Positions 1 through 64,000 of a stretch of 64,000 bases of DNA are shown piece by piece. Source of the stretch: an uncultured Saprospiraceae bacterium. GTDB taxonomy: Bacteria > Bacteroidota > Bacteroidia > Chitinophagales > Saprospiraceae. The notes below the pieces were generated by a model. It was not told the DNA's origin. It worked only from the letters and a program-made list of their open reading frames with translations, and made no database searches. Location: the NCBI GenBank assembly GCA_937941095.1, contig CALDYJ010000005.1:1-64000 (forward strand). Direction: 5' to 3'. Every line of letters begins with the position of its first letter. Within the stretch, counting starts at the first letter, position 1. The position numbers and the translations under genes were made by a program.

Positions 1-1509
1 GATGTATTAGAGTATGCTTTTGATAATTGTACAAATGATTCTCTAGTAGCAGCAACAGTATTGATAAGAAAATTAGGAGATACTGGCGCACCACAGACAA
101 GCGTAGAAGTATGTTGTGAGGATGTACCAAACGGACAAGTACTGGTAGAAGTATGGGTAGAAGATGAAGCAGGAAACAGTGACTATTGTGAAACGTATAT
201 TTTACCACAAGACAACTTAGGAAATTGCCCAGATTCGGGCACTGGTTCGTCAGCATTATTAACGGGTGAGATCTTGAGAGAAACAGACATGAGTCCAGTA
301 GAGGATGTAATAGTAGATGTAAATGGATCGACGACGATGACGAATGCATCGAATGGCTATAGTTTTAATTTACCAATTGGCATTAATTATACTGTAGCAC
401 CAGAGAAAGATGATGATCCTCTAAATGGTGTGACAACTTATGACCTTGTGTTGATGAGTCAACACATCCTGGGAGTGAATCCATTCAATGACAATTACAA
501 GATGATTGCGGCAGATGTAAATGGCAATGGAGACATCTCCACCTTTGACATGGTTCAATTGAGACAGTTGATACTTTATGTGATCACTGACTTCCCAACG
601 AACACATCATGGAGATTTGTAGACATGGATTACAGCTTCCCATTAGATCCAGTAACGGGATTAGTAAACCCTTGGGCTGCTACTTTCCCAGAAGTTATCA
701 ACGTACCTGCTTTACCAACAGCGGGAGAATCATTGGTAGATTTCATTGCGGTGAAGACAGGAGATGTAAACAACTCAGCGATTCCGAATCAATTATTGGG
801 AGCAGAGGATAGAAACTTTGAAACGACCCTTGTACTTGATGTTGATGATGTAGACATGAGAGAAGGCCAAAGGTATACAGTTGACTTTATAGCAAATAAC
901 TTTACAAACATAGCAGGCTATCAATTTACTTTAAACTTTGATCGTTCGGCTTTAGGATTTGAAGGAATAGAAGCTGGTGCGCTAAACATTGGAGATAAGA
1001 ACTTCGGTACAACCTTATTAGATGAAGGTATCCTAACTACTTCTTACAATGAAGTTGAAGCAGTAACTGTGGCAAACGGTGAGGTATTATTCTCATTAAC
1101 ATTCACAGCTAATAGCAACACTTTATTAAGTGAAGTAATCAATGTATCGAGCAGATATACTGTAGCTGAAGCTTACGATAATGAAGGAACATCTTTAGAT
1201 ATTGCATTCGGATTCAACACAACAAATGGAACTGTAATAGCAGGAGGAGCGTTTGAATTGTTGCAAAACAAGCCAAACCCATTCAATGAATCTACACTTA
1301 TTGGATTCAATCTTCCAGAAGCTACAACAGCGACACTAAGAGTGTTTGATGTATCAGGGAAGACACTTAAAGTAATCGAAGGCGATTTCGCGAGAGGTTA
1401 TAATGAGGTTTCAATTGAGAGAAATCAACTACAGGCAACAGGAGTTCTTTATTACCAATTAGATACTGATACTGATTCAGCATCTAAGAAAATGATTCTT
1501 ATTGATTAG
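1..1509 (+). CDS. T9SS type A cargo protein with dockerin-like and cohesin-like domains (5' end outside window)
   Basis: The frame is open from base 1, so this is the C-terminal 502 residues of a larger protein; the TTG at 61 is internal, not a start. In order I see the end of a HYR-like unit (EDEAGNSDYC), a carboxypeptidase-regulatory-like segment (about 265-400), a type I dockerin-like pair (DVNGNGDISTFDMVQLRQLI, about 430-580), a cohesin-like beta domain (about 830-1240) and a type A sorting domain starting near NKPNPFNE and ending KKMILID. Known of the family: such tails direct export through the type IX secretion system and are cleaved at the outer membrane. The protein is therefore probably surface-bound or secreted. 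Its specific role cannot be told from the tail. A strong terminator follows directly, so this is the last gene of its transcript. Confidence 0.85.
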   Translation, partial: DVLEYAFDNCTNDSLVAATVLIRKLGDTGAPQTSVEVCCEDVPNGQVLVEVWVEDEAGNSDYCETYILPQDNLGNCPDSGTGSSALLTGEILRETDMSPVEDVIVDVNGSTTMTNASNGYSFNLPIGINYTVAPEKDDDPLNGVTTYDLVLMSQHILGVNPFNDNYKMIAADVNGNGDISTFDMVQLRQLILYVITDFPTNTSWRFVDMDYSFPLDPVTGLVNPWAATFPEVINVPALPTAGESLVDFIAVKTGDVNNSAIPNQLLGAEDRNFETTLVLDVDDVDMREGQRYTVDFIANNFTNIAGYQFTLNFDRSALGFEGIEAGALNIGDKNFGTTLLDEGILTTSYNEVEAVTVANGEVLFSLTFTANSNTLLSEVINVSSRYTVAEAYDNEGTSLDIAFGFNTTNGTVIAGGAFELLQNKPNPFNESTLIGFNLPEATTATLRVFDVSGKTLKVIEGDFARGYNEVSIERNQLQATGVLYYQLDTDTDSASKKMILID

Positions 1510-1531
1510 GTCGTAATTTAGAAAAATAAAG

Positions 1532-1563
1532 AAGCCCTGAAAAGAATTTTTCAGGGCTTTTTT
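1532..1563 (+). terminator. Rho-independent terminator after the T9SS cargo gene
   Basis: A perfect 12-bp stem (AAGCCCTGAAAA at 1532-1543, complement at 1548-1559) with a 4-nt loop is followed by a T run to 1563. It begins 22 nt after the stop codon of the upstream gene. Confidence 0.9.
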
Positions 1564-1810
1564 ATTAAGCCTTTTTCAATAGAAAAAAAATTGGACCTTA
1601 ATATGTTCTTGTTACATTTCCTTCAAAAAGTTCTACTTTTCTTTGTCATATACCAGTGAATGGTAGAATTTTAAAAATAGAAATATATGCTTATATATTA
1701 CTTGTTAAAATGATGTAACACATCAAAAGTGAAGCAAATATTAACAAAATTATTTATCACCAAAAATAATGGTTTTACCACTATACAAAAGAACATGCTC
1801 CTTGTGTTAA

Positions 1811-1850
1811 GAGAAAAATGTACACTTAATGGAGAAAAATGTACATTAAT
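1811..1850 (+). promoter_or_regulatory. Tandem 21-bp-spaced direct repeat, possible regulator site
   Basis: GAGAAAAATGTACACTTAAT (1811-1830) is followed by GAGAAAAATGTACATTAAT (1832-1850). The copies differ by one base and one indel and start 21 bp apart, about two helical turns. This suits a dimeric DNA-binding protein sitting on one face of the helix. It lies 131 nt upstream of the hybrid two-component regulator, so autoregulation by that protein's AraC-type domain is possible. That is inference. Confidence 0.4.
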
Positions 1851-1980
1851 ACATATGAAGAAATGAATACCCCAAGGAAAATAGGTGAAAAATTTATTAT
1901 TAATTATTTTGCATTTTTAAATTAAATTAAAGCTCCTTTCTAGAAGCCAATACGTTCAACTCACCATTAGAAAAAAACTT

Positions 1981-4900
1981 TTGAAAACATCCAAATACAT
2001 TTTTGCGTTTGTATACCTTTTTCTATCGATATGCACAGAGGCTCATGAGACGATTGTAGAATCTATAACTGTCTCTGATGGACTTACTCAAGGTTACGTT
2101 CCATCAATACTCCAAGATGCAAGAGGCTTTGTATGGTTTGCAACAAAAGATGGTTTGGATCGCTACGACGGCCAACATTTCAAACATTATAAAAACAATG
2201 TTAGAGATGCTAATTCTTTGGTAGACAATAAACTTTACAGCCTAGAAGAAGATGCTTTAGGCCGAATTTGGATAGCTTCTGAAAATAAAGGAATAGAATG
2301 CTTTGATCCTGAAACAGAAATATTTCATCATCTTGGTTTTGCCTTTAGTGACGAAAGTCAAAGTTCTTTAACATTTCCAAAAATTTTCAAAACAAACAAT
2401 GGGAAATTGTGGATAACAACTTTTAATACACTTACTGAAGTCATAGGATATAATCAAAAAGACTTAACAAAAGTAAGCTACAAGAAATTTGTCCGAGGAA
2501 AGAATATGCCTCTTTTTGAAAAATTAACTTATCCAAACATCTCTCCAACAGGGGAGGTGATTATTTCAATGTCTGATTCTATTTTAAATTATTTAGACCA
2601 AAATCATCAAAAATGGAAAGAATACCCTTTGATAAAGAATACTAATCTAAATAAAGAAGTATTCTTATTTATCAATGTGAATAAAGATGATAAACTTTGG
2701 TTATACGCTGATGGTAATTTGCAAGCTTACAAAAACCAAAAACTAATTCATAGTTACACCTTTCCATTAAAATTTGATCATAAGTTTTATAAGAATAGAA
2801 ACTTTATTCATCAAGACAAAAAAGGAAACATTAGATTGTTATTCAAAGGTCAACTTTTTAAAATCGCAAAAGAAGATCTAGCTAAAGATAAGATTGAGCC
2901 GCAACTTATAATGCACGATGAAGGTTGCGAATTCATGTATGCAGACAGAAATAATCAATTGTGGTTTGGAACGAATGGCTATGGTGTAAGAAAATTAAAG
3001 ATAAATCAAGCAGAATTTGAACATTGGATTCCTGGTTTTTCTCCGATGAGCATCGATCCCCTAGACAACAATACCTTTTTATTAAATAGCATAAAAGTCA
3101 TTAACGATAAAGGAGAATTTCTAGCAAAAAGACACGATGGAAGATCTATTCAAAATAAAAATGCTTCTTTCGAACTAGATGATACACATCAGTATAGAAA
3201 ATTGATTTATAAAAGAAAAGAAAAAGAAAGAATCATTGATATACCTTATTTAGAAGAAGCTATTCCTTTCCTCGACCAAAGAGAAAATTATTGGATTGCC
3301 TTTGGAGACAGCAAACTCGGCGTCCTTTGGTCCGACAGGGATAGTTTGGAGTATGTTAGTTTTAAATCGATCTGGGAAGATGCAAGTCCTTGCTATGTTA
3401 ATACAATTTATGAAAGCAAAAATGGAACCCTTTGGCTGTCATCCAACAAAGGGTTAATACAATTAAACGTAGATAGAAAAACAAGAAGAATATCTTTCAA
3501 AAAATGGACAAGCCAAAAGGAAGGGACGCTCAACAGTAAAACTGTACTTTGTGCTCATGATGATCCCACTAATCCAGAGCGTTACTTATGGGTAGGCACA
3601 AAAGGTGGAGGTCTCAACAAAATGGATAAGCAAAGTGGAAATTGTACCTATTTTACCACTAATGAAGGTCTTCCCAATGATGTTGTTTATGGTATTTTAT
3701 ATGATGACCTTGATTATCTATGGCTGAGTACAAACCTCGGACTATCCCAATTTAATTTAGAGAACAAGCACTTTAGAAATTTTTCAGCAAAAGAACATGG
3801 ACTTCAAGAGGAAGAATTTAATACTTCGTCTTACATTAAATTAAGAGATGGTAGATTGGCTTTTGGAGGAATAAATGGCATTTCTGTTTTTAGGCCTCAA
3901 GATTTTTTACCTGATTCTTCTTTTGCCAATACCGTGTTTACAAGTTTGAGTATAAACAACAAACTAACATACTTCGGAGATGAAAGAAACATCTTACAAA
4001 AACCAATTGATAAAACAAATAAGATAGTGCTGAATCATGACCAAAATTTTATTTCTATAAGTTTTGCGAGTTTAAACAGTAATAACTTCACAAATAATAG
4101 TTTTTATTATAAGCTAAAAGGGCTTGACAAAGATTGGGTCTTCTCAGGGAATAAGAAAGAAGTAAGTTACCCCAACCTAAGGCCTGGCAATTACACCTTT
4201 TTATTAGCAGGTCTGAATCAAGAAGGGAATAAAAATCCTAATCCAAGTAAATTGAACATCAAAATAAGGCACCCATGGTGGGCAACTTGGTTAGCTTACT
4301 TTGTCTATGCATCTATTTTTGGAAGTTTGATTTTTTCATTCTTTAATTTTCGACTAAAACGTTTAGCAATCCAGCAAGAGTTGAAGTATAAAGAAAAACA
4401 AACGCAAGAACTTAAGGCCTTAGATGAAATGAAAACGAGATTTTTCTCCAACATAACTCATGAATTTAGAACTCCCTTGACCTTGCTGATTGAACCAGCT
4501 CGACAACTTTTAAAAAAGGAAGATAAATCGGTTCAACAACAATCTGCAGTCATCTATAATAATGCAAACCGCCTCTTATTATTAGTGAACCAACTTTTAG
4601 ATATAGCAAAGTCGGAAGATAAAATGATGCGTATAAATAAGTATCATGGGGATGTTTTGATCGTGTTAAAAGAAATATTTGCTTACTTCAAACCTGTAGC
4701 TGAAAGTAAAAATCAAAAGCTAATTTGGGATTGTAATTTATCTAAGCTAGAAGTAGATTTCGATAAACAGATATTAGAAAAGATTATTTACAACTTGTTA
4801 TCGAATGCACAAAAATTTACACCTCAAAGAGGTATTATAAGGTTGAAAATAATAGTTGATGACCTTAAATCTTGGCAGATGATAGTTGAAGATTCTGGAA

Positions 4901-5991
4901 TAGGCATGAAAGAAAGTGAGCTTCCTAAAATTTATGATCGATTTTATCAAACAGATGGATCTAGTACAAGAGAGGGTGAGGGGACAGGAATAGGATTATC
5001 ACTGGTAAAAGAATTAGTAGATTTAGTAGAAGGAGAAATTAAAGTCAGGAGTGAAATTGGTAAAGGAAGTACTTTTACAATTAAATTTCCAAGTGTTTTT
5101 GAACAAGAAGCTTTACAGCTCGGTTCAAATGATTCTTCTTCAAATTTAGTAAAAGACGTCTTAGCTCCAGTGTTTGTTGAACCAAAGACTGTCGATATTA
5201 TTTCCCAAAAAGATGCTAATATAAAAATTCTTATAGTCGAGGATAATGCTGATATGTCTTCTTACATCCAACAAATTTTGATCAACGAAAATTTTCACGT
5301 ATTAGAAGCAGGTGATGGGAAACAAGGATTTGAAATGGCAAAAAAGCATACCCCTGATGTCATAATTTCTGATGTAATGATGCCAAAAATGGACGGTTTT
5401 GAAATGCTGAAAGCCATTAGAAAAGAGGTCACAACTTCTCACATCCCTTTTATTATTTTAACAGCTAAAGTACGGTTAGAAAGCAAAATAGAAGGCTATC
5501 GAAAAGGTGCAGATGCTTATCTTCCTAAACCTTTCAATACTGAGGAATTACTAGTTCGACTGAATCAGCTTTTGGAAATGAGAAAATTAATCCAAATGAA
5601 ATTTCAAAATGATATGGGAAATCCATTGATCAATGAGGAAAATTCTGTAAATGATCTTGAAATCTCAGAAATAGATCTTGTTTGGATTAAAAGTTTGGAA
5701 GAAACAATTAAGGAAAAAATCACTTCAGAAAATTTCAATATGGACGTCTTAGCTGAAGCAGTTTTAATGAGCAGAACTCAGTTTTTTGCAAAAGTCAAAG
5801 CACTCACAGGTTTAACTCCAGCCGTTCTTGTGAAAAACATCCGCTTAGATCTAGCTTGTCAAATGATTTTAAAAGAACCCAAAAGATCTTTTGCTTCCAT
5901 TGCACATGAACTAGGAAAAACTGATGTTAAGTATTTTAAGAAACTATTTAAAGATCGTTTTGGCAAAAATCCTAATGAGTTTTCTAATTGA
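1981..5991 (+). CDS. Hybrid two-component system protein (sensor kinase, receiver and AraC-type regulator in one chain)
   Basis: This 1336-residue protein has the full architecture of Bacteroidota one-chain hybrid two-component systems. A signal peptide (about 1-21) is followed by two-component propeller repeats (for example WFATKDGLDRYDG), a Y_Y_Y-like Ig domain (about 670-760) and a membrane segment near 770-792. The histidine kinase has its H-box HEFRTP at H827, N-box near N942, DSGIGM near 971 and GEGTGIGLSL near 1000. The receiver domain has phospho-acceptor D1131 in ISDVMMPKMDGF, and the AraC helix-turn-helix occupies about 1235-1336. The sensor lies in the periplasm, and many relatives sense glycans and control neighbouring uptake genes. 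No polysaccharide-utilisation genes are adjacent here. The start is a TTG; the signal peptide begins directly there and no in-frame ATG precedes it. The ligand and targets are unknown; the monooxygenase gene downstream is a candidate target. Confidence 0.92.
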   Translation: MKTSKYIFAFVYLFLSICTEAHETIVESITVSDGLTQGYVPSILQDARGFVWFATKDGLDRYDGQHFKHYKNNVRDANSLVDNKLYSLEEDALGRIWIASENKGIECFDPETEIFHHLGFAFSDESQSSLTFPKIFKTNNGKLWITTFNTLTEVIGYNQKDLTKVSYKKFVRGKNMPLFEKLTYPNISPTGEVIISMSDSILNYLDQNHQKWKEYPLIKNTNLNKEVFLFINVNKDDKLWLYADGNLQAYKNQKLIHSYTFPLKFDHKFYKNRNFIHQDKKGNIRLLFKGQLFKIAKEDLAKDKIEPQLIMHDEGCEFMYADRNNQLWFGTNGYGVRKLKINQAEFEHWIPGFSPMSIDPLDNNTFLLNSIKVINDKGEFLAKRHDGRSIQNKNASFELDDTHQYRKLIYKRKEKERIIDIPYLEEAIPFLDQRENYWIAFGDSKLGVLWSDRDSLEYVSFKSIWEDASPCYVNTIYESKNGTLWLSSNKGLIQLNVDRKTRRISFKKWTSQKEGTLNSKTVLCAHDDPTNPERYLWVGTKGGGLNKMDKQSGNCTYFTTNEGLPNDVVYGILYDDLDYLWLSTNLGLSQFNLENKHFRNFSAKEHGLQEEEFNTSSYIKLRDGRLAFGGINGISVFRPQDFLPDSSFANTVFTSLSINNKLTYFGDERNILQKPIDKTNKIVLNHDQNFISISFASLNSNNFTNNSFYYKLKGLDKDWVFSGNKKEVSYPNLRPGNYTFLLAGLNQEGNKNPNPSKLNIKIRHPWWATWLAYFVYASIFGSLIFSFFNFRLKRLAIQQELKYKEKQTQELKALDEMKTRFFSNITHEFRTPLTLLIEPARQLLKKEDKSVQQQSAVIYNNANRLLLLVNQLLDIAKSEDKMMRINKYHGDVLIVLKEIFAYFKPVAESKNQKLIWDCNLSKLEVDFDKQILEKIIYNLLSNAQKFTPQRGIIRLKIIVDDLKSWQMIVEDSGIGMKESELPKIYDRFYQTDGSSTREGEGTGIGLSLVKELVDLVEGEIKVRSEIGKGSTFTIKFPSVFEQEALQLGSNDSSSNLVKDVLAPVFVEPKTVDIISQKDANIKILIVEDNADMSSYIQQILINENFHVLEAGDGKQGFEMAKKHTPDVIISDVMMPKMDGFEMLKAIRKEVTTSHIPFIILTAKVRLESKIEGYRKGADAYLPKPFNTEELLVRLNQLLEMRKLIQMKFQNDMGNPLINEENSVNDLEISEIDLVWIKSLEETIKEKITSENFNMDVLAEAVLMSRTQFFAKVKALTGLTPAVLVKNIRLDLACQMILKEPKRSFASIAHELGKTDVKYFKKLFKDRFGKNPNEFSN

Positions 5992-6396
5992 CTTTAAATG
6001 ACAAATTTCTTCTTTTGATTCGTAAATAAGACTGTCTAATATCCAAATACGTATAAAATTCTCCTCTTTATGAACAAAATTATCCGATGGGTAGAACCTG
6101 TTTCTGTAATTTTAGGCAGAGTTAATTAAATATGTTTTATTAAAATTGGGCACCCTTTTTCACGATTGAGACACTGTCAAAGCAAAGTACCTAACAAAAA
6201 CTAGCTTTAGCTGAACAAATATTGTTCGGCTTTTTTTATGTTTTCCGAAAACATCAAATTCCTCCTTTCTTTTTCTATCTCCAAGCAACCATTCTTGCAA
6301 ATTTGGTACATTATTATATATAAATAAATGTTAAGCTTATTGCTTAGAAGCAACCATTTATATTTTATAATGTATTTTAAAGCAAAAGATGTCAAA
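5992..6396. other. Intergenic region of 405 nt after the hybrid regulator
   Basis: The region is AT-rich and carries one terminator-like hairpin at 6209-6237, more than 200 nt after the stop codon. The distance leaves room for a long 3' UTR or a small RNA, but I see no specific RNA signature. A 19-codon ATG reading frame at 6070-6129 is too short to call. No clear promoter for the next gene was recognised. Confidence 0.5.
6209..6237 (+). terminator. Rho-independent terminator
   Basis: AGCTGAACAA (6209-6218) pairs with TTGTTCGGCT (6222-6231) with one G-T wobble and a 3-nt loop, followed by a run of seven T. Confidence 0.7.
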
Positions 6397-8037
6397 ATGA
6401 AAAGAAATTTACTATTGATTTTGTTGGTGTATGGTGGATTTAGCTTAAGTGCTCAAAGCCTTGCTGATGAAGTTTACGTCATACTTCAATCAAATTGTAC
6501 AACCTCTGGCTGTCATAACAGTACAGATGCCGCTGCAAATTTAGATCTTCAAGGTTCTGGAGCAAACGCTAGCCTTCAAGTATACAATAACTTGGTTAAT
6601 GTGTCTCCATCAAATGAGTTTGCAAGAAACAAAGGTTATGATTTAGTTCATCCGGGAAGACCTGATAAATCATTTTTATTTAGAAAGATCAACCAGGGTT
6701 TAGAAGCTATGATTGATCTTGATGCCGAAGAAAAAAAGGATATGCCCATCAATGCAGATCCACTAAGTGACATAGAAAAAGAAAAAATCAGACAATGGAT
6801 TCTTTATGGTGCTCAATTAAACGGAACTCCAACGGTAAACGGTGTGACAGTATCTTCCATCGTTGAAGATTATTATACCAATGGAGGAGGAGAGGCATTT
6901 CCTGATGGCCCACCTCCGGCACCAGCGGCAAGCGAAGGCTTCCAAATTAAAATGGGTCCATTTTTCTTGCCTCCTAAAGGCGAAGTAGAATATTTTCAAA
7001 AATATGATTTAGACCTTCCAGAAAAAGTAGAAGTAAACAGAATAGACATGACCATGTCAAACTATTCTCACCACCTAATTTTATATGATTTCAACCCAGG
7101 TGGTAGTTCAGTTATTAGCCCAGGGTACAGACTAGAGCCTGATCATTCGGATATTGGTTTAGTAACAGCAATCCAACAGCCAGAAGATTTAAGACTTCCT
7201 GAAGGAACTGCTTTCAAATGGGAGGAAAGCATTGTATTGGATTTAAATTCTCATTACATAAATTACGATGCAGCTTCGCCATATAAAAGCGAATCATATA
7301 TAAATATATATACACAAGAAGATGGGACTGCTGCCCAAGAAATGAAAACAGAATTGCTCGCTAATTTTAATATTTGGATTCCAAATGATGGCGATATGCG
7401 TACTTTCAGGCAAAACGTCAATTTTAATTTGGGAGACATTTATCTCTGGGGCTTGATGGGACACACTCATAAATATGGAAGAGGATACAAAGTGTATGAA
7501 AGAATAAACGGTCAAGAAGGGGATTTAATTTATGACGCTTCTTGCGCCCAAGGAGAACCAGGATGCGTGTCACCTTCTTTTGATTATCAGCACATACCTT
7601 TTAAAAGATACGATTCCTTTAGACCATTGAAAATGAATTTCTCTAATGGCATTATACATGAAGCAAGCTATGTTAATGATGGACCGCTCTCGGTAGGATT
7701 CGGAGCCACTTCAGATGAAGAAATGATGGTGCTTGTTTTAATGTATGTCGATGACTTAGATGGAGTAACAGTATCTAATGATCAAGTGAGACACCCGGTT
7801 AAAGGAGTTAAGTTTTATCCAAATCCTATGAGTGACTTCGGGATGATTAGTTTACCGAAAAATTTTAACGCTAATAGTTTAAGCATCTATGATTTGACAG
7901 GAAAAGAAGTCAGAAGAACAAAGGTTTCTGGAGAATACATTGAGATCGAAAGATCAAACCTCCAAAAAGGAATGTACGTTTATCGTTTAGAAGATGCCGA
8001 AGGTCAATTTGCTACTGGAAAAATTGTGATAGAATAA
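6397..8037 (+). CDS. Secreted cytochrome c / copper type II monooxygenase-like protein with T9SS tail
   Basis: The 546-residue protein starts at the ATG at 6397, where a clean signal peptide begins (MKRNLLLILLVYGGFSLSAQ); upstream in-frame ATGs would put extra residues before it. An N-terminal cytochrome c-like domain (about 21-145) has a C-x4-CH heme motif (C34, C39, H40). The middle resembles copper type II ascorbate-dependent monooxygenases (PHM/DBH class). The ligand pattern is complete: H225-H226 and H286 match the first copper site, and H356-T-H358 with M443 in SDEEMMVLVLMY match the second. Spacings are close to those I recall for peptidylglycine monooxygenase. A type A T9SS sorting domain (about 470-546) ends the chain, so it acts outside the cell or on its surface. 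The heme domain could feed electrons to copper; the substrate is unknown. Confidence 0.8.
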   Translation: MKRNLLLILLVYGGFSLSAQSLADEVYVILQSNCTTSGCHNSTDAAANLDLQGSGANASLQVYNNLVNVSPSNEFARNKGYDLVHPGRPDKSFLFRKINQGLEAMIDLDAEEKKDMPINADPLSDIEKEKIRQWILYGAQLNGTPTVNGVTVSSIVEDYYTNGGGEAFPDGPPPAPAASEGFQIKMGPFFLPPKGEVEYFQKYDLDLPEKVEVNRIDMTMSNYSHHLILYDFNPGGSSVISPGYRLEPDHSDIGLVTAIQQPEDLRLPEGTAFKWEESIVLDLNSHYINYDAASPYKSESYINIYTQEDGTAAQEMKTELLANFNIWIPNDGDMRTFRQNVNFNLGDIYLWGLMGHTHKYGRGYKVYERINGQEGDLIYDASCAQGEPGCVSPSFDYQHIPFKRYDSFRPLKMNFSNGIIHEASYVNDGPLSVGFGATSDEEMMVLVLMYVDDLDGVTVSNDQVRHPVKGVKFYPNPMSDFGMISLPKNFNANSLSIYDLTGKEVRRTKVSGEYIEIERSNLQKGMYVYRLEDAEGQFATGKIVIE

Positions 8038-8104
8038 TTTATCGTTTTTCCTCTAAAGTCATCATATGTTTTGACTACATTTAGAGACTAAGGATGAAAT
8101 AAAA

Positions 8105-8146
8105 AACACCCCGAATTTGATGCTTCAAATTTGGGGTGTTTTTTTT
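8105..8146 (+). terminator. Strong hairpin terminator, probably bidirectional
   Basis: AACACCCCGAATTTGA (8105-8120) pairs with 8125-8140 (one G-T wobble, loop TGCT), followed by a T run and preceded by an A run. It sits between convergent genes and could stop transcripts from both sides. Confidence 0.9.
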
Positions 8147-8254
8147 ATTGTGGGTCAGATTTCGATACCAGCTTTATAGCTCGAAAGACAAAAGATAATT
8201 AACCGTGGACTTTCGATGTTTTATTTAGAAGGGTATAGTTTTTATAAGCCTGCT

Positions 8255-10564
8255 TTATAATGAGTCACTACGCTTTAACTTTACAATAACAGATTTTGAA
8301 ATGGGCGTATGACTTTTATCTGCATACTTGTTATAAGGTATTAATACATTCGCTTCTGGAAAGTAGGTAGCGATGCAAGTTTTTGGAATTTTATATTTGA
8401 CAATCATGAAAGAAGGAGCCACTCTTTTTACATCATCGTATTCGCTGATTAAATCTACAAGGTCTCTTTCCTTAAAACCTAAGTCTTGAATGTCACTTTC
8501 ATTCATCATCACAACTCTTCTACCATTTAGTATTCCCCTATATCTGTCATCCATTCCGTATATGGTCGTATTGAATTGATCATGGCTTCGGATGGTCATC
8601 ATAATAAATTCACCATCTTTTCGGCCTAAATCAGGTAGTGGATTAACAGAAAATTTTGCATTCCCATTATGTGTTGTAAATTTTCCTTCTCTGGCTCCAT
8701 TTGGTAAATAAAAACCACCTTCGTTTAAGACTCTAACATTATAATTTTCAAAACCTGGAATGGTTGCTTCAATAGCATCTCTAATATTATTATAATCTAG
8801 TCTAAAAGATTCCCAATCGATAGAAGGATTATTTAAGGTCTCTTTGGCAAGCGCGATAACGATGTCTGGTTCACTCTTGAGTTCTTGAGAAGCAGGCTCT
8901 AAACTGCCTTGTGTCGCATGTACAATTCCCATTGAATTTTCAACACTCAAAAACCCAGTTCCAGAAACACGTTTATCTAATTCTGTCCTTCCTAAGCATG
9001 GAAGGATTATGGCTTCTTTACCAGTGATGACATGACTCCGGTTTAACTTAGTTGAAACCTGTACTGTCAAATCACATGTTTGTAGTGCTTTCCCTGTCAA
9101 TTCAGTATCAGGGCTTGCGGACAAAAAATTACCGCCCATTGCAAAAAATACCTTTACTTTTTTATTGTGCATGGCGTCGATAGCTTCCACGACATTGTAT
9201 CCATTTTTTAAAGGAGGTTGGAAGCCAAAATTATCTTTCAATTTATTCAAAAAATGCGGTTTCGGTTTTTCCCAAATCCCCATTGTCCGATCTCCTTGTA
9301 CATTACTATGTCCTCTAACCGGACAAGTCCCGGCACCAGGTTTTCCAATGCTCCCTTTGAGTAGTAATAAATTGACTATTTCTTTGATGTTGCTAACTCC
9401 ATTTTTATGCTGAGTCAATCCCATAGCCCAACAAATGATAATCTTCTTAGAAGCATGGATCATCTCTGCTAGTTCAATTACTTGAGTCGTTTCAAGTCCA
9501 CTTAGTCTACATAATTCATCAAAGTTGTATTGCTCCAAGTCTCCAATAAATTCTTCATAAAAGTCAGTATGTTCATTTATGAAGTCATGATCAAAAGTTG
9601 ATCTTGGATCATTGGTCTCTTTTTCTAAAAGTAATACCATGATAGCTTTTAGCAAGGCTACATCCCCATTTATTATTACCGGTAGATGAAGATTAGATAA
9701 TTTGGTACCTTTTCCTAAGATGTCGCCGATCTTTTGTGGATGCTTGAAAGTATCTAATCCAACTTCTTCTAATGGATTGATGTTAACTATTTTAGCCCCA
9801 CTTTTCTTAGCTTTCTGCAAAGCGCTCAACATTCGAGGATGATTTGTTCCAGGATTTTGCCCCATGACGATAATCAAATCTGAAACATAGAAATCTTCCA
9901 ACCTAACTGAACCTTTTCCAATGCCTACAGTTTCAGATAAGCCGACGCCACTTGATTCATGACACATGTTAGAACAATCTGGTAAATTATTTGTGCCATA
10001 ATTTCTCACAAATAATTGATATAAAAATGCAGCTTCATTACTTGTTCGTCCGGAAGTATAAAATACAGCATCATTTGGATTTTCTAATGACTTAAGCTTA
10101 GTGCTAATTTTCTTAATCGCTTCCTTCCAAGAGATGCTTTCGTAATGACTAGCACCTGCTTTCAAAATTAATGGTTCAGTCAACCTACCACTTTTTCCTA
10201 ACTCATAGTCAGACCAATTAGATAACTCTTTAATGCTGTGCTTTTTAAAAAAATCTGCACCAATTCTTTTACTTGTTGCTTCTTCACTGATGGCTTTGAC
10301 CCCATTCTCACAATATTCACCTAATCCCGAACGATCATCATCTGGATCAGGCCAAGCACAACCGGGACAATCAATCCCATTAAATTGGTTTAGCTTAAAC
10401 AAAGTCTTACTACAAGAACCTAGATTCATTTCTTTTCTCAAGTGATGAAAAGATGAACTCAAAGCAGGTAATCCGCCGGCATATTTTTTTGGAACCACTA
10501 AAGTTGGCTTTACCTTTTCGATAGGTCCTATTATATTAATTTCGTTTTTATTATCCATTTTCAA
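8255..10564 (-). CDS. FdhF/YdeP-family molybdopterin oxidoreductase alpha subunit
   Basis: At 769 residues it has the length of the YdeP/FdhF family of molybdopterin-guanine-dinucleotide enzymes. Signatures are DCPGCAWPDPDD near the N-terminus (C66, C69), NMCHESSGVGLSETVGIG (C201 is the likely metal-site region), and the C-terminal MopB-binding domain around HDQFNTTIYGMDDRYRG. There is no signal peptide or twin-arginine motif, so it is cytoplasmic. Known of the family: often annotated as formate dehydrogenase-like, but the true substrate is usually unknown, and E. coli YdeP is linked to acid resistance. An fdhD gene follows 1.1 kb upstream on the same strand, fitting a need for cofactor sulfuration. 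A second possible start (MDN) lies 6 nt inside. No separate electron-transfer subunit is encoded nearby. Confidence 0.88.
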   Translation of the reverse strand: MKMDNKNEINIIGPIEKVKPTLVVPKKYAGGLPALSSSFHHLRKEMNLGSCSKTLFKLNQFNGIDCPGCAWPDPDDDRSGLGEYCENGVKAISEEATSKRIGADFFKKHSIKELSNWSDYELGKSGRLTEPLILKAGASHYESISWKEAIKKISTKLKSLENPNDAVFYTSGRTSNEAAFLYQLFVRNYGTNNLPDCSNMCHESSGVGLSETVGIGKGSVRLEDFYVSDLIIVMGQNPGTNHPRMLSALQKAKKSGAKIVNINPLEEVGLDTFKHPQKIGDILGKGTKLSNLHLPVIINGDVALLKAIMVLLLEKETNDPRSTFDHDFINEHTDFYEEFIGDLEQYNFDELCRLSGLETTQVIELAEMIHASKKIIICWAMGLTQHKNGVSNIKEIVNLLLLKGSIGKPGAGTCPVRGHSNVQGDRTMGIWEKPKPHFLNKLKDNFGFQPPLKNGYNVVEAIDAMHNKKVKVFFAMGGNFLSASPDTELTGKALQTCDLTVQVSTKLNRSHVITGKEAIILPCLGRTELDKRVSGTGFLSVENSMGIVHATQGSLEPASQELKSEPDIVIALAKETLNNPSIDWESFRLDYNNIRDAIEATIPGFENYNVRVLNEGGFYLPNGAREGKFTTHNGNAKFSVNPLPDLGRKDGEFIMMTIRSHDQFNTTIYGMDDRYRGILNGRRVVMMNESDIQDLGFKERDLVDLISEYDDVKRVAPSFMIVKYKIPKTCIATYFPEANVLIPYNKYADKSHTPISKSVIVKLKRSDSL

Positions 10565-10593
10565 TCTTAACTCAAATAATAATATTTTTCAAC

Positions 10594-10664
10594 CATGTCC
10601 GCCGAAGCTTTAGCGAAAGAGGACGATCAACATGTCCACCGAAGCTTTAACGAAGGAGGAACAA
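10594..10664 (+). repeat. Tandem pair of a short dispersed repeat
   Basis: Two imperfect copies (CATGTCCGCCGAAGCTTTAG... at 10594-10630 and CATGTCCACCGAAGCTTTAA... at 10631-10664) lie head to tail between the oxidoreductase and the esterase gene. A third, diverged copy is at 17469-17494. Each unit can fold because its ends are roughly complementary (GTCC...GGAC in copy 1). They are non-coding and probably belong to a genome-wide short repeat family. Confidence 0.6.
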
Positions 10665-10667
10665 AAA

Positions 10668-11453
10668 TTAATCACAAAGCAACCTGCCTAATTTAATTAA
10701 ACCAGTAGAACTAAAATGCACAAAATCACCTTGATGATCTATATCATCAGTATTATAAAGTTCAATATTGGGGATTTCTTCAGCAAGCTTAGTTTTAGCT
10801 TCATTTGTAAGTTCTGCATAAGGTAATTGACTATAAGCAGGAAGTAAAGTTATTTTCCACTTTACTTCATAGCCCAAATTTTTATGTAAGCTTTGAATTA
10901 AATTTTTCAAGTTTTCTTTATAATCATTAGCTAATTGAACATCATTGGCGTCAGCTTCTCCTTGGATCCAAATGATCTCTTCTACATTATATTTCAAGCA
11001 AGGATCCGATGGTCTTTCAAAACAAGAATTCAGAAAGTTAATTAACTTTTCAAAAGACTCACCATTTATCGAAGGATCCCAATCATGCTTTCTAGGAGTC
11101 GAACCTAATGCAGAGCCTCCAAAAGCCTTCTTTATTACGTTGACTTCAGAAGCGGTAGATTTTTTGCAATGCATGTAACTCGCTTCTATTCCAAATCTTC
11201 CATTTACTAGTGGATCAAATGGTACAAATTCATCACTTGCATGTGCACACCAGTTTGAGCCATTGTAATCTTTAAGTTCCGCAGGAAGATCAGATTCATA
11301 GCCTAAGCCAATGGCATTTGATTGGCCAATTAATAAAGTTACAGGAATAAACATTATTTCATCTTGACTGGCACCTATTTTGTCCCAAGTACAAGAGTAA
11401 GATAGAAAAGTGCAAATGGAAAGTAAGATGAAATATGTGTTTGTATTCTTCAA
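10668..11453 (-). CDS. SASA/SGNH-type carbohydrate esterase-like lipoprotein
   Basis: This 261-residue protein has a lipoprotein signal with the Cys at residue 21 (LSYSC), then the sialate O-acetylesterase-like (DUF303/SASA) motifs. The nucleophile block is LLIGQSNAIG with Ser45, followed by IWIQGEADAND, and a C-terminal catalytic block ends DFVHFSSTG. Family members remove acetyl groups from sugars. The lipobox places it in a periplasmic or outer-membrane position. It lies between a molybdopterin oxidoreductase gene and fdhD on the same strand, with gaps of 103 and 173 nt, and has no obvious functional link to them. A CAAAATTA at 11570-11577 reads TAATTTTG on the minus strand and could be a -7 promoter element with a leader of about 110 nt. 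Confidence 0.8.
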   Translation of the reverse strand: MKNTNTYFILLSICTFLSYSCTWDKIGASQDEIMFIPVTLLIGQSNAIGLGYESDLPAELKDYNGSNWCAHASDEFVPFDPLVNGRFGIEASYMHCKKSTASEVNVIKKAFGGSALGSTPRKHDWDPSINGESFEKLINFLNSCFERPSDPCLKYNVEEIIWIQGEADANDVQLANDYKENLKNLIQSLHKNLGYEVKWKITLLPAYSQLPYAELTNEAKTKLAEEIPNIELYNTDDIDHQGDFVHFSSTGLIKLGRLLCD

Positions 11454-11626
11454 TGCCTATATGGTTTAATCAACCTTTTTATTAAAACAAAAGATAAACA
11501 TTATCTCTTTAAATCAATAATAGACTTTGGCTCTATGTTGTATTATTTGAGACTTAGCTATCTATTCACCAAAATTACTAAGAGTAGATTCATTGCTTTT
11601 TGACCTTTGGCCATTCTTGTAATTAA

Positions 11627-12445
11627 TCATGTTTGTATCCTTGATGGATGGCTGTATACATTGAAGGATTGATCTTTTACAAATCCAATTAAAGTCAAAC
11701 CATAGGTTTCAGCATAAGCTACTGCCATGGAAGAAGGAGCACCTACAGATAACATAATTTGAATACCCGCAACAATCGCCTTTTGAATTAATTCAAAGCC
11801 AGCTCTTCCACTGACGACTAAGATGCATTCCTCAAGAACTAAATTATCTTGGCAAATTGCCCACCCAATTAATTTATCTAAGGAATTATGCCTTCCAATG
11901 TCTTCTGACATTCTTATAAAGGTTCCATCTTTTGAAAATAAACCACTTGCATGAATTCCTCCCGTTTTTTGGAAAAGGGATTGTTCTTTTTTTAATAATC
12001 CAGGTAAATTAAAAACGAGTTCATTATTGATGACCAATTTAGCTGAGAAATTCTTTTTAAGAGGAAAATAGATGGCCTCTAGACTTTCTTTTCCACACAT
12101 TCCACAAGCGCCTGTTGATAAGTCGTTTCTTTTTAAGGATTTTAAATCTGTTTGAAGACCATCTTTCAGATAAACAACAACAATATCATCAGCTTTAACT
12201 TTAACACTTATTACATCATCACGATTCGAGATGATTCCTTCTGAATATAAGTAGCCCAAACTTAGATATTTGTCTTCACCTGGCGTTCTCATGGTGATGA
12301 CTAAATTATTTTCTTGCTGACCTCTTGGACTAGGGTAGGAGAGCATGATCTGCAGAGGAAGCTCTACAGCAACTTCATCAGACATCGAAGCAGATTTGTT
12401 GATGTAAACTTTTTTAATCTTAAGACTTTTAAATCCTTGAGGCAT
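11627..12445 (-). CDS. fdhD: FdhD, sulfurtransferase for molybdenum-cofactor enzymes
   Basis: FdhD transfers sulfur from a cysteine desulfurase to the molybdopterin cofactor before its insertion into formate-dehydrogenase-type enzymes. The active-site CGMCGK motif (C114, C117) is present. So are the conserved MSEDIGRHNSLDKLIG, VVSGRAGFELIQKA and SVGAPSSMAVAYAE blocks. I place the start at the ATG at 12445 (272 residues). The reading frame continues upstream to a TTG at 12511, but that codon sits inside the stem of a terminator and the extra residues are unlike the family. The likely client is the YdeP/FdhF-type enzyme encoded downstream on the same strand. Confidence 0.93.
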   Translation of the reverse strand: MPQGFKSLKIKKVYINKSASMSDEVAVELPLQIMLSYPSPRGQQENNLVITMRTPGEDKYLSLGYLYSEGIISNRDDVISVKVKADDIVVVYLKDGLQTDLKSLKRNDLSTGACGMCGKESLEAIYFPLKKNFSAKLVINNELVFNLPGLLKKEQSLFQKTGGIHASGLFSKDGTFIRMSEDIGRHNSLDKLIGWAICQDNLVLEECILVVSGRAGFELIQKAIVAGIQIMLSVGAPSSMAVAYAETYGLTLIGFVKDQSFNVYSHPSRIQT

Positions 12446-12483
12446 GTATAAATTTATGAAGATTAATTCAATATGACGAACCC

Positions 12484-12516
12484 AAAAAAAATGATCCTTG
12501 TCAAGCGACAAGGATC
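12484..12516 (-). terminator. Rho-independent terminator for the OmpA/coiled-coil transcript
   Basis: Read on the minus strand, GATCCTTGTC pairs with GACAAGGATC (12493-12516, loop GCTT), followed by ATTTTTTT. It lies about 50 nt after the stop of the coiled-coil gene and just upstream of fdhD. Confidence 0.88.
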
Positions 12517-12566
12517 AAATCGGACTCAGTCCTATTTTAGAGGATAAATAATGTTCTAATCTAAAA

Positions 12567-14093
12567 CTATCTCCCTCCGTCTAACTCATCTTGCCATTTC
12601 TTAAGAGCATCCCAATCGCCAGCATCACACATTCCCGCTTGCTTTGGCCATGTTCCTGGATCATGCATTCTGTATCTTGGTCCAGCATCATCTAAGATTC
12701 TTTTCAATCTGTCCACTTCAGCACCAGCTAATGCAGCCCAAGTTTTTAATCCATCGGCTTTTAGTAATCCTTCAATTTTTGGTCCTATACCTTCAATCTT
12801 TTTTAAATCGTCTTCTCTGCCATCATCAACAACTGGGGCAGACACAATTGGAGCTATAGGTGCAGGTGGAGGAGTAGCTTTTTGAGCTTTCATTTTCTCC
12901 CATTCCATTTTAAGCCTTTCGTTTTCTGCAACCAATGAATTGTTTTTAGACAACCAGTTTGCTCGCTCTGTATTTAAAGTTTCCCATTTAGATTTGTATT
13001 CATCAGTAGGAGCAGGAGCATTTGCCGCAGCATTTTTTAAACGATCTATTTCAGCTTGTAATTCTGAATTACTAGCTTTAGATGTTTCCCACTTTGATTT
13101 CCACTCATCAATTGCTGATGCAGCAGGAGCAGCAGAAAGTTGAGCCCTTAGGGCGTCAAGATCTGAAGTTTTTGGAGCAGCAGCTAATTGTGATCTTAAT
13201 GATTCAGATTCTGAATTTAAAGCTTCCCACTTAGACTTCCATTCGTCTGCAGCTGAAGTATCATTTGCTTGACCTTCTAAAGCTTCTTGATGTCTTAATA
13301 AACTTTCGTACTTTATGTTCAATTCTTCTCTTTCTTTATTAGAAACCTCCATTTGAGCTTTTAAACTCGCTAGTTCCTCTGCGCTACTGCTGACTTTAGC
13401 ATCAGCTTCAGATTTTGAAGCTTCTAGTTGAGCTCTTAAAGTGCTAAGTTCAGATTCCATGCTCTTGTTACTAGCAGCATATTTTTCAGCACCTTCTTCT
13501 TGTTCTTTTCTTACAGCAATAAGATTTTCATACTTAGCTTTAAGTGTATTTCTTTCAAGATTGGCTTCTTCAAATCTATCCTTGTAAGAACTGTGAGTTT
13601 TTACAAAATCATCTTTCTCGGATCTTATGCTGGACATGTTTGCTTTTAATCTAGCTATTTCTTTTTCTTGATTCTCAAGTTGTTCTTGAAAACTAACTAT
13701 TGAGCTGTCTTTTAGTTTTAGAGAATTTTCTAAATCGTCGTACTTGTTTTTCCAAGAGTTAACTAGAGATTTTTCTCTATCAGTTTCCTTGATGGCAAGG
13801 TTGTAATTATTTTCAAATTTAGAAGAAGAAAGTTTCAGTGCAGAAATCTCACCTTTTAATCTTGAGGTGATATCCTCGTAATGCTTCTTCCCTTTTTCTA
13901 CTGACTTGTCCTTTTTTGAAACCTTTGCATAATCTTTTTGCAATTTGCTGTATTCTCCTTCTTTGGAGTTAAACAAATTTTTCCAGTAATCAATTTTAGC
14001 TAATTGCCATAGATAACCTAATAGAACTCCTAATAGTGCGGCACCTAAAAGCCAAAAAAGCCACTTGCAAAATAATGGTATGAATAACAACAT
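12567..14093 (-). CDS. Membrane-anchored coiled-coil protein with C-terminal helix-hairpin-helix domain
   Basis: This 508-residue protein has one membrane helix at about 8-30 (LFWLLGAALLGVLLGYLW). A very long coiled coil follows (about 40-400), rich in Lys, Glu, Ser and Ala, with internal near-repeats of an EWKSKWE / EYKSKWE motif. The C-terminal 80 residues begin DDLKKIEGIGPKIEGLL, a helix-hairpin-helix fold seen in flap-endonuclease-like and ribosomal-protein-fusion families. Such a domain normally binds DNA or proteins; here it would lie far from the membrane at the end of a long stalk. The gene is 25 nt downstream of a double-OmpA gene and surely co-transcribed with it, suggesting an envelope or chromosome-tethering role. 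That role is inference. Confidence 0.75.
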   Translation of the reverse strand: MLLFIPLFCKWLFWLLGAALLGVLLGYLWQLAKIDYWKNLFNSKEGEYSKLQKDYAKVSKKDKSVEKGKKHYEDITSRLKGEISALKLSSSKFENNYNLAIKETDREKSLVNSWKNKYDDLENSLKLKDSSIVSFQEQLENQEKEIARLKANMSSIRSEKDDFVKTHSSYKDRFEEANLERNTLKAKYENLIAVRKEQEEGAEKYAASNKSMESELSTLRAQLEASKSEADAKVSSSAEELASLKAQMEVSNKEREELNIKYESLLRHQEALEGQANDTSAADEWKSKWEALNSESESLRSQLAAAPKTSDLDALRAQLSAAPAASAIDEWKSKWETSKASNSELQAEIDRLKNAAANAPAPTDEYKSKWETLNTERANWLSKNNSLVAENERLKMEWEKMKAQKATPPPAPIAPIVSAPVVDDGREDDLKKIEGIGPKIEGLLKADGLKTWAALAGAEVDRLKRILDDAGPRYRMHDPGTWPKQAGMCDAGDWDALKKWQDELDGGR

Positions 14094-14118
14094 GATATAT
14101 TTACTTTTAAATGATTTA

Positions 14119-15027
14119 CTAATTAATAACTCTAATTTCTACTCTCCTGTTTTGAGCTTTCCCTTCAGGAGTATTGTTGTCAGCGATAGGTTGATCCGGT
14201 CCTAAGCTTGTTACTGAACTTATGACAGCTTCGTTTATTCCTTGTCTGACCATGTAATCTTTAATAAGATTCGCTCTTCTTTTGCCTAGTCTTACATTTG
14301 AAGATCTTCTTCCATCACTATCAGTATGACCTGTTACAGTCACTTGAGCTCCTGATTGACGATCCGTATAAAATTTCAAATCTGCAAAATATTGAACTAG
14401 CTCATCATTCATAGTAATGTTGTCACTACCAGACTCAAATCTAACATTCAATGGTTTTGCTTTTAAGCTGGTTGCTAAAGCAGCGATGTCTTCAGAACCT
14501 CCAAATCTGAATTTCACACCTTCAGGGAGTCTATCATTGCTATTGTAGCTAAGCGAATACTGTTCAAATCCATTTAAGGTTATATTATCTGAAGGAGCAC
14601 CTTGACCAACCAAGTAATCTTTAATGGAAGCTGCTCTTGCAATACCTAGATTGGCATGTGTTTTTGCAGCATCATTAAGGTAGCTTGCTTGTTCTTCCCC
14701 GGTATACCAACCGGTAAGCTGCAATTGCCTTCCTGAATTTGATTTTAAATATTCAGCGACTTTATCAAAGCTCGCTTTTGTAGGATCTGTAATGTTTGGA
14801 ACAAACCCGTTTCTTCCAAAAGTATAATGTTCGGAAGAGCCTGTCGTAAATCTAGAACCATCATTTATGGTCCAAATGTTCTTTGCAAGCTCAACTGGTG
14901 CTACTACTGGTATTTCAGCTTTTGTAACAACTTTGGTTGGATTGCAATAACCGCACGACAAAAAGTACGAACCCGCTAATAGCCAGCCCAATAAGACAAG
15001 CGCTGCAGGCCAAAAAAATTTGTGCAT
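14119..15027 (-). CDS. OmpA-family protein with two OmpA-like domains
   Basis: This 302-residue protein has an N-terminal membrane helix or uncleaved signal (about 5-24, ALVLLGWLLAGSYFLSCG). A degenerate OmpA-like domain (about 60-165) and a canonical one (about 190-302) follow. The second has the peptidoglycan-binding block VTGHTDSDGRRSSN followed by LGKRRANLIKDYMV and ends NRRVEIRVIN. The first repeats the logic as LTGWYTGEEQ...LGIARAASIKDYLV. OmpA C domains bind peptidoglycan noncovalently, so this is probably a periplasmic protein fixed to the inner membrane. It is the first gene of a two-gene operon with the coiled-coil protein. Confidence 0.85.
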   Translation of the reverse strand: MHKFFWPAALVLLGWLLAGSYFLSCGYCNPTKVVTKAEIPVVAPVELAKNIWTINDGSRFTTGSSEHYTFGRNGFVPNITDPTKASFDKVAEYLKSNSGRQLQLTGWYTGEEQASYLNDAAKTHANLGIARAASIKDYLVGQGAPSDNITLNGFEQYSLSYNSNDRLPEGVKFRFGGSEDIAALATSLKAKPLNVRFESGSDNITMNDELVQYFADLKFYTDRQSGAQVTVTGHTDSDGRRSSNVRLGKRRANLIKDYMVRQGINEAVISSVTSLGPDQPIADNNTPEGKAQNRRVEIRVIN

Positions 15028-15076
15028 AAAATTTAATTTAGTTGATCTTAATTGATATTAAATCGGGATTTTTCAA

Positions 15077-15106
15077 GGTTCTCAGGTCAAAAACCACCTA
15101 AGACCC
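15077..15106 (-). terminator. Hairpin downstream of the GH3-like gene (weak terminator)
   Basis: An 11-bp stem with one mismatch and one wobble (15077-15087 with 15096-15106) lies 25 nt after the minus-strand GH3-like gene. No strong T run follows, so termination is uncertain. Confidence 0.4.
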
Positions 15107-15130
15107 CAAATTTAATGAATCTAATCGTAA

Positions 15131-16627
15131 TTAGTAGGTATATTTTGCAAGGTCTTTCGCCAATTTTCGATCATTTGATACTCTTGGCACCTTATTTTGG
15201 CCTCCTAATTTTCCATTTGCCTTCATCATTTCTATAAATCCTCCTTTTTTGACTCTAATTATTCGCAAAGGTCTCAATACTTTTCCTTCAATTAGGTCTT
15301 GATAATAAATATTTTGCCTAACAAGACTTTTATCTAGACTATCTGCAAATTTTCTCATGTCTGATGGTTCTTTTTCAAACTCTATCAACCATTCATGATA
15401 CGGTAAACCTTCCTTTGGGTTTACTTGTGGAGCAACTGAAAACTCGGTTACTTTCGCTGCATGTCCAATAATGGCCTCCTTCATTGCTTGTTCAATTTCT
15501 TTGGCAATGACATGCTCGCCAAAAGCTGAAATGAAATGCTTGGTTCGACCAGTTACTTTTACTTTGAATGGATCTAAACTTGTGAATTCCACAGTATCTC
15601 CAATATTATAAGCCCATAGTCCAGCATTAGTGCTTAAAATGATGGCGTAATTTATTCCTTTCTGGACATCCTTCAAACTGATGCGTTTAGGATTATCATC
15701 GTAAATTTGTGCAGCATCAACAAATTCAAAAAATATTCCTGAATTTGTGTTTAATAATAAACCTGCATCATCTAATTGATCTTGGAATGCAATAAAGCCT
15801 TCAGAAGCTGGATAAGTTTCTATGCTATCCATTGTTCCTCCTATTAAGGCCTCCAAAGATGCACGATAGGGTTCAAAATTTACGCCTCCATAAACGAAGA
15901 TATTATAATTAGGAAATAAATCCTTAATGCTAGATTTTCCGCTCTTTTCAAGAAGCTTCTCGTAATACATTTGAACCCACGGAGGTATCCCACTGATGAG
16001 ACTCATGTTTTGATCCATGGTTTCAGTGACAATTTTTTCTAGTTTCTTTTCCCAATCTTCAATGCAATTTGTATGGTAAGAAGGCAATTGGTTTTTTCTG
16101 AGCCAAGAAGGTACTTGGTGGTTTACTATTCCTGAAAGTCTTCCCGTAAGAATCCCATTAGTGTCTGCCATTTCAGGACTACCTGAAAGAAAGATCATTT
16201 TCCCATCTAACCAATCCCCGTTACCAGTTTTGGCATAATAATGAAACAAGGCATTTCTTGCCGTCCCAAAATGATTTGGTATGCTTTCTTTGGTAAGCGG
16301 GATGTATTTTACACCTGATGTAGTACCAGAAGTTTTGGCAAAATATTTAGGCCTGCCTGGCCAAAGCACATTTTTTTCTCCATGCTTTATTCGTTCGACA
16401 TAAGATTTATGCCCTTCATAATCTCTAATGGGAACTGCTTCAACAAAGTCTTTATAATTGGAAATTTTATCAAAATGATGAAATTTACCAAAAGCAGTAT
16501 TTCGAGCTCTGTGCAAATGTGATTTTAAAAGACCTTCTTGATGGGAAACGGCTTGTCTAGACCACTTATCAATGCCTGAAGAGATCTTTTTAGCGATAGG
16601 TTTGATTAATGTAGACTTGAATCCCAT
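15131..16627 (-). CDS. GH3 auxin-responsive-promoter-family protein (acyl-adenylating, amide-forming type)
   Basis: At 498 residues it matches the bacterial GH3 family, which is related to plant enzymes that adenylate a carboxylic acid and join it to an amino acid. Visible blocks are the ATP-binding loop AKTSGTTSGVKYIPLT, FVYGGVNFEPY, ETYPASEGFIAFQ and the C-terminal VTGRTKHFISAFGEHV. There is no signal peptide, so it is cytoplasmic. The bacterial substrates are largely unknown. It sits 62 nt downstream of a LolA-like gene on the same strand and may be co-transcribed with it. The family assignment is firm; the reaction is inferred. Confidence 0.9.
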   Translation of the reverse strand: MGFKSTLIKPIAKKISSGIDKWSRQAVSHQEGLLKSHLHRARNTAFGKFHHFDKISNYKDFVEAVPIRDYEGHKSYVERIKHGEKNVLWPGRPKYFAKTSGTTSGVKYIPLTKESIPNHFGTARNALFHYYAKTGNGDWLDGKMIFLSGSPEMADTNGILTGRLSGIVNHQVPSWLRKNQLPSYHTNCIEDWEKKLEKIVTETMDQNMSLISGIPPWVQMYYEKLLEKSGKSSIKDLFPNYNIFVYGGVNFEPYRASLEALIGGTMDSIETYPASEGFIAFQDQLDDAGLLLNTNSGIFFEFVDAAQIYDDNPKRISLKDVQKGINYAIILSTNAGLWAYNIGDTVEFTSLDPFKVKVTGRTKHFISAFGEHVIAKEIEQAMKEAIIGHAAKVTEFSVAPQVNPKEGLPYHEWLIEFEKEPSDMRKFADSLDKSLVRQNIYYQDLIEGKVLRPLRIIRVKKGGFIEMMKANGKLGGQNKVPRVSNDRKLAKDLAKYTY

Positions 16628-16689
16628 AAGGATTACAAGGTATGAAATTGTTTAGGCTTTACTAAACTATGAATTCACTAAAGAAGCTA

Positions 16690-17382
16690 TTAATACCTTA
16701 AGTCTTCTACATATATATCTGGAAAGTCTGCTTTATTAAATTCAAAATGACTTTCGTCGAATGCCTTTGCCGCTGTTAATTGTTTTGAAAGGAAAGTATA
16801 CCGAGATCCATCTTTAGAGAAAGCTTTTATATGATCTATCTCTTGTTTTTTGCTATTGACGACAATTCTCATTTTTGAATAATCACTATCTCTATCAGTA
16901 GGTTTGCATTCTATTTCTTGAAGCAGTTTCCCACCTTCGGAATACTTGCTTGAAAGCACAAAAATGAACTCGTCCCCTTCATACATTTTAAGCATTTTGT
17001 CGGGTGTCAAGAAGCTTTCATCCTCTTCTTCTAACATGCTAGCATCATTTATTTGAACTTCATTGTTTTTCTTTAGATGGAACCAAAGAATTTCTCCATT
17101 TGAAATAATGGATTGATCTTCCATATCAAGTCGAAACTTTTCTCCTTTTTTGGACATAACTCCCTCTTGTAAAATAAGATCTTCTTCAGGGATTTCTATT
17201 TCTATGGCAAATTCGATTTCCATGGTTTCCATGGCCTCGTATTTTTCTTTCAAAGATTCTAAAATACTAATAGCGGCTGGATCGGAATCTATAGCATTTG
17301 TATATTGATTTTCTTGCTCATCTTGTGCAAAGCTTACAAAAGAAAGGAAGGAGAAGAGTAATATTAAATTTCGTACTAACAT
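16690..17382 (-). CDS. LolA-like outer-membrane lipoprotein carrier family protein
   Basis: This 230-residue protein has a signal peptide (about 1-19, cut near SFAQ) and a LolA-like half-barrel. The pattern starts with LESLKEKYEAMETMEIEF, continues with GVMSKKGEKFRLDMEDQSIISNGEILWFH, and ends with a long acidic C-terminal part. LolA carries lipoproteins across the periplasm to the outer membrane. Bacteroidota encode several LolA-like paralogues, so whether this is the main carrier is open. It is unusually acidic, with runs such as MLEEEDES. GH3-like and DoxX-like genes flank it on the same strand. Confidence 0.82.
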   Translation of the reverse strand: MLVRNLILLFSFLSFVSFAQDEQENQYTNAIDSDPAAISILESLKEKYEAMETMEIEFAIEIEIPEEDLILQEGVMSKKGEKFRLDMEDQSIISNGEILWFHLKKNNEVQINDASMLEEEDESFLTPDKMLKMYEGDEFIFVLSSKYSEGGKLLQEIECKPTDRDSDYSKMRIVVNSKKQEIDHIKAFSKDGSRYTFLSKQLTAAKAFDESHFEFNKADFPDIYVEDLRY

Positions 17383-17468
17383 GTTTAGAAGTATTGCTTA
17401 GTAAAGAAACGATTATAAGGCTAAAAAGTCTTCTTAAAGAGGGTTAATGTTGTGTTATTGTTGAAATT

Positions 17469-17494
17469 GTCTGCCGCAGCTTTAGCGAAGGAGA
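17469..17494 (+). repeat. Third copy of the short dispersed repeat
   Basis: GTCTGCCGCAGCTTTAGCGA (from 17469) followed by AGGAGA matches the core of the tandem pair at 10594-10664. It lies in the 125-nt gap between the LolA-like and DoxX-like genes. Confidence 0.55.
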
Positions 17495-17507
17495 TCAAAA
17501 AGAGGCA

Positions 17508-17879
17508 TCAACTAATAGGAGGCTTCGAATTTCTAAATTCCCATAATAATCTAGAACCAATGACTAAAAATATTCCCCAAAATGACATTCCAAATAGTCC
17601 ATGACCAGCAAAATAATGTGCCCCTGTTGCTAAAAGAACATCAAAGAAAAACCCTGCATAAGCCCATTCTGAAATCATTTTACTCTTGTTTGATAAGATG
17701 GCTGTTATGCCTAATATTTTGGCTATAGCCAATGGGATTACCACCCAAGTCGGGAAGTTTAGCGCTGTAAAAAAGCCTTTTACCATTTCTGTTTTAAAAA
17801 AGTACATCTGAGCAGAAAAAAGAAAAAGCCCGCACATCAATGCAGTAAATGTCCAGTATGCAATTTTTTTGACAGGCAC
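17508..17879 (-). CDS. DoxX-like small integral membrane protein
   Basis: This 123-residue protein has four predicted membrane helices (about 8-27, 43-62, 70-88, 95-113) and the layout of the DoxX-like family, with the conserved LAIAKILG segment in helix 2. These proteins are inner-membrane and of uncertain role; some act as quinone-linked subunits. The gene starts 37 nt after the stop of the upstream minus-strand gene, so co-transcription is likely. Confidence 0.78.
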   Translation of the reverse strand: MPVKKIAYWTFTALMCGLFLFSAQMYFFKTEMVKGFFTALNFPTWVVIPLAIAKILGITAILSNKSKMISEWAYAGFFFDVLLATGAHYFAGHGLFGMSFWGIFLVIGSRLLWEFRNSKPPIS

Positions 17880-17916
17880 GAATGATTAATTCTTAGCGTG
17901 ATTAAGAAAGTCTAAG

Positions 17917-19197
17917 TTAAGTCTTTCTCTTTTTCTTTTTTGCAGCAGGAAATAAAACATTATTCAAAATCAATCGATAGCCAGGAGAGTTGGGGTGTAG
18001 ACTTAAATCCGTTTCTGGGTCATTTACAAAATGACGATAATCTTCTGGATCATGTCCCCCATAGAAAGTCCAAAAACCTTCACCAGCTGTACTGTGTATG
18101 TATCGAGCTTCGCCAGCAGGTTTATTTTCACCCATGATTAATACACCAGACTTGATTTGATTCTTTAAGAATGCAGTGGTTTGTCCCATGAAACCTTTTA
18201 CGGTTCGGGTATGATTTTGCGTAAGCATAGAAGGAACTGGGTCCCACTTTGCCGAAAAATCAAATAGGGTAAAATAATCTGTCTCTGGATTTACTTTTCT
18301 AGCCGGAGGACCATGATCAATACTCGAGAATTCATAGACCAATGGGTTTTTCATAAGTGTGAAGTCTTTAAAAGCAAAGGTCTTTGAATAGTCTACTTTT
18401 GATTGGGCTGTCGGATCTTGGGGGTCACCATCATACATATGATCACAAATGTCTAAACCTTGACAAGCAAGGGCTAGGTCATAGGTATCAGTTGCGGAAC
18501 ACATGGCAAACATGAAACCACCACCTACTACGTATTCTTGGATCTTTTTAACAACAGCTAATTTTAACTGAGATACTTTTTGGAATCCCAAATCTGTGGC
18601 CATTTCTTCCATTCTTTTAACTGTTTCCTTGTACCATGCTGTATTATGATACGAACGATAGAATCGTCCATATTGGCCAGTAAAATCTTCGTGGTGTAAA
18701 TGAAGCCAGTCGTATTCAGTTAACTTATCATCAAGAACTTCTCTATCATAAACTACATCGTAAGGAATCTCAGCATAGGTTAAAACCAGGGTTACCGCAT
18801 CATCCCAAGGCTGAATTTTTTCTCCACGCATTGAAAAATCTGGGGTATAAACTGCGATTTTCGGAGCCACTTCTAATTTAATGACATCTTTATTGACTTC
18901 TGGATTAGCAATATCCATTTGAATTTTAGAAAATTGAGCATCTGGAATAACTTCAAACTTCACTCCTCTGGTTAAACATTCTTTTTCAAAGACTTTATTG
19001 TGCTTAAAAGCAAAACTGCCGCCTCTATGGTTTAAGAGCCAGAAGGCTTCAATGCCATTGTCTAATATCCAATAAGTAATGCCATAGGCTTTTAAGTGAT
19101 TGCTTTGCGCATCATCCATGGGTATCAGGATATAAGCTGCTTGGCTACTTAATGAAAAACTTATTATTACAAGGATAGAAAGGAAAAATCTTTTCAT
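17917..19197 (-). CDS. Uncharacterised secreted protein, Bacteroidota family sometimes labelled 'asparagine synthetase B'
   Basis: This 426-residue protein has a signal peptide (about 1-20, cut near SQAA). The mature N-terminus AYILIPMDDAQSNHLKAYGI is typical of a Bacteroidota family that, from memory, databases often name asparagine synthetase B. I see none of the features expected of that enzyme: no N-terminal catalytic Cys, no ATP-pyrophosphatase SGGxDS motif, and it is exported. Segments such as YVVGGGFMFAMCSATDTYD and PWDDAVTLVLTYAEIPYDVV suggest a glutamine-amidotransferase-like Rossmann fold. The C-terminal part (AGEGFWTFYGGHDPEDY) has a conserved Gly/His-rich block. The tail is very basic (KKKKRK). 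I do not recognise the function. Confidence 0.7.
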   Translation of the reverse strand: MKRFFLSILVIISFSLSSQAAYILIPMDDAQSNHLKAYGITYWILDNGIEAFWLLNHRGGSFAFKHNKVFEKECLTRGVKFEVIPDAQFSKIQMDIANPEVNKDVIKLEVAPKIAVYTPDFSMRGEKIQPWDDAVTLVLTYAEIPYDVVYDREVLDDKLTEYDWLHLHHEDFTGQYGRFYRSYHNTAWYKETVKRMEEMATDLGFQKVSQLKLAVVKKIQEYVVGGGFMFAMCSATDTYDLALACQGLDICDHMYDGDPQDPTAQSKVDYSKTFAFKDFTLMKNPLVYEFSSIDHGPPARKVNPETDYFTLFDFSAKWDPVPSMLTQNHTRTVKGFMGQTTAFLKNQIKSGVLIMGENKPAGEARYIHSTAGEGFWTFYGGHDPEDYRHFVNDPETDLSLHPNSPGYRLILNNVLFPAAKKKKRKT

Positions 19198-19342
19198 TTT
19201 ATAAATTTTAGTAGACTCTATAACGGAAATTTAAGCCAAAAGATTATGGCATTTTAACTTGATCACCTTCGAATTTCCACACTAATTGCCGAAAAATTTA
19301 AACATTTCGTTAATTTGAGCCTTATTTAACAAAACTATAATT

Positions 19343-20233
19343 ATGAAGTGGGAAGGTAGAAAAAAAAGTGACAACGTTGAAGACCGTAGAGGACAAGGTG
19401 GAGGAATGAGAGTTGGAGCAGGCCTTGGGATTGGTACTTTACTTATCGTACTGGTCGGATACCTTTTAGGTTTTGACCTTTCGGGCTTGATGAGTTCACA
19501 AGCTCAATACGATAATTCTTCTTATCAACAACAGCAGCAAAACCCTGGAACAGTAGGAGGAGTAGCAACTCAGGAAGGAGGATTAGGGGATTTTGTACAA
19601 GTTGTGCTGCAAGATACAGAAGACGTCTGGAATAAATTATTTAGAGAAACATATGGGCGTGACTACCCAGAACCTACCATGGTTTTATTTACTGGTAAGG
19701 TACAATCAGCCTGTGGTTTTGCAAGCGCTGCTACCGGACCTTTTTATTGTCCTGGTGATGAAAAAGTATACATCGATTTACAATTTTACCAAGATCTAAA
19801 AACAAAATTTCAGGTCTCTGGAGATTTTGCAATGGCTTATGTCGTCGCACATGAAGTTGGGCATCACATCCAAAAGCAATTGGGGTATACTGACTATGTG
19901 CATAAGCAAAAAGGTAGAATCCCAGAAGCTGAATTCAATCAACTGTCCGTTCGGTTAGAATTAATGGCTGATTACCTAGCAGGAGTTTGGGCTCATCATG
20001 CGCATAAAATGAAAAATATTTTGGACAATGGTGATATTGAAGAAGCCATGGACGCCGCACATGCCATTGGAGATGATACGATTCAAAAAAGATCACGTGG
20101 TTATGTGGTGCCTGATTCATTTACACATGGTTCTTCCGAGCAAAGAATAAGATGGTTTAAAGAAGGCTTGATGTCTGGCGGAAATTTAAGCCAGGAGTTC
20201 TTAGATTCCTTTTTTACATCAAGAAACATCTAG
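19343..20233 (+). CDS. ypfJ: YpfJ-family neutral zinc metallopeptidase
   Basis: This 296-residue protein belongs to the YpfJ / 'neutral zinc metallopeptidase' family. The N-terminus MKWEGRKKSDNVEDRRG is typical, followed by one membrane helix (about 27-45), a Gln-rich linker (SYQQQQQNPG), and the zinc site HEVGHHIQ at H170-H175. The family's CGFASAATGPFYCPGD and LMADYLAGVWAHHA blocks are present, the latter supplying the third ligand. The protein is membrane-anchored; its substrate is unknown. It is a single gene, divergent from the minus-strand cluster. Confidence 0.92.
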   Translation: MKWEGRKKSDNVEDRRGQGGGMRVGAGLGIGTLLIVLVGYLLGFDLSGLMSSQAQYDNSSYQQQQQNPGTVGGVATQEGGLGDFVQVVLQDTEDVWNKLFRETYGRDYPEPTMVLFTGKVQSACGFASAATGPFYCPGDEKVYIDLQFYQDLKTKFQVSGDFAMAYVVAHEVGHHIQKQLGYTDYVHKQKGRIPEAEFNQLSVRLELMADYLAGVWAHHAHKMKNILDNGDIEEAMDAAHAIGDDTIQKRSRGYVVPDSFTHGSSEQRIRWFKEGLMSGGNLSQEFLDSFFTSRNI

Positions 20234-20667
20234 TCTGTTTATGATGGTCTTTTGTCTTTAGTTTGTTACTTTAATTTAAGTCAACTAAGTTTTGATTTTA
20301 AATTTGTAGGACTTAAAGACAAAAGACAAAAGATTCAGGATTAAGAACCTTGAATGAACAAACTTCAGAAATTCCTTTTCTTTCTGAAATCTTTTTATTT
20401 AGAGCTGTTTAACCAAGCACATAAATCAATTTTGTATCCTTTCTTTTGCTCAGCAGAGAATTAGTACAAATTATCCTAGCATCTCTCTTTCTCTTATCTA
20501 TTTTCCTCTTCCATTATCAAGATTTTTAAAAAATGATCCTTATTTAAGATTCAAAAGAAGCTAAGGATGCTGACATTAGATTTTATTCCTCCAAAGGATT
20601 CAATAGGTAAAGCAGCGAAAGAAGTGGTGAGAAACTTATATTAGTGTTAGCTGTAAACAAAAATTAG
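20234..20667. other. Intergenic region of 434 nt with a long inverted repeat
   Basis: It contains a 14-bp perfect inverted repeat: GTCTTTTGTCTTTA (20247-20260) with its complement at 20314-20327, enclosing 53 nt. A weaker 8-bp hairpin (20364-20388) runs into TCTTTTTATTT and may end the ypfJ transcript. The sequence AAAGACAAAAGA in the right arm also occurs near 8184. No small ORF or promoter is convincing. Confidence 0.5.
20364..20397 (+). terminator. Weak terminator-like hairpin after ypfJ
   Basis: TTCAGAAA (20364-20371) pairs with TTTCTGAA (20381-20388), loop 9 nt, followed by ATCTTTTTA. The stem is short and AT-rich, so confidence is low. Confidence 0.4.
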
Positions 20668-23592
20668 ATGATGAAAAGTAATGTGTTTTTATACTTATTG
20701 TTTTTGATACCTTCGGTAGCCTTTGCTCAAAAGCAAATAAGCGACATAAAATACTTTGAAAAAGTGGTAGATCAGCCGCGCAAAGGATTCATAAATTTGG
20801 AGGATGAAGACTATTTCATTGAGCAAGGGCAAATGGAAACAAAAGTTTCTTTAATCAGTGGAAATGAACTCCAACTTTTACACACGATTACGGCTAGACC
20901 CATTGGTCTTGGTTATGACTTTCTTCAAACTAATTATTCCAATAGCAATTCTGGTCTTATCTACGAAGATGAACTTTTGTTTGAATTGTATCCTTCCATT
21001 ATTTATGCTATTGACTTCACAACAGGAAACTTAGATCATGCGATAGACTTAGAGGCTGCAGAGATTTTATACTTAAGTGATTTTATAATTACAGAAAATC
21101 ACTATTACTTTTTTGGAATCCAAGATGAAAATAGCTCTTATTTTTCTTACAACCGCTTGAGTCAAGAACTAAAGAAAATGCCCTTTGGGGTCAATGAAGA
21201 ATTATACAAGATAGGATTTAGAATTTATTTTCATGATACAGCTTTAGAGCGAATCGATTCCTACGATTTACTTACTCAAGATGTTTTAACTTATGAATTT
21301 TCTCAAGCTTCTATAAGCGAAGTAACATATAATGATAAAACGCAATTATTGATTACAGATGAGGTGAACAATAAAATCAGCCTTATTGATGATCAACATA
21401 ATTTGATCAACTTAAATTGCTTGGATGATAAAAATCCAATAGAAGTTTATGTTGCAACTTCGCAGATAATGTACACCACTGAAATTGACAACAAATTTTA
21501 CTTAAATGTAGTGGATAGAAATTCATGCGCGGAAATAAGTCAAATTACAATGCCAGGTCATCTTTCTTTTCGGGATTTCGGAGAATTGTACGATGATTAT
21601 ATAATCTTATCAGATTTTAATGATTGGATGGGGATAGCGACCTTTTATATTTATGATCAACAAGCAGCTAGCTTCACAGAATTATCCATAGAAGCTGATG
21701 GTGTTTATCCTCAACGTGCAGTTAAGTATGATGACAAATTCTATTTTGTTACTTGGGATGATTTACATTATACTGGATTGAGTACAAATATTTTTGTCTT
21801 AGATCTATTAACAAAAGAAGTCAGCACAATCGAAGATTATCTACCTTTTGATATTTACGATGTTACCATTGGAGAGCATAAGAATGAAAAAGAGCTGTTT
21901 ATCTATTTTGATACAAAAGAAGAAAGCGTCCTTAAAAATTATATTCACGCTAATAATGATTTACATGCTCTCCATACTTTCAATTATTTGAAAAATACAG
22001 GTTTGAGATACGGTATTTATGAAAACATTTGGCATGATGATAAACTGTTTTTTTATTGCCGAAATGCAATGTATGTTTTGGAAGGTGAAGAGGTGATTAA
22101 AATTATTGATGCTGGTAATTATCCAAGAGGGTTTAGTACCACTGGCTTTATTATTAAAGATGAGAAACTACACACCATGATGGGAAAAGATTCTTTAGTG
22201 TTCAAAGTTACGCTTGATGTAAACGATTACAGCTATGATTTAAAACTGATGGAAGGAATGAACTACTTAGATTATCGGAGACCAGTGACAGATTATGCTT
22301 TAATTAATGTTCCTAATTCTAGTAGTTTGGAAAATACTGGTTATTATAATCTTGAAGACGAAACATTCAAGTCCTTTCAACACAATGGAAGTCCTTTTCT
22401 AAGCAATAAATTTACCTTAAGTGGAAATAATGTACTGCTTGATAGGTTTGGAGCAAGTGTTGGTAAACGTGTGATCTTTAACACAAAAAACGAAACCAGT
22501 ACATTAACAGAAATTCCTGATGATGAATATCCGACTGCATATCCAGATGGAAAGGGTGGTTTCTTTCTTGTGCCTTGGCAATTTTCAGAAAACAATACGG
22601 ACCTAATGCACTTGGATGAAAATGGAAAAGTAAGTTCTATTTTTGATGATTTTAAGTATAATGTATTTTACGATGGTGTTAAAGTCAATGGTGAGCTTAG
22701 ATCCATAGCTTTTGATGCTGAAGAAGAGATGATTATTTTTTCAGCAAAAGGTAATGATTATAAAATGGTAAGTATTCCTGATGGGGACTTAAAATATTAT
22801 GAGCGGTTCCATTTTTATTGGCAACAAACAGAAAAGCTTTCTGCTTTAGAAGTACCTAATGGAGATTCATACGATACTTACCTTTTTGGATTTGATTTTG
22901 ATCCAGTAAAAATTAATGAAGAACCGAGAAAGGAACGATTAGTAGATGTCATTGTAGAAGTAGATAAGGTAGTACTTTTTTATCTGGATAAAGAAAATAA
23001 AGAAATGACTTTTGAGGATTTTGATTTTGCTACTGAAGCCACAAGCCTCCGAAATACTTTGGATATTTATAGAAATTATTACAGTAACAAAATAAAAATC
23101 GATGACGAAAGATACATGCTTAACATTGATGATGTTGGCATTGGTACGGAGCCTTGGATTTATAATGTAAGTGATGGTTCTATTGCATTGTTGAAAGACA
23201 TTAAAAGTGGTTTTACAGGTTCATGGCCAGATCAGATGTTCCGCTCACCAAACGGACAAGAGACTTATTTTACAGCAGTCAATAATCAAGACGAAAGGCA
23301 AATCTTTATATTCGATGAGGATTCTGTTAATCCAATACTTAGTTTTGATCAAAGTTCCAAAACTGATTTGTCAGTGACACCTTCACCCACTAATGGTGAA
23401 ATTAGTTTGAATCAAAGGTTAAGCCATCTAAAAATTTATAATGTCCAGGGCCAAATGGTTTATTTTCAACAAGACTATTTAACAGAACAAGATTTGAATG
23501 TAAATCATTTAAATAATGGGCTTTATTTTATTCATGCAATTAATACAGAAGGAGAGTATTGCAATCAAAAATTTTATGTAAGTAAAGATTAA
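20668..23592 (+). CDS. Large secreted protein of unknown function with T9SS type A tail
   Basis: This 974-residue protein has a signal peptide (MMKSNVFLYLLFLIPSVAFA) and a C-terminal T9SS type A-like sorting domain (about 900-974) that ends in YNVQGQMVYFQQ and GLYFIHAINTEGEYCNQKFY. The 870 residues between are rich in Asp, Tyr and Phe. They form many short beta-strand patterns of the 'FxLDLLTKEV' and 'MHLDENGKVSSIF' type, as in beta-propellers, but I recognise no named domain. It is probably a surface or secreted beta-propeller protein. Its stop codon overlaps the miaA stop by 4 bp in convergent orientation. No transport or enzyme partner is adjacent. Confidence 0.75.
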   Translation: MMKSNVFLYLLFLIPSVAFAQKQISDIKYFEKVVDQPRKGFINLEDEDYFIEQGQMETKVSLISGNELQLLHTITARPIGLGYDFLQTNYSNSNSGLIYEDELLFELYPSIIYAIDFTTGNLDHAIDLEAAEILYLSDFIITENHYYFFGIQDENSSYFSYNRLSQELKKMPFGVNEELYKIGFRIYFHDTALERIDSYDLLTQDVLTYEFSQASISEVTYNDKTQLLITDEVNNKISLIDDQHNLINLNCLDDKNPIEVYVATSQIMYTTEIDNKFYLNVVDRNSCAEISQITMPGHLSFRDFGELYDDYIILSDFNDWMGIATFYIYDQQAASFTELSIEADGVYPQRAVKYDDKFYFVTWDDLHYTGLSTNIFVLDLLTKEVSTIEDYLPFDIYDVTIGEHKNEKELFIYFDTKEESVLKNYIHANNDLHALHTFNYLKNTGLRYGIYENIWHDDKLFFYCRNAMYVLEGEEVIKIIDAGNYPRGFSTTGFIIKDEKLHTMMGKDSLVFKVTLDVNDYSYDLKLMEGMNYLDYRRPVTDYALINVPNSSSLENTGYYNLEDETFKSFQHNGSPFLSNKFTLSGNNVLLDRFGASVGKRVIFNTKNETSTLTEIPDDEYPTAYPDGKGGFFLVPWQFSENNTDLMHLDENGKVSSIFDDFKYNVFYDGVKVNGELRSIAFDAEEEMIIFSAKGNDYKMVSIPDGDLKYYERFHFYWQQTEKLSALEVPNGDSYDTYLFGFDFDPVKINEEPRKERLVDVIVEVDKVVLFYLDKENKEMTFEDFDFATEATSLRNTLDIYRNYYSNKIKIDDERYMLNIDDVGIGTEPWIYNVSDGSIALLKDIKSGFTGSWPDQMFRSPNGQETYFTAVNNQDERQIFIFDEDSVNPILSFDQSSKTDLSVTPSPTNGEISLNQRLSHLKIYNVQGQMVYFQQDYLTEQDLNVNHLNNGLYFIHAINTEGEYCNQKFYVSKD

Positions 23593-24497
23593 TGAATTTG
23601 ATCAGCGATTAGTTTTGAGACTCCTTCAATATCCGATGAGTCATATTTATGAAAGTCTCCTTGGTTTCTAAACCAAGTCATTTGTCGTTTTGCATAGCGA
23701 CGAGAATTTCTTTTGATTAGTTCTTTTGCTTCTTCTAAACCAGTCTTGCCTTCAAAGTAATCAAAAAGTTCTTTGTAACCCACCGTGTTTAAAGCATTTT
23801 GATTTCTATAAGGAAGAAGAGATTTTGCTTCTTCTAGGAGCCCTGCCGAAAACATTAACTCAACTCTTTCATTTATTCGATTATACAGCTCTTCTCTTTC
23901 CATTTCAAGCGCAATTTTTAGCACCTTAAAAGGTCTATCTACTTTGTTTTTATTCCAAAATGACATAAAAGGTTTTTTGCTAAAACGAATAACCTCTAAT
24001 GCCCGAATGATGCGATGTGGATTTTGGAGATCAGTTTGAGCATAATAGGCTGGATCACTTTCCTTTAATTCTTCTTGTAATTTCTCTATTCCGTTTTGCT
24101 GAAATTCTAGTGTCAAGTTTTCTCTAAAAGAAGGTGGAACAATTGGAAATTTGTCTAATCCTTCACAAACAGCTTTTATAAATAGTCCTGTCCCACCGCA
24201 TAAAATCGCCAAATCTTTTTCTTTGAAGTATGATTCTAAGGCGACAAGGCATTCTTTTTCATAATCTCCAACAGAATATTGGCTCGAAATGGATAAATTA
24301 TCAATAAAATGATGTTTAGCAGCAGCTAATTCTAACTTATTTGGTTTAGCAGTTCCAATACTCATTTCACGGTAAAACTGCCTGCTATCCGCTGAAAAGA
24401 TTTCAGCTTGATGCGATTTTGCGACTTGTATGGCAAAACTTGTTTTGCCTACTGCAGTAGGTCCAGCGATTACAAGTAAATACTTATCCTTAATCAT
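23589..24497 (-). CDS. miaA: tRNA dimethylallyltransferase MiaA
   Basis: MiaA adds a dimethylallyl group to N6 of adenosine 37 in tRNAs that read codons starting with U. The 302-residue length fits. The P-loop GPTAVGKTS (residues 11-19), FSADSRQFYREMSIGTAKP and NPHRIIRALEV are all typical. The C-terminal NSRRYAKRQMTWFRN block is also present. It is cytoplasmic. The 34-nt gap to the divergent acyltransferase gene must hold or overlap both promoters. Confidence 0.97.
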   Translation of the reverse strand: MIKDKYLLVIAGPTAVGKTSFAIQVAKSHQAEIFSADSRQFYREMSIGTAKPNKLELAAAKHHFIDNLSISSQYSVGDYEKECLVALESYFKEKDLAILCGGTGLFIKAVCEGLDKFPIVPPSFRENLTLEFQQNGIEKLQEELKESDPAYYAQTDLQNPHRIIRALEVIRFSKKPFMSFWNKNKVDRPFKVLKIALEMEREELYNRINERVELMFSAGLLEEAKSLLPYRNQNALNTVGYKELFDYFEGKTGLEEAKELIKRNSRRYAKRQMTWFRNQGDFHKYDSSDIEGVSKLIADQIH

Positions 24498-24531
24498 TAA
24501 TCGAAAGTACGAAAGGTTCTTATATTTGTGT

Positions 24532-25848
24532 ATGTTTTATTTCCCCTTGAAATATATGGCTAGGATTGCACTTGGAATCAATTTCAAGAACATCTACTTT
24601 TCTAATTATGAAAATTTACCCAAAGGAAAACCGGTTCTTTTGGTGAGCAACCATCCTACAGCCTTTATAGAACCTTGTATTTTTGGGGCATATCTTCCTC
24701 GAAGAGTACATTGGTTGGTTCGTGGAGATCTCTTTAAAAAGCCGCTTTACAGAAAATTGATGAATGACATCAATATGATTCCAATTTTTAGAAAAATTGA
24801 TGTAGAGGGGATAAATAATGTCGAACAAAATTATGGAACCTTTAAATATGTTCACGAACTTTTGAGTAAAAATCAAATGGTTCATATTCTTGCGGAAGGG
24901 AGTACCAAACAAGTCAAAAAGGCAAGACCCTTAAAAAAAGGGACTTCAAGAATGGCATTCGGGACGCTGGAAGAATATGGAAAAGACATAGACATCCATT
25001 TGGTGCCTTGCGGAATGAATTACACTCAAGCCGATAAGTTCAGATCTGATCTATTAATTTCTATTGGACAACCTTTTAGAATCCAAGATTACCTTAGTCT
25101 ATACGAAGAAAACGAAAATAAAGCTTATCGAAAACTGACGAATGATTTGACCAAAGCTATGCGTCAACACATCATAACCATTGAAGATGAAGAAAACACT
25201 GATCTTTATGAACATATATTTGAATTAAATAGGAATAAATCCCTTAGAAGGATATTTCCCATATATGATACAAGTGAGAATTTGAAATTTGAAAAAGAGT
25301 TTGAAGTGTGTGAAAAGGTAAATGCATTAAGTGATGATGAAAGATCAAATCTTTTTGAAAAGACCAGTGCTTATTTTTCTGCCTTAACGGCAAATGGAAT
25401 CAATGATTTTGGAGTAGCTCAATCTTCTTTCGGAAATTTAGGTAAGATTCCTATTCTTATTCTAGGTTTTATTCCATTCCTTATTGGCCGTATCGCAACT
25501 TTCATTCCGGCCTATTTTGCAAAAAGTATTTCGAAAAATAAAGTAAAGCAACTTGAATTTAAAGCTTCGGTTGCCTTAGCTTTAGGGATTGGTTTCTATT
25601 TCTTAATGGCTATAGTCCTAATAGTAGCTGCTATTGTAATCCAACAGTGGTGGTTTTGGGTTTTGGTCGTAATCATTCCATTTTTGGGATACTACTCTTT
25701 AATCTATGAAGAGTTTTATAAAGATTGGAACATGGCCAGAAAATTCAAAACTTTAGATGCAAATCAACAAGAAAAACTAAATACTCAAAGGCAAGAAATT
25801 TTTTCTAGCTTAGGTGAATTAAGTGAACCATTATTAAGTGTTAGTTAA
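24532..25848 (+). CDS. PlsC-type 1-acylglycerol-3-phosphate acyltransferase-like protein
   Basis: The N-terminal half has the lysophospholipid acyltransferase pattern: SNHPTAFIEPCIF (acid residue as Glu two places after the usual HxxxxD spacing), VRGDLFKKP, INMIPIFR and LAEGSTKQ in place of FPEGT. The C-terminal 170 residues carry two membrane helices (about 310-335 and 355-390). The frame extends upstream to 24430 but would then overlap miaA. The ATG at 24532 (438 residues) or the one at 24556 is more likely. TATATTTG at 24521-24528 fits the -7 consensus and would favour 24556. The role is probably transfer of acyl chains to glycerolipids or ornithine-type lipids at the inner membrane; the substrate is inferred. 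The GMC oxidoreductase gene follows after 18 nt. Confidence 0.85.
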   Translation: MFYFPLKYMARIALGINFKNIYFSNYENLPKGKPVLLVSNHPTAFIEPCIFGAYLPRRVHWLVRGDLFKKPLYRKLMNDINMIPIFRKIDVEGINNVEQNYGTFKYVHELLSKNQMVHILAEGSTKQVKKARPLKKGTSRMAFGTLEEYGKDIDIHLVPCGMNYTQADKFRSDLLISIGQPFRIQDYLSLYEENENKAYRKLTNDLTKAMRQHIITIEDEENTDLYEHIFELNRNKSLRRIFPIYDTSENLKFEKEFEVCEKVNALSDDERSNLFEKTSAYFSALTANGINDFGVAQSSFGNLGKIPILILGFIPFLIGRIATFIPAYFAKSISKNKVKQLEFKASVALALGIGFYFLMAIVLIVAAIVIQQWWFWVLVVIIPFLGYYSLIYEEFYKDWNMARKFKTLDANQQEKLNTQRQEIFSSLGELSEPLLSVS

Positions 25849-25866
25849 ATCTTTTAATCAATAATT

Positions 25867-27477
25867 TTGACCTACGACTTTGTCATTGTTGGAGCTGGTT
25901 CTGCAGGCTGTGTTTTAGCCAACAGATTGTCAGAAAATCCAAAAAACACTGTGCTTTTAATTGAAGCGGGAGGGTCTGATTTCAAACCAGAAATTCACAT
26001 TCCTGGTGCTTACGTAAAACTTTTCAAAACCAAAGTAGATTGGGGCTATTGGACTGAGCCACAAAAGCATTTATACAACAGAAAAATATATTTACCAAGA
26101 GGCAAAGTACTTGGTGGAAGTAGTTCAACTAATGCCATGGCCTATGTAAGAGGAAATCAAGCTGACTACAACGATTGGGAAGCCCTCGGGAATAAAGATT
26201 GGGCTTACCAAAGCATTTTACCTTATTTTAAAAAGGTGGAAAACAATCATGACATTCACAATAAATATCATGGAACTGCGGGACCTTTAAATGTGATATT
26301 TCCAAAGACCTTTGACAGCCCCTACGCAAAAGCCTTTGTAAAAGCTTGCCAGGAAATAGGCATTAAGAAAAACGAAGATTATAATGGAGAAACACAAACG
26401 GGAGTAAGTCCTTTACAATTCAATATAAAAAATGGTAAAAGACATTCAGCTGTAGATGCTTTTCTAAAGCCCATTCTGAAAAGAAAGAATTTGAAGGTCT
26501 TAACCAAAACCAGGACAACAAAGCTTGACATTGAAAGAGGAAAAGTCGTTGGGGTAAAAATATCCAAAAAGGGGAGAAGTGAAGAAACGATAAAAGTAGG
26601 TAAAGAACTTATTCTTTCGGCAGGTTCATTCTCATCTCCGCACCTATTGATGTTGTCTGGAATAGGCAATAAAGATGAATTAAAAAGACATAAGATTGAA
26701 TGTAAATTAGATCTAAAAGGTGTTGGAATGAATTTGCAAGATCACTTATTCTATCCAGTGAGCGCCTTGTCAAAACAGCAAAAAGGCTTAAATCATCATT
26801 CTACTGTTTTCCGGCAAGCTACCGGAATCACGAAGTGGGTTTTTACAAAAAAAGGACCTTTTAGCATTAGTCCTTTGGAAGCAACCGTTTTTGGAAGATC
26901 TAGTTACAGTCCCGATAGAGTAGATTACCAGTTTCATTATACTTCTTTTCACATTGGAAAGGGATATGAAACGGATTTCTATGATCTTAAAACTTTTCCA
27001 AGAGCAGACGGCTTTTCTATTTTACCTACTTTGTTAAGGCCTAAAAGTAGAGGTTATGTAGGTTTAAGAAATGGAGACCCATTTGCTGACCCTTTGGTTC
27101 AAGCTAATTTTTTATCAGAAGAAGCAGACCTGAATTTGTTATTAGAAGCTGGTAAGAAGGCGATTAAAGTTATGGAAGCAAAAGCTTTTGATGATTACCG
27201 CAAAGAATTAATAGCTCCTCAAGATTATTCTAATGATGAAACATTTATAGAGCACATAAAAAAATCAGTAGAAACAGTTTATCATCCGGTAGGCACTTGT
27301 AAAATGGGTCAAGAAGAGGATGCAGTAGTAGATGAGCAATTAAGAGTTAAAAACATCGAAAACTTGAGAGTTATTGATGCTTCAATTATGCCTCAGATTG
27401 TTTCAGGTAATACGAATGCTGCTGTTTATATGATAGCTGAGAAAGGTGCTGAGATGATTTTAAATATTCATAACTGA
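25867..27477 (+). CDS. GMC-family FAD-dependent oxidoreductase (choline dehydrogenase-like)
   Basis: At 536 residues it is typical of glucose-methanol-choline oxidoreductases. The N-terminal FAD motif is VIVGAGSAGCVLANRL, followed by LPRGKVLGGSSSTNAMAYVR. The second signature is GSFSSPHLLMLSGIG, and the catalytic C-terminal region includes TVYHPVGTCKMG and NTNAAVYMIAEKGA. These enzymes oxidise alcohols with FAD. There is no signal peptide. The start is a TTG directly before the FAD fold; the only stop-free codons upstream are ATA and ATT. It is 18 nt after the acyltransferase gene, so probably one operon. Its 3' end overlaps the convergent MocR gene by 18 bp. The substrate is unknown. Confidence 0.92.
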   Translation: MTYDFVIVGAGSAGCVLANRLSENPKNTVLLIEAGGSDFKPEIHIPGAYVKLFKTKVDWGYWTEPQKHLYNRKIYLPRGKVLGGSSSTNAMAYVRGNQADYNDWEALGNKDWAYQSILPYFKKVENNHDIHNKYHGTAGPLNVIFPKTFDSPYAKAFVKACQEIGIKKNEDYNGETQTGVSPLQFNIKNGKRHSAVDAFLKPILKRKNLKVLTKTRTTKLDIERGKVVGVKISKKGRSEETIKVGKELILSAGSFSSPHLLMLSGIGNKDELKRHKIECKLDLKGVGMNLQDHLFYPVSALSKQQKGLNHHSTVFRQATGITKWVFTKKGPFSISPLEATVFGRSSYSPDRVDYQFHYTSFHIGKGYETDFYDLKTFPRADGFSILPTLLRPKSRGYVGLRNGDPFADPLVQANFLSEEADLNLLLEAGKKAIKVMEAKAFDDYRKELIAPQDYSNDETFIEHIKKSVETVYHPVGTCKMGQEEDAVVDEQLRVKNIENLRVIDASIMPQIVSGNTNAAVYMIAEKGAEMILNIHN

Positions 27478-28935
27478 TTTTAAAATTTTAATGTTTTTAG
27501 TTATTTCTTTATTATTAGTAGAAGCAAATCCCATTCTAATTGCATTTATTAATTTTCCTTCCTTATTATAAAATGCAGGTTTGGGAATCATCAAACCTTC
27601 TTGCATACATTGTTCTCTAATTTTTACAAGATCATACTTTTTCTTAAATTTCACCCAGGCGGCGAAACCACCTTTTGGAGTTTCAAATTCAGCGGCTTTA
27701 GCTAAGCTAGTCCTCAAAGTTTTACTAAAGAAGTCTCTTCTTAATTTATATTCTTTTACTGTCTTTTTTAAATACCTATTCATATGACCATCTTCATAAA
27801 GAATAGCCATTGCTCGTTCAAGGTTGTGATTGCCGTGGCAAGACATGAATCTAGACAGGTTACTGATTTTATCAATAACATCTTTAGAAGCTACGACATA
27901 ACCTAATCGAATGCCAGGAGCAAATATTTTGCTTAAGGAACCGACGTAAATGACGTGTCCAGATTGATTACAGGCCGCCATTGGTAATACTGGACTACTG
28001 TCGTAATGAAAATCATAATCATAATCATCTTCGATAATGGCAAAGTTGTATTTTCTAGCATAATGCAACAAGCTCATCCTACGTTCTGCACATAGGGTGG
28101 TAGTTGTTGGGTTATGATGGTGAGGCATAATGAAGACGGCTTTGATTTTTTGTTTTTTGCATATTTCTGCAATAGCATCTACGTCCATTCCATGTTCATC
28201 CATTTTTACAGGAATTAATTTTCCATCGTTCAACTTTATGATGTTATTGCCAACATTAAAACTTATGTTTCCAACAACTACAGCGTCTCCTTTTGTCAGA
28301 AGCAATTTAAAGATTAGATAAAAGGCCATTAAACTTCCTCGAGAAATGAAAATATTCTCCATTTTACAATTTATTCCCCTTGAATCTTTTAGCTCTTTGA
28401 CTAATACTTCTTTGAGTTTTGGGTCTCCGCTAAAATTGTTTGAATACTTTAATAGAGAAAGATGCCTTTTGCTTTTGAGCAATGCATTTGTCGTTTGGGT
28501 GAGTTCCTTAATTGGAGATAGTCTCAGATCTGGATATCCAGCATCAATGATGTTCTTATAATTTGATTTAGAATTTTGTGTTGGATCCTCCAAAAAGGGG
28601 AATTTATTTGGAAGGTCTAAAGGACTTTTAGTGCAAGGAGCAAATTCACTTTTAGCTATTTTATTAGTGTCAATAACTGGAAGTTTTTCATTTATAAAAG
28701 ATCCTTTGTTCGGTACAATTTCTAGCCATCCTTGAGCTTCTAACTCTTCAAAAGCATTGTTTACAGTTTGTCTATTAACATTTAATAGTTGAGAAAGGAC
28801 CCTAGCTCCCGGTAGTTTTTTCCCAGCTTTCAAGGTCCCTTCCATAATTAGGTCGATAAATCTTTTGCAAATCTGCAAATACAAAGGAGATTTTGCTTTT
28901 CGATCAAGCTTTATAATGGTCTTATATGGCAGCAT
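27460..28935 (-). CDS. MocR/PdxR-type transcriptional regulator (GntR helix-turn-helix fused to aminotransferase fold)
   Basis: This 491-residue protein has an N-terminal GntR winged helix (about 12-82: LYLQICKRFIDLIMEG...VNRQTVNNAFEELEAQGW). A fold-type I aminotransferase domain follows with the PLP residues kept: N275 in PHHHNPT, the Asp pair in IIEDDYDYDFHYD near 303, and Lys336 in YVGSLSKIFAPGIRLG. MocR proteins use PLP or an amino acid as effector, and PdxR activates vitamin B6 synthesis. Here the divergent neighbour is a TonB-dependent receptor, separated by 92 nt, which is the likely target. No B6 synthesis gene is next to it. Confidence 0.93.
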   Translation of the reverse strand: MLPYKTIIKLDRKAKSPLYLQICKRFIDLIMEGTLKAGKKLPGARVLSQLLNVNRQTVNNAFEELEAQGWLEIVPNKGSFINEKLPVIDTNKIAKSEFAPCTKSPLDLPNKFPFLEDPTQNSKSNYKNIIDAGYPDLRLSPIKELTQTTNALLKSKRHLSLLKYSNNFSGDPKLKEVLVKELKDSRGINCKMENIFISRGSLMAFYLIFKLLLTKGDAVVVGNISFNVGNNIIKLNDGKLIPVKMDEHGMDVDAIAEICKKQKIKAVFIMPHHHNPTTTTLCAERRMSLLHYARKYNFAIIEDDYDYDFHYDSSPVLPMAACNQSGHVIYVGSLSKIFAPGIRLGYVVASKDVIDKISNLSRFMSCHGNHNLERAMAILYEDGHMNRYLKKTVKEYKLRRDFFSKTLRTSLAKAAEFETPKGGFAAWVKFKKKYDLVKIREQCMQEGLMIPKPAFYNKEGKLINAIRMGFASTNNKEITKNIKILKSVMNI

Positions 28936-29027
28936 CTATCCGGTATGTGTAATGTTTAAAAAGTGGTGTAGTTATGTAGTCCAGTTAAGTTATACTTTTA
29001 TAGCGTCAATAACAATAAATCTTTACA
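28936..29027. promoter_or_regulatory. Shared divergent control region of the MocR gene and TonB-dependent receptor
   Basis: This 92-nt region separates two divergent starts. It contains short direct repeats (TGTAGTT and TGTAGTC around 28970-28981; GTTAT occurs twice between 28970 and 28995). MocR regulators often bind direct repeats between such gene pairs. No exact TAnnTTTG box was found; TATACTTT near 28990 is the nearest. Assignment is by position only. Confidence 0.4.
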
Positions 29028-31451
29028 ATGAAAATGAATAAATTTAAAAGAAGGCATTTTGGGAAACAGTTTTTGATGCTATTTAGCTTTTTGATGCTAG
29101 CCCCTTATCTTATGTTTAGTCAAACAGATTCAGAACTCACTGTTAAGCTTCAAATAAAAGGTGAAGGAGGCGAAGCAATTGTTATAGGAAATGCTTTGAT
29201 TCTATCGCCTCAAGATTCTAGTTTAATAAAAGGTACCGTTTTTTATGATGGGAGTCTAGAGATCGACAGAAATACAGAAAAACCTTATATTCTAAAAGTT
29301 ACTGCCTTAGGTTATGAAAATTTTCTTAGAAAAATTGAGAGCAATCAAGTCTTAGAAGGTTTAAACAAAATAGCATTAATAAGTAGCTCTTTGGAAGAAG
29401 TTGTCGTAACTGCAAAGCAAGAATTATTTGTTCAAAAAGAAGGTAAATTTATTGTGAATGTTGAAAACTCATTACTTAGTAATGTCGGTTCTGCCTTGGA
29501 TGTTTTGCGTAACTCACCAAAAATCTTTGTAAACAGTAATAATGAAATTACTGTCATCGGAAAAGGAAATGCCATTATTTATCTTGATGGTCAAAGGATC
29601 AATTCCTTTGACTTGATTCAAAATTTAAATTCTCGCGACATTAAAAGCATTGAAATAATTGAAAACCCAGGAGCAAAATACGATGCAGATGGAAATGCAG
29701 TTATTGAAATAAAAACCAAGTCTAGAAATCTAGAAGGATTTAAAATAGGCCTTTTGAGTGAGCTAGAACAAGGAACATACCTTAGAGGATATAACAAGAT
29801 CACAGGCTATTACAAATTACCCAAATTAATGTTGAGTGCAAGTCTTGGGTTAAAACCTTTCAAATTTAAAGCTAGAAATGATTATGCCCGAACTTACTCT
29901 GAAGATGATCAATTGGTGTACATAGATAATAAGTACGTTTACATCACTAGAAGAATTAGCCAAGATTACAGTTTTAAAACCAATTATCAAATCAATCAAA
30001 GCAATGTGATCGCTTTAAATTTCTTTGGTAGTAATTCTAATTCTGATAGAAATGCTGTTAACAATAATTTGTTTGATCTGAATGGAGAGAATCATTTTAA
30101 AATGAAAACCTCATTAATAGGTCCTTTAGATCTACAGAACAATACCATCAATCTATTCTATGAATCAACGCTAGATACTTTACAGAGCGTCCTTTCTATT
30201 TCGAGTCAATATTCAAACCATCAGCTTAAGCGAATAGAAAATATAGTGCAAGAGTTTCAGCAAGAAAATGAAAGTAATGAAATAAAAAGGAAGACCTATA
30301 ATAGAAATGACATAAATGTTTTCGCTGGTCAAATAGACTTTGTTAAAAACTTTAAAAAGCAATTGAGTTTGGAAACGGGTATAAAAACGGCGTGGATAGA
30401 AAATAAGAGTCTACTAAATTTTGAAGCCATAGATGAAGTTGGGAAAAAAGAATTAATTTCTGAATTAAGTACAGATTATAATTACGACGAACAATTGTAT
30501 GCAGCATACCTCAGTGCAAGTTTTCAAAAAAATACTTGGAACATTAAAACAGGACTTAGAGGTGAACTGAGCTTGGTGAAAGGAGTGTCTCATGAAAATT
30601 TAAGTAATGAAACAAAGAATGAAAACAGATACTTAAATGTATTTCCATCCATTAGTGTAGGAAAAAAACTAAACCGCCATACTTCGATATCTTTAGCTTA
30701 TCAGGAAAAGATACTACGTCCATCCTTTCAAGATTTAAATCCTTTTACTTTTTATGTTGATTCATTAGTTTCATTTAAGGGGAATCCAAACTTAAGTCCA
30801 GAATATAGTCGAAATGCATCATTAAATCTGAATTTAAAAAAACTGAATCTTGCCTTAAATTACAATTACATAAAAGATAAAATCAATACAATTATAGTCA
30901 TAGGTGATCTAGACGAGCCTGCAGTATTTGATTTCTTCAGAGACAATATAATCAGTACAAATGAATACGCTATGACCCTTTCAGCTCCGCTCAGCAAGGG
31001 AAAGTACAATAGTTACTTTAGTTTGACGGGTCGTGTGGAAACCCATAAATATTTAGATCTATCTGAAGTTGTTTCAAATAGACAAGCAGGAATATATTTT
31101 TACACCAGTCAAAATTTCATGTTGCCCGCGGATGTTAAGTTCACCGTGACTTATCAATACACCAGTAGAAGGGTGGATGGTTTATATACTGATAATGCTT
31201 TCTCAGTTTTGGGATTTGGTTTAAGTAAAAAGTTTTTAGAAGGAAAGTTGCATCTCCAGCTTTATGGAAATGACATCTTGGATACTTATAAGTTTAGAGG
31301 GGTGGCTTCTGTCTATGGGAATGAATGGACTTATTTATCAGCAGGAGATTATCAATACTTGAAATTGAGTGCCGAATGGAGCTTTGGCAAATTAAACAGT
31401 CAACAAATTAGAACGAATAAAATTTCAAAGGAAGAATTGGAACGCCTTTAA
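29028..31451 (+). CDS. TonB-dependent outer-membrane receptor-like protein
   Basis: This 807-residue protein has a signal peptide (about 1-31, ending MFSQ) and a carboxypeptidase-regulatory-like N-terminal domain (about 36-120). A plug domain follows (EEVVVTAKQELFVQ, IIYLDGQRINSF, IKSIEIIENPGAKYDADG), then a beta-barrel of the outer membrane beta-barrel protein 3 type to the C-terminus. Such proteins move ligands into the periplasm with energy from TonB. No SusD-like partner is adjacent, so a glycan-type SusCD system is unlikely. Divergence from a PLP-binding MocR regulator suggests that the cargo or inducer may be an amine, amino acid or vitamer. That is inference. Confidence 0.88.
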   Translation: MKMNKFKRRHFGKQFLMLFSFLMLAPYLMFSQTDSELTVKLQIKGEGGEAIVIGNALILSPQDSSLIKGTVFYDGSLEIDRNTEKPYILKVTALGYENFLRKIESNQVLEGLNKIALISSSLEEVVVTAKQELFVQKEGKFIVNVENSLLSNVGSALDVLRNSPKIFVNSNNEITVIGKGNAIIYLDGQRINSFDLIQNLNSRDIKSIEIIENPGAKYDADGNAVIEIKTKSRNLEGFKIGLLSELEQGTYLRGYNKITGYYKLPKLMLSASLGLKPFKFKARNDYARTYSEDDQLVYIDNKYVYITRRISQDYSFKTNYQINQSNVIALNFFGSNSNSDRNAVNNNLFDLNGENHFKMKTSLIGPLDLQNNTINLFYESTLDTLQSVLSISSQYSNHQLKRIENIVQEFQQENESNEIKRKTYNRNDINVFAGQIDFVKNFKKQLSLETGIKTAWIENKSLLNFEAIDEVGKKELISELSTDYNYDEQLYAAYLSASFQKNTWNIKTGLRGELSLVKGVSHENLSNETKNENRYLNVFPSISVGKKLNRHTSISLAYQEKILRPSFQDLNPFTFYVDSLVSFKGNPNLSPEYSRNASLNLNLKKLNLALNYNYIKDKINTIIVIGDLDEPAVFDFFRDNIISTNEYAMTLSAPLSKGKYNSYFSLTGRVETHKYLDLSEVVSNRQAGIYFYTSQNFMLPADVKFTVTYQYTSRRVDGLYTDNAFSVLGFGLSKKFLEGKLHLQLYGNDILDTYKFRGVASVYGNEWTYLSAGDYQYLKLSAEWSFGKLNSQQIRTNKISKEELERL

Positions 31452-31471
31452 GGATTATAGTAAACTAAAAA

Positions 31472-32299
31472 CTATGATCTGGTTTTTTCATCAACAGTCT
31501 TTTTTCCCAATTCTACGGCACGGTTGAGTGCGGCATTTGCACCTTCGATGATGTCTTCGTGAACCTTATTTTTTAGATAAGAGTTCAATGCTGCCTCAGT
31601 TGTGCCTCCTTTGGATGCAACTTTTTGAATCCATTCTTCGCAAGAAAAATTTGCGTTTTTGTATAAATCGACAGCTCCTTTAAAAGTTTGACTTACCAAT
31701 AATTCGGATTCAGAAGAAGAGAAGCCCATAGATTTTGCAGCCTTGATCATGGCATCCATGAAATAATAAACATATGCTGGTCCGCTGCCCGATATTGCCG
31801 TAGCAGCATCAATAGAGTTTTCATGTTCAACATAAATAGATTTACCTGTGGTATTGATTAAGTTTTGGACCATAACCAATTCTAATCTAGTTACCCAATC
31901 ACTAGACGTAAACGCAGTCATTCCCATTCCAACTTGCGCTGGGAGGTTGGGCATAGCACGAATAACTTTAGAGATGTCCAAAGATTGGCTTATGGTTTTC
32001 ATTTTTATTCCAGCCATAATCGATAGGAAAACTTGTTGATCATTGACTTGATCTTTGATGTCATCAAAGAGCTTTTGGATATCTTGAGGTTTCACAGCTA
32101 AGATGATTAAATCTGCAAGGCTTACGCATAAATTTGAGGATCCATAGACCTTACCTATGTTTAGCTCATTTAATTTATCAGCTTTTTCCGGAGACTTTTC
32201 AAGGATCATTAAATCGTCAGTTGTAGTGATCTGCGATCTTAAAAATGCTTTTGCATAGGTCATGCCCATATTTCCGCCACCAATGATCAATATTTTCAT
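31472..32299 (-). CDS. proC: Pyrroline-5-carboxylate reductase
   Basis: ProC catalyses the last step of proline synthesis, reducing pyrroline-5-carboxylate with NAD(P)H. The 275-residue length fits. The N-terminal Rossmann motif is MKILIIGGGNMG, followed by LADLIILAVKPQDI. VIRAMPNLPAQVGMGMTA and the C-terminal ISGSGPAYVYYFMDAM / VASKGGTTEAAL blocks are all characteristic. It is cytoplasmic. It converges with the TonB receptor gene with a 20-nt gap and no visible terminator. Confidence 0.97.
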   Translation of the reverse strand: MKILIIGGGNMGMTYAKAFLRSQITTTDDLMILEKSPEKADKLNELNIGKVYGSSNLCVSLADLIILAVKPQDIQKLFDDIKDQVNDQQVFLSIMAGIKMKTISQSLDISKVIRAMPNLPAQVGMGMTAFTSSDWVTRLELVMVQNLINTTGKSIYVEHENSIDAATAISGSGPAYVYYFMDAMIKAAKSMGFSSSESELLVSQTFKGAVDLYKNANFSCEEWIQKVASKGGTTEAALNSYLKNKVHEDIIEGANAALNRAVELGKKTVDEKTRS

Positions 32300-32435
32300 A
32301 CTTCTACTTTAAGGATTAAAAGAACCAAATACTATACCTTAGTTCGGCTGTATAGAGATTTTGGGGTTTTTGTCATTCAAGTCAAATTAAACAATCATCT
32401 TTCAAAAGATGAATTCTTAGTAACTTAAAGGAAAA

Positions 32436-33449
32436 ATGCGATACTTAGCTTTTTTCATTTTAAGCCTATTGTGCGCTTGTCAGCCACAGCTCCAAGAAGT
32501 AAACATTAATAGAAAGGATGCCGATGCTGTTAAACCGGCTTATGCTATGGTCATCCATGGTGGTGCAGGCACAATTACTAAAGCCAATTTGAGTGAAGAA
32601 AAAGAAAAAGCAATCAGGGCAAAATTGGAGGAGGCACTCATCAAAGGAGAGGCCATGCTCAAAGCGAATAAACCAGCTTTAGATGTTGTTGAAGCAGTTA
32701 TTCATATACTCGAAGATTCTCATCATTTTAACGCCGGCAAAGGAGCCGTTTTTAATCATGGTGCAAAAAATGAAATGGATGCCTCTATAATGTCTGGATT
32801 AGACCTTAAAGCTGGAGCGGTTGGAGGGGTTGGCGTCATCAAACATCCTATTTCTGCAGCAAGGGCTGTTATGGAAAAATCTGTGCATGTGATGCTTAGT
32901 GGGGAAGGTGCTGAAGAATTTTCGAGAGAACATGGTTTGGAAATAGTAGACCCCTCTTATTTTTATACTGAAGACAGAATGGAAAGTCTAAAGCGTGTTA
33001 AAGCAAAAGAAAATAAAAAATTGACGGAACAAGAAAAGCATGGCACGGTTGGTTGTGCAGTCCTTGATGCAGAAGGTAATTTAGCTGCCGGTACTTCCAC
33101 AGGTGGGATGACCAATAAGCGATGGAATAGGATAGGAGATTCGCCGATTATTGGAGCAGGTACATATGCGAATAATAAAACTTGTGCAGTTTCTTGTACA
33201 GGCCATGGTGAATTTTTTATTCGATATGCAGTTGCTCATGATGTTTCTGCAATGATGGAATACAAAAAAGTTAGCTTGCAAGAAGCAGGAAATGAAATCA
33301 TAAATGTCAAATTGAAAAATGCAGGAGGAACTGGTGGGTTTGTGGCTGTCGATAAAGATGGTAACATAGCTATGCCTTTTAACACAGAAGGGATGTATCG
33401 TGCATATATTAAACCTGGAGAAAAAGTAGTTCAGATTTATAAAGACTAA
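32436..33449 (+). CDS. Isoaspartyl peptidase / L-asparaginase (Ntn-hydrolase), probable lipoprotein
   Basis: This 337-residue protein is of the plant-type asparaginase family. Autocleavage should occur before Thr204 in KHGTVGCAVLDAEGN. The substrate blocks GGMTNKRWNRIGDSPIIGAG and CTGHGEFFIR are present, as is the early VIHGGAGTI and FNAGKGAVFNHGAKNEMDAS. Members cut isoaspartyl dipeptides and asparagine. The N-terminus has a signal with a candidate lipobox (LSLLCAC, Cys near 13-15), so the protein is exported, as often in Bacteroidota. It is a single gene followed by a strong convergent hairpin. Confidence 0.93.
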   Translation: MRYLAFFILSLLCACQPQLQEVNINRKDADAVKPAYAMVIHGGAGTITKANLSEEKEKAIRAKLEEALIKGEAMLKANKPALDVVEAVIHILEDSHHFNAGKGAVFNHGAKNEMDASIMSGLDLKAGAVGGVGVIKHPISAARAVMEKSVHVMLSGEGAEEFSREHGLEIVDPSYFYTEDRMESLKRVKAKENKKLTEQEKHGTVGCAVLDAEGNLAAGTSTGGMTNKRWNRIGDSPIIGAGTYANNKTCAVSCTGHGEFFIRYAVAHDVSAMMEYKKVSLQEAGNEIINVKLKNAGGTGGFVAVDKDGNIAMPFNTEGMYRAYIKPGEKVVQIYKD

Positions 33450-33491
33450 AATTGAGGGGTGATTGAAGTTACTTGATAGATGGAGTTATAA

Positions 33492-33542
33492 CTGAGCTTA
33501 TCTTTTGCTAAGTTTTTCTTATTGGCAAAAAAATAAGCTCAG
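33492..33542. terminator. Long nested hairpin between convergent genes, probable bidirectional terminator
   Basis: CTGAGCTTAT (33492-33501) pairs perfectly with ATAAGCTCAG (33533-33542). Inside, TTTTGC (33503-33508) pairs with GCAAAA (33525-33530), and TAAG with CTTA. The hairpin separates the asparaginase gene and the convergent HYR protein gene. Confidence 0.72.
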
Positions 33543-33564
33543 GTTTAGTATTCATTAAAATTGC

Positions 33565-36081
33565 TTAGTCAAGCAATAATTTATGCGTATAAACTTGTCC
33601 TTTTGTACTAAAACGCACAAAGTAAATGCCAGGGTGCCATTCTGATAAATCCATTTGAATATTAGCCTTCTTAGTATCTAAGTTTCTTTCAATTATTTTT
33701 CTTCCTTGCACAGAAAAGATTTCTAAAGATTTAATCTCTTCTTCCAAACTTTCAAAAGTAATGTTCAATATTCCTTGACTAGGATTTGGGTAAATCTTCA
33801 GCGTTTCAAACAAATCAGCTTTAGAGACTGCTACAACATCATCCACATCAAAAGGGCCAAGTTCAAATTCACATCCGTTTGCATCTACAACAGTACAAGT
33901 GTAAGAACCCATACCTAAATTACTAACATTTGGCTCTGTATCTCCCGTGCTCCAATTATAAACATAAGGTGGTGTTCCTCCAATAATGACTACGTTGATG
34001 TTGCCATTCGGATTACCATTAGTTGCATCAGTAATCAATAAGTTGTCTAATGAAAATTGTTCTGGTTCTTCAATGACGATCTCTGCTTCAAAAACACAAT
34101 TGCTATTATCAGTTACAGTAAGTTGGTAAGTTCCAGCGCTTAGCATGCTTGGATTTTGACCAGAAAGTCCACCCGTCCAATCAAAGGTGTAAGGCGGCGA
34201 ATTCCCTGAGTTTATACTCAAATCTATTGAGCCATCATTTCCACCATGACAAGTAACATTTTGACTGCTTATTTCTACACCTAAACTACCTACTACTTCA
34301 ACAGCAATAAGGCAGGTCGCACTATTACCAGCTTCATCAGTTGCGGTCCAGGTTACAGAAGTTAAACCATTAGAATAAATGTCCTGTGCAGAATTGGTAT
34401 TGTTGAAATCATTAATAAAGCTTACATCCCCACAAAGATCACTTACGATTGGATCTGGAACCATCACGAAGGTGTCACAGACAGGCCCGCTTATATTTAT
34501 TGAGATTTCATCTGGACAAGAAATGGAAGGATTGGTTTGGTCTTCCACAGTTACATCAAAACTACATGAAGAACCATCAGGTAAAGTATAAACATTACTT
34601 GTTGTTCCTAAGGGAAAGTATCCACCTCTTTCTATACCTTCAGTTTGTGTTGGCGTGATGTTGTTACTTACCGTACCATTTAGTTCCATGATCAAAGATA
34701 GATTTTGGCCTACAACAGAAGTCAAGGTTGGTTCTGGCCAACCACATTCAACAGAAGAAAAATAACTTGGATAGATTTCTGTTTCCAAAGAGTAACCCGC
34801 AATAAATTGCAAAGTGTTTGTTTCTGGAACAACCAATTCTATTACTATGATTTTATTTCTTTCAATGTCATAATTGGTAAATAACTCATAGTTCATATTA
34901 CCTAAAGTAGGAAGAACAAATTGCTTGCTAAATACTAAGGTCATATTTTCGTAGAGTAAAGCTCCGTCCAATTCATAAATGTTTAAATCTATTTGTTGAT
35001 CATTCGTATCTGCAAATCCGATTCCAATGCTAATGGTTTCAATGTGAAAATCACCAACTACTCCCATTCCAGCTAAGTCAAAAACCCTAAGGTGTCTTGA
35101 TTCTTTATTTAATCCACAACCAAAAGAACCATCAACAGTATTTGAAAGGTTCTGTCTCAAAGAAATATCAATTTCGTTGCATATTCCCGAAACTTCTGGG
35201 ATTTCATAATTGACAAATGCACCACAAGAATCTTGATCGGTTCCCACAGTTATGTCTTCTGGACAACTTACGAAACCTGGGTTTGAACCATCTTCTACGA
35301 TGATGGAAAAACTGCATATGCCCTCGTTACCTGCCTCATCTAAAATGCTAAAAGTATTCACTGTGGTTCCAACTGGAAAAAAAGAATTACTTGCTAAACC
35401 TGCAATTTGAAAAACTGTATCCACGCCACAATTATCTTCAAATTGTGGCAAGGTATAAGTGACTTGCGCTAAGCAAGTATTAGGATCTGCATCAACCGTA
35501 ATGTCAGGAGGACAATTAGGCATTGGGTTTTCCACATCAGCTACAAAAACATCAAACCTACAAGTGTCAGTTAAACCAATACTGTTTACTGCTACAAACT
35601 CATTTATAGTATAACCTAAAGGAAATAGACCTCCAGATGGAATACCGGCGATGATGTAAATTGAATCAAAACCACAATTGTTTACTGTTTGAATTTCGTA
35701 TTCGACAAATCCCCCACATTCACCAGGAGAGGACTCCGCAGAAATAGGCGTAGGACAAATGATAAATGGAGCATCTATTTCTTGGACGATAATATTAAAT
35801 GAGCAGGTATCTGCATTCCCAATTTCATCGATGACTACCCAAGTATTTGTAGTGACCCCTACCGGAAAACTTCCACCTGATCCGATGCCATCTATGAGGA
35901 AGATGGTCTCGTTTGGACAAGTGTTATCTGAGGTGACGGTATAAGTGCCAATCGCAGAACAAGCACCTGAAATTGCCGTCAATGTGATGTCTTCGGGACA
36001 ATTAATTGTAGGATTGCTTGCAGCGCAAATAATTGGTAAAACTATTGCATATATAGAAGTCAAGATACTTTTAAGAGTCAT
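33565..36081 (-). CDS. HYR/SprB-repeat cell-surface protein with T9SS type A tail
   Basis: This 838-residue protein has a signal peptide (about 1-21). HYR-like domains occupy about 24-100, 101-182 and 183-263, each with an NCPxDIT-type opening, two Cys pairs and a FPVGTTxNT-type block. A fourth HYR domain (264-514) is split by a foreign-looking insert at about 302-478, and a fifth follows to about 597. Two SprB-like repeats (VTCHGGNDGSIDLS...; NGNPNGNINVVIIGGTPPY) and a type A sorting domain (IYPNPSQG..., from about 764) complete it. HYR domains are adhesion-type Ig folds. The protein probably sits on the surface, with a role in adhesion or gliding; the exact ligand is unknown. Confidence 0.88.
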   Translation of the reverse strand: MTLKSILTSIYAIVLPIICAASNPTINCPEDITLTAISGACSAIGTYTVTSDNTCPNETIFLIDGIGSGGSFPVGVTTNTWVVIDEIGNADTCSFNIIVQEIDAPFIICPTPISAESSPGECGGFVEYEIQTVNNCGFDSIYIIAGIPSGGLFPLGYTINEFVAVNSIGLTDTCRFDVFVADVENPMPNCPPDITVDADPNTCLAQVTYTLPQFEDNCGVDTVFQIAGLASNSFFPVGTTVNTFSILDEAGNEGICSFSIIVEDGSNPGFVSCPEDITVGTDQDSCGAFVNYEIPEVSGICNEIDISLRQNLSNTVDGSFGCGLNKESRHLRVFDLAGMGVVGDFHIETISIGIGFADTNDQQIDLNIYELDGALLYENMTLVFSKQFVLPTLGNMNYELFTNYDIERNKIIVIELVVPETNTLQFIAGYSLETEIYPSYFSSVECGWPEPTLTSVVGQNLSLIMELNGTVSNNITPTQTEGIERGGYFPLGTTSNVYTLPDGSSCSFDVTVEDQTNPSISCPDEISINISGPVCDTFVMVPDPIVSDLCGDVSFINDFNNTNSAQDIYSNGLTSVTWTATDEAGNSATCLIAVEVVGSLGVEISSQNVTCHGGNDGSIDLSINSGNSPPYTFDWTGGLSGQNPSMLSAGTYQLTVTDNSNCVFEAEIVIEEPEQFSLDNLLITDATNGNPNGNINVVIIGGTPPYVYNWSTGDTEPNVSNLGMGSYTCTVVDANGCEFELGPFDVDDVVAVSKADLFETLKIYPNPSQGILNITFESLEEEIKSLEIFSVQGRKIIERNLDTKKANIQMDLSEWHPGIYFVRFSTKGQVYTHKLLLD

Positions 36082-36239
36082 ATTATGAGAAACGTTTATT
36101 TAATTGAATACTTAATGCAAAAAACGTATAAAATTCGTTAATATCTATGTAATTTTGTATCAGATGAATAAGCTGGGCTTTTTTCTCAGTTTAAATGCTC
36201 TAAAATGCCTCTTTCCTACAGTTAATTAACCGATTACGA

Positions 36240-36269
36240 ATTATTTTAATATAAATGTATTAAAATAAT
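36240..36269. promoter_or_regulatory. 12-bp perfect dyad upstream of the 1793-residue protein gene
   Basis: ATTATTTTAATA (36240-36251) and its exact complement (36258-36269) surround a 6-nt loop, about 50 nt before the start codon. It could be an operator or an mRNA hairpin. TAATTTTG at 36150-36157 is a possible -7 box upstream of it. Confidence 0.4.
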
Positions 36270-36318
36270 ATACTATTGAATTTTATAAATTAATTATAGA
36301 GGATATTAAATCCCCTTA

Positions 36319-39300
36319 ATGGCCCGTAAATTAGTACATCAAATCAATGATTTGAACTATAAGACTGTGTTCTTATGGCTTTTGGCGTTTATGGCCCTTA
36401 ATGTAAATCTTACGGCCCAGTTTTCTAAAAGTTGGGACGATTATTATGGCGGTGAAGGATACGATGAAATACAAAAAATTATTGAAGTTTCAGATGGCTA
36501 TATTTTTGGCGGGACTGCTTCTTATACCACAACAGGAGACCCACCAGTTAGTTACGGTTTAAGTGACTACTGGATATTCAAAACTGATTTTGACGGAAAT
36601 TTAATTTGGAGTGAAGTCTATGGAGGATTAAGCACAGATATTCTGCTTGATATCATTCAGACCTCTGATGGCGGCTTAATGTTAGCTGGTTTTTCATTTT
36701 CGGATGACGATGGGATTAAGACTACACCTTCTTTCGGAGACAAAGACATGTGGCTCGTAAAATTAGATGCTGCGAGAAATGTTGAATGGAATAGAGCCTA
36801 TGGAGGCAATGCAGAAGATCATCTCTCAAGCATAAAACAGACTTCGGATGGAGGGTATGTATTTGGTGGTTGGACCTCAAGTTTGGTAAGTGGAAATGTA
36901 AGTCAACCTTCAAGAGGAGGAGAACATGACATTTGGTTATTGAGAGTCGATGGCAATGGTAATTTGATGTGGGAAAAAAGAATAGGTGGAAACGATAACG
37001 ATCTTATGCAGTCAATGATCTTAGATCAAAATGAAGACATCATACTTGCAGGGGTTTCAAAATCGGGGATTAGTGGAGAAAAAACCGAAGCATCTTTTGG
37101 TAACCAAGATTATTGGATAGTAAAGTTAAACCTAGCCGGAGGCATCATTTGGGATAGAACACATGGCGGCTTATGGGTAGATCAAGCTCAAACCATAAAA
37201 GAATCACCTACAGGAATAGTTTATGTGGGTGGATATTCTGAATCACCAATAAGTGGCGATAAAACTTCTCCAAATAAAGGAGGAACAGATTATTGGTTAA
37301 TCTCTATTGATGAGAATGGGGATAAGCTATTGGACAGGACTTACGGAGGTGATGCGAATGATGTCATGCGTGATATAGATTTTTTACCTAAAGGTCAATT
37401 GGTCATTGGTGGGCAATCAGGTTCTGATCAAAGTGGAGATAAAACAGAAGATTCTTATGGGAATTTTGATTATTGGACCATTGTTTTAGATGATGCAAAT
37501 AATGTTTTCTGGGACGCTACTTTCGGAGGAGGAGACATTGATAACTATCAAACGGTAAAAAGACTTTCTAATGGAAGTTTAATGGCAGGTGGATTTTCTT
37601 TGTCTGAAAGCGGAGGTAATATATCAGGTCAAACAAATGGAATACAAGATGGCTTGTTGGTCGTTTATGATTGTACACTGGAAAATTATTTAGACCTCGG
37701 TTTAGATACCTTGGTTTGTCAATACGAACCTATCCTTTTAGATGCTGATGTGGGATTAGATTATGTTTGTGAATACGCATGGGCTGATGGGTACACAGAA
37801 CCAAACAGGATTGTTATTGCTGATGGATCTGCTACTTATTCGGTAACGGTAACTGATGTTTATGGATGTACTGCTACGGATGATTTTAACATTGAAACAT
37901 TACCTGCTCCAGTATTTGACCTCGGAAATCCATTGAGAGGATTGTGTATCGGAGATACTATTTATTTAAACACAACAGTTTCTGGTCCTGGCATTACTTA
38001 TGATTGGAATACCGGTAGTACGCTAAACTTTGTTGAAGTCACAGAATCTGGTATGTATGAATTAACCATAACAAATGGGATCGGATGTACTTTCGCAGAC
38101 ACTGTAACAATTGTAGATTACCTTTTACCTGCTTTTGATTTAGGTGATGATGTCAGCATTTGTGAAGGAGATACTACGACTTTTACAGTAGCTCACCTCG
38201 GACCAGGTTACGAATGGCAAGATGGATCGACTGAGTTTTTTATCCAAGCTTTTGAAGCTGGTAACTATACTGTTACTGTTACTGATAATAATCAATGTTC
38301 AAATACTGATGATGTTAATTTGCTTTTCTTCCCAGAAATGGAAGTTGACTTAGGTCTGGATACAACCATTTGTTTAAATGAAGAAGTGGCATTAAATGCA
38401 ATTATTTCCAATTGCCCAACTTGCACCTACCTTTGGGAAGATGATTCAACAGAAGGATTAAGAGTAGTTTCACCCCTTGAACATACCTTGTATGCTGTGA
38501 CAGTTACTGATGAAAATGCATGCAGGTCAATTGATGAAGTCAATGTTTTTGTTCACCCTTTACCTGTGCTTACTCTTCCGGAAGACAATGAAATTTGTCT
38601 CGGTGATTCCATCGATATCGTTTTTGAAATTGAAAGCATAGGGCCTTTTGATGTAGTCCTTGACATCAATGGAAGCATAGCTAATTATACAGACATTTTT
38701 ACAGGTCATACGGTTAGGTTTGGACCAAGTGAGACAACTACCTACACGCTTGTGAGTGTTACTGATGCTTCTTTCTTTGAATGTCAATATACTGAACCGA
38801 TAGAAACAACCATTACTGTTCATGATGTTTACAACATTGATTTAGAAAGAGAAATTTGTGAAGGAGACAGTTTATTAATAGGAGATACTTATCAATATGA
38901 ATCTGGTGTATACATAGATTCTTTGCTAAGCATTAACAACTGTGATAGCATCATCAATGTTGAACTGATCGTAAATGAAGTTTCTGTAGAAATTATAGAA
39001 ATGACAACTTGTAATGAGGAGGAAGTTAGAAATGATTCTGTTTATTTTTCCAATCAATTTAATTGCGATAGTCTAGTCGTTACCATTATAGAATTATTGC
39101 CTTCTGACTTTAATGAGTTTAATGAAACAAGCTGTGATGAAAACCTCGTGGGGTCTGACACTTTATTTTTAACTAACCAATTTGGTTGCGATAGTATTAT
39201 TGTTAATAATACTTTGCCATTACCAACTGATGTTTCTAATTTAAATGAGTTGACGTGTGATATCGATCAAGCTGGATTGGATACTTTGTTTTATACAAAT

Positions 39301-41700
39301 CAATACGGTTGTGATAGTTTAATCATAACGGACTATTTATACATTCCTCCTGATACCATTCAGCTAGCAGAAGGCAGTTGCTTTCCTGAAGAAGTAGGAA
39401 TGGATACCCTATTTTTATCGAATCAATATGGTTGTGATAGCACCATAATTACAACGACAACTTTACTGCCAAGCGATACCTTGGTTAATAATTTGATTAC
39501 TTGTGTGAGTAGTGAAGTAGGTAGTGATACAATAATCGTTATCAATCAATTTGGCTGTGAAAGTTTAGTGGTTACTAATTTTGTTTTAGCCTTATCTGAT
39601 ACAATAAATGTAACGATGGCTGATTGCAATCCAGATAATGTTGGCATTGATTCAACCTTGTACATGAATTCTACTGGTTGTGATAGCCTCGTTATTACTA
39701 CCACATTATTGTTGGAACCAGATACCATTTTGTCAGGGACCATTACCTGTAATCCAGCACAAGTTCCAATCGATACGATATCATATTTGGACTTGGAAGG
39801 TTGTGATAGTGTTGTCATTACTACGTATACATATTTACCACCAGAAACAATTAATATAGAAGAATTTACTTGCGACATTAACCAAACAGAACCAGATACT
39901 TTTAATTTGTCCAATCAGTATGGCTGTGATAGTATTGTGATAGCGAATTACGAATACGTACCACCAGATACAACTATGCTACAAGGGACTACTTGTGATT
40001 CTTCATTAGTGGGCATCCAAGTGGAAATCTTAATGAATAGTATAGGATGTGATTCAGTCTTGTTGACAGACAACGTATTGCTGCGACGAGACACAACAGT
40101 GATCGAAGATTTTATTTGTAATGAATCCACTTATGCAGATACACTTTTATTGACCAATGAAGTAGGCTGTGATAGTTTAGTGATTACAAATTTTACGGGT
40201 GTAGATACAGAAATGGTCTTTGTTGACGATAACACATGTGATCCTGATCAAGCTGGCATTGTAACAGAAATTTTAATGGATCAATACGGCTGCGACAGTA
40301 TTGTGGTAACGAATTATATGTTGATTGATGGAGACACTACTGATCTTGTGGAACTTGTTTGTTTACAAAGCCAAGTCGGAACTGACACTGTAGTATTCCA
40401 AGGAGAACTCTGTGATAGTTTAGTGGTGACGCATTTTAATTTTTCACCACCAGATTCAACACTTTTTGAGTTCAACAGTTGTAATCCACTGGATACAGGA
40501 ATTTTTATAGAGACCTATACAAATGAAATAGGCTGTGATAGTGTAGTAATCAATCACATTCAATTTTCAGAAATGGATTCATCCTCAGTTTATGAATACA
40601 GTTGCTTAACCTTAGATACGGTATTGAATATTGTTGTTTTTGAAAATCAGTTTGGTTGTGACAGTACCGTTTATGAATACACTATTCCAGGTTTTGATAC
40701 AACTTATATGATTGAATACACATGTGATCCATCTGAGGTTTTTGCAGACACCCTTGTTTACCAAGATTCAAATGGCTGCGACAGTCTGGTTATTACAGGC
40801 ATTGAATTAAGCGCAGCCTTTGAAACCTATTTTGTAATTGCTACTTGTGATAACGATGAGGTTAAATCGGATACTGTTTACTTAAGGACGGATGAAGGTT
40901 GCGATAGTTTATTGATTTATAATACCATCTTGGATTTACCTAGTTTATTAGTTGATCAATTTGATCCTCCATGTAATGAAGATGATGGTGGAATTATAGA
41001 AGTTCAAATTGATGGGGGCACTGAACCATATGACATATACCTAAATGGTGATTATTATAGCTCTCAGAATGTTTTTACTGGTTTAAGTACTGGAACATAT
41101 GAAGTGTTGATCAATGATGCAAATGGTTGCGAGAATGACATGCTTATAACACTGGTCCAGGAAGGAGGCATTAGCATTGATGTTGAGCAGATCTACCTAA
41201 TCGACTATGGAGATTACGTCGACATACAACCTATGATTAATGGTGATTTAGATACCTTCTTTTGGCAAGGAATAGATTCCTTGATCTGTGAAGATTGTTT
41301 GAATCAATACTTCCTACCGGAAGAAAGTATGACTTTAAACCTAACAGCAGTTGATACAGAAGGCTGTAAAGATTTCAAGCAAGTAATCATTGTTGTGGAG
41401 AAAAATTATGATGTATATGTACCATCAGCTTTTTCACCCAATGGAGATGGCATCAATGATGTATTCTTGATTTATGGAACGGAAAACATAAAAGAGATTA
41501 GATCATTTGAAATCTTCGATCGCTGGGGTGAAAATTTATTTTATAAGGAGAATCCTCAAATTAATGAAGAATTAGATGGCTGGGATGGCGTTTTTAAAGG
41601 AAAAACCATGAATCCTGGAGTTTACTTGTATCAATTTGAAGTTGAATTTTTTGATGGATACAAAGAATTTAGAAAAGGAGATTTTAGTCTTATTCGCTAA
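36319..41700 (+). CDS. Giant modular surface protein: seven propeller-like repeats, Ig-like domains, 16 cysteine-pair repeats, T9SS type B tail
   Basis: This 1793-residue protein has a signal peptide (about 1-33, ending LTAQ). Seven repeats of about 60 residues follow (to about 450), each starting W-x3-YGG and including a DYWIVKLD-type strand, which suggests a seven-bladed beta-propeller. Five Ig/PKD-like units (about 455-835) begin with DLGxD...C and end TVTVTDxxxC. Then come one degenerate and sixteen regular 41-residue cysteine-pair repeats (898-1551), a SprB-like unit (about 1552-1612), and the CHU_C/type B sorting domain (PSAFSPNGDGINDVF, about 1699-1793). Type B tails are linked with gliding-motility and adhesin proteins. 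It is probably exported by T9SS and held at the surface. It lies directly upstream of a polysaccharide operon. The function is unknown. Confidence 0.9.
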   Translation: MARKLVHQINDLNYKTVFLWLLAFMALNVNLTAQFSKSWDDYYGGEGYDEIQKIIEVSDGYIFGGTASYTTTGDPPVSYGLSDYWIFKTDFDGNLIWSEVYGGLSTDILLDIIQTSDGGLMLAGFSFSDDDGIKTTPSFGDKDMWLVKLDAARNVEWNRAYGGNAEDHLSSIKQTSDGGYVFGGWTSSLVSGNVSQPSRGGEHDIWLLRVDGNGNLMWEKRIGGNDNDLMQSMILDQNEDIILAGVSKSGISGEKTEASFGNQDYWIVKLNLAGGIIWDRTHGGLWVDQAQTIKESPTGIVYVGGYSESPISGDKTSPNKGGTDYWLISIDENGDKLLDRTYGGDANDVMRDIDFLPKGQLVIGGQSGSDQSGDKTEDSYGNFDYWTIVLDDANNVFWDATFGGGDIDNYQTVKRLSNGSLMAGGFSLSESGGNISGQTNGIQDGLLVVYDCTLENYLDLGLDTLVCQYEPILLDADVGLDYVCEYAWADGYTEPNRIVIADGSATYSVTVTDVYGCTATDDFNIETLPAPVFDLGNPLRGLCIGDTIYLNTTVSGPGITYDWNTGSTLNFVEVTESGMYELTITNGIGCTFADTVTIVDYLLPAFDLGDDVSICEGDTTTFTVAHLGPGYEWQDGSTEFFIQAFEAGNYTVTVTDNNQCSNTDDVNLLFFPEMEVDLGLDTTICLNEEVALNAIISNCPTCTYLWEDDSTEGLRVVSPLEHTLYAVTVTDENACRSIDEVNVFVHPLPVLTLPEDNEICLGDSIDIVFEIESIGPFDVVLDINGSIANYTDIFTGHTVRFGPSETTTYTLVSVTDASFFECQYTEPIETTITVHDVYNIDLEREICEGDSLLIGDTYQYESGVYIDSLLSINNCDSIINVELIVNEVSVEIIEMTTCNEEEVRNDSVYFSNQFNCDSLVVTIIELLPSDFNEFNETSCDENLVGSDTLFLTNQFGCDSIIVNNTLPLPTDVSNLNELTCDIDQAGLDTLFYTNQYGCDSLIITDYLYIPPDTIQLAEGSCFPEEVGMDTLFLSNQYGCDSTIITTTTLLPSDTLVNNLITCVSSEVGSDTIIVINQFGCESLVVTNFVLALSDTINVTMADCNPDNVGIDSTLYMNSTGCDSLVITTTLLLEPDTILSGTITCNPAQVPIDTISYLDLEGCDSVVITTYTYLPPETINIEEFTCDINQTEPDTFNLSNQYGCDSIVIANYEYVPPDTTMLQGTTCDSSLVGIQVEILMNSIGCDSVLLTDNVLLRRDTTVIEDFICNESTYADTLLLTNEVGCDSLVITNFTGVDTEMVFVDDNTCDPDQAGIVTEILMDQYGCDSIVVTNYMLIDGDTTDLVELVCLQSQVGTDTVVFQGELCDSLVVTHFNFSPPDSTLFEFNSCNPLDTGIFIETYTNEIGCDSVVINHIQFSEMDSSSVYEYSCLTLDTVLNIVVFENQFGCDSTVYEYTIPGFDTTYMIEYTCDPSEVFADTLVYQDSNGCDSLVITGIELSAAFETYFVIATCDNDEVKSDTVYLRTDEGCDSLLIYNTILDLPSLLVDQFDPPCNEDDGGIIEVQIDGGTEPYDIYLNGDYYSSQNVFTGLSTGTYEVLINDANGCENDMLITLVQEGGISIDVEQIYLIDYGDYVDIQPMINGDLDTFFWQGIDSLICEDCLNQYFLPEESMTLNLTAVDTEGCKDFKQVIIVVEKNYDVYVPSAFSPNGDGINDVFLIYGTENIKEIRSFEIFDRWGENLFYKENPQINEELDGWDGVFKGKTMNPGVYLYQFEVEFFDGYKEFRKGDFSLIR
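39010..40971 (+). repeat. Sixteen tandem 41-residue (123-bp) cysteine-pair repeats inside the giant surface gene
   Basis: Each unit reads C-x17-C-D-S-[LIV] followed by about 22 residues to the next Cys. A consensus is TCDPxxVGxDTLxxxNQxGC, then DSLVITxxxLxPPDT. Several units keep exactly 41 residues, and a few have 16 instead of 17 between the cysteines. DNA identity between units is low, so the array is old or under selection at protein level. Confidence 0.88.
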
Positions 41701-41801
41701 GATTTGAATTTTATTAAGAAATTTTGACTTCAAAACCTTCGTTAGAGCATAGAATATGTATAATTCATGCTTTTTTAATTACATTTTGGTATCTTAATCT
41801 A

Positions 41802-41831
41802 CTTGATAAGAGTATATTAAGCTTAGCTTTG
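41802..41831 (+). promoter_or_regulatory. Probable promoter of the polysaccharide operon
   Basis: TAGCTTTG at 41824-41831 matches the Bacteroidota -7 consensus TAnnTTTG. A CTTG at 41802-41805 lies 18 nt before it as a -33-like element. Transcription would start about 50 nt before the ATG at 41890. Confidence 0.5.
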
Positions 41832-41889
41832 CAAGCCAAAAAAATCAGATGAAGATTTATTATACATCTTTATCAGAAAAGATAGATTA

Positions 41890-44100
41890 ATGGACTTTGG
41901 ATATATTTTTAAAATATTATTAAGAGGAAAGTGGTTGATCCTAACGGCGATCATAGTTCCTGCAATTGCAGCTTTCCTTTATGTTAATACCCTTGAAAAG
42001 ACCTTCAAATCTGAGGCCCTTATTTCTACAGGGGTATTAGGATCTGCTGGATTAGATCCAGAGGAAGATAGACCATACCTCCAATCGGACTTAATAAAGA
42101 TGAGTTTCAATACTTATGTTACTAAGATTCAAAGTGCATCTATGCTGCGTTTATTAGGCTATAAGATGTTAATGCATGAGCTTGATAGTGAAAACGAGCC
42201 TTTCAGAAAACTTGAAGGCGAAGAAATAGAAAAAGTAAACTCAGTTAACCTTCAAAGGTTGTACGATAAAATGGCCGAGCGTTTTGAAGCCTTAAATGGT
42301 GGAATGTTTGATGCCTCTGTAGAAAGAGACTATCAAGAAGTCGCAGAAGCATTTAATTATGACATCGAGGCTTTAAAAGATGATTTAACAGTTTATAGAT
42401 CTGGTGAAACAGACTACTTAGGCATCACTTACAAATCAGGGAATAAATTCTTATCTGCATACTTGGTGAATGAGTTATGCGATTTGTTTTTATCCTCCAT
42501 GAAATATGACCAACAAAAAGAATTGGTCGAGCGATTTGAATTTGCCTCCCGAGAATCAGTGCATGCTAGAAGAAATCTTGACTCTTTGAAGAATACTCTC
42601 AATGCTTATAAGATTGAACATAATATATTAGATCTTGATGCTGAAGCTTCTGAATTGATAGAGCAAATTGGTGGCATCCAACAACTACAAAATAAATCCT
42701 TAACAGACTTACCTTCTCTTCAAGAGAAACTGAGAGTCATAGAAAGTGATTTGAATTCAAGTAAAACAAATAAGGTTAGAAAGCAAATGAACAAGAGGGC
42801 TGAAAGTGATGACCTTATCTATATAAAAAAACAAATAACCACGCTAGAAGAACAATACATCATCACCAAAGATGAAAACCTTAAAGCCGAAATCAATATG
42901 CTTAAGAAGCAAAGAGATGGATACATCATTGATTATACTTCAACGGAAGTTTCAGATGCTTCGATCGTAGATATTGATGAAGACAAGGAGAAATTGGTCT
43001 TGGCTACTAAAATGGAATACATAGATGCTGTCTCTAGTAAAACTGCGATTTCGGAAATATTAGGAAGTGCAAAATCAAGAGCAAGAGCTTTAGTAAGACA
43101 TAATGCTTTCATCTCCAAATTGAGTAATGAACTATCAATTGCAGAAGAGGCTTATGAAAACTTCAAAGAGGAACAAAGAGATTCAAAATCCAAATTAGAC
43201 AAGTCTTCTTTTCCACTTAAAGTCAGAGAACAAGCATATGTAGCTAAAAAGGCGGAATCAAACCATAAGGCTTTGATATCTGCATTTTCTGGTGTAGTAG
43301 GAGGGGCTTTTGCTTCTATGTTACTTTTAATGTTGGCTTTCTTTGATACCACATTAAACAATACCAACCAATTTGAAAAATTTACTGATTTGGACCTAAT
43401 TGGAACATTAAATCAGTTGAAAGAGAAAAATTTTGACCTTAAAGAGTTGTTTGGTTCTGAATTGAACAACCAAAGTTTAGAAGTATTTAAAGAGTCCATA
43501 AGAAGTATGCGTTATGAGATTGAAAAATCCAGCGGATCATCTTTCTTATTTACTAGTACTAAAGAACAAGAAGGTAAAACTTTCATAATCATCATGTTAG
43601 CACATGCTTTAACTTTAAAAGGCAAGAAAGTGTTGATCATTGATACTAATTTTAAAAACAATTCTTTAACCAGAATCTTCAATGAAGACTCTAATCAAAA
43701 CAAGCTAACCACTAGATTAATTGGGGAAGCGAATCTTGAGCAAGAATTTGAGACCAAAAACGCATCCGGAACGGGTCAATTCAAGTTAGATAATGTAGAC
43801 ATTCTGGGTAATAGAGGAGGAATGAGTTCTCCTTCTGAGATTTTTGCAGGAAAAGAGTTTAAAAAATTGATTGAAGATTTTGAACATAATTACGATTACA
43901 TCTTTTTAGAAGGCCCTTCTCTTAATAAATATGCAGATTCCAAAGAGCTAACAGAATACGTGGATAAAGTTATTACAGTATTCTCAGCAGAAGAAAACAT
44001 CACTGATGCTGACAGGAAGTCTATTAGTTATTTACAAAAATTGAATGGAAAATTAATGGGTGCTGTCTTGAATAGGTTGGAAATGATCAACTTAAACTAA
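41890..44100 (+). CDS. Wzz/BY-kinase-like polysaccharide co-polymerase with degenerate ATPase domain
   Basis: This 736-residue inner-membrane protein has a first helix at about 15-32, a large periplasmic coiled-coil part, a second helix at about 460-482, and a cytoplasmic P-loop domain (about 530-736). This is the layout of GumC/Wzc proteins that set chain length and drive polysaccharide export. The Walker A lysine and threonine are kept (EGKT, Lys563). The second motif reads IIDTNFK, with Asn in the place of the usual second Asp, and Walker B reads IFLEGP with Glu for Asp. The C-terminus (LEMINLN) has no tyrosine cluster, so autophosphorylation is doubtful. It opens a polysaccharide operon. 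Confidence 0.85.
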   Translation: MDFGYIFKILLRGKWLILTAIIVPAIAAFLYVNTLEKTFKSEALISTGVLGSAGLDPEEDRPYLQSDLIKMSFNTYVTKIQSASMLRLLGYKMLMHELDSENEPFRKLEGEEIEKVNSVNLQRLYDKMAERFEALNGGMFDASVERDYQEVAEAFNYDIEALKDDLTVYRSGETDYLGITYKSGNKFLSAYLVNELCDLFLSSMKYDQQKELVERFEFASRESVHARRNLDSLKNTLNAYKIEHNILDLDAEASELIEQIGGIQQLQNKSLTDLPSLQEKLRVIESDLNSSKTNKVRKQMNKRAESDDLIYIKKQITTLEEQYIITKDENLKAEINMLKKQRDGYIIDYTSTEVSDASIVDIDEDKEKLVLATKMEYIDAVSSKTAISEILGSAKSRARALVRHNAFISKLSNELSIAEEAYENFKEEQRDSKSKLDKSSFPLKVREQAYVAKKAESNHKALISAFSGVVGGAFASMLLLMLAFFDTTLNNTNQFEKFTDLDLIGTLNQLKEKNFDLKELFGSELNNQSLEVFKESIRSMRYEIEKSSGSSFLFTSTKEQEGKTFIIIMLAHALTLKGKKVLIIDTNFKNNSLTRIFNEDSNQNKLTTRLIGEANLEQEFETKNASGTGQFKLDNVDILGNRGGMSSPSEIFAGKEFKKLIEDFEHNYDYIFLEGPSLNKYADSKELTEYVDKVITVFSAEENITDADRKSISYLQKLNGKLMGAVLNRLEMINLN

Positions 44101-44138
44101 GAAGTACTTAATTTTTTTACAATTCGGGAATCATCAAA

Positions 44139-45554
44139 ATGGCGGCAGCTGGTAAATCATATTGGATAAGATCTGGATTCTTTTCGATTCTTGAAAGGCT
44201 TTCCATGATCATATTCAGTTTTGGAGCCTTCATTTTCGTAGTACGACTTTATCCGATGGAGATTTATGGATATTGGGTACTTTTCTTATCAGCAACCAGC
44301 TTCTTAGAAATGGCGAGAAACGGTTTAATCCAAAATGGATTAATAAAGTTTTTAACAGTAGCCGAATCAAAATCCGAAGAAGGAAAAATATCTACAGCTT
44401 CGCTTGCATTAAATGCAATGCTTACCTTTTTTGCTGTTTTATTGCTTATCGCCCTTGCCAAACCCTTGAGTGTATTATGGGATGCCCCAATGATTGTGAA
44501 TTTATTTCTAATCTACACCATTACCACAGTTATCATTTTATTTCAAGTGCACATTAACTTTGTTCAAAATGCAAATTTGAACTTCAAAGGTCCAATGGTG
44601 AGTAATATCTTGAGATCGGGGATTTACTTTATTTTGATGGCTTGGGTTTATTTTAGTGTTAAATTCAAAGGGATGGAATTGCCTCCTTTAGAGTGGTTGG
44701 CAGGATTTCAAATATTAGGCGCAATAGGAGGAGTTATAGGAACTTATTTGACAGGCAAAAAGTATTTGGTTTTTTCTAAAAAAATAGATTGGGATTGGGT
44801 AAAAAAGCTCTTTTCTTATGGAAAATATGTTTTTGGTACTAATCTAAGTACAATGCTCTATAAAAATACAGACAGATGGATGTTAGGAGCCATGCTTAGC
44901 GGCTCCGGAGCTGTAGCCCTATACGATGTCTGTATAAAAATAAATAACCTCTTAGAGGTCCCTACACAATCAATAGCCCAAGTAGTTTTTCCACAAGGGG
45001 CCAAAACTGCTGCAACAGGCACAAAAAAAGAGATCAAAGAGCTCTATGAAAGAGCCGTTGGAGGAATATTAGCCTTAGTTATACCAGCTTCGATTGTGGT
45101 ACTTCTGTTTCCAAGTCAAATTCTTAGGATAATTGCAGGACATGAATATATGGATGCGGTTAATCTATTGATCGTTACAGTCTTTTTTGCATTGATTTTT
45201 CCATTTAATAATCAATTTGGGACAATCCTTGATTCTATAGGCAGACCGAAGATCAATTTTTACTTTGTAGTCTGTAGCGCCACTTTAAACGTCATATTAA
45301 ATTATTTTTTTATTAGTAAATACGGGCTTATGGGGGCTGCTTACGCTACTTTGCTCTCCTATGGAATAACCTTTGTTGTAGATCAAATTATATTATATAA
45401 AATGTTTGGGACTAAACCATGGAATGCATTTGTTTATATCCCCAAATTTTATGTGATCGGATGGAAGTATGTAAAGGACTATTTAAAGAAAGATAATACA
45501 AGTAAAACAGGTAACTTACGTAGTAAAATAACAGAAAATACCATAGATAATTAA
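44139..45554 (+). CDS. Wzx-like oligosaccharide flippase (MOP superfamily)
   Basis: This 471-residue protein has about 12-14 hydrophobic helices and the polysaccharide-transporter (PST) pattern. It opens with a short amphipathic N-terminus and has FSYGKYVFGTNLSTMLYKNTDRWMLGAML in the middle, a segment conserved in flippases of this group. It would turn lipid-linked sugar units across the inner membrane. The start is 38 nt after the Wzz-like gene and the stop 19 nt before the next, so one operon. The basic C-terminal tail is cytoplasmic. Confidence 0.88.
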   Translation: MAAAGKSYWIRSGFFSILERLSMIIFSFGAFIFVVRLYPMEIYGYWVLFLSATSFLEMARNGLIQNGLIKFLTVAESKSEEGKISTASLALNAMLTFFAVLLLIALAKPLSVLWDAPMIVNLFLIYTITTVIILFQVHINFVQNANLNFKGPMVSNILRSGIYFILMAWVYFSVKFKGMELPPLEWLAGFQILGAIGGVIGTYLTGKKYLVFSKKIDWDWVKKLFSYGKYVFGTNLSTMLYKNTDRWMLGAMLSGSGAVALYDVCIKINNLLEVPTQSIAQVVFPQGAKTAATGTKKEIKELYERAVGGILALVIPASIVVLLFPSQILRIIAGHEYMDAVNLLIVTVFFALIFPFNNQFGTILDSIGRPKINFYFVVCSATLNVILNYFFISKYGLMGAAYATLLSYGITFVVDQIILYKMFGTKPWNAFVYIPKFYVIGWKYVKDYLKKDNTSKTGNLRSKITENTIDN

Positions 45555-45573
45555 CTTAGTAGATAGCTAGCAA

Positions 45574-47568
45574 TTGCGAAAAACACCAGACATAATATAT
45601 TTTACCATATTTAGATGGGATAATAACTACTCATCTAGCTCTCATTCCATTGCTAGAGAAGCTGCAAAGCAGGGTACACGGGTGTTTTATATCAATCATC
45701 CTTTTACTTATAAGTATTTTCTAAATGCTGAAATGAAGAAAGTCATCAGCAGACACAGATCCAAACTTTTAAAAGGAAAACCTTATGAAGATACGGATGT
45801 GAAAACGCCAGAAAACCTTCATTCAATCATCACACCATTGATGTATCCAATCAATAGGCTACCTCCTGGTAAAACTTATGAATGGTGGTTAGCAAAAAAT
45901 GATAAAAAAGTAAGAGATACCATCAAATTCATCATTAATAAGTTTGATGTGAAAGACTACATATTCATCAATTGTTTTGATCCATTCTATCAAAATGTTC
46001 TACCAAAAGAGCATATGCCTTTGGTAGATATTTATCAATCGGTTGATGACATTTCTCAAAACCCATACACCATCAGGCATGGAGTAGAGCAAGAAAAGGT
46101 TTCTGTTGCGAAAGCAGATATGGTGATTACCACCTCTACTAACTTGAAAGAAATCATGTCTGCATATTCAAACGAGGTTCATACCATCCATAATGCAGCA
46201 GCCATCGATATCTTTAGCAGAACCTATAAAGAAAAGTTTGAAAGACCAGAAGAGATAAAGAATATTACCAATAAAATCATTGGTTTTACTGGATGTTTAG
46301 ATGCAGTAAGGATAAATTTTGACCTATTATATGAAATTGGTGTAAAACATTCTGACAAGACTTTATTGATTGTAGGGCCGTATGATGAAGCTGAAATGAA
46401 AAAAGCTCAATTAAATACGCTAGACAATATTATCTTTACGGGAGCGAAAAACATAAATGATCTACCTCAGTACCTACATTTTATGGACTGTGTGATCATC
46501 CCTTTTGCTAGAAATACCTTAACAAGAAGTATTTATCCATTAAAAATAAATGAATATTTAGCTTCAGGAAAGCCGGTTGTTTCTTCTAATTTTTCTGTTG
46601 ATATACTGACTTTTAAGGATGTAATTCATTTAGCAGAAAATGATGAAGATTTTATTAATAAGATAAATGACGCACTTGCTGATCAATCTGAAGAGAATTT
46701 AAAGATTAGATTAGAAGTGGCTCAAAAAAATAGTTGGAAAGCCAGAGTAGAACAGCTATGGTATGTAGTAAAAGATTTTAATATTAGACAAAGAAATAAA
46801 GAAGTGTCAGTTACTGAATTAGCAAATAGTGGACTAAAAGACAATAAGAGTGGCATTGTCAGAAAATTGGACGACAGACCAGCTTTAAAGTCTTTTCTTC
46901 ATTGGTGTCTAATACCAAAAAATGACTACAAACCAAGATGGTGGGTAAGGCATTTGTTAACACCTTTGATTCATACTCGTGGCAAAGGATCGAAAGTGCG
47001 TAGAAAAGCAAGAATAGACGTTTTGCCGAACAACACTTTTCATCTTGGAGAAAGAGTTTTGATCGAAGACTTTGCAGTATTGAACAATGCCGTTGGAGAT
47101 CTTATCATTGGCGATAGATCACTTGTAGGAATTTCTAGTACCGTAATTGGCCCAGTTACCATTGGAAACGATGTGATGCTTGCTCAAAATATTGTGATCT
47201 CAGGATTGAATCATGGATATGAAGACATCAAGTATTCAATCAGAGAACAACTGACGATCACGAATCCCATTCTTATTAAAGACGAAGCTTGGATCGGAGC
47301 GAACTCTGTTATTGTGGCAGGGATAACCATTGGAAAGCATTCTATTGTTGCAGCAGGAAGTGTAGTTACGAAAGATGTTCCTGATTATACGATTGTTGCT
47401 GGAAACCCTGCAAGAATCGTCAAACAATATAACTTTGATGAAAATACATGGGAAAAGGTGAAATCGTTTTCCAGATCCAAAACTGAAGAATATGCAAAGA
47501 TCGAGACTGAAGCAAATTATCCGGGAAAAAAACAACCTGGTACTCTCTCCCAAGGAAAAACTGATTGA
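45574..47568 (+). CDS. Fusion of a GT4-like glycosyltransferase and a hexapeptide-repeat acyltransferase
   Basis: This 664-residue protein carries two enzymes. Residues 1 to about 410 form a GT-B glycosyltransferase, with the donor region near IFTGAKNINDLPQYLHFMD and YPLKINEYLASGKPVVSS. Residues about 470-640 form a left-handed beta-helix acetyltransferase of the WcaF/maltose O-acetyltransferase type, with LGERVLIEDFAVLNNAVG, VMLAQNIVISGLNHGYED, and the terminal VAGSVV-like and AGNPARIVKQYN blocks. A linker of about 60 residues joins them. The fusion suggests that one sugar is added and then acetylated. The start is TTG, 19 nt after the flippase stop, with the enzyme fold beginning at once. 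It is the only clear glycosyltransferase in the operon. Confidence 0.88.
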   Translation: MRKTPDIIYFTIFRWDNNYSSSSHSIAREAAKQGTRVFYINHPFTYKYFLNAEMKKVISRHRSKLLKGKPYEDTDVKTPENLHSIITPLMYPINRLPPGKTYEWWLAKNDKKVRDTIKFIINKFDVKDYIFINCFDPFYQNVLPKEHMPLVDIYQSVDDISQNPYTIRHGVEQEKVSVAKADMVITTSTNLKEIMSAYSNEVHTIHNAAAIDIFSRTYKEKFERPEEIKNITNKIIGFTGCLDAVRINFDLLYEIGVKHSDKTLLIVGPYDEAEMKKAQLNTLDNIIFTGAKNINDLPQYLHFMDCVIIPFARNTLTRSIYPLKINEYLASGKPVVSSNFSVDILTFKDVIHLAENDEDFINKINDALADQSEENLKIRLEVAQKNSWKARVEQLWYVVKDFNIRQRNKEVSVTELANSGLKDNKSGIVRKLDDRPALKSFLHWCLIPKNDYKPRWWVRHLLTPLIHTRGKGSKVRRKARIDVLPNNTFHLGERVLIEDFAVLNNAVGDLIIGDRSLVGISSTVIGPVTIGNDVMLAQNIVISGLNHGYEDIKYSIREQLTITNPILIKDEAWIGANSVIVAGITIGKHSIVAAGSVVTKDVPDYTIVAGNPARIVKQYNFDENTWEKVKSFSRSKTEEYAKIETEANYPGKKQPGTLSQGKTD

Positions 47569-47635
47569 ATACATTAGTTTAGGAGTAGTAGCCTTAACTT
47601 TTTTTGCTATTTTTTTAAAAGTGGTTTTCATCTAA
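47492..47635 (+). CDS. Possible small single-helix membrane protein (47 residues)
   Basis: An ATG at 47492 opens a 47-codon frame, in a different frame from the fusion gene that it overlaps by 77 nt, ending 12 nt before the next gene. The product has a charged N-terminal half (MQRSRLKQIIREKNN) and a single strongly hydrophobic helix at the C-terminus (YISLGVVALTFFAIFLKVVF). The hydrophobic half falls in otherwise unexplained sequence between two genes with tight spacing. This looks like a translationally coupled small membrane protein of the polysaccharide machinery. I do not recognise a family, and chance is possible in AT-rich DNA. Confidence 0.45.
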   Translation: MQRSRLKQIIREKNNLVLSPKEKLIEYISLGVVALTFFAIFLKVVFI

Positions 47636-47647
47636 GAAAATTCTTGA

Positions 47648-49168
47648 ATGGCCTCCTCCGAATTCGTAAACGATTTTTCAAAGTGGCTACGCCACAAAGT
47701 AGTATTACAAAAACTCAATAATCCCTTAGGGTATATATTTATTGTGCTTTTTAGTGTGATGCTAGGTTTAGTGATCGGTATGACTGGCATCAAAACCGGT
47801 GCTATCATGCTAGGAGGCTTGATGGCTCTGCCAGTCTTGTTCTTGATCTTAGCTGATTTACAAATTGGCTTAATCCTTATCTTAATTGTAGCTTTTCTTA
47901 CAAACCTTCTTGCAAAAATTGGAGACTATCCAGTTGGAATTGCTTTAGATGCCTTGGCGTACTTTATGTTGTTTGCCATTTTTATACGACAAATCAAAGA
48001 GCGTAACTGGGAGTTTGTAAACAACCCAATAAGTTTCTTCATCATCATATGGATTTGCTATAGCATGATTATGGCCTTAAATCCTGAAGCAGAGTCTATA
48101 AAAGCTTGGCTTTACTCTGTGAGAGCTATGGCCGGATTGATCATCATTTTTTTTATAGCGCTTTATGCATTTAACTCTTTAGAGCGAATAAAGTTGATGT
48201 TCAAGGTCATATTATTCCTTTCATTCTTAGCAGCACTTTACGGCTTAAAGCAAGAATGGATAGGTTTTGAAGATTGGGAAATGGCTTGGCTTAGAGCAAA
48301 TGAGCGAAGATGGCTATTGATAGTTCAGTGGGGAAGGGTAAGGGTCTTTTCAATATTTTCTGATCCTACGACCATGGGTATACCGATGGTCTATATGTCC
48401 GTCTTTTCTATTATACTCGCTACTGCACCCATAAAAATTTGGAAAAGAGTCGCACTCATTGTTGCAGCCTGTGCCATGCTCCTTTGCATGGGTTATGGAG
48501 GCTCAAGAACACCAGTCGTTTTAATACCAATTGGTTTTATGTTTTATGTCTTGCTGACTTTGCAAAGAAAAATTTTAATGGTATCTGGGATCGGTTTTTT
48601 ATTATTCTTTGTCATAATGCTAAAAGACAGTTCCAATCCTGTGCTTTATCGATTACAGTCCGCCTTTAGAAGTAATGATGCTTCTGTACAGGTTAGGTTA
48701 GATAATCAAAGATTAATACAACCTTACATTCGGACTCATCCATTTGGATCTGGTTTAGGTTCAACAGGGATTATGGCACAACGATTTTCACCTAATTCTA
48801 AGTTTGCTAACTTCGCACACGATAGTGGATTTGTAAGGGTAGCTGTAGAGATGGGTTGGATCGGCTTGTTAATATATATGGCTTTACTTTTTAAAATCTT
48901 GCAAACAGGGGTTTATTACTATCTCCGTGTACGGGATCCGGTCATCAAAACCATGTATCTGGCCATAAATTGTTTAATTTTCATTTTGATTGTTGCATCC
49001 TATCCTCAAGAGATTATTATCTTATTGCCTACCAGTATCATTTTTTACATTTGTGCTGCAGCAATTATAAGACTCAAAGATTTTGATCCAGCCTTCAAAG
49101 CATTACAAGAAGGTTCTCTTCGAGGAAAGGAAATGATCAAGGTAGAAGAAGAAGAAATTAGGGTGTAA
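47648..49168 (+). CDS. O-antigen polymerase/ligase-like membrane protein
   Basis: This 506-residue protein has about 11-12 membrane helices and a long periplasmic loop in the second half (near SAFRSNDASVQVRLDNQ to HPFGSGLGSTG). This matches the Wzy/WaaL O-antigen ligase family, where the loop carries catalytic Arg/His residues; GGSRTPVVLIPIG in a middle helix is also typical. It would polymerise or attach the repeat units flipped by the Wzx-like protein. The cytoplasmic tail is acidic (VEEEEIRV). It is 21 nt from the next gene, continuing the operon. Confidence 0.85.
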   Translation: MASSEFVNDFSKWLRHKVVLQKLNNPLGYIFIVLFSVMLGLVIGMTGIKTGAIMLGGLMALPVLFLILADLQIGLILILIVAFLTNLLAKIGDYPVGIALDALAYFMLFAIFIRQIKERNWEFVNNPISFFIIIWICYSMIMALNPEAESIKAWLYSVRAMAGLIIIFFIALYAFNSLERIKLMFKVILFLSFLAALYGLKQEWIGFEDWEMAWLRANERRWLLIVQWGRVRVFSIFSDPTTMGIPMVYMSVFSIILATAPIKIWKRVALIVAACAMLLCMGYGGSRTPVVLIPIGFMFYVLLTLQRKILMVSGIGFLLFFVIMLKDSSNPVLYRLQSAFRSNDASVQVRLDNQRLIQPYIRTHPFGSGLGSTGIMAQRFSPNSKFANFAHDSGFVRVAVEMGWIGLLIYMALLFKILQTGVYYYLRVRDPVIKTMYLAINCLIFILIVASYPQEIIILLPTSIIFYICAAAIIRLKDFDPAFKALQEGSLRGKEMIKVEEEEIRV

Positions 49169-49189
49169 ACCCTTTAAAAATTTGAAATA

Positions 49190-49993
49190 ATGAATTTGAA
49201 ATACCTAACGTTTAAGTTATGCTTAGCCATATTTTTGCTTACCGCAAATGGGGATCTAAATGCACAAAAGGTAAACTTCGATACCTTGGTTTATTCTCTT
49301 GATAATCCGAGTTATGATTTTGCAAATTATTTGGTTACACTGGCTTGGGAAAATAATCCTGAAAATCGTGCGTTCAATCACAACATTGAAATAGCAGAGA
49401 GTGAAATTAAAATCGCCAAAAGAGATTGGGCCCAGGACATAGGTTTGACTTTTAACTTAAATGAAAATAACATTAATCCACCAACTGTTCTAACAGAAGA
49501 ACAAAGAATGATTTTGGAAGCTGCGGGGATATCAGATGATGCTTTCAATTTTGGTACATTCAGTCCATTTCCTAGGTATAATTTAGGAGTGCAATTTAAT
49601 CTCGGAAGATTAATTACCTTGGGTAAAAAGGTTGACATTACAGAAAACCAGTTAGAATTAGCTAAGTTAGATTCTGATCAAAAGAAAATGATTATCCGTG
49701 CAGAAGTAATGCGAAGGTATCAAACCTATCTTCAAGCTTTTGAAATTTATAAAATTCGAGTAAAATCGGAACAAGATGCTGATGAAATTTTCACTTTAAT
49801 GAGATCGCGTTTTAGAGAAGGAAGTGTCAAGTTTGAAGAATTCAGTAGGTCATCTTCAGACTTACAGCAAGCAAAAGAAGGTGTTTTAGAAGCAAAAGGG
49901 AAAATAGATATCGCCGAAATAGACATCGAAGAAATGATCGGAATATCTTTAGAACAAGCAAGAGCTTTTCACAATGAAGCTTTTGAAAATTAA
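49190..49993 (+). CDS. Half-length TolC-like outer-membrane efflux/export protein
   Basis: This 267-residue protein has a signal peptide (about 1-25, ending LNAQ) and the features of one TolC repeat. It includes long amphipathic helices (NRAFNHNIEIAESEIKIAKRDW; QLELAKLDSDQKKMIIRAEVMRRYQTYLQAFEIYKIRVKS) and beta-rich stretches around NLGVQFNLG. Full TolC proteins have two such repeats and about 420-480 residues, so this is a half protein, yet it has a normal start and stop. In the operon it may be the outer-membrane exit or a partner of it. The AraC-type gene begins only 7 nt after its stop. Confidence 0.72.
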   Translation: MNLKYLTFKLCLAIFLLTANGDLNAQKVNFDTLVYSLDNPSYDFANYLVTLAWENNPENRAFNHNIEIAESEIKIAKRDWAQDIGLTFNLNENNINPPTVLTEEQRMILEAAGISDDAFNFGTFSPFPRYNLGVQFNLGRLITLGKKVDITENQLELAKLDSDQKKMIIRAEVMRRYQTYLQAFEIYKIRVKSEQDADEIFTLMRSRFREGSVKFEEFSRSSSDLQQAKEGVLEAKGKIDIAEIDIEEMIGISLEQARAFHNEAFEN

Positions 49994-50000
49994 TTAAAAT

Positions 50001-50801
50001 ATGGTTTCCATTTTCAAGCAATATCAAAGTGAAGTAGGAAGCTTTAAATTTTCTAGGGCGAGAAGAAATTCAAGTTTTCAAGGGAGAACTTCAGGGCTTG
50101 CTCTTAAGTATGTCATCCAAGGAAAAGAAACATATAGCATTGATGACAAAAATTTTTCAATACCTGCTGGAAGTTTTGTGATCTTCAATCCATCTAAAAC
50201 ATATCAGACTCATTTTAATGGAAATTTTAAAGAGGTTTTAGGTCTCTGCATTGACTTAGAAAAAGATGTAATTATCAATGAAGAGCAAAGAGGATTAATT
50301 GTTAATACAGTATATGAATCAGAATTAAATCCTATGAGTCTATGCATGCAAAATATCGCATCAAATAATTATACTAATGAAAATTTTCAATTAGAAAATC
50401 TAGTAAAAGGGATACAGCAGTTTAGTAATGAAAACTTGGATTTTAATAAACGCTTGGAAATTTATTCTAAAAAGTTGATTACACGAAAAGAGATTGTCTC
50501 AAGAATGCGTTCCACTAGAAAATTCATCCAATTAAATTTTAAAAAGAAAATTAATCTTGACCAATTAGCATCAAGATCTAATCTTTCAAAATATCATTTT
50601 TTAAGATTGTTTAGACTGTGCTTTCAACAATCGCCAAAGGAAATGATTATTGATTTAAAAATGAAAGAAGCACAAAAAATGCTCAAAGATAAAAAGAGAT
50701 GCAGTGACATAGCTTTTTATCTTGGTTATGCTGACCAAGCTGCTTTTTCAAATCAATTCAAAAAACTCTTCAAGTATTCTCCGTCTGAATTTGTCAGGTA
50801 A
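50001..50801 (+). CDS. AraC-family transcriptional regulator
   Basis: This 266-residue protein has an N-terminal cupin-like ligand domain (about 1-100: GKETYSIDDKNFSIPAGSFVIFNP). The C-terminal AraC double helix-turn-helix (about 170-266) contains INLDQLASRSNLSKYHFLRLFRLCF and SDIAFYLGYADQAAFSNQFKKLFKYSP. It binds DNA and usually activates transcription. It begins 7 nt after the TolC-like gene and could be expressed with the polysaccharide operon. Downstream, two very similar promoter elements (50825-50873, 52121-52169) are natural candidate targets. Confidence 0.9.
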   Translation: MVSIFKQYQSEVGSFKFSRARRNSSFQGRTSGLALKYVIQGKETYSIDDKNFSIPAGSFVIFNPSKTYQTHFNGNFKEVLGLCIDLEKDVIINEEQRGLIVNTVYESELNPMSLCMQNIASNNYTNENFQLENLVKGIQQFSNENLDFNKRLEIYSKKLITRKEIVSRMRSTRKFIQLNFKKKINLDQLASRSNLSKYHFLRLFRLCFQQSPKEMIIDLKMKEAQKMLKDKKRCSDIAFYLGYADQAAFSNQFKKLFKYSPSEFVR

Positions 50802-50824
50802 ATTTCATTAAATCAAGTCTTCTT

Positions 50825-50873
50825 TTCTTAGCAAGTTTTTACAAGTAAATTATTTGTATCAGGATTAACTTTG
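50825..50873 (+). promoter_or_regulatory. Promoter element A (twin of 52121-52169)
   Basis: The element starts TTCTTAGCAA, has TTTTTACAAGTAA at 50836-50848 in the -33 area, and ends in the -7 box TAACTTTG (50866-50873). The same parts at the same distances recur at 52121-52169, with about 39 of 49 positions identical by hand count. It lies 24 nt after the AraC stop and about 210 nt before the S41 peptidase gene. Confidence 0.72.
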
Positions 50874-50900
50874 TAGGCAATTTCAAACCATTTATTGTTG

Positions 50901-51062
50901 ATGGTTTTTGAATGGTTATGCTATCATAACCGTAAAAAATGTACAAACCATTATGTTTTCACTAACGAACAGGATGAAAACAACGTCCTTATGAATAAGA
51001 GCTTAAGTTTTATTAAATGTAAAATCTGTTGTTCGGAATATTTATTTAAAACAAACAATTAA
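50901..51062 (+). CDS. Doubtful 53-codon ORF in the leader behind promoter A
   Basis: An ATG 27 nt after the -7 box opens a 53-codon frame, ending 23 nt before the S41 peptidase start. The product has five cysteines, three of them in a CKICC cluster near the end, and no signal or membrane helix. Its position would suit a small protein or leader peptide. However, the same bases also form hairpins (50885-50907 and 50914-50931), the composition is not clearly coding, and an ORF of this length can arise by chance. Confidence 0.2.
   Translation: MVFEWLCYHNRKKCTNHYVFTNEQDENNVLMNKSLSFIKCKICCSEYLFKTNN
50914..50931 (+). other. Hairpin in the S41 peptidase leader
   Basis: GGTTATG pairs perfectly with CATAACC across the loop CTAT. 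A second stem AAACCAT / ATGGTTT (50885-50891 with 50901-50907) lies just upstream, and AAACCAT recurs at 50945. Alternative pairings are possible, as in a regulated leader. Confidence 0.35.
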
Positions 51063-51085
51063 ATCAAATCAGTAAAATAAGCTAA

Positions 51086-52108
51086 ATGAAAAACCTAAGG
51101 AATTTGACGCTCTTTTTAATGTTCATCATGCTGAGTTGTTCAGGTGATGATGACTGTCCTATTGCAGATAATTTAGATTTGTTTAATGAATTATGGAAAA
51201 CTTTCGATCATGAATATGCTGCTTTCGAAATTTTAGATAAAGATTGGGATGCAATCAAAGATAAGTATAGCCCATTAGTAGACAATAATACCACGGAACA
51301 AGAATTGTATGAAGTGTTTAAAGCTGTTTTGTTCGAACTAGAAGACGCACACTCTGATTTGCATACAGAATCTGATTTAGGCTCTGTTCAATATTATTAT
51401 GAGGTAACTGATAAGGCTTCAAGAAATTACATAGGCTGGTCTGATTTGCAAACAAAATATCTCGAGAATGTAATCGAAAGTACTCAAGAGTTAGCTTATG
51501 CAAAGATCCAAAATGAAGACATAGGCTATTTAAGACTAAGAACTTTCTCTGGTGATCCAGCTGATTTTGACCTAATGGATGGGCTTTTATCTTCTTACAG
51601 TAATTTAAAAGGAATCATTATCGATGTTAGAAACAATGACGGTGGCAACGAAGCAAACGCTAAAGAAATAGCAAGTAATTTTGTTGATAAAGAAACTTTG
51701 TACAGGTATGCGAGGCTAAAAGAAGGCTGCGAAAGAAATAAATTGTCGGGTTTCAGAAGTTTAGAAATGAATGCTCACCCTACAAATCATTTTGCTGGCA
51801 AAGTTATCTTGTTGACAAATAAAAAAACCTTTAGCGCAGGCGAAGACTTTACACTCATGATGAAAGCTACTCCAAATATTGTCCATATTGGTGATGATAC
51901 TTGGGGCGGATTTGCCACAGGCCCGAGTAGTAAGAAACTTTCAAATGGTTGGAGGTTTAGAGTATCCAAGAAAATAAGTTATGACTTGGATAAAAATCCA
52001 ATTATCGGAGGCATAAAGCCTGATGAAAAGATTGTTTTATCTGAAAATGATATGGATAATAATGTAGATAGAATCATAGAGCGAGCTATTGAGATATTGG
52101 ATCAATAG
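51086..52108 (+). CDS. S41-family serine peptidase lipoprotein
   Basis: This 340-residue protein has a lipoprotein signal (MKNLRNLTLFLMFIMLSCS, Cys at residue 18) followed by an acidic linker (SGDDDC). The S41 (C-terminal-processing/tricorn-like) core has IIIDVRNNDGGNEANA and the nucleophile Ser250 in KTFSAGEDFTLMMK. No PDZ domain is apparent. It would be anchored in the envelope and cut peptides there; the substrate is unknown. The leader of about 210 nt begins at promoter element A. It shares its promoter type with the next transcription unit, which also encodes exported hydrolases. Confidence 0.88.
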   Translation: MKNLRNLTLFLMFIMLSCSGDDDCPIADNLDLFNELWKTFDHEYAAFEILDKDWDAIKDKYSPLVDNNTTEQELYEVFKAVLFELEDAHSDLHTESDLGSVQYYYEVTDKASRNYIGWSDLQTKYLENVIESTQELAYAKIQNEDIGYLRLRTFSGDPADFDLMDGLLSSYSNLKGIIIDVRNNDGGNEANAKEIASNFVDKETLYRYARLKEGCERNKLSGFRSLEMNAHPTNHFAGKVILLTNKKTFSAGEDFTLMMKATPNIVHIGDDTWGGFATGPSSKKLSNGWRFRVSKKISYDLDKNPIIGGIKPDEKIVLSENDMDNNVDRIIERAIEILDQ

Positions 52109-52120
52109 ATCCTATGGACG

Positions 52121-52169
52121 TTCTTAGCAATTTTTTACAAGTAAGTAAGTTCCTTTAGTTTTAACTTTG
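52121..52169 (+). promoter_or_regulatory. Promoter element B (twin of 50825-50873)
   Basis: It starts TTCTTAGCAA, has TTTTTACAAGTAA at 52132-52144 and the -7 box TAACTTTG at 52162-52169, exactly as far apart as in element A. The -7 box overlaps an in-frame TTG at 52167, showing that this TTG is not the start of the DUF885 gene. Confidence 0.72.
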
Positions 52170-52193
52170 TGTAAAAGAAGGATCTTGGATTCA

Positions 52194-53498
52194 ATGATAA
52201 AAGGCTTTACTTTGTTAATGTTCTGCTTGTTTTTTCTACAAAAAGAAGCACATTTACAATCCAATGCTCAAGATTTCGATGCATTTGTGGATGAATTTAT
52301 AAGAGAATATGAGCAATTATCTATAGCTCCCTTATCCATTTCTTATTTTACCAATTTAAATCAAATCCCAAGTTTAGATACTGTACTCATTCAAGAAGAT
52401 TTTTTTTTAAACACAAAAATCGAATTGAGTAAATTTAAAATGGAAACGTTTAATGAGCAAGAAAAAATCGATTATCAATTAATAGAATACGAAACCAAAT
52501 TAAGACTTTTAGGATTACAGCTTGAAAAGAAATGGCATAATATTGAAATCGACAGTATTCATCAATCTGGACTCCGCGATGTCCCATTAGGAAAAGAATG
52601 GTATGTTTATTTTCTAAAAAAATGGGTAGACTTAGAAGTAGAACCTGAAGAGATGTTTTTGTTTGGACTAAATGAAATCCATAAGGTAAAATCTCAAATG
52701 GAGGCCATCCAAATCAAAAGTAAACTATCCAAAAATGATTTTGAAATATTTTTATTGGGTCAAAATTTTTACATCAATAATGTTGCTGAAGTCCAGCAAT
52801 CCTTTGAAGAATTACAGGTAGAAATATGGAAAATAATCCCACTTTATTTTCCTTACCTAGACCAATTGTCGAAGGCAAAAATCACCAGAGGAAGGAGCAG
52901 TCGGCTTGCAAAAGTACCCGCTTATTATAGAAGTGTGGATTCTACTTTTTATTATAATTATTTTAATCAAGCCTTTTGCAATAGACAATGTACTTGGATC
53001 TTTGTTCATGAAGCTTCTCCAGGACATCACTATCAAATTGCTATCAATAATAGCCTTAAAGAATCTAAGATTAAGCACCTTTTTTCTTATTACGGGTTTT
53101 CGGAAGGCTATGCTGCCTATGTTGAAGAAGTGGGCATAGAATTGGGATTTTACAAAGATGCTTATCAAGAATATGGGAAGTGGGAATGGGATTTAATTAG
53201 GTCCCTTAGAGTTGCCTTGGATGTAGGTATTAATTATTATGCTTGGGATGATGAGACAGCCATGGCATTTTGGAAATTACACATCAGTGGACAAGATGAT
53301 ATAGGCGAACGAGAGATCAATAGAATGAAAAACTGGCCAGCACAAGTTATCACTTATAAGTATGGTGCAGACAAGTTTCTAAAGTGGAAAAATAAAGCTC
53401 AAGAGAAAGCAAACTTTAATTTTAAATCCTTCCATACTGAAATTTTAAAAAGAGGTAGTTTGCCTTTTTCTGTCCTAGAACAATATCTTTCTGAATGA
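52194..53498 (+). CDS. DUF885-family exported metallopeptidase-like protein
   Basis: This 434-residue protein starts at the ATG at 52194, where a signal peptide begins (MIKGFTLLMFCLFFLQKEA). The frame continues upstream to a TTG at 52167 that is part of the promoter. The hallmark is HEASPGHHYQ, the zinc motif of DUF885 proteins, with the downstream YGFSEGYAAYVEEVG block supplying a further acidic ligand, and SLRVALDVGINYYAWDD near the C-terminus. Known of the family: large periplasmic putative carboxypeptidases; at this length it is shorter than many members (about 550-600). The N-terminal half is poorly conserved. A PDZ-hydrolase gene follows after 19 nt. Confidence 0.87.
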   Translation: MIKGFTLLMFCLFFLQKEAHLQSNAQDFDAFVDEFIREYEQLSIAPLSISYFTNLNQIPSLDTVLIQEDFFLNTKIELSKFKMETFNEQEKIDYQLIEYETKLRLLGLQLEKKWHNIEIDSIHQSGLRDVPLGKEWYVYFLKKWVDLEVEPEEMFLFGLNEIHKVKSQMEAIQIKSKLSKNDFEIFLLGQNFYINNVAEVQQSFEELQVEIWKIIPLYFPYLDQLSKAKITRGRSSRLAKVPAYYRSVDSTFYYNYFNQAFCNRQCTWIFVHEASPGHHYQIAINNSLKESKIKHLFSYYGFSEGYAAYVEEVGIELGFYKDAYQEYGKWEWDLIRSLRVALDVGINYYAWDDETAMAFWKLHISGQDDIGEREINRMKNWPAQVITYKYGADKFLKWKNKAQEKANFNFKSFHTEILKRGSLPFSVLEQYLSE

Positions 53499-53517
53499 TC
53501 AAATTGACAAAGCTATT

Positions 53518-54855
53518 ATGACACATCTAAAATTTTTATTGTTTTTTCTTTTATTTTCTTTAAATCTAAATGCTCAACAATTAGCTAGAGCGGGATACTT
53601 AGGGATTCATTTGCAGGATTCAAAAATCGAGCAAGGTGTCGAAGTGCTAAAAGTACTTTCTAATTCTACCGCTTCAGCCATTGGTTTGGAAGTAAATGAT
53701 GTCATTGTAAAAATGAATGCATCAGAAACTCCTAGTACTCAAGCATTGATTGCAGTAGTTGCAAAATGGTCAGTTGGAGAGACACTGCGGATAGACATAA
53801 AAAGAAATGGAGAAGAAAAAGAACTTAAAGGAATTGTAATTGCCAAACCGATTGAAATTTCAGAGGTAGGTACTTTACACTATGATGAAGTGGCTTATGA
53901 TGGTGGAGCTTTAAGAACAATTTTAGAGATGCCTAAAGGTGTAAAAAACCCACCTGTTTTAATGTATCTTCCAGGTATAGGTTGTTCGTCCTACGATTTT
54001 GCCTTAGATGAATCTCATGTCATAAAATTATTTATTGAATCCATAGTTTCACAAGGAATTGCTGTCTTTCGAGTTGAGAAGCCAGGGATGGGCGATAGCA
54101 AAGGAACGACACATTGCGAGGACATGGATTACAAATATGAACTCGGTGCTTATAAAGCGGCTTTAGAGAAACTTAAACAGCACCCCGGTCTTGATCAGAA
54201 AAAAGTGTTTCTTTATGGAGAGTCCTTGAGTACCGTTGCTGCACCGATTTTGGCTCAAAAAAATGAGGTTGCAGGTATTGTGGTTTGGGGAGGACTGTCT
54301 AAAACATGGTATGAGTATTACATGGATTTGATTAGAAAGCAAAAGGTTTTATTTGGATTAGATTTTGAGGAAATTGACAAAGAATTTAGAGAAGTGCAAA
54401 CCTTTTACTTTAAGTTTATGGTTGAGAAATATACGCCTGATGAATTAGCTGCTATAGATCAGTTCAAAGACTTGGTAGAACAATTTTTTATCAATGATCG
54501 TTGGCTGGGGCTTCATCATTATAGTTTCTTTCATACCTTAAATGAAATTGATGTCCTGACAAACTATAAGAAAGCAAATTGCCCAGTTTTAGCTTTGTCA
54601 GGAGAATCGGATATTCACACTTCTAACGAAACTTGGGCAGATGAGATTTGTGCAGCAGTAAATTACTATAATCCTGGAATGGCTACAAAAATAACCATCC
54701 CTGAAACAACACACCATTATTTTAAAGTCCCTTCTGTCAAAGAATATTATGAGCTTATACAAACTGGTAAATTAGACCAGAATTATAAATCTAAAAATTT
54801 TAACGAAGAAATACCAAATGCAATATGTAAGTGGGTACTGGATTATAAAATCTAA
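53518..54855 (+). CDS. Exported PDZ - alpha/beta hydrolase fusion protein
   Basis: This 445-residue protein has a signal peptide (about 1-20, ending LNAQ), a PDZ domain (about 24-110: AGYLGIHLQDSK, GLEVNDVIVKMN) and an alpha/beta hydrolase domain (about 130-440). The oxyanion region is LMYLPGIGCSSYDFAL, the nucleophile elbow is YGESLSTVAAP with Ser236, an acid may be D in ALSGESDIHT, and His is in ETTHHYF. The elbow is G-x-S-x-S rather than G-x-S-x-G. PDZ domains usually bind C-termini of proteins, so this may be a peptidase or esterase directed to envelope proteins. It forms an operon with the DUF885 gene. Confidence 0.85.
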   Translation: MTHLKFLLFFLLFSLNLNAQQLARAGYLGIHLQDSKIEQGVEVLKVLSNSTASAIGLEVNDVIVKMNASETPSTQALIAVVAKWSVGETLRIDIKRNGEEKELKGIVIAKPIEISEVGTLHYDEVAYDGGALRTILEMPKGVKNPPVLMYLPGIGCSSYDFALDESHVIKLFIESIVSQGIAVFRVEKPGMGDSKGTTHCEDMDYKYELGAYKAALEKLKQHPGLDQKKVFLYGESLSTVAAPILAQKNEVAGIVVWGGLSKTWYEYYMDLIRKQKVLFGLDFEEIDKEFREVQTFYFKFMVEKYTPDELAAIDQFKDLVEQFFINDRWLGLHHYSFFHTLNEIDVLTNYKKANCPVLALSGESDIHTSNETWADEICAAVNYYNPGMATKITIPETTHHYFKVPSVKEYYELIQTGKLDQNYKSKNFNEEIPNAICKWVLDYKI

Positions 54856-54906
54856 GTGCTCACTTAATTATTGAATTTGAATTGATAAAGTTTTCAATGA
54901 AGAGCA

Positions 54907-55221
54907 TTATGCCTGCGCTGGGGGTGTATTAAAATTCATGTTCGGAAAAGGATTTTGTTGTTCCTGAATTTGTCCAAACTGAGCTTCGTACTTTTTTACA
55001 TTCTCAGCAAGAGCCCTTAGTAATCTCTTTGCATGAGGCGGAGTCATAACGACCCTAGATTTTACTTTCGCTTTTGGGACATTAGGTACGATTCTGATGA
55101 AATCCATCACGAATTCAGAACTTGAGTGTGAGATTATCGCCAAATTAGAATATACTCCTTCAGCTATATCTTCTGGAAGTTCTATGTTTAGTTGTCCTTT
55201 TCCTTTTTTTTGCTCAGCCAT
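54907..55221 (-). CDS. DUF3467 family protein
   Basis: This 104-residue protein has the DUF3467 pattern: LNIELPEDIAEGVYSNLAIISHSSSEFVMDFIRI, then KSRVVMTPPHAKRLLRALAENVKKYE. The family is small, cytoplasmic and uncharacterised but widespread in Bacteroidota. I start it at the ATG at 55221 (MAEQKKGKG); the frame runs 13 codons further, to another ATG at 55260, without family resemblance. The C-terminal tail is rich in Gln, Asn and Pro. Confidence 0.88.
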   Translation of the reverse strand: MAEQKKGKGQLNIELPEDIAEGVYSNLAIISHSSSEFVMDFIRIVPNVPKAKVKSRVVMTPPHAKRLLRALAENVKKYEAQFGQIQEQQNPFPNMNFNTPPAQA

Positions 55222-55336
55222 TTTATGTAAAATTAAATTTTTTTGAGAATATGGAATCATTAATTAGATTCCTTTGTATATATACTTTCAAATGTAAAAC
55301 AATTTATACTCAAAAACGCTTAAAAAGATTTTAACA

Positions 55337-56134
55337 ATGGAACAATATTTTGCGGCCAACAAAAAACTATGGGATGAAAAGGTTCCTGTGCATTTAGACT
55401 CTGATCTTTACATGATGGAGGAGTTCTTAAATGGCAAAAGTTCTTTATGTCCTGTCGTGCAAGAACAAGTAGGCGATGTCAAAGGAAAATCGATCTTACA
55501 CTTACAATGTCACTTTGGTCAAGATAGTTTAAGTTTAGCTAGAATGGGAGCAAAAGTAACTGGAGTAGACTTTTCTGCTCAGGCTATAGCCAATGCTAGA
55601 AAGTTAAATGACCAATTGAACTTGGACGTCAAATTCGTTGAAGCTAATGTCTTAGAGTTGAATGGACTCTTAGAGGAAAAGTTTGACATGGTCTTCACTT
55701 CTTTTGGAACAATTATATGGTTGCCGGATTTAAATAATTGGTCCGCTGTCATTAAGCATCATTTAAAACCTCATGGTGAATTTGTGATGGTTGAGTTTCA
55801 TCCAACAATAAATGCGATGGATTGGGAGAATGCAAGTTTTGATTACAATTATTTTAACACAGGAACTCCTTATCATGAAGTGGTCGAAGGAACTTATGCA
55901 GATAAAGATTCTAATCTCAAAGGGGAAGAATATTTTTGGCTGCATTCTTTTGAAGCGATCTTCAGTAATCTGCTCGCAAAAGGTTTAAAATTAAATGAAT
56001 TTAAGGAGTACCCATTTTCATCGTATGATGTGTTCGGAAAGATGAACAAAATTGAAGACTGGAAATTTGTTTGGTCCAAGATGAAAGTTTCCTTTCCACA
56101 TATGTTTTCGATCAAGATGACATTAGAGGGGTAA
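55337..56134 (+). CDS. Class I SAM-dependent methyltransferase
   Basis: This 265-residue protein has the Rossmann methyltransferase core: motif I as SILHLQCHFGQDSLSLARMG, then VTGVDFSAQAIANAR with the acidic SAM-ribose ligand, and FDMVFTSFGTIIWLPDL as motif IV. The C-terminal part (VMVEFHPTIN..., FNTGTPYHEV) is typical of a small-molecule methyltransferase subfamily. The substrate cannot be told. It is cytoplasmic and stands alone between the DUF3467 and MltA genes. Confidence 0.9.
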   Translation: MEQYFAANKKLWDEKVPVHLDSDLYMMEEFLNGKSSLCPVVQEQVGDVKGKSILHLQCHFGQDSLSLARMGAKVTGVDFSAQAIANARKLNDQLNLDVKFVEANVLELNGLLEEKFDMVFTSFGTIIWLPDLNNWSAVIKHHLKPHGEFVMVEFHPTINAMDWENASFDYNYFNTGTPYHEVVEGTYADKDSNLKGEEYFWLHSFEAIFSNLLAKGLKLNEFKEYPFSSYDVFGKMNKIEDWKFVWSKMKVSFPHMFSIKMTLEG

Positions 56135-56310
56135 TCCTCTAATGTTATTATTATTAACAAATAAGTACGCAATTGTAGTGTTGATTTTAGATTATGCTAT
56201 TTAAAGCCATAATTGAAGCATTTTATCAACATTTCGAAACAAATATTGTAGAATCTGAAACAAAGGAGCTATTTTAGAGAATAACCTCACAATCGGGTTA
56301 GTCAAATTAA

Positions 56311-57504
56311 ATGAAAATCCTCTTAAAAATTGGCTTAGCAGCTGGTTTTACATGTTTATCTTATTTTTCCTACCTAAAGTTTACCCAAGACGTAGACTCA
56401 GATGCTAATGATTTATTAGTTGATGTTAATGCAAATTACCCTTGTAAAAATAATGGCAAAGATCTTTGTCAGATTGAGTTGCCTACAGTTTATACACCTA
56501 GTAGTTTAAAAAATATCGATTTACCTCCTTTGTCTAATAAAGACAAGGCAGCATTGCAGCATCAGCTTAAGCTCATAAAAATAAGAAAGCAAAGAGCACA
56601 TCAAGTAGTAGGAAATCTAAATTTAAGTGTTTGCGAATTGGAAGAAACAATAGAAGCCATTTTAGAATCTCCAGATCCAAAAACGTTTCATAAAAAACTA
56701 GATGCTTATAGAGTAGGAGGAAAAAAAAATACAGGTGAAGTTTTAATGACTTCTTATTATACTCCTCTTATTGATGTATCAAAAAGAAGAACGTCTTATT
56801 ACAAGTATCCAATCTACCGCAAACCCAAAGATTATTCTGGTAAATTGCCTACTCGAAAAGTAATCGAAGAGGAAGGGCTTAATTATGATGAAGATCTTAT
56901 ACTTGCCTATGCGCATGACAAATTAGACATTTATTTTATGCAGTTGCAAGGATCCGGCTATGTCAAGTATAGAGACGGAAGCAAGGAAATGTTTGGTTAT
57001 GGTGGATCCAATGCGCATCATTATAGAAGCATCGGTCGGTATTTGAAAAAAAGAGAAGACATTTCTATCGATGATATTTCTCAAGATGGATTAAGGGCAT
57101 TCTTTAAAAAGAATCCACTAATGTTGGATGAGGTTTTAAACCAGAATCCTTCTTACACTTTTTTCAAACCAAGAAACAGCCTTCCTAAAGGCGCTGGACA
57201 TGTTCCTCTAACTGAAGGAATTTCCATCGCTGTAGATAGGAGATACATACCACTTGGTGCGACACTCATTGCTGCTGTGCCTAAATACAATGAAGAGGGA
57301 TCTTTGTATGGTCACGATCTCAAAATGTTTTTAGCCCAAGATGTTGGTGGCGCCATAAAAAGCTCTGGCCACATCGATATCTATATGGGTGTAGGAGACA
57401 AAGCGCAAAAAAAGGCTTCTCAGTTTTACCATTATGGAAAAATGTGGCTGCTCCTACCCAAAACCTATGAAGGAGGAGAAGAACGTTTGGTTATGTTGGA
57501 CTAA
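56311..57504 (+). CDS. mltA: Membrane-bound lytic murein transglycosylase A
   Basis: MltA cuts peptidoglycan between N-acetylmuramic acid and N-acetylglucosamine, giving 1,6-anhydro ends. The 397-residue protein has a signal/anchor (about 1-20). The MltA domain opens with LMTSYYTPLIDVS and IYFMQLQGSGYVKYRDG, and the catalytic 3D domain includes YIPLGATLIAAVPKYN and FLAQDVGGAIKSSGHIDIYMG (catalytic Asp in this block). No lipobox Cys is obvious near the signal, unlike E. coli MltA. The 3' end overlaps the convergent gene by 4 bp. Confidence 0.93.
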   Translation: MKILLKIGLAAGFTCLSYFSYLKFTQDVDSDANDLLVDVNANYPCKNNGKDLCQIELPTVYTPSSLKNIDLPPLSNKDKAALQHQLKLIKIRKQRAHQVVGNLNLSVCELEETIEAILESPDPKTFHKKLDAYRVGGKKNTGEVLMTSYYTPLIDVSKRRTSYYKYPIYRKPKDYSGKLPTRKVIEEEGLNYDEDLILAYAHDKLDIYFMQLQGSGYVKYRDGSKEMFGYGGSNAHHYRSIGRYLKKREDISIDDISQDGLRAFFKKNPLMLDEVLNQNPSYTFFKPRNSLPKGAGHVPLTEGISIAVDRRYIPLGATLIAAVPKYNEEGSLYGHDLKMFLAQDVGGAIKSSGHIDIYMGVGDKAQKKASQFYHYGKMWLLLPKTYEGGEERLVMLD

Positions 57505-60341
57505 AGGTCTGAAGCAAAGAAAAAATCAAATTTAAATGTCTTTCCTGTATTGAGTAAAGGATCTTCTTCTATCAAATAAGTCCCTCTGAAACCTAAACCT
57601 ATTTCGAGCCCTGCTAAATTTAAGAGGGTGTTGTCGAAAATTAATTCCACACCAGTAGACTGGAAATTTACTACTTGATTATTTAAGCTCAAGATTGATT
57701 CGCCATAATCATAAAATAAATTTGCTCTAATTCTTTTAAAATAAGTGATGCCTGCTATGCCTATGTGAGGATAAGCAAGTGGAAAAGAATAGTCCAAAGA
57801 ATAATTCTGAACTTCCTGATTTACAGGAATGGCATAACCTCTCGGGTAAATAAAGTTGTCAATGTCTTTGAATGTGTTTTTGATTTCTTCTTTTTGATAG
57901 GCCCCTGTTATTCTTAAACTATGATTTTTGCCAATGCCAGGTAAGTATATTCTTCCTCTCATAAATAATTTTTGGTCTTTATCATTGTCTAAGTTTTGAT
58001 TAAATGTAATGAAGGAACTGAATCCAAATTTTGGAGCAATGTTTTGTATGGCCGTTCTTTTTAAAGCATAGAGTGATAAAGTACCAGTCAAAGAATTATA
58101 ATTTTCGTTATCGACTTTGGTCTCATCTAAGAATCTATTAGAAGTTCGATGATGATTAAAAGCCAAGCTTGGAGTGAATTGAGTGAAGTAATTTCCTTTT
58201 ATCCCATTATGGGGCAATGAAATTTCTGGACTGATTTTCAATTCATTATAATCTAATTTTGAGAGCTCACCACCTTCAGGATTTTGATGTGCCAAAGACC
58301 TGGTAAAGAAACTCGTATTTAAATTCAAAACTGGGTACCATTTGGCGTAAGAAAGACTCAGGCGATTGACAGGTGTGTCTTCATTGAAATTGTAGGCAGT
58401 CAAAGCACTGATTTCAAAATCTTGCAAATGATTTCCAAAGCTAAAGTCAATCCCGGTTTCTTCGCTTGACAAGGAGGGCAGCCAACTGTATAATCGCAAA
58501 CCTGAAATGCCTTTATATTTTTTCACCTCGTATTTTTTGCTGGGTACTTTTACTAATAGATTACCACCTTCCTCTTTTGCTGCTACCTTATCTTGCCATT
58601 CCATTTCTTTTGGCTCTAACAAATTATCCCATGCGATTGGAGCATTCATGTCATCCGTCAAGTCAATTTTACTGATTACCTTCCCTAACTCGGTATGTTC
58701 GGTAAACAATAAAATTTTACCATTACTGTCTAAGTTTGGTTGGTAGGCACCGATAGGAACAGAAGTTAATTGTTCTATGTTCCCCGCTCCATTTAAAGGG
58801 GATTTATAAATGTTATCAATGCCACTAAACGAAGCTGAATAATAAACATAATCTCTAAAAATAAATGGATCTGCAAGGATGTGTGCAGTTGGATTAACCA
58901 GATTGGTTTCTTGATTATCAGTCAATGTTATTTTGGCCAAGCTTATTTTAGAATTCACTTTTTTCTGTAAAACTATAACATTAGCTGGCTCATTGTAAGC
59001 CAACCTACTCAATGCTACACCCTTAGGAAATTTTTTGATGGTGTCGATTTCTTTAGTTACAGCATTTATTTTAACCAGGCTATTGATTAAATCTAAGCCA
59101 ATTTGGATGGCGTATACATTACCTTGTTCATCAACAGTTGGTGAAAAGAATTTACCTTTTTTTGTAAGTCGCTTTTTAGTTGATGTTTTTAAATCAAATA
59201 AATAAACATCTGAAAAAGAAACGTTATTTCTTCTTGCATTAAAAGTGCCTTCTGTCCAAGTTAAGAAATCACCACAATGATTGTAATGAATGTCTCCAAT
59301 CTGCATACCCATTGAACTTAGCTTCGTTTCTTTATCACCTATAATTTTCACCAGCTTTGGAATTTCACTATAGCTACTTTTGATGGCTAAAATGTTTTCC
59401 TCTGAATCAAACTTAGGAAAGAAATAGCTGGTGTTGATTCTTTTTGGTTTTTTAGTCACCGAGATAGTTGGTCTAATACCGGCTAAGTCTCTTTGCCTTT
59501 GCCAAAGTGTTTTTGCATTTTTCCAAGACTCTTTATAAAGTTCATTGGTATGAAGACCAGCATGTTTCTTCATGGCTTTGCTAAAGGAGTAAAACAAGCC
59601 TTTATAGCTAGCTCCATCTTTTAGAATAGGTGTTGTGATGTTAGTACCTTTCGTGTTTTTCAAATGTGAGAGCATCATGAACCCTAAAGGGTATTGATTG
59701 GGCACATTTAATAGATAAGACCTATTTCTAGCGACTTGATAATTGTAATTAATGTTTGCTAATCCCATTGCTCTTTGCTGAGCGGTGAAAGCTGGCATTC
59801 TTCCTCTTCCAGCGTCAGAGTAAGCCGTTTCTGCCACTACTGCATCGCCTTCAAAATACCATTCGGGTACTGACACAAATAAGGTTACGAGCCATGCTTC
59901 TTCCCCTAGTAAAGCAGATAGTATTTTAGTGAAACCTACCTTTCCATTTGAAATCTGTTGTACATGTCTATATTCATGAACAGATAATATGTCCAGCCAA
60001 TCCAAAGACCCTAGAGCGTTTGGATTTTGAGGCGCTGTTGTTAAAAAATTACTTCTAAAAGGCCCGAGTTGGACATTGCCATTAGGAATAATGGATTGAT
60101 TGTGGAGGACAATGTTTATTTTTTTTGCCAAGGGGCCAACAGAAGCATTTGTATTTTCTCTTTGATAGTTGACAATGTCAGCGATTCGACTTGCTTGTTG
60201 TTCTAGTCCTGCTGGAAATATTACGTTGCAGACAGCCGATTCAATTTTCTTCCAATCTTGTATGGGGTGTTGGCCAAAGTCTTGCGCAAAGGTGTGCTGA
60301 ATAAACAGTAGACAAAGGATAAAAATTATTAGCTTATTCAT
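57501..60341 (-). CDS. Exported protein with peptidase MA-like zinc motif, TolB-like propeller and outer-membrane barrel
   Basis: This 946-residue protein starts at the ATG at 60341, where a signal peptide begins (MNKLIIFILCLLFIQHTFAQ); the frame runs 16 codons further upstream without sense. Residues about 25-290 hold a gluzincin pattern: HEYRH at H122-H126 and a possible third ligand E164 in WYFEGDAV, as in peptidase MA-family proteins. Residues about 310-620 contain WD40/TolB-like (PD40) repeats such as SFSGIDNIYKSPLNG. The last 300 residues look like an outer-membrane beta-barrel ending in Phe-rich strands. Enzyme, propeller and barrel in one chain suggests a surface or periplasmic outer-membrane protease. 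The catalytic role is inferred. Confidence 0.7.
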   Translation of the reverse strand: MNKLIIFILCLLFIQHTFAQDFGQHPIQDWKKIESAVCNVIFPAGLEQQASRIADIVNYQRENTNASVGPLAKKINIVLHNQSIIPNGNVQLGPFRSNFLTTAPQNPNALGSLDWLDILSVHEYRHVQQISNGKVGFTKILSALLGEEAWLVTLFVSVPEWYFEGDAVVAETAYSDAGRGRMPAFTAQQRAMGLANINYNYQVARNRSYLLNVPNQYPLGFMMLSHLKNTKGTNITTPILKDGASYKGLFYSFSKAMKKHAGLHTNELYKESWKNAKTLWQRQRDLAGIRPTISVTKKPKRINTSYFFPKFDSEENILAIKSSYSEIPKLVKIIGDKETKLSSMGMQIGDIHYNHCGDFLTWTEGTFNARRNNVSFSDVYLFDLKTSTKKRLTKKGKFFSPTVDEQGNVYAIQIGLDLINSLVKINAVTKEIDTIKKFPKGVALSRLAYNEPANVIVLQKKVNSKISLAKITLTDNQETNLVNPTAHILADPFIFRDYVYYSASFSGIDNIYKSPLNGAGNIEQLTSVPIGAYQPNLDSNGKILLFTEHTELGKVISKIDLTDDMNAPIAWDNLLEPKEMEWQDKVAAKEEGGNLLVKVPSKKYEVKKYKGISGLRLYSWLPSLSSEETGIDFSFGNHLQDFEISALTAYNFNEDTPVNRLSLSYAKWYPVLNLNTSFFTRSLAHQNPEGGELSKLDYNELKISPEISLPHNGIKGNYFTQFTPSLAFNHHRTSNRFLDETKVDNENYNSLTGTLSLYALKRTAIQNIAPKFGFSSFITFNQNLDNDKDQKLFMRGRIYLPGIGKNHSLRITGAYQKEEIKNTFKDIDNFIYPRGYAIPVNQEVQNYSLDYSFPLAYPHIGIAGITYFKRIRANLFYDYGESILSLNNQVVNFQSTGVELIFDNTLLNLAGLEIGLGFRGTYLIEEDPLLNTGKTFKFDFFFASDL

Positions 60342-60453
60342 ACGTTTAGGTTTTAAGCAAAGATAAAATGTCTTTCTTTTATGTGTCAAAACAAGTTGAC
60401 GTCTAAAACATATGGTTAGTTATAACTAGAAAGGTTGCCTGAGGAAAGGAAGT

Positions 60454-61113
60454 TTAGTCTTGTTGAAAAACATATTGGACCAAATTAGCACCCATTCTCA
60501 ACGCTTGCTGCCTCAAAGATTCAGGATCTTTATGTACAGCTTGATCTTCCCAGCCGTCACCAAGATCAGATTCATAAGAATAAAAGCAGATTAGTCTGCC
60601 TTCCCAAGATAAACCAAAACCTTGTGCTGGTTTGTCATCATGTTTATGAATTTTAGGCAAGCCGTCTTTGAAAGTAAATTTTTGCTTATAGATATCGTGG
60701 CTAAAAGGCAGTTCGGAAAATTCAAGTTCCGGAAAAACTTTTTTCATGGCAATTCTTACAAATTTATCCATCCCAAAATTATCATCAATGTGTAAGAATC
60801 CTCCAGCAAGCAGATAGTTTCTCATGTTTTCAGCTTCTGCATCAGAAAAAACAACATTACCATGCCCAGTCATGTGTAGAAAAGGGTGGTTGAAGATCTC
60901 GACGCTCCCTACTTCTACTGTGGCATAATCAGGGTCTAAATTTGTACCCAATTCTTTATTGCAAAATTTAGTCAGGTTAGGTAAAGAAGTAGGATTCGCA
61001 TACCAGTCTCCACCTCCGCTGTATTTTAATAAAGCAAGTTTCATGGAAGGGTCATCCGCAGTAAATGGACTTAATCCTAAAAGAGAGGCGACAAATATGA
61101 ATAAATACTTCAT
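60454..61113 (-). CDS. DUF4159 domain exported protein
   Basis: This 219-residue protein has a signal peptide (about 1-19) and the DUF4159 pattern. It begins KLALLKYSGGGDWYANPTSL, followed by FLHMTGHGNVVFSDAE, LLAGGFLHIDDNFG and LSWEGRLICFYSYESDLGDGW. The family has a glutamine-amidotransferase-like fold and is common in Bacteroidota and related phyla, where it is often encoded near MoxR/DUF58 genes; none of those is present here. The function is unknown. It is 89 nt downstream of rsmE on the same strand. Confidence 0.9.
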   Translation of the reverse strand: MKYLFIFVASLLGLSPFTADDPSMKLALLKYSGGGDWYANPTSLPNLTKFCNKELGTNLDPDYATVEVGSVEIFNHPFLHMTGHGNVVFSDAEAENMRNYLLAGGFLHIDDNFGMDKFVRIAMKKVFPELEFSELPFSHDIYKQKFTFKDGLPKIHKHDDKPAQGFGLSWEGRLICFYSYESDLGDGWEDQAVHKDPESLRQQALRMGANLVQYVFQQD

Positions 61114-61202
61114 TAAAACTTAAATTTACAATAATCGAATAGCGTTAATCTTCTATTAGTTAACGTTATTTTTAGCTAAACGTTATACAATTATATCCAA
61201 TT

Positions 61203-61904
61203 TTATTGATTAATAAAATGGATTGCGTTACAGGCGATTATGCCCGCTGTTTCTGTTCTCAAGCGTTCTGGCCCTAATCCACAAGTTTGATAGCCCATAT
61301 TAAGTGCTGATTTAAGCTCATCTGGGCTAAAATCTCCTTCAGGACCAATTAATATGGTGCAGTCACTTTTGGCTTTTGCCAAATGGATTAAATGGGTATT
61401 TATTTCATAATCACAATAAGCTATAAATTTTTGGGATTGGTTTTCGAGTGAAATAAAATCTTGAAATTTCATCAAAGGTTCAAGACTTGGGATTTGAGCT
61501 TTTTGAGATTGTTTAGTGGCAGCTATAATTATTTTGTTCAAACGAGCAGGTTTAATGATTTTACGCTCAGAATGTTTACAAATTATTGGGTTTATGCGAT
61601 CAATGCCTATTTCAGTACATTTTTCTAGAAACCATTCGAACCTAGAAATGTTTTTGGTCGGAGCGATGGCGATGTGAATCTTGAAATCCCTGGCTTTGTA
61701 CTTTTCTTTTTTCTCAATTATCCTTGCTCGCACAGCCTTTTTCTCTAAATGACTTATTTCACAAAGAAAAAGATTTCCTAGGCCATCTGTTACATGAACA
61801 TGATCGCCAGTATGTAGCCTTAAGACCTTAAGAGCATGCTGAGCCTCTTCATTTTCGAGAAGGATTTCATCTTTTTTTATGTTTTGACTATAGAACCAAT
61901 GCAT
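61203..61904 (-). CDS. rsmE: 16S rRNA (uracil-1498-N3)-methyltransferase RsmE
   Basis: RsmE methylates U1498 of 16S rRNA. This 234-residue protein has the PUA-like N-terminus (ENEEAQHALKVLRLHTGDHV) and the SPOUT methyltransferase knot (LIGPEGDFSPDELKSALNMG, LGPERLRTETAGIIACNAI). I start it at the ATG at 61904 (MHWFYSQNI), the typical RsmE N-terminus; 42 further upstream codons are open but unlike the family. It is cytoplasmic. The region to the divergent rseP gene is 159 nt. Confidence 0.96.
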   Translation of the reverse strand: MHWFYSQNIKKDEILLENEEAQHALKVLRLHTGDHVHVTDGLGNLFLCEISHLEKKAVRARIIEKKEKYKARDFKIHIAIAPTKNISRFEWFLEKCTEIGIDRINPIICKHSERKIIKPARLNKIIIAATKQSQKAQIPSLEPLMKFQDFISLENQSQKFIAYCDYEINTHLIHLAKAKSDCTILIGPEGDFSPDELKSALNMGYQTCGLGPERLRTETAGIIACNAIHFINQ

Positions 61905-62005
61905 CTGTCCTTTGTTTCTTTGGTATAAAGAAAGCAACACTTGGTAGATTAGAGGTAATAAATTGTAAAGAAAACTGTTAATTACACGTAAAGTATAAGA
62001 AATGC

Positions 62006-62013
62006 TACCTTTG
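62006..62013 (+). promoter_or_regulatory. -7 box of the rseP-hscB promoter
   Basis: TACCTTTG matches TAnnTTTG. Transcription from here would start about 45 nt before the rseP ATG. I see no clear -33 TTTG at the expected place. Confidence 0.5.
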
Positions 62014-62063
62014 CAGAAGTTTTCTAACAAATCCGAAGGTCATCATAAAAAAGAATTTATAGA

Positions 62064-63404
62064 ATGGGAATTTTGATCATGATTGCTCAGTTTTTTTTGA
62101 GCCTCTCCATATTAATCATCTTGCATGAATTTGGTCATTTCTTGCCAGCAAAATGGTTTAAAACAAGGGTTGAAAAATTTTATCTTTTTTTCGATCCTTA
62201 TTTTTCATTATTCAAGGTGCAAAAAGGCGAAACCGAGTATGGAATAGGCTGGTTGCCTTTAGGAGGATATGTAAAGATATCAGGGATGGTGGATGAAAGT
62301 ATGGACATGGATGCAATGAAAGAAGAGCCGAAACCATGGGAATTTAGGTCTAAGCCAGCATGGCAACGGTTGATCATTATGTTGGGTGGAGTGATCGTCA
62401 ATTTTCTTTTGGGTTATTTTATATGGGGTATGGTATTATTCACTTATGGCACAGAATATATACCTGCGAAAAATGTAACTCAAGGTATTCACGTAGATTC
62501 CTTAGGTCAAGAGTTGGGATTGATGGATGGAGATGAGATTATAAGCGTTGGTACTCGACCTTTTGATCGTTTTAATCCCGGTATTATAAAAGAAGAAATT
62601 GCAATTAATGATGCAAAAAGTATAAAGGTAAACAGAGCAGGTCAACAAATAGATATTCCTGTTGATCCAAAATGGATTGGCATTCTTACTGCCTATAAAA
62701 ACCGAAATTCTTCGTTATTCTATGCAAGATTCCCATGGAAGATCGGTACCATTAAAAAGAAACTCCCGGCATCAAAATCTGATCTTAAAATTGGAGATCA
62801 GATTACAGCCATCAATGGGGTAGCGACTCCTTATTATTATGATGTGTCAGAACAAATTAGAAGCAATAAATCTAATGTTTTGAATATCAGTGTAAATCGA
62901 GAAGGTAAAGCCTTAGAGATCCCCGTGAATTGCGTACCTGGAGAAATAATTGGCATTAGCCCTTTAGATATTAAGCATTTTGTAAAAACAGAAAGAGACG
63001 ATTACAATTTTAGTGAAGGATTAGCGACAGGTTTTAAGAAAGGGAATAGCTTTCTTAAAACTCAGGTTAAAGCGATAGGCAAAATGTTTTCTGGGAAGAT
63101 TAAGGCAAGCGACTCTATGACTGGTTTTAGAGGCTTCGCGCAGCTCTTTCCTCAAGAATGGAATTGGGAACGTTTTTGGTTAAACACTGCCATCATTTCA
63201 TTAATACTGGCTTTTATGAATTTACTTCCTATTCCAGCATTGGATGGAGGTCATGTGATGTTTTTACTTTACGAAATGGTATCGGGTAGAAAACCAAGTG
63301 ATAAATTTATGCAGTATGCAACCATCGCAGGCTTTGCAATTGTTTTGACCTTGCTTGTTTTTGCAAATGGTTTAGATGTGCTTCGTTGGTTAAGAGGAGA
63401 ATAA
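62064..63404 (+). CDS. rseP: Site-2 protease RseP
   Basis: RseP is an inner-membrane zinc protease that cuts membrane-embedded substrates such as anti-sigma factors and signal-peptide remnants. This 446-residue protein has HEFGH at H21-H25 in the first helix, two PDZ domains (about 115-200 and 215-300), and the third metal ligand in LLPIPALDGGHVMFLLYE near the C-terminus, with four membrane helices in all. The start at 62064 gives MGILIMIAQF; a second ATG lies 15 nt inside. hscB follows after 1 nt. Confidence 0.95.
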   Translation: MGILIMIAQFFLSLSILIILHEFGHFLPAKWFKTRVEKFYLFFDPYFSLFKVQKGETEYGIGWLPLGGYVKISGMVDESMDMDAMKEEPKPWEFRSKPAWQRLIIMLGGVIVNFLLGYFIWGMVLFTYGTEYIPAKNVTQGIHVDSLGQELGLMDGDEIISVGTRPFDRFNPGIIKEEIAINDAKSIKVNRAGQQIDIPVDPKWIGILTAYKNRNSSLFYARFPWKIGTIKKKLPASKSDLKIGDQITAINGVATPYYYDVSEQIRSNKSNVLNISVNREGKALEIPVNCVPGEIIGISPLDIKHFVKTERDDYNFSEGLATGFKKGNSFLKTQVKAIGKMFSGKIKASDSMTGFRGFAQLFPQEWNWERFWLNTAIISLILAFMNLLPIPALDGGHVMFLLYEMVSGRKPSDKFMQYATIAGFAIVLTLLVFANGLDVLRWLRGE

Positions 63405-63405
63405 A

Positions 63406-63924
63406 ATGGACTTTTTTGATTTTTATAAATTTGAGCCTTCATTTCTTTTAGATGAAGCTGAACTAAAGAAATGTTTCTTACAAAAAAGTAGGGAGTATCA
63501 TCCTGATTTCTATACTTTAGAATCTGCAGAAAAGCAAGCTGAAATTCTCCAAATCAGCACAAAAAATAATGAAGCTTATAAGGTTTTAGCTGATTTTGAT
63601 TTAAGAATGAAATACATCTTAAATGAAAAGAATATCCTCCTTGGAGAGGGAAAAGATAAGCTTGATCAATCATTTCTTATGGAGATGATGGAAATCAATG
63701 AAGAGATGATGGAAGTGCAAATGGATCCAAATCCAGCATCTATTGTAAGTATAAGTACTCAAATTGAGGCTTTTGAAAAAAATCTTTTTGCATCGATCAC
63801 TTCCTTTTTGAAAAAACCATTAGATGCAATGACCGAAAAAGAATTAGCTGAAATCAAGCAGTATTACCTGAAGAAGAAATACTTGCTAAGGCTAAAGGAG
63901 AATCTCGGGCAGGTGGGAGTTTAA
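63406..63924 (+). CDS. hscB: Iron-sulfur assembly co-chaperone HscB
   Basis: HscB is a J-domain protein that brings the scaffold IscU to the Hsp70 HscA. This 172-residue protein has a J-like domain (about 1-70) with HPD at H32-D34 (REYHPDFYTLE), then the C-terminal three-helix bundle (EMMEINEEMMEVQ...LKKKYLLRLKENLGQ) that binds IscU. It lies 1 nt after rseP, so the two are co-transcribed. No isc genes are in view. Confidence 0.93.
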   Translation: MDFFDFYKFEPSFLLDEAELKKCFLQKSREYHPDFYTLESAEKQAEILQISTKNNEAYKVLADFDLRMKYILNEKNILLGEGKDKLDQSFLMEMMEINEEMMEVQMDPNPASIVSISTQIEAFEKNLFASITSFLKKPLDAMTEKELAEIKQYYLKKKYLLRLKENLGQVGV

Positions 63925-63932
63925 GCCCTTAA

Positions 63933-64000
63933 TTAGTATCGAATAGGGAAGGCTTCAAAAGCTGATGGCACATGAAAGTCTGGACTGCTGGTTTTTGGAT
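63933..64000 (-). CDS. Probable C-terminal end of a minus-strand gene (partial)
   Basis: On the minus strand one frame is open from the window edge to a TAA at 63933-63935 and reads ...SSPDFHVPSAFEAFPIRY, which looks protein-like. The other two minus-strand frames read less sensibly or stop sooner. It would converge with hscB, leaving 8 nt. Too little is present to name it. Confidence 0.35.
   Translation of the reverse strand, partial: PKTSSPDFHVPSAFEAFPIRY

Follow-up and report, generated by a model that had tools for sequence, protein, structure and literature searches.

A proposed inter-unit disulfide ladder in the three-strand repeat stalk of a giant T9SS type B protein from Saprospiraceae

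Introduction

Several described systems resemble parts of the protein reported here. SprB of Flavobacterium is a gliding adhesin that is secreted as a type B substrate of the type IX secretion system (T9SS), and it shares with the present protein both this export route and the character of a long repetitive surface protein. CylK catalyses an alkylation in natural-product synthesis, and its β-propeller region (PDB 7fh7, 7ron) resembles the head of the protein. Surface proteins of Bacteroidota carry a 51-residue unit with the pattern SGxYxDT...GCDS, a relative of the repeats that are the subject of this work. The closest solved relative that we found for the Ig-like part is grappling hook protein A (GhpA) of Aureispira sp. 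CCB-QB1 (PDB 9flp, 9fls, 9flu-9fly and 9g8b), whose host belongs to a genus of the same family, the Saprospiraceae. GhpA has 5898 residues and forms a heptameric hook, whereas the present protein has 1793 residues. GhpA is described briefly in a review and in a later paper (PMC11205867 and PMC13319060).

Covalent reinforcement of long stalks has also been described. The adhesin of Mobiluncus mulieris has a long Ig-like stalk that is reinforced by covalent bonds, and the cross-links described for it in PMC10619420 (ester, isopeptide and disulfide) are intramolecular within a domain, whereas each bond proposed here joins two successive units. The disulfides described for the SprB system in PMC12635249 join SprF/PorG to the track and do not join the repeats to each other. 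The titles and abstract openings of the literature matches listed contain no account of inter-domain disulfides in such rods; the GhpA paper lies outside this coverage, so the gap is no proof of novelty.

The window analysed here is a stretch of 64,000 nucleotides from an uncultured Saprospiraceae bacterium (GenBank assembly GCA_937941095.1, contig CALDYJ010000005.1, positions 1 to 64,000 of the forward strand). An earlier sequence-only reading of this window had drawn attention to a giant gene whose product contains sixteen cysteine-pair repeats, and had proposed that each repeat forms one disulfide within a stiff stalk. Here we analyse this protein and its relatives computationally, and arrive at a different pairing of the cysteines.

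Results

Architecture and genomic setting

The open reading frame at positions 36319-41700 of the forward strand encodes the 1793-residue protein. Behind a propeller-like head it contains five Ig-like domains, a single 51-residue unit and an array of sixteen 41-residue units; two further Ig-like domains and a C-terminal sorting domain follow the array (Table 1). The sequence-only reading had assigned the protein to the T9SS type B substrates, and this was borne out, as the C-terminal domain exceeds the curated cut-offs of both PF13585 (E 2e-14, 53.9 bits against a cut-off of 27 in Pfam) and TIGR04131 (E 2.7e-14, 53.1 bits against 35 in NCBIfam); the protein has no SprB Pfam match. The seven repeats that had been claimed for the head were recovered as six blade motif starts located by script (residues 43, 101, 161, 222, 282 and 342) and a seventh recognized by eye (residue 402), with a spacing of 58-61 residues. 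These repeats align with the β-propeller region of CylK (phmmer E 3e-23, best stretch residues 82-339), from which the protein differs in that its putative propeller is fused to a secretion stalk. The five Ig-like domains of the earlier reading were likewise found, by eye, between the head and the 51-residue unit. Residues 452-858 match GhpA (9flp) over 13 stretches with a phmmer E of 1.8e-17; both proteins contain tandem Ig-like domains with a C1...GC pattern (C1 and C2 denote the first and second conserved cysteine of a domain or unit), which makes them homologous as tandem Ig rods. The C-terminal stretch of GhpA also weakly matches the last Ig-like domain and the sorting domain (E 0.0097).

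Table 1. Features of the giant protein and of the genes that flank it in the window.
Feature	Residues	Window positions	Strand	Evidence
Hydrophobic N-terminal segment, likely export signal	1-35	36319..36423	+	direct from sequence
Propeller-like head, seven blade repeats of ~60 residues	36-451	36424..37671	+	motif starts, phmmer to CylK
Five Ig-like domains	452-840	37672..38838	+	phmmer to GhpA 9flp; domain count by eye
51-residue unit, C-x27-CDS, C847 and C875		38857..39009	+	hhalign to 41-residue unit
Sixteen 41-residue units, C-x17-CDS	898-1550	39010..40968	+	spacing, AlphaFold2, co-loss in relatives
Ig-like domain with C1552 and C1604	1551-1612	40969..41154	+	sequence; Pfam BiPBP_C match below cut-off only
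Last Ig-like domain, C2 = C1683, CxxC 1657/1660, without C1	1613-1697	41155..41409	+	cysteine list, boundary survey
T9SS type B C-terminal sorting domain		41410..41697	+	PF13585, TIGR04131
Divergent neighbour, HYR/SprB-repeat protein with T9SS type A tail		33565..36081	-	Pfam
Downstream polysaccharide genes: Wzz/AAA-type, flippase, glycosyltransferase-hexapeptide, O-antigen ligase-like		41890..49168	+	Pfam

The genes on either side are conserved. In four of five congeners the giant gene has retained both of its neighbours, the HYR/SprB-repeat protein with a type A tail on one side and, within the reach of the stretches compared, the first three polysaccharide genes (Wzz/Wzc, flippase and glycosyltransferase) on the other; in the window the flanking stretches cover positions 33565-36081 and 41890-49993. 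On the 9.5 kb contig of the fifth congener (L154) the polysaccharide genes give no match, and this contig may carry another paralogue. The conserved polysaccharide neighbours make binding of a glycan, or attachment to the capsule, a first guess for the role of the head.

The 41-residue array and its occurrence in relatives

The sequence-only reading described sixteen consecutive C-x17-CDS units with a period of mostly 41 residues, and counting and shuffling uphold this description. The spacing C-x17-C is present in 14 of the 16 units (x16 in units 10 and 12), CDS in 15 (CES in unit 5) and a length of 41 residues in 13 (40 in units 10, 12 and 14). The joint spacing C, +18, +41 occurs 12 times in the protein, a number that was reached in none of 10,000 shuffles of its sequence (shuffle maximum 2). 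The mean pairwise identity between units is 34% at the protein level and 48% at the DNA level (81 equal-length pairs), which marks them as old, diverged repeats. The array is also strikingly acidic, with 107 Asp/Glu against 4 Lys/Arg in 645 residues (residues 911-1555, window positions 39049-40983), a composition that may serve divalent cation binding or reflect a fit to a saline habitat.

The earlier reading could match the unit to no named domain and suggested a profile search. No described family was recognized: residues 898-1550 gave no match above cut-off among the 24736 models of Pfam or the 18950 of NCBIfam, only two chance-level rows falling inside the array (E 0.42 and 0.1). Two arrays of the 51-residue unit also reached no Pfam or NCBIfam cut-off, profiles of the array and of the 51-residue unit matched no PDB chain sequence up to E 10, and two array profiles gave no match to the GhpA sequences in the PDB. 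Enzyme-family matches of four other arrays (DUF6150, NAD_binding_2, HL_N-beta and EBV-NA3), a few of which, in two of the arrays, exceed the whole-protein Pfam cut-off, were discarded as repeat or low-complexity noise. Matches to a PHROG tail protein, Pom152 and phage-tail PDB entries were set aside as well, as they are located in the Ig region and not in the array.

Related arrays are common in the family. A two-unit profile matched 49 of 60 relatives at E <= 0.001, at least 162 of 398 Saprospiraceae genomes at E <= 1e-10 and at least 61 of 396 genomes of the order at E <= 1e-12, at least 14 of the last lying outside the family, in seven families; the family and order counts are lower bounds, at most 13 or 14 candidates having been scored per genome. 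The plasmid and phage collections contained no match to the profile at E <= 1e-5. Among 222 runs of at least three units in the fetched loci, the longest has 27 units, and 1263 of 1504 steps have a period of 41. The window's own genome encodes at least two other proteins with short 41-residue arrays, both at contig ends (G000:C167:12000-19660, L158; G000:C11:28000-35233, L159). One contig titled Rhodobacteraceae (L098) contains a Saprospiraceae-type array whose match identity (39%) and query range equal those of L099, and it is probably misbinned.

Strand arrangement from coevolution and structure prediction

Mean-field couplings were computed from 838 two-unit rows (effective number 654) after removal of invariant columns, and were compared with a column-shuffled control; pairs that join equivalent positions of the two units, and pairs separated by fewer than four residues, were excluded. 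Twelve couplings exceed the maximum of the control. Within a unit, the pairs 9-27, 13-23, 10-24 and 8-26 have a near-constant sum, as expected for an antiparallel strand pair. Between units (primes denote unit n+1), the pairs 41-29', 34-24' and 39-25', all above the shuffled maximum, have a near-constant offset, which places the last strand of unit n parallel to the second strand of unit n+1; further members of this parallel set (37-23', 38-28' and 40-30') lie below the control maximum. The other inter-unit couplings are 31-17', 33-15' and 32-15', along with the local pairs 41-5' and 41-6'. Each half of the data reproduces the antiparallel set and part of the parallel one, and some pairs fail to recur. 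In this pattern strand G pairs with A' in parallel and with F in antiparallel orientation, which, as read from couplings above the shuffled maximum, is how A', G and F are arranged in an Ig domain. According to the list of coupled pairs, C1(n) and C2(n+1) would both be located beside residues 30-33 of unit n.

The structure prediction of successive units that the sequence-only reading had suggested was made with AlphaFold2 for units 2-7 (78-row alignment; mean pLDDT 85.6, pTM 0.42), and yielded three strands per unit and thus not the complete two-sheet sandwich, of seven or more strands, of a full Ig domain. C-alpha models built on the couplings left the pairing of the cysteines unsettled in a first run (23 versus 20 Å); in a second run the inter-unit distance was the shorter one in 7 of the 10 best models, which are too loose to fix the pairing.

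Pattern of cysteine losses

To survey the cysteines, the open frames of 315 loci were searched with a profile whose register keeps both of them away from its ends. Hits that covered at least 30 of the 41 columns with both cysteine columns aligned were counted in runs of at least three, a cysteine within one residue of its column being scored as present. This yielded the 222 runs described above, with 1726 units in 185 frames from 167 of the 315 loci. Of the 1504 pairs of adjacent units, 1481 retain both C1(n) and C2(n+1) and 20 have lost both, whereas C2(n+1) alone is missing in three pairs and C1(n) alone in none. In contrast, C1 and C2 of one and the same unit are lost together in 0 of the 1726 units, which include 22 losses of C1 and 23 of C2. 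Permutation of the losses within runs produced 4.7 such pairs on average and 13 at most, and 0 of 20,000 permutations reached 20. Eighteen of the 20 paired losses belong to a single genus, in which they are found in four genomes (L175, L177, L208 and L233), and two to another genus (L216), so they are not 20 independent events and the independent number is small; some were probably spread by duplication within arrays. In places, the arrays of these four genomes (genus g85) lack the bridges at every second junction, as if a two-unit super-repeat had been duplicated.

In each of the three pairs in which only C2(n+1) is lost (one in L296, two in L243), the preceding unit has gained a cysteine (position 31, 33 or 32), in the region where coevolution also puts C1(n). 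Only 3 of the 1504 pairs have a cysteine anywhere between positions 29 and 34 of unit n, and these are exactly the three in which C2(n+1) alone is missing; the five further extra cysteines in the survey are at positions 15, 21 and 23. L243 and L296 thus present a natural rewiring of a disulfide, in which one unit loses C2 and the unit before it gains a cysteine at position 31-33. Two losses of C1 are located at the ends of runs: in L156 the sequence that follows also lacks C2 (judged by eye), and in L167/L024 the sorting domain follows immediately. Taken together, the co-losses and the compensations indicate that the bonds run from C1(n) to C2(n+1) and not within a unit.

Cysteines at domain boundaries and in Ig-like runs

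In 68 of 84 type B proteins the last domain before the sorting domain has C2, lacks C1 and contains no extra cysteine (counted by script), although owing to shared ancestry these are not 68 events. Of the four short arrays that were seen to abut the sorting domain, one is without its last C1 (L024/L167), and the three that keep C1 (L025, L027 and L031) have an extra cysteine in the linker. Against a boundary rule are the related L122 and L126, which contain C1 and C2 and no extra cysteine, and L064, L133 and L138, which contain an extra cysteine without C1; the remaining eight of the 84 include L024 and mixed or miscounted cases.

Full Ig-like domains follow a similar pattern. In 142 runs of adjacent Ig-like domains (404 domains), both cysteines are present in all 120 middle domains; the first domain lacks C2 in 44 of the 142 runs and C1 in none, and the last domain lacks C1 in 19 and C2 in none. 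This survey left out 474 of 1019 aligned domains, in which the C1 or C2 column was unaligned, and its seed domains all had both cysteines. In the window's protein, a hand count assigns 48 of the 53 cysteines to 24 pairs of the type C1(n)-C2(n+1), a series that begins with C452, close behind the head, and ends with C1683, close ahead of the sorting domain; another four cysteines make up two CxxC motifs, and C484 is left. For the five Ig-like domains the proposed inter-domain pairs would be 452-517, 467-590, 543-660, 615-735 and 685-822. C484, in the first Ig-like domain (window positions 37768-37770), is the only cysteine that the scheme leaves unpaired.

Two other pairings have to be weighed against bonds between C1(n) and C2(n+1). 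The claim of the sequence-only reading, that each 41-residue unit bonds its own two cysteines, would produce a string of independent stiff beads, and is in keeping with the presence of exactly two conserved cysteines per unit, about 17 residues apart, as well as with the two related last domains that have both cysteines and no extra partner (L122 and L126). Ig domains found singly would also fit it, in that 137 of 141 have both cysteines, although these domains may have partners in neighbours of another kind. However, intra-unit bonds are contradicted by the joint losses across junctions and their absence within units, and would not account for compensating cysteines that arise on the side of C1, in the unit preceding the one without C2; they would also leave over C452 and C1683 in the window's protein, and the couplings would put the two cysteines of one unit at opposite ends of strand G. 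We rejected this pairing on the co-loss pattern and consider it very improbable. A bond between C2(n) and C1(n+1), which are adjacent in sequence, would close a 23-residue hairpin, and the loss table does associate these cysteines in 10 double losses, but the association is produced by back-to-back losses in four genomes. This pairing has 11 + 13 discordant cases as compared to 0 + 3 for C1(n)-C2(n+1), no coupling above control connects the second and third strands of one unit, and we regard it as scarcely credible.

Kinship with the 51-residue unit and probable kinship with Ig domains

The sequence-only reading noted one degenerate SGxYxDT...CDS example ahead of the array and considered the array related to it; the example was located at C847-C875, and the kinship is confirmed by profile comparison, the 41- and 51-residue units matching each other with an hhalign E of 1.8e-10 (probability 97%). 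A unit of the 51-residue type, as recognized by a simple pattern, directly precedes 18 of 67 arrays. The two units share C1, a conserved glycine, C2 and the spacing of strands F and G, and differ by ten residues between C1 and the glycine, which in the longer unit contain a small hairpin between C1 and strand F. The glycine stands 12 residues before C2 in both, and is present in 451 of 514 strict 41-residue units and in all 50 of the 51-residue units aligned (50 of 58 were used). The array units nevertheless fall outside the definition of the longer unit (C1-x27-CDS with SGxY before strand F), as they contain C-x17-C or C-x16-C and no SGxY. The 51-residue unit in turn matches Ig-like domains with an hhalign E of 2.8e-5 (probability 74%).

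A model of the fifth Ig-like domain, the 51-residue unit and units 1-2 was predicted with AlphaFold2 from 40 rows, which comprise the window's sequence and 39 of 45 stretches found (mean pLDDT 88.9, pTM 0.57). In this model the Ig-like domain is a beta sandwich, and the 51-residue unit contains the array-type strands and a small hairpin (model residues 104-111). The model superposes over almost its full length on ~330 residues of GhpA, about four Ig domains, with 208-210 residues aligned at 19-22% identity (Z 7.4-7.9, rmsd 7.0-7.8 Å), so that the likeness to GhpA extends to the geometry of the rod. Among the best 50 rows, only GhpA chains superpose over the full length, the other rows ending at or before model residue 180. 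A Z below 8 can reflect no more than a common arrangement of strands; the aligned length and identity appear to set GhpA apart. On this modelling, the best explanation of the 51-residue unit is that it is an intermediate, with the three strands of the 41-residue unit and one small hairpin.

The array could instead be no remnant of an Ig domain, its three-strand repeat being of unrelated origin and having acquired the C...GCDS pattern by convergence. In favour of such convergence, the direct match between the Ig and 41-residue profiles is weak (probability 12%), and the array alone gives structural matches of at most Z 3.5: 185 of 980 aligned chains reach Z >= 2, the best being a GhpA fragment that is tied with unrelated rows, and in Foldseek the top entry, 9flp (E 5.9e-5, TM 0.20), is unconvincing as a global match. 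However, the profiles form a graded series from Ig domain to 51-residue unit to 41-residue unit, the A'/F/G pairing is present in the array by coevolution, Ig runs obey the same inter-domain cysteine rule, and the superposition on the GhpA rod runs from end to end. An unrelated origin is therefore unlikely, and the data suggest that Ig domains were whittled down to three strands with the chemistry of their junctions kept.

Discussion

Our results describe a protein that is very likely a T9SS-exported surface propeller, carried on a stalk of Ig-like domains that passes into sixteen three-strand units zipped by an inter-unit disulfide ladder. The computational basis of this model consists of the domain architecture, the co-loss of cysteines, coevolution and the predicted strands. 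The protein would leave the cell through the T9SS, stay at the surface and present its propeller on the stalk. The sequence-only reading had proposed a stiff stalk that holds the propeller head away from the cell; a stalk that carries the head is still the most sensible reading, whereas its stiffness, like the formation of the bonds in vivo and surface adhesion as the purpose, is a step that the model would predict.

In the proposed mechanism, the minimal unit would be an Ig-like domain cut down to strands A', F and G, in which A' is the last strand of the preceding 41-residue unit as written, G runs parallel to it, and F is antiparallel to G. C1 at the A' end of unit n would bond to C2 of unit n+1, where strand G begins, so that every disulfide crosses a junction. 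Each bridge would span 59 residues and recur every 41, causing the bridges to overlap along the chain and to enclose every residue of the array in at least one closed loop. By simple arithmetic, such a chain would pay out about 23 residues per two units under tension, as compared to 23 per unit with intra-unit bonds; given this limited pay-out, the stalk should be thin, need little protein per nanometre and resist unravelling. If each minimal unit, with its nine-residue strands, contributes about 3 nm, which is a guess, the array would extend roughly 45-50 nm.

The rule may reach beyond this protein. We think it probable that the T9SS rods of Saprospirales, from full Ig domains (including the GhpA hook) to the 41-residue half-Ig, share one principle: each disulfide ties domain n to domain n+1, and at the ends of the rod the cysteine that would have no partner (C2 in the first domain, C1 in the last) is either dispensed with or capped by an additional cysteine. 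The same inter-domain bonds may already be visible in the deposited GhpA models.

This work defines a repeat family that has no curated name and is widespread in Saprospiraceae. The 41-residue unit could serve protein design as a minimal module zipped by disulfides, and the loss pattern offers a residue-level rule for how such stalks are locked, with bonds between modules and not within them. If the rule is true, the rod is a continuous covalent ladder of which the 41-residue unit is the smallest known module, and bonds between modules would explain how a very thin fibre bears load.
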